Shown: positions 1 to 25,230 of the stretch, in pieces | How positions within the stretch are numbered: the first letter of the stretch is position 1 | Layout: the number at the start of each line of letters is the position of its first letter | Source of the DNA: a virus | DNA: 25,230 bases | Direction: 5' to 3' (one strand) | IMG/VR virus record: IMGVR_UViG_3300020428_000075 | Coordinates: 1-25,230 of that record | Position numbers and translations under genes: made by a program | Notes under the pieces: model-generated | Seen by the model: the letters and a program-made list of their open reading frames with translations, nothing else | Told to the model about the DNA's origin: nothing | Databases searched by the model: none

Positions 1-29
1 GCCCACCCGAGTTACGTTCAGGAGTAAAA

Positions 30-923
30 CTATACGGCGACATCTAGCTTGCTAGGCTGGAGGTCATGCAGAAATTCATAGGCTTTCTGTGCTTTGCTTG
101 CCGCTGACTTAACAATAGTGGTGTCAGATTTAAGAGCAGTAACGTAGTGCTGTATATAATCTACGTGCTGAAGGCTCCCATCCAAGGCAAAGTAATTAGC
201 AAAGAAAGCACTGGTGATTTCAGCTACAAGTTCTTCAAAGGCATATGCTTTACTAAACTTACCTCCACTTTGGTCACGATCAAGGCGTGATGCGTGCCCG
301 GTCCAGTGACCGAGCTCATGGAAGAGAGTAGCAAAGTAAAGGGCTTCGGATTTGAAATCAGTGATAGGTGGTATCCCAATATAATCTGCTTTGTTCTGGA
401 AGAAAGCTTGGTTAGGATGGTGTTTAATTGTTGCCTTGGTTCCCTTTACAAAGGCATCAGCGTGGGAGTAAGTGAATGTATAGGGGGTAGGTACCTCAAC
501 ACCTGACACCTCAGCTGGTAGCCCCTCAATTTGAGAGCCATTAAATACAGTGAATACTTTGGTACGTTTAAGGAAAGGATCCCCCGGCTCTGCATCTTTA
601 GCTTTAAACTCCAGAACTTTAACGAGCTTGGTACCTCTCTCTCCTTTAACAGACAGTTCAAGCTCATGCTGTTGACCATAGGTTAGCATCTGCTTGAAGG
701 TCATCCATCTGTTAGTAGAATATCCATGTTCTAATGAAGACATCCAACATAGAAGTACATTGATGCCTGTATAGGGTGCACCTGTCAGTATATTATAAGG
801 CATGACACTGGGATCAGTGCCCGACCAAGGACACAGCCAATTGGTGTTGTCACCTGTTTCTTTAATCTTTAATAGCTGTGAAATAATATAGTCGGTGACC
901 TTTTGATAAAGATCATTTGACAT
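30..923 (-). CDS. ardC: ArdC-type antirestriction protein (ssDNA-binding N-terminus plus zincin metallopeptidase)
   Basis: This 297-aa protein matches the ArdC pattern. Residues 1-130 resemble the N-terminal ssDNA-binding domain (NWLCPW, then MPYNILTGAPYTGINVLLCW, WMTFKQ and KGERGTKL). The C-terminal part is a zincin-like peptidase with HELGHWTGH at about 202-210, and a downstream FEELVAE helix (about 229-235) supplies a likely third zinc ligand. In this family the protein protects incoming DNA from host restriction, and some members have proteolytic activity. It is the last gene seen in a leftward cluster. Its ATG overlaps the stop of the upstream 133-aa gene, so the two are probably translationally coupled. 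It is complete, and nothing recognisable lies in the 29 bases downstream. The family call is strong from motifs; the antirestriction role here is inferred. Confidence 0.88.
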   Translation of the reverse strand: MSNDLYQKVTDYIISQLLKIKETGDNTNWLCPWSGTDPSVMPYNILTGAPYTGINVLLCWMSSLEHGYSTNRWMTFKQMLTYGQQHELELSVKGERGTKLVKVLEFKAKDAEPGDPFLKRTKVFTVFNGSQIEGLPAEVSGVEVPTPYTFTYSHADAFVKGTKATIKHHPNQAFFQNKADYIGIPPITDFKSEALYFATLFHELGHWTGHASRLDRDQSGGKFSKAYAFEELVAEITSAFFANYFALDGSLQHVDYIQHYVTALKSDTTIVKSAASKAQKAYEFLHDLQPSKLDVAV

Positions 924-1314
924 CTATAAACTCCCGCTCCTTATCCAACAGCCGATGCATCGTATCAGCAACATCACCCTGCATTTTATTTGCGTCTTTG
1001 TAGAATGTTGCAATGCTATATTGAAGTCGCCAGTTTTCTTGGAGTTGTTCATATCTTTCGACATCTTTATCTTCACCTGTATCATATAGGCCGCAAGCTT
1101 CAGCGCGATTAGCTTCAGCTTCAGTCCAGCCAGCAGTCCAAGCTTGGGCCAGAACAAATGCACGGGGTGTGGTGTTAATACCAATGATCCTATACTTTTC
1201 TTCAGGATCAAGACACTCGATCCAACCATCCCAGCCTTTCTCGTAGTTCTTTAAGGCATACTGGTTGATGAAGTCGAGTTGAATAGTTGGACGATCTGGG
1301 AAGAACTTGTTCAT
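913..1314 (-). CDS. Hypothetical protein, 133 aa
   Basis: I do not recognise this protein. It is soluble and rich in aromatic and acidic residues (GWDGWIECLDPEEKYRIIG, then an alanine-rich stretch with AWTAGWTEAEANRAEA), and its C-terminal half looks helical. It has no signal peptide or membrane span. The ATG at 1314 has a clear AGGAG ribosome site about 8 bases upstream. The stop overlaps the start of the ArdC gene by a few bases, which indicates co-transcription and probably coupling, and suggests an accessory role alongside antirestriction. The beginning of the gene overlaps the end of a smaller ORF in another frame (1208-1453). Confidence 0.75.
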   Translation of the reverse strand: MNKFFPDRPTIQLDFINQYALKNYEKGWDGWIECLDPEEKYRIIGINTTPRAFVLAQAWTAGWTEAEANRAEACGLYDTGEDKDVERYEQLQENWRLQYSIATFYKDANKMQGDVADTMHRLLDKEREFIDVK

Positions 1315-1453
1315 AAGGGGTGACTCCTATTATCTTCTGGTTTAAATTAAGAGTAAGTCCAGTGTTAGGAAGGGGACTATTCTCTAGTGAATTGAGTTCA
1401 TCGGGAGTTACATTGAGTAGCGTAGCTACACGATTGAGATTATCAACGGACAT
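1208..1453 (-). CDS. Small protein resembling the end of an XRE-type helix-turn-helix (uncertain)
   Basis: This is an 81-aa ORF with an AGGTG-like site before its ATG. The first 22 residues (NLNRVATLLNVTPDELNSLE) look like the last helix and tail of a Cro/CI (XRE) helix-turn-helix domain, where a pattern such as 'la.lLnVspdeL' is usual. The recognition-helix part of such a domain is missing. The second half overlaps the 133-aa gene by about 107 bases in another frame and reads as shadow sequence. It may be a real short gene, or the remnant of a repressor whose 5' part was lost. Its position between a membrane peptide gene and the 133-aa gene fits one leftward operon. Confidence 0.4.
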   Translation of the reverse strand: MSVDNLNRVATLLNVTPDELNSLENSPLPNTGLTLNLNQKIIGVTPYEQVLPRSSNYSTRLHQPVCLKELRERLGWLDRVS

Positions 1454-1488
1454 GATGCACCTGTGAGTTGTGATGTTCGCACCTGAAA

Positions 1489-1596
1489 CTAGTGAAGGAG
1501 GTCGCCGTCATTCTTTATTGTATGGATGATAAAGGGAGCCCATATCGCGATGAAGATGGCGATGAATAATAAAAAGAATAAGGATATGAGTAACAT
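1489..1596 (-). CDS. 35-aa single-span membrane peptide
   Basis: This short ORF starts MLLISLFFLLFIAIFIAIWAP and ends in a polar tail of about ten residues (HTIKNDGDLLH). Residues 2-24 are almost purely hydrophobic and would span the inner membrane once. The ATG at 1596 is preceded by AATAGGAACTTTAAATT, which gives a usable AGGAA ribosome site. The ORF lies between the 181-aa gene and the XRE-like ORF on the same strand. No family is recognisable. Phage peptides of this size and form include superinfection-exclusion, toxin-like and lysis-modulating peptides, but nothing here tells which. The uninterrupted hydrophobic run and the ribosome site support a real gene. Confidence 0.55.
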   Translation of the reverse strand: MLLISLFFLLFIAIFIAIWAPFIIHTIKNDGDLLH

Positions 1597-1620
1597 AATT
1601 TAAAGTTCCTATTGGGAAGG

Positions 1621-1677
1621 CGGCGACAGCCGACATTAATTCTGTTTCCGTCTCGTTAATGACGGCGATAGCCGACA
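1621..1677. repeat. Two near-identical 15-base hairpin repeats
   Basis: CGGCGACAGCCGACA at 1621-1635 recurs at 1663-1677 with one change (C to T). Each copy folds as CGGC-GAYA-GCCG. Between them, TTAATG/CATTAA-type sequences can pair. On the minus strand this lies in the untranslated leader of the 35-aa membrane peptide gene. Confidence 0.5.
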
Positions 1678-1687
1678 ATTCTTGTAT

Positions 1688-1730
1688 AAAAAAAATGAAA
1701 GGGAGGAAGCCAAGCCCGCTTGGGCCTGGC
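1688..1730 (-). terminator. Possible rho-independent terminator after the 181-aa gene
   Basis: On the minus strand, just past the stop of the 181-aa gene, a GC-rich stem (1709-1717 with 1722-1730, one mismatch, four-base loop) is followed about 13 bases later by eight T residues. The distance from stem to T-run is longer than usual, so termination may be weak or the stem may have another role. Confidence 0.4.
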
Positions 1731-1745
1731 TGTATCCCGTTGGTG

Positions 1746-2291
1746 TTAAGCTACTTTCGGTAGGTCAACAACTAACTCTTCGACGGCTTTCGCTGTCTTG
1801 GAATTATCAACTACTTTCTTGACGAGCTTGCCGTCTGCCCAATCAATGGACTGTTTAAGCCAAGCTTCATATGTCTGGCAATCCTCGTTGGTGACTGCCT
1901 TATATTTAGCTTGGATATCGGAGCACATAGTGTGCAAGCAAGCCCATTGGATGTGCGCTTGGTTCATCCTGATGTTAAGGTTAGCTGTTAGATCATCCGA
2001 TGCTATCGCTTCAACGTCGCCGCCTAGTTTGTCGGCTCGTTGATTAATTTGCTCAACGATAGAGTCATAATAATCCTTGGCTTTACGGCGTGCGGCGTAG
2101 ACACCGCGCATGATATAGCCGTGTGCTACAGAGTAGCCAGTGAATCTATAGGGATTGGCTTGGCCGTTATCATCTTCGCCAACGCTAGTTGCCTGAAGCA
2201 ATGGTGCGAAATCAAGGTAGATTTCAGCCTCAGTTTGGATGGTGTCGTTATGATTTGTATTTGATGTTGGTTTTACAATTGCTTTTTTCAT
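1746..2291 (-). CDS. Hypothetical protein, 181 aa
   Basis: I do not recognise this protein. The start at 2291 (MKKAIVKPTSN) is chosen because TTGGAG lies six to ten bases upstream. The reading frame stays open further upstream, but through GC-rich leader sequence that does not look coding. After a polar N-terminus the protein is mostly helical, with YRFTGYSVAHGYIMRGVYAARRKAKDYY near residues 50-75 and several tryptophans and cysteines in the second half (QWACLHTMCSD, EAWLKQSIDWADG). It has no membrane span or catalytic motif that I can name. It lies behind a roughly 300-base structured leader, which may control its expression. Confidence 0.78.
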   Translation of the reverse strand: MKKAIVKPTSNTNHNDTIQTEAEIYLDFAPLLQATSVGEDDNGQANPYRFTGYSVAHGYIMRGVYAARRKAKDYYDSIVEQINQRADKLGGDVEAIASDDLTANLNIRMNQAHIQWACLHTMCSDIQAKYKAVTNEDCQTYEAWLKQSIDWADGKLVKKVVDNSKTAKAVEELVVDLPKVA

Positions 2292-2340
2292 TATATTCTC
2301 CAAGTTAAGTTTCAATTTTAAATAATCTCCCCGGGATATT

Positions 2341-2584
2341 CCTTGTGAGGAACTCCCGCTGAGAGGTTCCGCTCTTGCAAGGTGAAACAGCCACGCAAAG
2401 CATGGGCCGTGCGTATGCACGGCTATGCGTGGTTCTCGGTGTCAACATCTGATTGGGACGCAAGCCCCCACGCGAGAGCGTGGACTTGGGCGGCGGAGGC
2501 TCCGCAATCAGTTGTTTACGCCGATGGTTTACCTTGATAAAGCAGCGGGTTCTCGGGGGAGTTTCTCACTATTGAATCTCCCCC
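2341..2584 (+). ncRNA. Highly structured GC-rich block, candidate ncRNA (or structured leader of the minus-strand gene)
   Basis: The 2292-2600 gap has no credible gene but holds four consecutive stems. (1) 2341-2348 pairs with 2375-2382 and encloses GGAAC/GTTCC (2349-2353/2366-2370). (2) CCACGCA/TGCGTGG (2391-2397/2426-2432) encloses a 7-bp hairpin (2406-2412/2417-2423). (3) 2444-2455 pairs with 2505-2516 (11 of 12) and encloses two hairpins, 2461-2488 with a GAGA loop and 2494-2504. (4) GGGGGAG/CTCCCCC pairs at 2555-2561/2578-2584. Stem 1 contains two G-U pairs that hold only on the plus strand, and GAGA is a GNRA loop only on the plus strand. A plus-strand RNA is therefore favoured, although the same DNA is the leader of the leftward 181-aa gene. 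No known RNA family was identified by eye. Confidence 0.45.
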
Positions 2585-2600
2585 ATATACTCATCTATAT

Positions 2601-2840
2601 TCAAGTAGCGTATACAGATGCGTATTCGAAGCGTCGGTTTATTCCCTGCTGTTCGTATAGTTTGCAGAGTTCTAGTTCAAGTTCGTCTATTGATATGCGT
2701 ACTTGATCCATCCGACATTCGTCATCCCATGAGATTAGGTTGCGATCCCAGAGGTCTTTTAGGTTAGCAAGCTCCTCATTCAGTTGTTTAATACTGATGC
2801 GGATAGCGGTCATGTCTTCGTAAAAGTTATATGTATGCAT
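2601..2840 (-). CDS. Hypothetical small helical protein, 79 aa
   Basis: This unrecognised protein consists mainly of two amphipathic helices with heptad-like leucines and isoleucines (MTAIRISIKQLNEELANLKDL and DQVRISIDELELELCKLYEQQG), so it is probably a small coiled coil or helical hairpin. The two halves share an 'RISI..L..EL..L' pattern. The ATG at 2840 has AGGAG nine bases upstream, which settles the start. It is the first gene of the leftward unit, facing the 850-base divergent region, and the structured block 2341-2584 follows it. A regulatory or inhibitor role is possible, but no evidence singles one out. Confidence 0.7.
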   Translation of the reverse strand: MHTYNFYEDMTAIRISIKQLNEELANLKDLWDRNLISWDDECRMDQVRISIDELELELCKLYEQQGINRRFEYASVYAT

Positions 2841-2880
2841 AGTGTGTACTCCTAAGTTGATTTAAGTTGTTAAGACACAC

Positions 2881-3455
2881 CGTGTTCTCACGATGATAGG
2901 GGTACGTGGCCATATCGATAGCGATACTTGTCAATGATTCCTCTTGGAACCGCCTCTTCGCGGGGCGGTGAATTATCCGTGATACAAATTGGATATCTCC
3001 ATAGAAATCACGCCCATAAATGACAGCGCATACTTATGCGCCTGTCTACGTGGCGATCTTGATTTCTACAGAGCCACCCGCAGATACGCCATCGAGGATG
3101 GCGACATCGTATCAGCCTTCTAATATACGGATAATTTATCGCATCATTTACTAGTAGATGCTTGATATGTTCTGCGCCAACCCGGTATTAGCAACAGCCA
3201 AGAGGGGCGCAAGTACACCTATCAGAGAGAGATATTATCATCCGAAGGATGATTCAATTCGAGCGTACTACGCCATCGACGAGCACTTCGAGGAGATGGC
3301 GACAGCTTATGAAGAGAAGCTTGGCATCAAAGAAGCTCGGTCACGGATGTGTTCATGAGTCATCTTGACGAATGAAGGGCGTATCATTTTACCGCTACGC
3401 CCATCGATAGTTCGACAATTCGAAAATCTTAATATGTATTGTCGAGCCGAAGATG
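2881..3455 (+). ncRNA. Dense array of nested stems in the divergent region, candidate large ornate RNA
   Basis: The 2841-3694 interval between the divergent units carries many strong inverted repeats. ACCGCCTC/GGGGCGGT (2949-2956/2962-2969) has a TTCGC loop and a T-G pair that favours the plus strand. TAGAAATCA/TGATTTCTA (3002-3010/3060-3068) encloses CGCC/GGCG and the long hairpin 3022-3046. CGCCATC/GATGGCG (3087-3093/3097-3103) lies inside GATA/TATC. TGCGCC/GGCGCA pairs at 3173-3178/3206-3211. ATCATCC/GGATGAT pairs at 3237-3243/3247-3253, and CGCCATC/GATGGCG recurs at 3271-3277/3295-3301. CATCTT/AAGATG (3361-3366/3450-3455) encloses two perfect hairpins (3377-3402 and 3412-3445). The overall style resembles GOLLD- or ROOL-type giant phage RNAs, but I cannot assign a family. 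Strand and boundaries are uncertain. Confidence 0.45.
3158..3358 (+). CDS. Doubtful 66-aa ORF inside the structured region
   Basis: This ORF reads MLDMFCANPVLATAKRG and continues into a hydrophilic, helix-prone C-terminal half (DEHFEEMATAYEEKLG). No ribosome site stands before its ATG, and I recognise no family. Several perfect hairpins run through it (3237-3253, 3271-3301 and 3304-3321), which is more typical of a structured RNA than of a gene. It is recorded because the second half has a protein-like composition. It could equally be a chance ORF. Confidence 0.2.
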   Translation: MLDMFCANPVLATAKRGASTPIRERYYHPKDDSIRAYYAIDEHFEEMATAYEEKLGIKEARSRMCS

Positions 3456-3538
3456 GTTCGTGGTCTTAGGGGTAAACGTATACGTTTACACCGCCCACGG
3501 ATATGCTGTTCGAGTTCGCCTTCTGACGAGCACTTCGA
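3278..3538 (+). repeat. Pair of 14-base direct repeats
   Basis: GACGAGCACTTCGA occurs at 3278-3291 and again at 3525-3538, about 247 bases apart, in the otherwise gene-poor divergent region. The flanks differ. Both copies happen to encode DEHFE in their open frames. They could be a protein-binding site or a leftover of duplication. Confidence 0.45.
3472..3489. promoter_or_regulatory. 18-bp perfect palindrome
   Basis: GTAAACGTATACGTTTAC is a perfect 18-bp palindrome in the divergent region, about 150 bases upstream of the putative late promoter. Such a site can bind a dimeric regulator or replication protein, or form a short hairpin in RNA. No second copy was noticed in the window. Confidence 0.5.
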
Positions 3539-3620
3539 AGCGAGACAGACTAAGGCGTACATCTCGACAGCAAACCAAACCAGTTGCAACAAAGCTTCAT
3601 TATTAACAACCGAATTGGAC

Positions 3621-3651
3621 TTGACAGGTTTATGTAATTCCCCCTTATATA
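3621..3651 (+). promoter_or_regulatory. Putative sigma70-type promoter of the structural operon
   Basis: A perfect TTGACA -35 box (3621-3626) is followed after 19 bases by TATATA (3646-3651), a 4/6 match to the -10 box. A start near 3658 would give a very short leader before the small terminase gene. It is the only convincing host-type promoter I found ahead of the long plus-strand gene run. The spacing is slightly longer than optimal, which suits a regulated promoter. Confidence 0.5.
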
Positions 3652-3668
3652 TCCCCCGGAGGGGGAAT
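3637..3668. promoter_or_regulatory. 8-bp dyad flanking the -10 box, possible operator
   Basis: ATTCCCCC (3637-3644) and GGGGGAAT (3661-3668) form a perfect inverted repeat around the -10 region. A closer partner, TCCCCC/GGGGGA (3652-3657/3661-3666), offers an alternative hairpin at the 5' end of the transcript. The arrangement fits a repressor site or a 5'-end stabilising stem. Confidence 0.4.
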
Positions 3669-3717
3669 GACGATCCTGAATAGGAGTGACGCATATGCCC
3701 GAACCATATCTCAATAA
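3667..3717 (+). CDS. Possible 16-aa leader peptide overlapping the small terminase start
   Basis: An ATG directly follows GGAGGGGGA and opens a 16-codon frame (MTILNRSDAYARTISQ, stop at 3715-3717). It overlaps the first 23 bases of the small terminase gene in another frame. Ribosomes on it would pass over the terminase AGGAG site, so it could couple or attenuate terminase translation. There is no evidence beyond position and ribosome site. Confidence 0.2.
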   Translation: MTILNRSDAYARTISQ

Positions 3718-4087
3718 GTTACAGCAAAAAGAAATAAGAAAGAAACAATTATCACCGTTGAGGTTACAGATGATAGAGCACGTTGTCGCAACAGGTGATG
3801 GGCACTCGGCAACAGCTAGAGCATTGAATTGTAACAGGTCTTCTGTAGTACAGGCCATGAATGATCCATATGTTCAAGAGGTATTACAGCAGAAGGTAGG
3901 TGAACGTCTTACCAGAGCCAGTGCAATAGCCAGTAACACACTCATTAAGTTAGCGAGACAGGGTAAGTCTGAGTACGTACAGTTACAAGCGAGTGATTCC
4001 ATTCTCGATCGTACAGGGTTCAAGCCACCCGATCGCTCTATACATCAGGTACAAGGTGACGTTAGTATACGTATCAACCTCGAGTAG
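3695..4087 (+). CDS. Terminase small subunit (probable)
   Basis: This 130-aa protein has the layout of phage small terminases. An N-terminal helical part includes SPLRLQMIEHVVATGDGHSATARALNCNRSSVVQAMNDP, a helix-turn-helix-like segment at about residues 22-60. Then come helices with LTRASAIASNTLIKLARQGKSEYVQLQASDSILDRTGFKPPDR, the 'SEYV.LQA...ILDRtGfkpP' signature of these proteins. It would bind the packaging site and present DNA to the large subunit. The ATG at 3695 is chosen over GTG 3686 because AGGAG (3682-3686) sits eight bases before it. It heads the late operon behind a putative promoter. Two small genes separate it from the large subunit. Confidence 0.75.
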   Translation: MPEPYLNKLQQKEIRKKQLSPLRLQMIEHVVATGDGHSATARALNCNRSSVVQAMNDPYVQEVLQQKVGERLTRASAIASNTLIKLARQGKSEYVQLQASDSILDRTGFKPPDRSIHQVQGDVSIRINLE

Positions 4088-4254
4088 AGGTAGGGGGGGT
4101 TAAAAACTACCTGCCATTGCGAGTATATGTCCTACTCACTCAATTTTCTTAAAAAAAAGCACTTTCATCCTGTGCGTGTACTAAGTTCCTCTTCTTTGTA
4201 ATTAATACTCCTTCGATGTTTGAATTATTTTTTAAATGCTTGGAGTTAGATCAT

Positions 4255-4491
4255 ATGCATATTGGTTCTTTAAAGAAGCGAATGATAAAGTTAAGTAAGC
4301 GCCTTCATCGTTCTATTGATGGTTCTCCTCAAGGGAATAAGTTAGAGGAGTTGGTTAATGAGTTTGAGTCTACTGTAGACGATGCTCATCGTTCTTTGTC
4401 TGATGGTCGTGGTAAGGCGAATAAAATATTAGACAAGTCTCTTGCTGAGAAGGCAGAGAAACCCAAAGCCAAACCTAAAAAGAAAAAGTAA
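4255..4491 (+). CDS. Small lysine-rich protein, 78 aa
   Basis: I do not recognise this protein. It begins MHIGSLKKRMIKLSKRLHRS, is helical and strongly basic at the N-terminus, acidic in the middle (NEFESTVDDAHRSLSDG) and ends with a lysine/proline tail (KAEKPKAKPKKKK). The ATG at 4255 is preferred over the upstream one at 4216 because GGAG lies nine bases before it. The basic tail could bind DNA or RNA, and the position between terminase genes suggests a packaging accessory role, but both points are inference. Its stop codon shares a base with the next start (TAATG). The 167 bases upstream hold only a weak GGTAG/CTACC stem and AT-rich sequence. Confidence 0.65.
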   Translation: MHIGSLKKRMIKLSKRLHRSIDGSPQGNKLEELVNEFESTVDDAHRSLSDGRGKANKILDKSLAEKAEKPKAKPKKKK

Positions 4492-4682
4492 TGAGCTTTT
4501 GCTCAGAACTCCGGCATGAGGATTTGATGAGGCTCCGCAAGGTGCTTCGTCAGATGTTTAAGGTCCGTACCAAGCGTCATGAGGTATCTGATTGGGAGCT
4601 TGATAGGTGGATTGAATCCATTGGGCCTAAAGTACGCGAGAAAACTGTAAAACAGGCAGTAGATAGAGGTCTTGTGGAGTGA
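4491..4682 (+). CDS. Small basic protein upstream of the large terminase, 63 aa
   Basis: This unrecognised, highly charged helical protein (LRHEDLMRLRKVLRQMFKVRTKRHEVSDWELDRWIESIGPKVREKTVKQAVDRGLVE) starts at the TAATG junction with the previous gene and overlaps the large terminase start through GTGA. That is tight coupling on both sides. The pattern 'DWELDRWIESIGPKVREKTVKQAVDRGLV' is typical of small phage proteins encoded next to terminase genes, but I cannot name a family. A role as a terminase partner is likely from context only. Confidence 0.7.
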   Translation: MSFCSELRHEDLMRLRKVLRQMFKVRTKRHEVSDWELDRWIESIGPKVREKTVKQAVDRGLVE

Positions 4683-6220
4683 GTTATGAATTTAATTATA
4701 CGCCAGCAGGTGAAGTCCTTAAAACATTTCTTAAAGATGAAAGTTACTTCCGCGGTATACGTGGTCCTGTGGGAAGTGGTACCTCCTCTGCTTGCTGTGT
4801 CGAGATATTTCGTAGAGCGTCTGAACAAGTTGCAGGACAAGATGGAGTCAAGCGAACACGCTTCGCGATAATCCGTAATACCAATCCTCAGCTGAAGACA
4901 ACTACGGTAAAGACTTGGCTTGAGTGGTTTCCTGAACATATCTTTGGTAAATTCAACTGGTCTGTACCTTTTACCCACAATATCAAGCTTGGTTCGATAG
5001 AATGTGAGGTAATTTTCCTGGCATTGGATCGCCCTGACGATGTAGACAAACTGTTATCTCTTGATCTGACAGGGGTGTGGATCAATGAGGCCAGAGAAAT
5101 CAGTAAATCTGTGGTTGATGGGTGCACAATGAGGTGCGGCAGGTACCCTTCTATGAAGGATGGGGGGCCGACTTGGTATGGGGTAATCGCTGATACCAAT
5201 GCGCCAACCGATGACCACTGGTGGCCCATTATGGCGGGAGAAAGCCCTATTCCAGACTATATTCCAAGGGAAGAAGCAGCGATGTTGCAGAAACCAAGCA
5301 ACTGGACCTTCTTTACCCAGCCATCTGGCATGGTTGAGAAGTTTGATAGCACAGGAAAGACCATTCTAGGCTATGAAATGAACCCTGAATCAGAGAATAC
5401 GGACAATTTAACCCCTGATTACTACAACAATATCATTAAAGGTAAGACGAAAAGCTGGATTGATGTCTATGTCATGAACCGATTGGGTTCAATTGATGAA
5501 GGAAGGCGGGTTTATCCTACATTTAATGACGATGTTCATGTTGCCCCAGAGAGTTTGATCCCAATTGAAAGCCTAGACATCTATGTGGGCATTGATTTTG
5601 GTCTAACACCCTCTGCAATCTTTGGTCAGCGCAGACCTGATGGCAGATGGAATATCTTACGAGAACTTGTGACCACTGATATGGGCACGGTTCGCTTTGC
5701 GGAGACTTTAAAATATGAAATTAAAAGACATTTTCCGGGTTTTGGGCCTGATCGCTTTAATTTCTACGGTGATCCTGCTGGGGATCAGCGCGCCCAAACG
5801 GACGAAACCACACCCTTTCAAATCCTACGATCTAACGGCATCGTGGCCCTGCCCACCAACACCAATGATCCTGTTGTACGGATAGAAGCCATCGAGGGGA
5901 TGCTCAACCGTATGGTTGATGGACAGCCGGGGCTGTTATTAGACCCGAGTTGCAAGACATTGCGCCAAGGCTTCCGTTCTGGCTACCAGTATCGCCGTTT
6001 ATCTGTCTCAGGTGATGCCAGATACGAGGATAAACCCAATAAAAATAAATATTCACACCCTCATGATGCCCTTCAGTACATGGCAATTGGCGCGGGGGAA
6101 GGAAAAAACATTCTTCATGGCGGCAGATCATTCAAACAAGTCAACATTAAACCGGAGTCAGGATTTTGGAATCGACAAAGAAATCAACGGAGGGGGTCAA
6201 GGGCTACATATGGTATGTAG
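4679..6220 (+). CDS. terL: Terminase large subunit (packaging ATPase and nuclease)
   Basis: This 513-aa protein powers DNA translocation into the prohead and cuts the concatemer. The N-terminal ATPase part shows a Walker A-like loop, GPVGSGTS (about 29-36), and a Walker B with catalytic glutamate in LTGVWINEARE (about 130-140, Glu137). The C-terminal RNase H-like nuclease has the expected acidic residues: Asp306 in GIDFG, Asp365 in YGDPAGD and Asp463 in HPHDALQY. The usual Walker A lysine is replaced by threonine. The GTG start at 4679 overlaps the previous stop and is the only start that keeps the N-terminus before the P-loop. The length is normal for the family. The 3' end overlaps the start of the next gene by about 55 bases. 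Confidence 0.93.
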   Translation: MSYEFNYTPAGEVLKTFLKDESYFRGIRGPVGSGTSSACCVEIFRRASEQVAGQDGVKRTRFAIIRNTNPQLKTTTVKTWLEWFPEHIFGKFNWSVPFTHNIKLGSIECEVIFLALDRPDDVDKLLSLDLTGVWINEAREISKSVVDGCTMRCGRYPSMKDGGPTWYGVIADTNAPTDDHWWPIMAGESPIPDYIPREEAAMLQKPSNWTFFTQPSGMVEKFDSTGKTILGYEMNPESENTDNLTPDYYNNIIKGKTKSWIDVYVMNRLGSIDEGRRVYPTFNDDVHVAPESLIPIESLDIYVGIDFGLTPSAIFGQRRPDGRWNILRELVTTDMGTVRFAETLKYEIKRHFPGFGPDRFNFYGDPAGDQRAQTDETTPFQILRSNGIVALPTNTNDPVVRIEAIEGMLNRMVDGQPGLLLDPSCKTLRQGFRSGYQYRRLSVSGDARYEDKPNKNKYSHPHDALQYMAIGAGEGKNILHGGRSFKQVNIKPESGFWNRQRNQRRGSRATYGM

Positions 6221-6630
6221 GTTTTCGAAATACGACCCGACCCCTCCCCTTACCTTGGAGGTGGATTTGTAGAGATGGATATAAGCACGTTTATGCAATG
6301 CGGTATGATCCTAATATGGACTGCTGGATACTTTGTGAGTGGCTTGGCTTTCGTCTTCATATCGAACTATTACGGGGAGAGAAGGTTGAGGCGTTATTCC
6401 ATCAAGCCTCTCAAAGCGGCGGGATGGTTTCTTATGAGTCTGAGTATCGCGATGGTCTTGCTCTTAATTTCAGGATGCCAATCTATTGTGTCACTTGGGC
6501 AAAGCACTTGCTCGGTTTGCAATTATGTCCTGCTGTAACCCCTTATCAATTATTCTGTGCGTTGAGAAATCGCGGCGGTTCAGTCATGTTCGAGCAGGAG
6601 AAACGTAATGGATTTTTTTGGAAGCGATGA
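6166..6630 (+). CDS. Conserved-looking hypothetical protein, about 154 aa, TTG start
   Basis: The body reads like a conserved phage protein: LPWRWICRDGYKHVYAMRYDPNMDCWILCEWLGFRLHIELLRGEKVEALF, then a C-terminal IYCVTWAKHLLGLQLCPAVTPYQLFCALRNRGG. From memory, similar proteins follow terminase genes in other podoviruses, but their function is unknown to me. No ATG lies before the conserved-looking part. The first available start is TTG 6166, with GGAG eight bases upstream, inside the terminase gene. A second strong GGAGGGGG site (about 6190-6197) precedes ATA/ATATGG sequence, so the true start is uncertain. A membrane-type ORF is nested in another frame (6275-6538). The end overlaps the next gene by 23 bases. 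Confidence 0.65.
   Translation: MESTKKSTEGVKGYIWYVGFRNTTRPLPLPWRWICRDGYKHVYAMRYDPNMDCWILCEWLGFRLHIELLRGEKVEALFHQASQSGGMVSYESEYRDGLALNFRMPIYCVTWAKHLLGLQLCPAVTPYQLFCALRNRGGSVMFEQEKRNGFFWKR
6275..6538 (+). CDS. Nested ORF encoding a two-span membrane protein with lipobox-like motif (alternative frame)
   Basis: This 87-aa ORF lies entirely inside the 154-aa gene, in the next frame. It has two hydrophobic segments (about 10-30, MILIWTAGYFVSGLAFVFIS, and 50-66), a basic loop between them (ERRLRRYSIKPLK), and LLLISGC ending at Cys68, which fits a lipoprotein-type cleavage box. GGAGGTGG lies about a dozen bases before its ATG. The form would fit a holin-like or spanin-like lysis protein, and no other lysis gene is seen in the window. 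Hydrophobic runs can also arise by chance in the shifted frame of a hydrophilic gene, so this remains a candidate. Confidence 0.35.
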   Translation: MDISTFMQCGMILIWTAGYFVSGLAFVFISNYYGERRLRRYSIKPLKAAGWFLMSLSIAMVLLLISGCQSIVSLGQSTCSVCNYVLL

Positions 6631-6820
6631 AAAGCCTGTTGTTCAACAGGAAGACCCTGAATTAACCCGCCTGAAAAAAGAAGAGGAAGCTCGTCTTTTA
6701 AAACAGGAACAAGCTCTGGCAGAAGAAAAAACCGCCAGATCAAAACGCCTTCGTGGTGCGCGATCTCTTATGTCGGCTGGGTATCGTGGGTATGATGACA
6801 ATAAATTAGGAACAGCATAA
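6608..6820 (+). CDS. Small coiled-coil virion-associated protein candidate, 70 aa
   Basis: After MDFFGSDEKP the protein is a charged helix suited to a coiled coil (DPELTRLKKEEEARLLKQEQ and following residues, about 17-50). It ends ARSLMSAGYRGYDDNK. The next gene's product ends in nearly the same motif (NSLMSSGYRGFA). AGGAG precedes the ATG at good spacing, and the stop overlaps the next start (TAATG). Position just before the portal suggests a role in head or portal assembly, or a minor virion part. The function is unknown. Confidence 0.7.
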   Translation: MDFFGSDEKPVVQQEDPELTRLKKEEEARLLKQEQALAEEKTARSKRLRGARSLMSAGYRGYDDNKLGTA

Positions 6821-7614
6821 TGGGTGATAGTTCAGAAAGTGCAGGTGGCGGCTTCGATGATGTTGCCAGTTTTTATGACGACCAAGGTCGTGAACGTCAG
6901 TCTAACCCCAATCCCGTTGGTTCTTTTCTAGGAAGTACCACACCTGCTGAACATTCAGAAAATGACAAGCGTGTTAGTGCGGCCTTATCGGCTATGCCTG
7001 ACCCTGATACGGGTGAACGTATGTTTGATAACGTCATCACAGGGCAAAGGGAGTCAGTAGAAACTTATAGTCGGCCAGAATTTGCCCCAAGAGAGGGCAG
7101 TGCTCTGGATTTTAATCAAGAACCGTCTATGACCGTAACACCTCTTGGTGTTGTTGGTCGGGTGCTAGGCAGTCTGGCCGCTGGGGGACCGCTTGGTCTT
7201 GCGGCAAGTACACTATTAGGTGCGGCTGGTAATAAAATGAGTGAAGAGGCTGGTCATGGCTCAATTACCATAAGAGCCAGTGATGGTGTCACGGTTAATC
7301 GTGGTGATAGTGGAACGGGTAATCGTAATGTCTATACGACTGAAAATACAAAAGATGTTCCTGAAGGATTAATGGCAGGAAAAGACCCAGCTTTTCCCGG
7401 CAGATATGATAATCCTCCTGACGGAGATATTGATTATGGCAATGATTCACCTTTGCCCTCTTCTGTACCAAAAGCACCAAAACAAAAAGCAAGTTTGTTG
7501 TCTCCACAGCAACCAAATATCCAAGAGGAAGAAGTTGATCCTCTGGCACAGTCACGACGAAGATATGCTGGGCAAAACAGTTTAATGAGTAGTGGTTATA
7601 GAGGATTTGCGTAA
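6820..7614 (+). CDS. Hypothetical protein with glycine-rich hydrophobic segment, 264 aa
   Basis: This is a mostly polar, low-complexity protein rich in Gly, Ser, Pro and Asp. One hydrophobic glycine/alanine segment (about 107-138: TPLGVVGRVLGSLAAGGPLG and following residues) could insert in a membrane as a glycine zipper. The C-terminus carries RRRYAGQNSLMSSGYRGFA, a motif shared with the preceding 70-aa protein. It is coupled by one-base overlaps (TAATG) to the genes on both sides, the second being the portal. The layout would suit a protein packaged in the head and delivered with the genome, or a portal-associated factor. That is inference; no family is recognised. Confidence 0.7.
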   Translation: MGDSSESAGGGFDDVASFYDDQGRERQSNPNPVGSFLGSTTPAEHSENDKRVSAALSAMPDPDTGERMFDNVITGQRESVETYSRPEFAPREGSALDFNQEPSMTVTPLGVVGRVLGSLAAGGPLGLAASTLLGAAGNKMSEEAGHGSITIRASDGVTVNRGDSGTGNRNVYTTENTKDVPEGLMAGKDPAFPGRYDNPPDGDIDYGNDSPLPSSVPKAPKQKASLLSPQQPNIQEEEVDPLAQSRRRYAGQNSLMSSGYRGFA

Positions 7615-9173
7615 TGGCAATGAAAACAATTAGAGAAGTTGTAGAAGGCGAGGAACGTGCACTTTCTTTGCGCCGTTTGTGGGAACCTATCTGGGGTGAT
7701 TGTTATGATTACTGTCTTCCCGGTCATAATGGTTTTACAAATCTGTCTCCCGGTCAGCGTGCTGATGAATTAATCTTTGATGAGACTGCTATTGTTGGAA
7801 CTCAGGAGTTTGCATCACGCATGGTACAGGGAATTGTCCCCAATAATTCAAGGTGGACACGATTAGAACCTGCACCCGCGGCAGTTGGTGAGCTCGATGA
7901 CAAACAGTTGGCAACCTTGCAGGGCGAACTTGATGAGGTTACTGACTACGCTTTTGAAGTCATCAATAATTCTAATTTTAGCCAAGAAGTCCATGAGGCT
8001 ATGCTTGATGTTGGCATTGGCACGGGGAATATGACCATTGAAGAAGGGGATGCGGTCAATCCTCTCAAATTTAATGCTGTTCCATTAAGCCATGTTGCTC
8101 TGGAACGTGGTCCTTATGATTCAATTGGAGCTCAGTATCGTAAACGGGTTGTCCGGGTTGACAATATCAAGACCATATGGCCCGAAGCGACCTTCAATAC
8201 AGAGCTTCGGGGCTTGCTCGATAAAGAACCACATAAAGAAATAACGATTTCTGAGGTTTGCTATCGCGATTGGGCAGAGATTGATGAAACCCATCACTAC
8301 TGCGTCTATCTTAAATCCAGTGAGCATAAAATTTATAGTGAAACCTATTCAGGAATAGGCTCAAATCCGTGGGTTTCTTTTCGTTGGGCTAAAACCGCAG
8401 GTGAAATTTACGGTAGAGGTCCAATTTATAATGCTTTAAGTGCAATTAAAACGTGCAACTTGACGGTTCAGCTTATTTTAGAAAATGCGGAACTGGCAGT
8501 TTCGGGTGTATGGCAGGGGGATGATGACGGCGTGTTGAACCCTGCCAACATTCGTATGATACCTGGCACCGTCATTCCCAGATCAGCAGGAAGCAGAGGA
8601 TTGGAAGCCCTGCAATTCCCGGGTAGTTTCGATGTTGCCCAGCTGGTGCTTAATGATATGCGTCACAACATTAATCGAGCTCTTTACAATGAGACATTGG
8701 GACGCAGGGAAGGTACACCAATCAGTGCTACAGAGGTTGCCGAGCGTATGGGTGAGCTCTCCAGACAATTGGGAAGTACCTATGGCAGACTGCAAGCTGA
8801 ACTGGTTCTGCCTTTAATGAAGCGGGTTTTATATATCCTGAAAAAGCAGGGAAGGATTACGCTTCCCCAGATTGACGGTCGGGAAATTCAGATTCGTGCT
8901 GTCTCTCCAATGATGAGAGCCCAGCGCAATGAAGATATTTCACAGCATATTAATTATGTAAGAACAATTGGTGAGTTATTCGGCCCTGCAACAGTTCAGA
9001 CAATTGTTGATCCTACCAAGTTTTCTGAAAAGCTTGCGCCTTGGTACGAGGTCGATCCTGATGTTCTGATGGATGAAGAGAAACGCCAGCAACTTACCCA
9101 GCAAACTGGAGAAGCAATGGCTCAAGGTGGTGGTGGTGAAATGGTATCACAGATAAGGGAGTTAATGCCTTAA
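7614..9173 (+). CDS. Portal (head-to-tail connector) protein
   Basis: This 519-aa protein matches the T7 gp8-like head-to-tail connecting protein family. The start has REVVEGEERALSLRRLWEPIWGDCYDYCLPG, then ELIFDETAIVGTQEFASRMVQGIVPNNSRWTRLE, a typical opening for podovirus connectors. Later come the RGPIYNALSAIKTCNLTVQ helix and TPISATEVAERMGELSRQLGSTYGRLQAELVLPL, the conserved stretch near the crown. Twelve copies form the ring through which DNA enters and leaves. It overlaps the upstream stop by one base and is followed by the Bbp19-like gene with a one-base overlap. Confidence 0.93.
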   Translation: MAMKTIREVVEGEERALSLRRLWEPIWGDCYDYCLPGHNGFTNLSPGQRADELIFDETAIVGTQEFASRMVQGIVPNNSRWTRLEPAPAAVGELDDKQLATLQGELDEVTDYAFEVINNSNFSQEVHEAMLDVGIGTGNMTIEEGDAVNPLKFNAVPLSHVALERGPYDSIGAQYRKRVVRVDNIKTIWPEATFNTELRGLLDKEPHKEITISEVCYRDWAEIDETHHYCVYLKSSEHKIYSETYSGIGSNPWVSFRWAKTAGEIYGRGPIYNALSAIKTCNLTVQLILENAELAVSGVWQGDDDGVLNPANIRMIPGTVIPRSAGSRGLEALQFPGSFDVAQLVLNDMRHNINRALYNETLGRREGTPISATEVAERMGELSRQLGSTYGRLQAELVLPLMKRVLYILKKQGRITLPQIDGREIQIRAVSPMMRAQRNEDISQHINYVRTIGELFGPATVQTIVDPTKFSEKLAPWYEVDPDVLMDEEKRQQLTQQTGEAMAQGGGGEMVSQIRELMP

Positions 9174-9409
9174 TGAAACAACGGCGTGTTGAGTCAGAGG
9201 AATCAATAAAATTAAATAAGATGTACAGGGCAACATTTACCAAAGGTTCAGGTAAGGCTGTTCTCAATCATCTCAAACAGATCAGTATTTATAGTGTAGG
9301 GGGTCCGGGCATTACGCCAGATACCCTTATGCATATGGAAGGTCAGCGATTTATTGTCGCTGAAATTGAAAACCGTGTAGAACAAGGAAAGGACTCTGGC
9401 GATGAATGA
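9173..9409 (+). CDS. Bbp19-like small phage protein, 78 aa
   Basis: The sequence LNKMYRATFTKGSGKAVLNHLKQISIY, followed by MHMEGQRFIVAEIENRVEQG, fits the small family named after Bbp19 of Bordetella phage BPP-1: a 'MyratF.t..GkaVL..L' start and an 'eGqR.vv..I' end. In those phages the gene also lies between portal and scaffold. Its function is not established; a role in head assembly is assumed from position. It starts at TAATG with the portal stop, and its end overlaps the scaffold start by eight bases. Confidence 0.75.
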   Translation: MKQRRVESEESIKLNKMYRATFTKGSGKAVLNHLKQISIYSVGGPGITPDTLMHMEGQRFIVAEIENRVEQGKDSGDE

Positions 9410-10172
9410 CGATAGTGCAGGTGCAGTAGAGGCTGAAGCACCAGCTGAAGCAACTGAAGAGGTTAATACTGAAACGGCTTCACGGCCTGAATATGTGCCT
9501 GAAAAATACTGGAACGCCGAGCGTGGTGAGACAGATATTGAGAAATTAAGCAAAGGTTATAATGAGATAGCCAGTGCTTTTGGTAAAAAAAATGAAGACT
9601 TAGAAGCTGAAATTACCAAAAAATTAGAAACCAATAGGCGAAAGGATGTTCCAGAAACGGCGGCTGATTATGTTTTTGAGCCAAATCCTGAACTTATTCC
9701 TGAAGGTGCCAAGTTTGAAATGGATAAGGAAAACGCCCAGTTAAAAGAATTTGGGGAACTTGCTCATGAAATTGGTTTATCACCTGAACAATATAACAAA
9801 GTGGTCAGTCTCTATGTTGCCAATGAAATGGCGATGATGCCAGACAAAAAAGCTGAAGCCGCCAAACTTGGTGAAAATGCACAAGCCCGGATTGAGCGTG
9901 TTGATATGTGGTCTAAAGCAAATCTCTCTGAAAATGCTTATACGGCGGTTGTTGGTCAGGCAACATCAGGTGAGTTTATTATGGCGATGGAGGAGCTCAT
10001 CGACAAAACATCTGGTGCGACACTTGACGGTGGTGATGAGAAAAAACAAGGGGCATTAACCCTAGAAGAGCTTCAAACCATGCAGAAAGACCCACGTTAT
10101 CGTGATCCCAGACATCGTGAAGATGCGTATGTAAAGCGTGTGGAAGCTGGTTTTGCGGCATTAACTCAGTAA
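9402..10172 (+). CDS. Scaffolding (capsid assembly) protein
   Basis: This 256-aa, highly acidic, helical protein lies directly before the major capsid gene. The N-terminus is Ala/Glu-rich (AVEAEAPAEATEEVN), followed by RPEYVPEKYWNAERGETDIEKLSKGYNEIASAFGKK, a typical podovirus scaffold segment ('vPekfwd...g.id...L.ksy.elek'). The middle has LIPEGAKFEMDKENAQLKEFGELAHEIGLSPEQYNKVVSLYV, and the C-terminal helix ends DAYVKRVEAGFAALTQ. It would form the internal core guiding capsid shell assembly and leave before or during packaging. A terminator follows, uncoupling it from the capsid gene. Confidence 0.88.
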   Translation: MNDDSAGAVEAEAPAEATEEVNTETASRPEYVPEKYWNAERGETDIEKLSKGYNEIASAFGKKNEDLEAEITKKLETNRRKDVPETAADYVFEPNPELIPEGAKFEMDKENAQLKEFGELAHEIGLSPEQYNKVVSLYVANEMAMMPDKKAEAAKLGENAQARIERVDMWSKANLSENAYTAVVGQATSGEFIMAMEELIDKTSGATLDGGDEKKQGALTLEELQTMQKDPRYRDPRHREDAYVKRVEAGFAALTQ

Positions 10173-10246
10173 ACGGACAGACAAGACATTGCCGGACATT
10201 TTTTATTCTGTCCGTTGACCTATTGTTATTGGCAGGTCATTTTTTT
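10173..10246 (+). terminator. Rho-independent terminator between scaffold and capsid genes
   Basis: Two stems follow the scaffold stop at once. ACGGACAGA/TCTGTCCGT (10173-10181/10207-10215) is perfect over 9 bp. TGACCT/AGGTCA (10216-10221/10234-10239) is followed by seven T residues (10240-10246), the classic terminator form. Partial read-through would be needed unless the capsid gene has its own promoter downstream. The remaining leader (10247-10362) holds GGCC-flanked and GGAT/ATCC-flanked stems, but I see no clear promoter. Confidence 0.75.
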
Positions 10247-10362
10247 ACCGTAACCCTCGGCCTGAAGTTTCGGAAAGCGGCCCTTTATGGATACCCGTCC
10301 TACGAATCCGACGACACCCGAATTAACTTTAACTCTTGTGTTCAACGATTTGGAGGATAGCA

Positions 10363-11193
10363 ATGGCTTTTCCAGATATTAATGATTCATTTGTTAAGCA
10401 ATTTGAATCTGAGGCGCATATGGAATACCAACAAATGGGTTCCAAACTGCGTAACACCATTCGTACCAAAGCTGGTATTACTGGTGAATCTACTACTTTT
10501 CAGGTTATTGGAAACGTAGACGTTGGAACTAAAGCCCGAAACGGCAAGGTTCCTCGTTCTGAAGCTTCCCATGCACCTGTCGAAGTTTCTCTACAAGACC
10601 GTTATGCATCAGTAATGATTGACGATCTTGATGAGTTAAAAATCCAACATGACGAGCGTGGTGTTCAAGCTAAGAATATCGCGGCGGCTATGGGTCAAGA
10701 TACTGATGATATCATACTCACAGCTATGGATGCGTCAGCTAACAGTAACAACGTAAGTACCGCCGAAACATTTTCTGCGGCGGCTACACCAATCGGAATT
10801 ATGGAAGACTTTGGTAATGCTTCTATTCCTTTCGATGGTGAGCTTTATGCTTGTGTTTGCTGGGAAGCTTGGGGCGATCTGCTCGATCTTGATGAGTTTT
10901 CAAACGCTGATTATGTACCAAGTGAACAGCTTTGGTTTGAAGGCGTGACAGCTAAGAAGTGGTTGGGCTTTAACTGGTTCCCACATGAAAACTTACCTGT
11001 TGACGGCTCTAGCGATGCTAAGTGCTTCTACTATCATCGTTCTTCAACTGGTCATGCAATCGGTCAGGATTACTCACAGCGGATAGATTATCTTGCTGAG
11101 TATGATTCCAATCAGGTCATGGCTAAAATGTCGCATGGTGCTGGTCTTATCGATGATACGGCTTGCATTGAGCGTGTTTACAACAGTGCTTGA
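10363..11193 (+). CDS. Major capsid protein
   Basis: This 276-aa protein is the likely HK97-fold shell subunit. It opens MAFPDINDSFVKQFESEAHMEYQQMGSKL and continues with SEASHAPVEVSLQDRYASVMIDDLDELK, a pattern of capsid proteins in this phage type ('yq..gs.l...v......g....f..ig......k.r.g..p......v...l.dr.a...id.lD..k'). Near the end, FYYHRSSTGHAIGQDYSQRIDYLAEYDSNQVMAKMSHGAGLIDD fits the C-terminal axial domain. The ATG at 10363 is chosen because GGAGG lies about seven bases upstream; an extension to 10336 is less likely. It has its own leader after a terminator, consistent with high, separately tuned expression. Confidence 0.88.
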   Translation: MAFPDINDSFVKQFESEAHMEYQQMGSKLRNTIRTKAGITGESTTFQVIGNVDVGTKARNGKVPRSEASHAPVEVSLQDRYASVMIDDLDELKIQHDERGVQAKNIAAAMGQDTDDIILTAMDASANSNNVSTAETFSAAATPIGIMEDFGNASIPFDGELYACVCWEAWGDLLDLDEFSNADYVPSEQLWFEGVTAKKWLGFNWFPHENLPVDGSSDAKCFYYHRSSTGHAIGQDYSQRIDYLAEYDSNQVMAKMSHGAGLIDDTACIERVYNSA

Positions 11194-11210
11194 TAAAGGA
11201 GATTTGAATC

Positions 11211-11498
11211 ATGGCTTATAGTGCGGCAGGTCTTGTCAAAATGGGATCAGGAGGCGGTTTTAATATATATTTCTACCGTTCACTTGATACCGCGGCAACG
11301 GTCAATTCAGCGGCTTATTTCAACAGCGCAGTAGATTTTCTGAATGTTGGTGATTTAATCATACAACAACAGGTTGGTGGCTCAGTGGCTACCCCTACTT
11401 CTGTTACTGCTGGAACATTAATGTGGGTGCTATCGAACAATGGCACAGCCGTCGACGTTTCGGATGGAACGGCGATAGTTGTAACGGACGGCGATTAG
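11211..11498 (+). CDS. Small head-decoration-like protein, 95 aa
   Basis: This Gly/Ala/Val-rich, beta-type protein (MAYSAAGLVKMGSGGGFNIYFYRSLDTAATVNSAAYFNSAVDFLNVGDLIIQQ) lies immediately after the major capsid gene with a strong AAGGAG site. Small proteins of this pattern are common in this position in marine podoviruses and are often found in virions, where they may decorate or stabilise the shell. The decoration role is inferred from position and composition; the exact family name is not certain to me. Confidence 0.65.
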   Translation: MAYSAAGLVKMGSGGGFNIYFYRSLDTAATVNSAAYFNSAVDFLNVGDLIIQQQVGGSVATPTSVTAGTLMWVLSNNGTAVDVSDGTAIVVTDGD

Positions 11499-11499
11499 A

Positions 11500-11569
11500 A
11501 CTCCACGCCGGAGTATGGCGGGGCGAGGGTTTTTCTCATATGACTCTCTGGTTTGGCCTGAGTCCCGCC
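11500..11569 (+). promoter_or_regulatory. Structured intergenic stem between head and tail genes
   Basis: The 90-base gap holds ACTCC/GGAGT (11500-11504/11510-11514) and CGCC/GGCG (11506-11509/11517-11520). A longer-range GGCGGG/CCCGCC stem (11517-11522/11564-11569) encloses ACTC/GAGT. Five T residues follow at 11530-11534. It may act as a partial terminator, or as an mRNA processing or stability element separating abundant head from less abundant tail messages. Confidence 0.4.
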
Positions 11570-11588
11570 TGTTCCTGAAAGTATATAA

Positions 11589-12167
11589 ATGAGTGTAGCG
11601 ACTACTGATATTGCTGTTGCATCAAAAGGATTGGTTCTTATTGGGGCTGATCCTATTGCGGCTTTTGACGGAAGCAGTCGCGGAGCGATAGTTGCCGAAC
11701 ATATCTATGATGAGGCAATTGAAGATATTCTAACAGATACACCGTGGTCGTTTGCAACGACACAGGCTGATCTGTCCCATGTTTCAGATACACCAGAGTC
11801 GATCTGGTCTGATGCATGGCAAAAACCAACAGAAGCTTTATTGATACGCCGTGTAACGGTTAATGATAAAGACATTGATTATGAAGTCTATGCAGACAAA
11901 GTGTACTGCAATTATGACGAAAACAATATCCTGACAATGAATTATATTTTTCGGGCACTGGAACAGGATTGGCCTCCATATTTCAGGTATGCCGCTGAAT
12001 TAAAGCTTGCCAGCATCTTTGCGATGTCGGTGGCGGGAAAGCCTGATATGGCTGACACCTTTCAACAACAGGCTGAATTTGCGTTACGTAAGGCTAGAAG
12101 TCAGGATGGTCAGGCTGACACAACCCACGCAATTACGACAAGCCGTTTTATTATTGCTCGGAGGTAG
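11589..12167 (+). CDS. Tail tubular protein A (T7 gp11-like)
   Basis: This 192-aa protein has the hallmarks of the gp11 adaptor that links portal and nozzle: an N-terminal ALxxIG-like segment (ASKGLVLIGADPIAAFDG), then AIVAEHIYDEAIEDILTDTPWSFATTQADLS. The central YEVYADKVYCNYDENNILTMNYIFRALEQDWPPYFRYAAELKLASIFAMSVAGKPDMA is typical, as is the C-terminal AEFALRKARSQDGQADT helix. It forms a ring below the portal. Three bases separate it from the tubular B gene. The ribosome site is weak (GAAAG), so translation may be modest. Confidence 0.88.
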   Translation: MSVATTDIAVASKGLVLIGADPIAAFDGSSRGAIVAEHIYDEAIEDILTDTPWSFATTQADLSHVSDTPESIWSDAWQKPTEALLIRRVTVNDKDIDYEVYADKVYCNYDENNILTMNYIFRALEQDWPPYFRYAAELKLASIFAMSVAGKPDMADTFQQQAEFALRKARSQDGQADTTHAITTSRFIIARR

Positions 12168-12170
12168 ACT

Positions 12171-14087
12171 ATGCCTTTAAGAGCAACAACTTTCCAAACC
12201 AACTTCTCATCTGGTCAACTCGATCCTCGTATGATGTCACGCGCTGATGTTGGTGTGTATAATAACTCAGGAGAAAATCTTCTTAACAACTCCCCTTTGG
12301 TTCAAGGAGGAGCTCGCCGACGACCTGGCTCAGATTATGTTGCGACATTAACTGGACATACACGCCTTGAAAAACTGCGCTTTAATGACACACAGCTGTA
12401 TATCTTTGCGTTCTCAAATACTGAGCTAAAGATATTTAATTCTGCTGGAAGCTTGTTGCAGACCCTGACATCCCAGCCGTGGAGCGCAACGACCATGTGG
12501 GAGATGCGTTTAACCTCAGCTGGCGATACAACGATTATTACTCATGAAGACTTCGCAATGCAGAAATTACTTCGTACAGGGGCAACGACGTTTACGATTG
12601 CCGCTTATGCATTTGAGTCTCATAGTTCTGGTTATCCCCGGTATCAGCCGTTTTATAAATTTGCTGACGATAGTACGACACTGACACCCAGTGCAACGTC
12701 AGGCAGTGGAGTTACTTTGACAGCTTCAGCTGCTTCTTTTGTCTCTGCTCATGTTGGATCAATCATTCGATATAAAGGAAAAGAATGTGATGTCACAGCT
12801 TTTACCGATACCACCCATGTTACCGTTACGGTCCGGGAAACGCTGTCGGGAACATCTGCCGATACCGATTGGGACGAAAATGTTTTTTCAGCGGCGAAAG
12901 GGTATGCTAAATCGTGTGCGTTCCACCCTCGTAGATTGTGGTTTGGCGGCTCCAGAGATTTGCCCTCCCATTTATTTTCGTCGCAGTCGAACGCCTTCTT
13001 CAACTTTAATGTTGGAACTGGGCTTGATGCAGAGAGCATCCAAGCGCCGTTAGGATCAGATAGTGTTTCTGAAATACTTCACCTTCACTCTGGTCGACAC
13101 CTCACTGTTTTCACAGATAGTGGTGTTTATTACGTTCAGGAGTCAAATACGACTCCTGTAAGCCCTTCTAACTTCAATCCTCGCTTCTCGGTACCCTATG
13201 GTAGCGCACAAGCCCCTCCTAAGCGCTACGATGGCGCTACGCTCTTTATACAGGATACTGGAAAAGTCGTGCGAGAATTGCTGTGGAATGACCTTCAGCA
13301 ATCTTATACCGCTGAACCGATCAGTTTGGTGTCAAATGACATGATTGATGACGTACAGGATCAAGAGGTATTCTACGGAAATGATACAGGACCAGAGCAG
13401 TTTAATGTTATTGTAAACAACAATGGTAACATTTCTATTTATCATTCTGTTCGATCAGAGAAGATCGCGGCATGGTTTCCATGGGAAACAACTGGTGATT
13501 TTGAAAGTGTAACAGAATTAAACGGTGAAATCTTTGTATCTGTTAAAAGAACGGTTAATAGTTCCACAGTTTATTATCTTGAGAAATTTAATTTTTTAAA
13601 GACTGTCGATTGTTCTGCAACATTAAGTAATGTTTCAGGGAATATATGGCAAGGCTTGTCTCACTTGGTAGCATCAAGTGTTTCCTGTGTTGATAGTAAT
13701 ATTTATCATGGCGATTTTACCGTAGCATCTACGGGGCGTATTACCTTAAACGAAACTGGTACGGCTCCTGTTGCTGGTTTGAATTTTACTCGTAAGATTA
13801 TTGATATGCCAGCTAACATTCAGGGGCCGAATGGTTCTTTGCGTGGATCGCAAAAGATGGTTGGTGAAATTATTGTTGAAGTTTACGACACCGCTAACTT
13901 TGCAGTAAATGGTCAGGAATTTCTTATTCGTCAGGTTGATGACGATCTTAGCACCAGCCCGTCAGCAGTAACAGGAACGTATCAGTTTTATGGTGGTGGT
14001 TGGTCGCGTGATGCCCAAGTGACTATTACACAAACGGCTCCTCTCAAGGGAACAATCCTCAGTATTTGGAAGGAGATATTAGCATGA
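12171..14087 (+). CDS. Tail tubular protein B (T7 gp12-like nozzle)
   Basis: This 638-aa, beta-rich protein opens TTFQTNFSSGQLDPRMMSRADVGVYNNSGENLLNNSPLVQGGARRRPGSDYVA. That is the classic gp12 start (F..G..sp...gr.d...Y..g...l.N..p...Gg...RpG..yv). Farther on are AFHPRRLWFGGSRDLPSHLFSSQSNAFFNF and LTVFTDSGVYYVQES, the usual blades of this nozzle protein. It closes the tail tip and holds the fibres. GGAGG precedes its ATG. Its stop overlaps the next start (ATGA). Confidence 0.92.
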   Translation: MPLRATTFQTNFSSGQLDPRMMSRADVGVYNNSGENLLNNSPLVQGGARRRPGSDYVATLTGHTRLEKLRFNDTQLYIFAFSNTELKIFNSAGSLLQTLTSQPWSATTMWEMRLTSAGDTTIITHEDFAMQKLLRTGATTFTIAAYAFESHSSGYPRYQPFYKFADDSTTLTPSATSGSGVTLTASAASFVSAHVGSIIRYKGKECDVTAFTDTTHVTVTVRETLSGTSADTDWDENVFSAAKGYAKSCAFHPRRLWFGGSRDLPSHLFSSQSNAFFNFNVGTGLDAESIQAPLGSDSVSEILHLHSGRHLTVFTDSGVYYVQESNTTPVSPSNFNPRFSVPYGSAQAPPKRYDGATLFIQDTGKVVRELLWNDLQQSYTAEPISLVSNDMIDDVQDQEVFYGNDTGPEQFNVIVNNNGNISIYHSVRSEKIAAWFPWETTGDFESVTELNGEIFVSVKRTVNSSTVYYLEKFNFLKTVDCSATLSNVSGNIWQGLSHLVASSVSCVDSNIYHGDFTVASTGRITLNETGTAPVAGLNFTRKIIDMPANIQGPNGSLRGSQKMVGEIIVEVYDTANFAVNGQEFLIRQVDDDLSTSPSAVTGTYQFYGGGWSRDAQVTITQTAPLKGTILSIWKEILA

Positions 14088-14551
14088 GTTGGGAATATGT
14101 TGTAATGGCATCAGCGGTTGCAAGTGCGGGTGCTCAGTATGCGGCGGCATCAACACAAGCGAAAGCTGGAGCTAAAACAGCACGTATAAAAGCTCAGATC
14201 GATTCTACTAATGCATCTTTGGCAAGCTTGGAAGCTACGCAGACTGAAAGGTCGAGGCTTAAACAATTTGCGGCCTTACAATCATCTAATATATCGTCAA
14301 CATCTTATGACCCCTATTCAAGTAAGTCATTTCTAGCAATAGAAAATGATTCAGAAGATGAATTAAAATCAGATGTCGACAGCATTAGGCTTTTAGGTCA
14401 GATAAAAACAGATCGTTATGCGAAGCAAGCAAAAATATCAGACATTACAGGTGATTCATATCGAGCAATGGGTAAAACAGCTTGGCTGAAACCTGCTGGT
14501 ACTCTTATGGCGGGTGGATATAAAGCCCATAAAGTAACGAAAGAAGGATAA
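14084..14551 (+). CDS. Internal virion protein, gp14-like, 155 aa
   Basis: The start MSWEYVVMASAVASAGAQYAAASTQAKAGAKTARIKAQIDSTNASLASLEATQ has a short hydrophobic helix followed by an Ala-rich amphipathic helix, as in T7 gp14-type core proteins. Those proteins leave the virion first and form a pore in the outer membrane during infection. The ATG at 14084 is preceded by AGGAGATATTAGC and overlaps the tubular B stop (ATGA). The C-terminal part (ISDITGDSYRAMGKTAWLKPAGTLMAGGYK) is also usual for the type. The assignment rests on position and pattern. Confidence 0.75.
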   Translation: MSWEYVVMASAVASAGAQYAAASTQAKAGAKTARIKAQIDSTNASLASLEATQTERSRLKQFAALQSSNISSTSYDPYSSKSFLAIENDSEDELKSDVDSIRLLGQIKTDRYAKQAKISDITGDSYRAMGKTAWLKPAGTLMAGGYKAHKVTKEG

Positions 14552-17436
14552 TGGCTATAAAACCATATGTAAGTCAAAGCAAAGTTACACCAATTGCAGG
14601 TGTAGATACGTCAGGAATTAACAGAGTAGCGAATATACAGGCTAACAGTATGTTAGGAGCCGCTCGGGTTTTAGACACTATTGGCGAGATGGCTTTTCAA
14701 GAAGGAAAGAAAGAACGAATAAAAGAAGGAACGCTTGATGCGGCATCTGCTAAACTTGGTCGTAATGAACATGGTGAGCCCATATTACCTGACTCAATAC
14801 CTAGTGATAACACCTTCTATGGTGAAGCGTATCAAAATGCTTTGTATACTAGGTATGGGAGTGAAGTTGAGATTGATTTAGCTAATCGATTTCAAACACT
14901 AGCAGGTGAAATGACTTACGATTCTCCTAAAACGGGGATGTCAAAAGCGCAAACATTTATGGAAGCCGCCACTCTTCAGCTTAATGCAACAATAGAAAAT
15001 GTTGATCCAAATGTACGGGACTCTGTTCGGAAATATGGAATAGAACGTATTCGTCAACACCACAGTTATATTGATAATGCAGAAAAGAAAGCTGAATTTA
15101 ATCAAGCTAATAAATCTAACGGTGAATTAATTACTCAAAGATATGGTGAAGTTATGTCACTAGTTCGAGAAGGAGAACCTTTCGAAGCTGTTCGTCTTTC
15201 TCCGCAATATAAAAGGTTTACTACTGCAATTGGGTTGAGAAGACAATTTATAGGAACAGCTAACGCAAACAATCTTTTGCATAAATATGATGTAGCTCTT
15301 GTTATGCAGGAAGTTGCCAATAGATTTTATCAAATAAAAGATGATAAAGGAATGACTACAGAACAGGCCGCATTAAAACGCAAAGAATTTCTTGAAAAAA
15401 TCTTAACTAAAAATATGACAATAGGGAGTCGAAAAAAAGGAGCAGGGAACATAGGAAGCTGGACAGAAGAACAACGAAACGGTTTGGTTACGTTATTAAA
15501 ATCTTATGATTCAGCTATGATTAATGTTTCCACGGCACAAAACAACTATATTTCAGCACAGCTGTTAGAAAAATTAGCAGGTGCGGCAATGTCCCATGGG
15601 ACGGAAGATGCTCAAACTAAAATGACTAATTTGTTTAATAACACAAGAAAAGAAATTTTTAAATCAACAGGTAAGATGCCTTCAAACGGACAGTTACTAA
15701 GAACCGTTTCTGGTATAATTGCAGATCAAGAACGTCATAAGAACCTTGAGTGGAAGACAGATACCCGAAATCGCTTAATTAATGCACGTGCAGATAATGA
15801 AGAGAATAGAAAGGTTATTATAAAGGATGCTCTTCATTTACTAAAAGAAGATCATCCGGGTGAATTTGAAAATATAAAGGCTAACCTTAGAGATATGAAA
15901 GGCTCTCAAGGCCAAGTTGATTATTTAAGACAGGTTTTAAAAACCACAGGTCTTACGGCAGATCGAGTGCAAGCTGATTATGCAAATGAACGGTTAAAAT
16001 TAAATATTAAAAATTATGGCAGAGAGTTAGGTCGCAATGTTTCTGCGCGGATTTTACAAATAGCTAAAGCTGGTGATCCTATAAAAGAAGAACGCCGCTT
16101 AAAACAATTTGAATCAGAGCTTGTTAAAGAGCTCAACGGCAGAACAGCACATATGAACAAACTGGCACCTTTGTTACGATCATTTAGAAATGGGCGTTCT
16201 GTTCCATCCAGTAAAACAAATGGTGATTTATTTATTCCGGCATTAAGATTTCTGGGTGTAGATAATCCAACTGATCCCGATGTTGCATTTGCTCATGTAC
16301 GAATGGGTATACCAACATACATGATTGAAGCAATGCTTGATGGGTTGCGAGGAGTTAATTCAAATAATCTTCAAGCAGTCGATCAGGCAATGGCAATATT
16401 CAATAGATATAAAGGATTGCAAGGGGGCATAGAACACCTTTCTGCACAGCTTGGTTCTGATTATGCGGTGTTTCACAATATTTCTATTATGGGATTAGAG
16501 AATCATAAGAAACATATGGACCTTGTTCAAAAGGCTTCTCGAGGAGATAACACTCCATTCGGGGGTTATAAAAATATAATACCTGGCTATCGAACAATTA
16601 ATGATGAGGGTGAAGAAATAGTCGATGGTCTTGCTGTTAAAGCCGCATTTAATAATTCTATGAAAAGGGTCAACAAGGATTTACTTGACGGCTATACTCC
16701 GTGGATTTCAACATTTCCAGTAAGTCTTTTAGATATATCGTCACATTTGCCAGATTCTGAAAAAGAAAACCTAAAATACAAAGCAGAACGGGCTGACAAG
16801 TCACCTGTTCCCTTTGAATTTAAACGTCAGGCTGAGAAAATTTGGCTTGCTAGTCTTCATCATTTTAAGAAAGGCGATGAAATAACAGACGAGGAAATGG
16901 ATGAAGCTATGAAATATGCTGTTCATACGGCTATGTCGAGCCGTGTGTCTAACTGGGGTTATACAATGGCAATGAAAGGATCGGGTAATTTTGGTGAATT
17001 AAACTTAGTTCAAAATGCTCCTAATAGATTTTTTGCTATCGACACGGCAGATGGTCCATCTACGAATTGGATATTTGATGCAACCAATAAGATGGTAGCT
17101 AAGACTGCTGATCCCCGAATGAACAAAGGGAAACTGGTATTAGGTTATAATTATTTCTTGGAAGATAACGGGAAAAAATCACCAGCTGGGACACCTATTT
17201 ATGATGTTAGAACGTGGAATGACGAAGTTGCAGGTGATTTCATGCGGGATAAAAGAGGTAAAATTGTCGAAGTTGATTTATTTGCCAAATGGCAAGCAAA
17301 GCAATCTGATGCTCTGATAGAAGAACAGCTTAGAAAAGCTGATGAGCAAGAAAAAATTCATAAGAAAGCGGCAGAATTAAATAAACAGTTCTTTAACGAG
17401 AGAGGCCGTGCAAAAGCGCATATGTCAATAAGGTGA
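14551..17436 (+). CDS. Internal virion protein, gp15-like, 961 aa
   Basis: This is a long, mostly helical soluble protein in the gp15 position between the gp14-like and gp16-like genes. The N-terminus (TPIAGVDTSGINRVANIQANSMLGAARVLDTIGEMAFQEGKKERIKEGTLDAAS) matches the opening of such core proteins. The rest is hydrophilic helix with FYGEAYQNALYTRYGSEVEIDLANRFQTLA early on. It has no enzymatic motif that I can see. In T7-like phages this protein is part of the ejected channel across the periplasm. Its ATG directly follows the previous stop (TAATG). The base composition is more AT-rich than the head genes. Confidence 0.8.
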   Translation: MAIKPYVSQSKVTPIAGVDTSGINRVANIQANSMLGAARVLDTIGEMAFQEGKKERIKEGTLDAASAKLGRNEHGEPILPDSIPSDNTFYGEAYQNALYTRYGSEVEIDLANRFQTLAGEMTYDSPKTGMSKAQTFMEAATLQLNATIENVDPNVRDSVRKYGIERIRQHHSYIDNAEKKAEFNQANKSNGELITQRYGEVMSLVREGEPFEAVRLSPQYKRFTTAIGLRRQFIGTANANNLLHKYDVALVMQEVANRFYQIKDDKGMTTEQAALKRKEFLEKILTKNMTIGSRKKGAGNIGSWTEEQRNGLVTLLKSYDSAMINVSTAQNNYISAQLLEKLAGAAMSHGTEDAQTKMTNLFNNTRKEIFKSTGKMPSNGQLLRTVSGIIADQERHKNLEWKTDTRNRLINARADNEENRKVIIKDALHLLKEDHPGEFENIKANLRDMKGSQGQVDYLRQVLKTTGLTADRVQADYANERLKLNIKNYGRELGRNVSARILQIAKAGDPIKEERRLKQFESELVKELNGRTAHMNKLAPLLRSFRNGRSVPSSKTNGDLFIPALRFLGVDNPTDPDVAFAHVRMGIPTYMIEAMLDGLRGVNSNNLQAVDQAMAIFNRYKGLQGGIEHLSAQLGSDYAVFHNISIMGLENHKKHMDLVQKASRGDNTPFGGYKNIIPGYRTINDEGEEIVDGLAVKAAFNNSMKRVNKDLLDGYTPWISTFPVSLLDISSHLPDSEKENLKYKAERADKSPVPFEFKRQAEKIWLASLHHFKKGDEITDEEMDEAMKYAVHTAMSSRVSNWGYTMAMKGSGNFGELNLVQNAPNRFFAIDTADGPSTNWIFDATNKMVAKTADPRMNKGKLVLGYNYFLEDNGKKSPAGTPIYDVRTWNDEVAGDFMRDKRGKIVEVDLFAKWQAKQSDALIEEQLRKADEQEKIHKKAAELNKQFFNERGRAKAHMSIR

Positions 17437-17440
17437 ATAA

Positions 17441-20400
17441 ATGGGATTTATAGAAGAATTAGATCGCATAAACGGACAAAATCGACAACAGGATAACCGT
17501 CCAGTTCATCAATTGGATACATCTGAGCGGGTATGGAACGCTCTGCAAACTGATACCTTGGTTGGTCAGATTGGCACAAGTCTCAAATATCATATTGAGA
17601 TGGGGGATTTTGGCGATTACCAGCCCGTTGAAGGTTATAATCCTTTTAATGATAATATGATTGGTTATGAAAATTATGCTGATGAGTTCATCACATCGAT
17701 GAGCCCAGCAGAAACAATGGTACGAAAAGCAATCATTGATCGTAATAACGAAAGCCGAAGATCATTTGAAAATCATGGATGGTCACGTTTACTTGGCAAT
17801 CTAATGGACCCTATTAATATTTTACCGATACCTTTAGCCAGAGGCATTGGATTTATTCAAGGTGCCAAGCAAGGATCAAAGGTTGGTCTTTTAGGTCTTG
17901 GCCCAGCTGAGGCAATACGTGCAGGTATGGACCCTACTAATCCTACCTTAGAGCCTTATTTTGCAATTGCTGGTGCAGGAATTTTAGGCGGTGCGATTGG
18001 CGGTATAGCAGGTGGTATCGGTAAAGTTAAATTAGATTTCATGGCTGATAACTGGTTTGCAAGTCAAAGTGCTGTTGATGCTTATAATCGATTAGAAGAG
18101 ATTATGCCTGATACTGCGGCAACGGTTCGTCCGTTTTCTGAAAGAAAAACATTTGTTAATAAGGATGGTTTAGAATATCAGGAGTCAATTTTTGACCACG
18201 TAAAACGCTTGATTGATAAATCATCGCGGGAAAGCAATACTGAGTATGATGCACGAATACTTGAAATAACCAGTGATCCTAAAAAATATGAAGACTTAAT
18301 AGAAGTTAGCAAAAGCTGGAATCCAGATTCTTTTGTTCCAACTGGAACAGGAATCGAAACAATGCGATTAGCACAGCATCCTTATTTTTTACTGAAAAAT
18401 AATTTATTTAAAGGCGAAATGGGTAATTCAATTCGTAGATTGGCTGATCGAATTACTGGTTCTCCGGGCATGATAACAAAAGGTATGGCCGCTGGTGATT
18501 CTATAGCTCAAGGTGTTCATAACAAATCAAAGTTACATAACAAATTAGCAGTAGATGCCAGTAAAGGGATGTATCATGCTTATTTAAAAGAACAAAATAT
18601 TAATCCAGATACTATGACACCATTTGGTCGGGCTCTTAAATCTGTTGAGACAAGTATTTTTCATGGCAGAGAATACAAACAATTTAAAGATGATGTTATG
18701 TGGATGGTGTTGTCTGGTGAGAAAAGCACTAATGCCAATGTTATTGAGGCGGCTACTGCCCTTAAAACTTATATGGATGCAATGGGTAAAGCTGGTCAGG
18801 ATGCAGGTATTTTTGGTATCGCACGTTTAAATCGGCGTAAGAAATTTTTACAGGAAGAGGTAATACCTAACTCAGACCGTTCTGTTTTAAATCAGGTAGA
18901 TCGTCTTAGAGGTGCATTATCTGATGAAAAAAACCTTTTAGGACGAGATTGGTTAGTCAGGGCTATTGATGATTTAGAAGGCAAGTCAAATTTGAGTCAA
19001 AAACAATTTGATAATCTTGAAAAATTTAGGGAAGAACTCAAAGAAGTAGATTTTATTTTAATGGGAGACAACCGTAGTTTTTTGTTAGATCGAACTCGCG
19101 ACTCTTTTAAAAATAAGGGTGCTCAGATTTATCATGATAGGATTAAACGTCAGCAAGAATGGGTTGATGAATTAGCAGATATTGAAGCTCGTTTAGAAAA
19201 TTGGAAAACAGCAAGTGCCCGTGGTGAATTACCTCAAGCTGAAAAACAGGCGTTCACTCACTGGTCACGTATGTTTAAGCATGATGAAATTGTTAATCAT
19301 AGGGCAGAATTTTTAAAGATTTTAGAAGATTGGTATATCAAGACAGATACTACAGGTGTTCGTGCTAACCAAACGCTTGATAGTATTTTAAAACAACGTA
19401 CCCAAGGTGACATTAAGCGATTGCTTGATGATGCTATGAGAAAAGAAGGTTTACCAGAATCTACTATCAATTCGGCGTTAGCAAAAATTGATGACATATT
19501 TAAAACCAAATCAGTTGATCCAAAAATTAAACAATTACAATTAGAAGAAGCACATAATTATGTTCGTGGTCTAGTTGATACTTATGGTGTTGGTAAAGAT
19601 GCCCGTCTTCAGGAAGCTTTAAAAGAAGTTGAGCGAATGGCATCACGGGGAGAGCCAGAAGATTTTGCGTTTGGTGCGGCTTCAGCTACCAGAGAACGTA
19701 TCTTGGAAATGCCATCTTATATGCTGACTAAACGATATAATGGTATTGCTGATTTTATTGAAACTGATCCAGAAATTATGTTGCGTCGTTATCATCGCCG
19801 TATGGCGGCATCGATTGAGATGGGTAATGAATTTGGCGATGCTACGATGAAGAACTTTACAGATGAATTAAAGCTTCGTCTTGAATCTGAGGTAGATAAT
19901 GCTGTTGGTAAAGAAGCAGAAGCGTTAGCGCGGGAGAGCTCACGGGTTATCCAAGCTGTTACTGACATGAAGGAAAAGGTCTTAGGTGTTTATAAGCTTC
20001 CAACTGATCCTAGTTCAGCCAGTGCTCGCGGGGTTCGAAGTATAAAAAATGCTATGGTTTTAGCTTTAATGGGTAAAGCAACTGTTGCGGCGTTAGCTGA
20101 TATGGGTCGAACAGTTATGTCTGTTGGATTGGAACGGGCATTTAAAGGGGCATTTGATAAATTTACTGTCGCATCTCATGATTTCAAGATGGGTGGCGCA
20201 GAAGTAGAGCTTGCTGGAGAAGCAGCTGAAGTTGCATTACATGGACGATGGGAAGCATTTTTTGATGTAGATGGTGGGTTTGGTGGAAACACAATGATCG
20301 AGCGTATGCTTGATACTGGTGTCAATAAGATGTTCGTTCTTAATGCTTTGTCGCCATATACCGATATGATGAAACGATTTTCTGGTTCAATCATTCAATC

Positions 20401-21268
20401 TGAAATGATCCGTACATCTGTTAAATGGGCGGGTGATTTAAAGTGGGTTAATGAAGGTGGCGAGATGGTCATGCGTGGAAAACAAGGAAGGCTGACCAAA
20501 TCTGAGCGTGATGCATTACTTAAAGTAGGTATTAATTTAGATGATGCTGTTAAAATAGCAGATCAATGGACAAGAGCAGGAGCCCAGAAAGGTAACACCT
20601 TACATTTAGCTAATACTGGAGCGTGGGATGATCCTGTTATTCGTAACAAGTTCCGTGTTGCGCTTGTTGACGAAATTAATAATGCGGTTATTACACCCGG
20701 CCCTGCTGAAAAACTTAATTTTATGAGCACTCAGGTTGGTAGCTTAATGACCCAGTTTAAGTCATTTGGATTCTCGGCAACTCACAGAACCTTATTGGCT
20801 GGCTTACAACAACGTGATGCCAAAGCGTTTCATGGCATACTATCAATGATCGCAATGGGTTATATGGTCGATATTATTAAGTCGCCCAGCTATGACAAAC
20901 GTGACTTTACCTCAATTGATCGCTTGGTTCAGGCGATTGATTACTCTGGTGCTACTGGAATTATGTTTGATCTCGACAATATGCTTGAGGTCATGAGTGG
21001 GAATACGCTGGGTATTCGCCCTATGCTGGGTGTCGATAGTTTTTTTAAAGACCCGAACCTCGCTCAGCGCACAGGCCAAGTTGGTGGGCCTGTGGCCTCG
21101 CTGGGATTAGACCTGGCTAACTCAATTCTTAATCCTGACGCAGATAGTCAGGACATGGCTCGTTCTGTTCGGCGGCTCCTGCCGTTCAACAATCTCATCT
21201 GGTTTTCATGGGCGGTTGATAGATTGCAAAGGTCAGCTGGCAGTATTGGTGAGGATGATGATGAATAG
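17441..21268 (+). CDS. Internal virion protein, gp16-like, 1275 aa
   Basis: The largest gene in the window lies where T7 gp16 would be. The product is largely helical and has a glycine-zipper hydrophobic segment at about 173-195 (YFAIAGAGILGGAIGGIAGG), which could enter the inner membrane. It also has long coiled-coil-type stretches in the middle and a C-terminal part with FMSTQVGSLMTQFKSFGFSATHRTLLAGLQQRDAKAFHG, a pattern seen in large podovirus internal proteins. I find no transglycosylase motif at the N-terminus, unlike T7 gp16. It probably forms the inner-membrane part of the DNA-ejection channel. AGGTG precedes its ATG. Confidence 0.82.
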   Translation: MGFIEELDRINGQNRQQDNRPVHQLDTSERVWNALQTDTLVGQIGTSLKYHIEMGDFGDYQPVEGYNPFNDNMIGYENYADEFITSMSPAETMVRKAIIDRNNESRRSFENHGWSRLLGNLMDPINILPIPLARGIGFIQGAKQGSKVGLLGLGPAEAIRAGMDPTNPTLEPYFAIAGAGILGGAIGGIAGGIGKVKLDFMADNWFASQSAVDAYNRLEEIMPDTAATVRPFSERKTFVNKDGLEYQESIFDHVKRLIDKSSRESNTEYDARILEITSDPKKYEDLIEVSKSWNPDSFVPTGTGIETMRLAQHPYFLLKNNLFKGEMGNSIRRLADRITGSPGMITKGMAAGDSIAQGVHNKSKLHNKLAVDASKGMYHAYLKEQNINPDTMTPFGRALKSVETSIFHGREYKQFKDDVMWMVLSGEKSTNANVIEAATALKTYMDAMGKAGQDAGIFGIARLNRRKKFLQEEVIPNSDRSVLNQVDRLRGALSDEKNLLGRDWLVRAIDDLEGKSNLSQKQFDNLEKFREELKEVDFILMGDNRSFLLDRTRDSFKNKGAQIYHDRIKRQQEWVDELADIEARLENWKTASARGELPQAEKQAFTHWSRMFKHDEIVNHRAEFLKILEDWYIKTDTTGVRANQTLDSILKQRTQGDIKRLLDDAMRKEGLPESTINSALAKIDDIFKTKSVDPKIKQLQLEEAHNYVRGLVDTYGVGKDARLQEALKEVERMASRGEPEDFAFGAASATRERILEMPSYMLTKRYNGIADFIETDPEIMLRRYHRRMAASIEMGNEFGDATMKNFTDELKLRLESEVDNAVGKEAEALARESSRVIQAVTDMKEKVLGVYKLPTDPSSASARGVRSIKNAMVLALMGKATVAALADMGRTVMSVGLERAFKGAFDKFTVASHDFKMGGAEVELAGEAAEVALHGRWEAFFDVDGGFGGNTMIERMLDTGVNKMFVLNALSPYTDMMKRFSGSIIQSEMIRTSVKWAGDLKWVNEGGEMVMRGKQGRLTKSERDALLKVGINLDDAVKIADQWTRAGAQKGNTLHLANTGAWDDPVIRNKFRVALVDEINNAVITPGPAEKLNFMSTQVGSLMTQFKSFGFSATHRTLLAGLQQRDAKAFHGILSMIAMGYMVDIIKSPSYDKRDFTSIDRLVQAIDYSGATGIMFDLDNMLEVMSGNTLGIRPMLGVDSFFKDPNLAQRTGQVGGPVASLGLDLANSILNPDADSQDMARSVRRLLPFNNLIWFSWAVDRLQRSAGSIGEDDDE

Positions 21269-21333
21269 ATTTCGTTCTGTGCGTGGTGATTTTTATTTTA
21301 TTAACTTATTTTGAGGGGAAACGGAGATAGAGT

Positions 21334-22041
21334 ATGACACATATTACAATCGGAACAACAACAACGATTGCTAAATATACTGCGACATCTGGTCAGACAG
21401 CGTTTAGCATACCGTTTGAGTTTTTTGATGATGATGACATAGATGTTTATAAACAAGGTACCTTATTAGAGAAATCGACACATTATAATATAACGCCTGT
21501 CACTACGTACAGCGGTGGATATAATGGTGGTACGATGACCCTGACATCAGGTGCAACAACATCTGATTCAGTTGTCTTAGAATTAAATATATCCCCAACA
21601 CGGACAACAGATTTCCCGACTACTGGTGGATTTAATATCGATACGTTAAATACGTGGATCGATAAAATGATTGTATTATTCAAACAAGCTTTTGAAAATA
21701 TAGATCGTAAAGTTGGTAGAGCTTCGACTGACACATCAACTTATGCATTAACTTTACCTGTTCCTACTTCGACAGCGCAGAACCTCCAGTTAAGTACATC
21801 TGGTTTTACTCTTATAGAAAGGGGCAATGTTGTTTTAAATGGTACTGGAGCACCTGCTGGTGGCACAGGTATCAACGGTGATTTTTATATCGATAGCAAT
21901 GCAAATAATCTTTACGGCCCAAAGGCAGGTGGTTCATGGCCTACGGCTGTTTCAATGGTTGGACCTACAGGCTCTACAGGGGCCACTGGTGCTACAGGAT
22001 CGACAGGTGGCATTGGTTTAATGATAGCGTTAGGAGGTTAA
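21334..22041 (+). CDS. Tail fibre anchor protein, T7 gp17 N-terminal-like, with short collagen-like tail
   Basis: Residues 1-130 match the T7 gp17 N-terminal anchor that attaches fibres to the tail: YTATSGQTAFSIPFEFFDDDDIDVYKQGTLLEKSTHYNIT, then GGTMTLTSGATTSDSVVLELNISPTRTTDFPTTGGFNIDTLNTWIDKMIVLFKQ. After a linker, GAPAGGTGINGDFYIDSNANNLYGPKAGGSW is a common fibre segment, and the protein ends in collagen-like triplets (GPTGSTGATGATGSTGG). There is no large receptor-binding domain, so this is probably an adaptor to which the following fibres bind. The last codons contain the AGGAGG site of the next gene. The 65-base gap upstream is AT-rich with no evident structure. Confidence 0.88.
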   Translation: MTHITIGTTTTIAKYTATSGQTAFSIPFEFFDDDDIDVYKQGTLLEKSTHYNITPVTTYSGGYNGGTMTLTSGATTSDSVVLELNISPTRTTDFPTTGGFNIDTLNTWIDKMIVLFKQAFENIDRKVGRASTDTSTYALTLPVPTSTAQNLQLSTSGFTLIERGNVVLNGTGAPAGGTGINGDFYIDSNANNLYGPKAGGSWPTAVSMVGPTGSTGATGATGSTGGIGLMIALGG

Positions 22042-22042
22042 T

Positions 22043-22369
22043 GTGGCTGACACATTTCATATGGTAAATGCAGATATTACGACAAGCGATCCTACTGTTT
22101 TGACAGCTGGTTCTGGTGAAACTTTAGTCGTTGTTGGATGTCAGGTTTCTAATATGCACGCAAGTACAGCTTGTTGGTTGACAGCGACTGTGTACCAAAG
22201 CGGTGGAGGTACTAATGCAATTCTTTGTAAGGAAGTATCTATTCCAATCAACGACGCATTTAACCCGATACAAGGAAAACTTGTTTTGGAAACAGGTGAC
22301 TATATCAAAATGGATGCTCAAGCAAATAGTTCACTTGAGGCAACAATCTCTTATTTAAAGCAGACTTGA
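22043..22369 (+). CDS. Small beta-rich structural protein, 108 aa, GTG start
   Basis: The sequence (ADTFHMVNADITTSDPTVLTAGSGETLVVVGCQVSN, then GKLVLETGDYIKMDAQANSSLEATISYLKQ) is a compact beta-type protein often encoded beside fibre genes in marine podoviruses. Its exact role is unknown; a minor tail or fibre component is likely. The GTG at 22043 is chosen because AGGAGG lies five bases upstream. An overlapping ATG two bases earlier opens only a very short frame. One base separates its stop from the next ATG. Confidence 0.7.
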   Translation: MADTFHMVNADITTSDPTVLTAGSGETLVVVGCQVSNMHASTACWLTATVYQSGGGTNAILCKEVSIPINDAFNPIQGKLVLETGDYIKMDAQANSSLEATISYLKQT

Positions 22370-22370
22370 T

Positions 22371-23108
22371 ATGAGTAATTTTTTATCAGGAAGAACGAGC
22401 CTTACAACAGTTCAAACTGCTGATATTGCTGATAACGCCATCACTCTAGCAAAAATGGCTGGTGGCACAGACGGTCAAGTCATTACCTATGACGCATCAG
22501 GCGATCCAAGTGCTGTAGGGCCGGGAACCGATGGACAAGTTCTAACAAGTACGGGTGCTGGTTCACCGCCCGCATTTGAGGCTGTTGGTGGTGCTGGAAA
22601 AATTCTTGAAGTTGTTCCATTGGTTTGTGACGGAAGTGCAGTTACTGTTCCTTCTGGCACTTACACTTCAACAGATGTAACAGCCGTTCAAACATCTACT
22701 CAAACGTATGTCGATTTAAATGGAAGCTCCATCGACTACACACCTCCATCTGGAACATCATCTGTTATTTATGAATATCAATTTATGACAGGCTATGCAG
22801 ACGCAACGGGCTGTTTGCACATTAAATTATTTCTAGCTGGAACTGAAGTTACTGATGCGAGGGGTGGTTATTCTTGTTACAGCATGATCTTAAATCGGCC
22901 ATATTTTAAGTGGGTTTTCAGAATTGGAGATGGTGATGATGCGGGTGCTGGTAAGGTTTCAAGTTGGAGTAGTGGTAAAATTATAAAACTCCAAGCACGA
23001 GATTATTCATCAGCATCAACTGTTAAAATTCATGAAACTGCCTACTGGGATGGCACGGGCGGTAGTCACATTGGCAAGCCTGTTTTAACCGTGACAGCGA
23101 TAGATTAG
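22371..23108 (+). CDS. Tail fibre or receptor-binding protein, module 1 (245 aa)
   Basis: The protein begins MSNFLSGRTSLTTVQTADIADNAITLAKMAGGTDGQVITYDASGDPSAVGPGTDGQVLTSTGAGSPPAFEAV. The 'I.LAKMA.GTdGQvityda.G.p' and 'GTDGQVLTStGaGspP.fe' segments are typical fibre repeats. The C-terminal half (about 80-245) is a beta-rich domain ending SHIGKPVLTVTAID, as in many small fibre tips. It would contribute to host recognition. It shares the MSN.LSG start with the 439-aa fibre further on, and is followed by its own small chaperone-like gene. Confidence 0.75.
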   Translation: MSNFLSGRTSLTTVQTADIADNAITLAKMAGGTDGQVITYDASGDPSAVGPGTDGQVLTSTGAGSPPAFEAVGGAGKILEVVPLVCDGSAVTVPSGTYTSTDVTAVQTSTQTYVDLNGSSIDYTPPSGTSSVIYEYQFMTGYADATGCLHIKLFLAGTEVTDARGGYSCYSMILNRPYFKWVFRIGDGDDAGAGKVSSWSSGKIIKLQARDYSSASTVKIHETAYWDGTGGSHIGKPVLTVTAID

Positions 23109-23116
23109 GAGAAGTC

Positions 23117-23272
23117 ATGTCAGATTATAAAATACTTCGAAGAGTTGAATATCCATCTGTCCATGATTTTCTTGAAGCTTTGCACGATAAGGAAAAGGGT
23201 GATGACACTAAGTATAATGCGTGGATTGCCGCTTGCGACAAAGTCAAAACTGATTTTCCAAAGGGGGATTAA
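23117..23272 (+). CDS. Small tail-fibre assembly chaperone-like protein, 51 aa
   Basis: This short gene reads MSDYKILRRVEYPSVHDFLEALHDKEKGDDTKYNAWIAACDKVKTDFPKGD. The pattern 'R..eYPs..dfLeal......w......vK..fPK' is found in many small phage proteins encoded right after a fibre or tail gene. AGGAGAAGTC precedes the ATG at 23117, and the stop TAA directly abuts the next ATG. Its last residues and the DNA around its stop recur at the end of the 108-aa protein at 24599-24925. It is probably a folding or assembly partner of the preceding fibre, by position. Confidence 0.7.
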   Translation: MSDYKILRRVEYPSVHDFLEALHDKEKGDDTKYNAWIAACDKVKTDFPKGD

Positions 23273-24592
23273 ATGAGTAATTATCTATCAGGTCTTAATC
23301 AACTTAATCCTCAAGTAAAACGTCACAATGGTGGTACTGCTACTCTTACTTTAGATTCTGCTGGCACAAGCAATGCAACGATGCTCTATGTTAATGGTGT
23401 GGCCCAAACTCCGGGGGTTGATTTTAATGTAAGTGGATCGACACTTACCTGTACTTCAACTCTACCAGCCGGAACAAACATTGCGACTACCATCCAGTAT
23501 TTTTCTACAGGCGTAGTTAATGTTCCTTCCGACAGTTCTGTGACTTTGGCAAAAATGGCTACAGGCGTAGTTGCTGTGCCACATATTGAAGGCATTGCTG
23601 GTAATATTATCACCGGTTTAGCAAGTAATTTAACTATTACTTTAACTAATCATTCACCAGATATAGACGTGGTTTTTAAAGAAGGTGGAACAACTGTCGC
23701 GACTGTGACCAATCAACAAGTCGATCTCGGTTCTGTAGTTGTTGCAGTCCCATCAGCAGTTTACGGCCAAACTACTGGAGACACTATTACCATTACTGTT
23801 TTAAATTCCAGTGGGATAGTATCAGACAATTCAGTAAATAAAACTGTTGTTGTTGCGCCCGGGTTGCAAGCAAATCCAGCATCATCTCTCTCAAGTTTAC
23901 TTTCAGATCGGGGCTGGACTGATGGATCGGCAACTGAAGGAGTGTACTGGTTCAACAATGGAACCAACACTTTTCCAAATGTCATTAAAAATATATCAGG
24001 CAATACTTGGTTACTTTTGCAAAAAAACTTTGTCCCTCACGCATACAAAGGTGGCGATAGTAACAGTGGTTCTGCCTTATCATATGGTCTTATGAACTCT
24101 AGTGGTAATGCTATTATCACTACTGCAATAGATAATAATACAACACCATCGTCTTCCACGTTAGGAGTAAACCATGCACGAATGAGTGTAACGGGGTGGG
24201 CGACAAGTTCGTTTAGTGTGCTTGGCGCATACGACAGTGGCGATAGTTTTAGAACTTATTCTGCGGCGGCGGCTGATTTACACGCTCTTATTGTTCTCGG
24301 CCAAGCAAATAATAATACTTTTGTTTCGAACACTGTCTACACTATGTCAGGCGGTTCAAATCCTTCTACGATGTATTTAGTTTTTAATACTAATTTCAAT
24401 GCTGGTGACGGTGATGCCGCGAAAATGTCCATGACTGAATACAATGATAATACTCAGGATAGACATAATACAGCGGCAGAATTTCATGGTGTTTCGTGGT
24501 TTCAAGACGGCGGCACAGCTTACACTACTACTAATGCAGATTCTAATATTCAAGGAGCCACTCAAGGTGACTTCAGTTTTTGGGTAAGGTAG
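23273..24592 (+). CDS. Tail fibre or receptor-binding protein, module 2 (439 aa)
   Basis: The protein begins MSNYLSGLNQLNPQVKRHNGGTATLTLDSAGTSNATMLYVNGVAQTPGVDF, a beta domain common at fibre N-termini, followed by SVTLAKMATGVV, which parallels ITLAKMA in module 1. A middle beta region (about 110-195) resembles an Ig-like or repeat domain (LTNHSPDIDVVFKEGGTTVATVTNQQVDL). The C-terminal part, from about 205 (SSLSSLLSDRGWTDGSATEGVYWF), is Ser/Asn/Gly/Thr-rich and ends DFSFWVR. This would be the tip that contacts the host. Its start directly abuts the stop of the 51-aa partner. Confidence 0.75.
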   Translation: MSNYLSGLNQLNPQVKRHNGGTATLTLDSAGTSNATMLYVNGVAQTPGVDFNVSGSTLTCTSTLPAGTNIATTIQYFSTGVVNVPSDSSVTLAKMATGVVAVPHIEGIAGNIITGLASNLTITLTNHSPDIDVVFKEGGTTVATVTNQQVDLGSVVVAVPSAVYGQTTGDTITITVLNSSGIVSDNSVNKTVVVAPGLQANPASSLSSLLSDRGWTDGSATEGVYWFNNGTNTFPNVIKNISGNTWLLLQKNFVPHAYKGGDSNSGSALSYGLMNSSGNAIITTAIDNNTTPSSSTLGVNHARMSVTGWATSSFSVLGAYDSGDSFRTYSAAAADLHALIVLGQANNNTFVSNTVYTMSGGSNPSTMYLVFNTNFNAGDGDAAKMSMTEYNDNTQDRHNTAAEFHGVSWFQDGGTAYTTTNADSNIQGATQGDFSFWVR

Positions 24593-24598
24593 GAAAAA

Positions 24599-24925
24599 AT
24601 GTATATTAAAGATAAATATCAAAAGACATCTGATGCCAATGTTTTTGTGAAAGCTGACGGAACAGAAATTAGTCGTGATAAGTTGGTTGAAGTCTTAAAT
24701 GAGCTTTTACAAAATAGAGTTGATGAAAATTTAGGACCACATGATGAAGCATACATTGTTGATTTAGATACGCTTGTGGGAACAGGTTACTTTGAAGCTC
24801 GGAAGAAAGCCTATGCTTCTGCTGAGAGCCAACTAGAAATGCAGTACGATGATTTAATAGATAGTACGACAACTTGGAAAGATCACGTTGCTTCTATTAA
24901 GTCTAAATTTCCAAAGGGGGATTAA
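24599..24925 (+). CDS. Fibre-associated chaperone-like protein, 108 aa
   Basis: The N-terminal half (MYIKDKYQKTSDANVFVKADGTEISRDKLVEVLNELLQNRVDENLGPHDEAYIVDLDTL) is a separate small domain. The C-terminal half (AYASAESQLEMQYDDLIDSTTTWKDHVASIKSKFPKGD) matches the 'E.QLdmqYdD....ttW...v..iK.kfPK' pattern of small fibre-assembly proteins. It parallels the 51-aa gene after module 1. AGGAAAA precedes its ATG. It is probably a dedicated partner of the 439-aa fibre. Confidence 0.72.
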   Translation: MYIKDKYQKTSDANVFVKADGTEISRDKLVEVLNELLQNRVDENLGPHDEAYIVDLDTLVGTGYFEARKKAYASAESQLEMQYDDLIDSTTTWKDHVASIKSKFPKGD

Positions 24926-24952
24926 ATGAGTATAACCAAAATAGGAGACTAA
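24926..24952 (+). pseudogene. 8-codon ORF at a module boundary, possible remnant fibre start
   Basis: Directly after the second FPKGD stop, the repeated ATGAGTA opens MSITKIGD and then stops. MSITKIG-type openings are common in phage fibres, so this may be the stub of a deleted third fibre. Equally, it may be a short leader that carries the AGGAG site of the next gene (24943-24947). Confidence 0.3.
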
Positions 24953-24953
24953 A

Positions 24954-25230
24954 ATGGCACGACATCATATGACAACTGAAGGCCCAGTTGCCTTCACCGC
25001 AGAAGAGGAAAAAGCTAGAGATGCTGAAGAGAAAGAATGGGAAGACAAGGCCGCTGAAAGAGCATGGAAAGCATTACGCCAAAAGCGTGATCTTAAATTA
25101 GCTGATACGGATTGGAGAGCTTCTTCTGATGTAACACTTAGTGATGAGTGGAAAAAATATCGTAAAGATTTAAGAGATTTTCCTGCAACTCTAGACGATG
25201 CCAAGGTTATTCAAGAATACACTTGGCCAG
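24954..25230 (+). CDS. Phage tail assembly chaperone (partial, runs off the window)
   Basis: The protein begins MARHHMTTEGPVAFTAEEEKARDAEEKEWEDKAAERAWKALRQKRDLKLADTDWRASSDVTLSDEWKKYRKDLRDFP. The 'lR..Rd.kLa.tDWr...D......W..YR..LRDfP' stretch is the signature of the tail-assembly chaperone family also found as fibre-assembly proteins, which normally ends soon after a '.WP' motif. The last visible residues are EYTWP, so only a few codons are probably missing. AGGAG stands six bases before the ATG. Confidence 0.82.
   Translation, partial: MARHHMTTEGPVAFTAEEEKARDAEEKEWEDKAAERAWKALRQKRDLKLADTDWRASSDVTLSDEWKKYRKDLRDFPATLDDAKVIQEYTWP

Follow-up and report, generated by a model that had tools for sequence, protein, structure and literature searches.

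We found that a virus record of 25,230 bases (hereafter the window, meaning the whole stretch of DNA analysed) contains two separate structured elements, RNA A on the left and RNA B on the right, beside its terminase genes. Comparison of three virus lineages shows that the predicted folds of both are kept by base-pair compensation while the letters turn over. These data support reading the divergent spacer as the site of a large structured RNA, as proposed in a preliminary description of this DNA, with changed boundaries: the suggested limits of 2881-3455 did not hold, as the element is larger (2867-3610). Each of the two RNAs is closed by predicted pairing between its own ends and is without a conserved open reading frame. 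With moderate confidence, we propose that A and B are free-standing non-coding RNAs of the phage, in the style of GOLLD and ROOL and with no kinship to either.

Genomic setting and relatives

The leftward genes of the window span 30-2840 and comprise an ArdC-type anti-restriction protein and three genes without assigned function, while the rightward genes begin at about 3690 and encode the terminase small subunit, two small proteins, the terminase large subunit and a podovirus head-tail connector. The leftward ArdC-type protein, at 30-923, carries a zincin-like peptidase domain (Pfam PF18818/PF08401). By terminase, the nearest named phages are Pelagibacter phage EXVC031P Hodr (59%) and Methylophilales phage MEP301 (42%), BcepC6B standing at 41%, and the virus is probably a temperate marine podovirus with BcepC6B-like terminase relatives; the temperate lifestyle is suggested by a tyrosine integrase on the contig of L114, 99.4% identical to the window. 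L114 (NZHS01000019.1) was binned with a marine Flavobacteriales metagenome genome, and is probably a misplaced virus contig.

Relatives were sought through the 181-aa protein encoded left of RNA A, the terminase small subunit and DNA patterns, and these searches returned only L001, L114, L085/L089, L090/L106 and L002/L083/L084. Of these, L001 and L114 represent the virus of the window itself. L090 is an 8.7-kb contig whose DNA is 86% identical to the window across the region, and L085/L089 is a near relative whose contig starts inside B at 3208, so that the place of A is unseen. L002, which equals L083 and has a near-identical copy in L084, is a 34.8-kb contig with a 92% identical terminase and a mostly diverged spacer; L002/L084 and the window share about 76% identity over the core of A, and B can be aligned only in short islands. 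A and B lie at the same position in the window, L090 and L002/L084, and co-occur in every lineage in which both sites are readable (three virus lineages). The locus is arranged as follows:

1746-2291, minus strand: leftward gene of 181 aa, left of RNA A; 41% identity to its L002 counterpart
2341-2584, plus strand: RNA A, about 245 nt; long outer stem carrying a three-way junction
2601-2840, minus strand: leftward gene of 79 aa, between A and B; 34% identity to its L002 counterpart
2867-3610, plus strand: RNA B, about 744 nt, with 18-19 helices alike in the predictions for the window and L090
3621-3650, plus strand: promoter-like TTGACA-18-TTATAT, placed after RNA B and before the terminase genes; conservation extends to L003
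3686-4087, plus strand: terminase small subunit (terS), PHROG 2538, likely start ATG 3695
4679-6220, plus strand: terminase large subunit, PHROG 10250

Two sets of candidate relatives were rejected. L105 and L107-L113 proved to be chance pattern matches, and the spacers of L003 and L094 are structured through an inverted copy of a neighbouring gene and are not homologous. In L003, a more distant relative, the divergent spacer (4078-4530 and 4705-5203; also in L094) repeats the neighbouring leftward gene in inverted and decayed form (74%), giving a potential hairpin with arms of about 500 bp each.

Folding strength resolves two elements

Fold energies were compared with those of dinucleotide shuffles on both strands. 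For the span 2881-3455 the fold energy is -194.7 kcal/mol on the plus strand (shuffle mean -159.5, z -5.3) and -205.1 kcal/mol on the minus strand (shuffle mean -162.3, z -5.7), and none of the 60 shuffles was as low; the unusual structure described there, better than that of shuffled sequence, was thus confirmed. The full span of RNA B (2867-3610) reached z -7.1 (plus) and -7.25 (minus) and that of RNA A z -9.1 and -6.5, and low folding energy relative to shuffles was also seen on the exact spans in L090 and L002. The 240 bases of the 79-aa gene region between them are weakly structured (z -2.2/-1.8), so the suggestion that nearly 1.4 kb (2341-3690) is unusually structured was overstated, there being two elements and not one. 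Coding stretches of like length gave z of about -2.6 to +0.5. In a sliding fold of the first 6.5 kb, windows with z < -3 clustered at 1601-1850, 2351-2700, 2901-3150 and 3351-3600, with a single extra one at 1801-1950 and none in the coding DNA rightward. Inside the first cluster, a strong hairpin at 1680-1740 (z about -6) is followed by a T run on the minus strand and is likely the terminator of the leftward 181-aa gene.

The individual stems first described within the spacer are present: a 9-bp stem (3002-3010/3060-3068), an 11-bp hairpin with one bulged base (3022-3046), and a stem at 3361-3366/3449-3454 around hairpins 3377-3402 and 3411-3446. The count of at least eight strong inverted repeats depends on definition; four of at least 10 nt, inside or touching the span, were listed. 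Conservation of these hairpins is mixed, as the 9-bp stem is kept in L090 together with a 15-bp helix (2965-2979/3128-3142) and about 15 others, whereas L090 lacks the 3361/3454 stem, the hairpin at 3377-3402 and the outer half of 3022-3046.

RNA A has a compensated three-way junction

The separate folds of the window, L090 and L002 agree for RNA A, each giving a long outer stem and P1, with P2 and P3 in a three-way junction. Its core consists of the following:

2376-2537, plus strand: core of RNA A, with P1 at 2378-2389/2525-2536
2390-2396/2427-2433, plus strand: P2, inner part 2405-2412/2417-2424
2436-2457/2502-2524, plus strand: P3, inner stem 2459-2473/2478-2490 and hairpin 2492-2501

Across the core alignment (170 columns), 94% of cells pair, and both sides have changed in 12 of the 59 pairs as compared with 4.0 in shuffles, a value reached by none of 500 shuffles. 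Sliding the partner by 1-3 columns lowers pairing from 94% to 34-46%. The most invariant letters are in P3 (CTCGGTGTCAACA.CT.ATTGGGAC and GCGGAGGCTCCGCAAT.AGTTGTT). The plus-strand consensus is 11 kcal/mol better than that of the minus strand, with 12 G-U against 2 C-A cells on the plus strand, making A a clear plus-strand RNA by prediction, settled as far as sequence allows.

Of the loci searched with a covariance model of the A core, R1, those of this virus group alone yielded full-length plus-strand copies (138-186 bits); the model's minus-strand matches (20-25 bits) are the same sites read in reverse. No match to R1 was found in the stretches of Hodr and MEP301 that were read. A hint of mRNA mimicry, from 12-mers common to RNA A and a 63-aa gene (4529, 4586), was dropped as they are not kept in L002.

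RNA B is a large nested fold

RNA B is predicted to be organised into a 5' domain and a series of 3' hairpins, within a pairing of its ends:

2867-2873/3604-3610, plus strand: end pairing TTGTTAA/TTAACAA, present in both separate folds
2875-3352, plus strand: 5' domain, closed by 2875-2884/3342-3352 (ACACACCGTG / CACGGATGTGT, one bulge)
2886-2905/3213-3232, plus strand: P2, in window and L090 folds
2908-2922/3160-3172, plus strand: P3, in window and L090 folds
2926-2937/3144-3155, plus strand: P4, in window and L090 folds
2965-2979/3128-3142, plus strand: the 15-bp helix
2998-3014/3052-3072, plus strand: nested stem with hairpin 3027-3040, corresponding to the 3002-3068 stem described earlier
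3173-3178/3206-3211, plus strand: stem TGCGCC/GGCGCA
3221-3264, plus strand: most conserved motif (95% in L002), consisting of the ATCAGAGAGAGA strand of P2 and a hairpin
3237-3253, plus strand: that hairpin, ATCATCC-GAA-GGATGAT
3265-3331, plus strand: hairpin insert, in the alignments shorter in L085 and absent in L090
3353-3572, plus strand: 3' hairpins at 3353-3375, 3403-3454 (inner 3410-3416/3441-3447), 3458-3500 (inner 3469-3492) and 3504-3572

The helices that B shares with L090 nest into one fold and span up to 470 bases. Its closing helix does not vary between the window and L090, and in L114 one base is inserted in it. Short open reading frames of 66, 99 and 76 aa in the window have no counterpart in the L090 list of open reading frames, and there are indels whose lengths are no multiples of three.

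Folded separately, the window and L090 gave 242 and 210 pairs. The two folds have 141 pairs in common on the plus strand and 103 on the minus strand. All 12 substituted pairs among the 141-148 shared ones stay paired, six by double changes and six through G-U; the two-sequence shuffle control for B gave 10/500, which is weaker because there are only two rows and the structure was chosen as common to both. In the window's fold, chosen blind to L090, double changes number nine (2.9 expected) and broken pairs 32 (55.5 +- 4.5 expected); the reverse test from the L090 fold gave 12 double changes against 2.9 and 25 broken pairs against 51.9. The randomisation behind the expected values deals the observed substitutions at random to like bases and ignores their clustering, and the comparison of B as a whole draws on two or three distinct sequences.

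The homologous spacers thus show conserved pairing with compensatory changes in the relatives. Five pairs of the 15-bp helix differ between the window and L090 and all are paired on the plus strand, four through G-U and one by A-U to U-A. The nested stem changes from C-G to A-U at 3014/3052, the TGCGCC/GGCGCA stem has a G-C to U-A double change in L090, and further double changes fall at 3360/3368, 3412/3445 and 3507/3569 in the 3' hairpins. In L085, the hairpin 3377-3402 (at 3381/3398) and the stem at 3412/3445 are kept by double changes, and the sequence of the neighbouring hairpin is replaced.

In the more diverged L002, P2 is rebuilt with other letters at 5143-5178/5464-5499 (mean pair probability about 0.9). 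The free fold there gives ATCTC/GAGAT followed by TGATTCGGGGGGTCAGACATGCC with GGTATGTCAGGTTCCACTAATCA, placed relative to the 44-base motif like TTCTC-ACGA-TGATAGG with CCTATCA-GAGA-GAGA in the window. Common to both is a signature in which TCTC-NNGA-TGAT faces ATCA-GAGA-GAGA: next to the helix lies an internal loop with tandem G-A, where we infer sheared pairs.

For the strand of B, the window itself folds about equally well in both directions; the L090 span gives z -6.9 (plus) against -3.6 (minus), the L002 fold -267 against -215 kcal/mol, and broken pairs are fewer on the plus strand in the window/L090 comparisons. The larger number of shared plus-strand pairs (141 against 103) and the 15-bp helix point the same way. 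A plus-strand origin is therefore favoured for B, and the original guess of plus-strand RNA was the better one, for A as well (window z -9.1 against -6.5). Helices of B picked with Watson-Crick pairs only contain 11 G-U against 18 A-C cells (both directions), so that its plus strand is not proven.

Several smaller observations concern repeated or variable parts of B. The insert at 3265-3331 is 67 bases long; its L085 version (about 57-101) is flanked on both sides by AGCGAA, and it is absent at L090 2978. Sequence related to the insert lies at 3086-3105 of the window, and GACGAGCACTTCGA recurs near 3526. The hairpin ATCATCC-4-GGATGAT has two copies in L090 (3330-3347 and 2949-2966), one of them in the terminase leader, which also share the flank GATTCCAT, and one copy each in the window and L002; the duplicated hairpin looks like a movable or protein-bound element. 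A short element, AGTCTGCGNYAGCAGTC, occurs twice in the L002 spacer (about 5397-5415 and 5745-5760) and once in L090 (about 3213-3232).

Comparison with known RNA families

Searches of the window with Rfam 15, at gathering and permissive thresholds, returned no match even at E 5, and those of L090 and L002 returned only chance-level matches to unrelated families. The GOLLD, ROOL, OLE and HEARO models did not reach their gathering cut-offs in the window, nor did those of GOLLD and ROOL in L090 and L002. A and B are thus not members of these four families, in agreement with the first impression that nothing ties the spacer to GOLLD or ROOL. DNA similarity to named phages and plasmids was likewise not found, and there are no tRNA genes in the window or in the stretches of the relatives that were read. 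Judged against the collections searched here (Rfam 15, named phages, plasmids), A and B look like two new families within a known kind, the large structured phage non-coding RNA: their predicted folds are compensated in related phages and neither element holds a conserved open reading frame.

GOLLD is often found near tRNA genes, a typical and not strictly defining trait. Like A and B it is borne by phages (also prophages) and has an elaborate fold kept by covariation, and at about 800 nt it is close to B (about 744 nt); it differs in its frequent tRNA neighbours and in that its Rfam model matches neither A nor B. ROOL, borne by phages and prophages, is about 660 nt and ornate, like B, and differs by its tRNA-island setting and, again, the lack of a match of its model to A or B. 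Both form RNA-only cages of unknown function, that of GOLLD being homo-oligomeric (PMC12286853). In vibriophage ICP1 the most abundant phage transcript is an RNA of about 800 nt in which no coding sequence is predicted (PMC7567579). By description only, this RNA resembles B in being large, non-coding and placed in a gene-free space (between gp139 and gp140) with no tRNA genes; it differs in having been found by RNA-seq.

Very few large phage RNAs are known, and A and B add two unrelated candidates in one small genome. They would offer a small, tractable system for asking what such RNAs do, B having about 150 pairs common to two viruses. As they lie beside terminase genes with no tRNA genes near, their function can be studied apart from the tRNA islands in which GOLLD and ROOL sit. 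The base helices stay fixed while the hairpins around them turn over fast, leaving a natural record of which parts matter.

Proposed mode of action and alternative explanations

The promoter-like site at 3621-3650 was not listed by our promoter scan, its second hexamer being outside the scan rules. With this site placed ahead of terS, B would not have to serve as leader of the terminase mRNA. Neither A nor B is preceded by a convincing plus-strand promoter in the scan or followed by a T-rich intrinsic terminator, so that processing is assumed. These negative results weigh against free-standing RNAs, as do the invariant closing helix of B and the base inserted into it in L114. We propose that the spacer is a non-coding RNA locus with both RNAs encoded on the plus strand, B occupying the divergent spacer next to the terminase genes and A lying to its left, beyond one leftward gene. 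Both would be part of a rightward (late) transcript, be released or trimmed at their closing stems, and act in the infected cell as folded, free-standing RNAs; by analogy with GOLLD and ROOL, they may serve as a scaffold, a ribonucleoprotein or a decoy. The end pairing, the lack of a conserved open reading frame, the absence of a run-up to a start codon and the promoter-like site 3' of B together favour free-standing RNAs. More speculatively, A and B might be two parts of one RNA machine, abundant in the lytic cycle, each building a defined particle or ribonucleoprotein by itself or jointly with the other; this we regard as unlikely. If true, it would add to GOLLD and ROOL a third, unrelated lineage of ornate phage RNA, the first to have two different RNA components.

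A possible, though doubtful, alternative is that B, and perhaps A, is a cis-acting element of the nascent RNA that lets polymerase resist pausing and termination before the late genes, as the put RNA of HK022 does. That RNA is structured, belongs to a temperate phage and lies on the sense strand of the genes to be expressed, as B does directly before the terminase genes, and put RNAs work as structured nascent RNA with no dedicated protein (PMC9378689); the conserved B hairpin, moreover, recurs in the L090 terminase leader. However, put RNAs are about 70 nt, have two stem-loops and act on early operons (PMC9378689), and B is ten times larger, with many more helices. Nor does its position fit an element downstream of an early promoter, given the conserved promoter-like site between B and terS and the lack of a convincing promoter before B.

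It is improbable that A and B are instead antisense or processed regulators of the leftward operon (79 aa, 181 aa, 133 aa and ArdC), after the model of the small immunity RNAs of P1, P4 and N15. A lies antisense to the gap between two leftward genes, and an mRNA read leftward through this gap would contain the complement of A. Phage and satellite RNAs complementary to gene leaders are known (PMC7567579), and the phage is probably temperate. Yet no stretch of A or B of at least 13 nt matches elsewhere in the window on either strand, the 11-12-mer matches are at chance level or not conserved, and B is far larger than known antisense RNAs.

Quite improbable, too, is that the palindromes act as DNA, as a cos or pac packaging start beside terS or a replication origin, with RNA folding a by-product. 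Packaging sites often adjoin terS, both strands fold well in the window, and some hairpins arise by insertion or replacement, like mobile palindromes. Against this, substituted pairs in A and in the 15-bp helix of B are kept through plus-strand G-U, which are mismatches on the minus strand, and the helices of B reach across up to 470 bases nested in one fold. GC skew gave no clear origin sign at the spacer.

Finally, it is very improbable that B is read on the minus strand as the 5' leader of the early, leftward operon: that operon must begin somewhere right of 2840, the minus strand of the window folds equally well (z -7.25) and Watson-Crick-only helices give more A-C than G-U cells, but L090 and L002 fold worse on the minus strand, which also has fewer shared and more broken pairs.

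Elsewhere in the window, identical 25-base stretches at 23255-23279 and 24908-24932 end two tail-region genes, both encoding the ending FPKGD.
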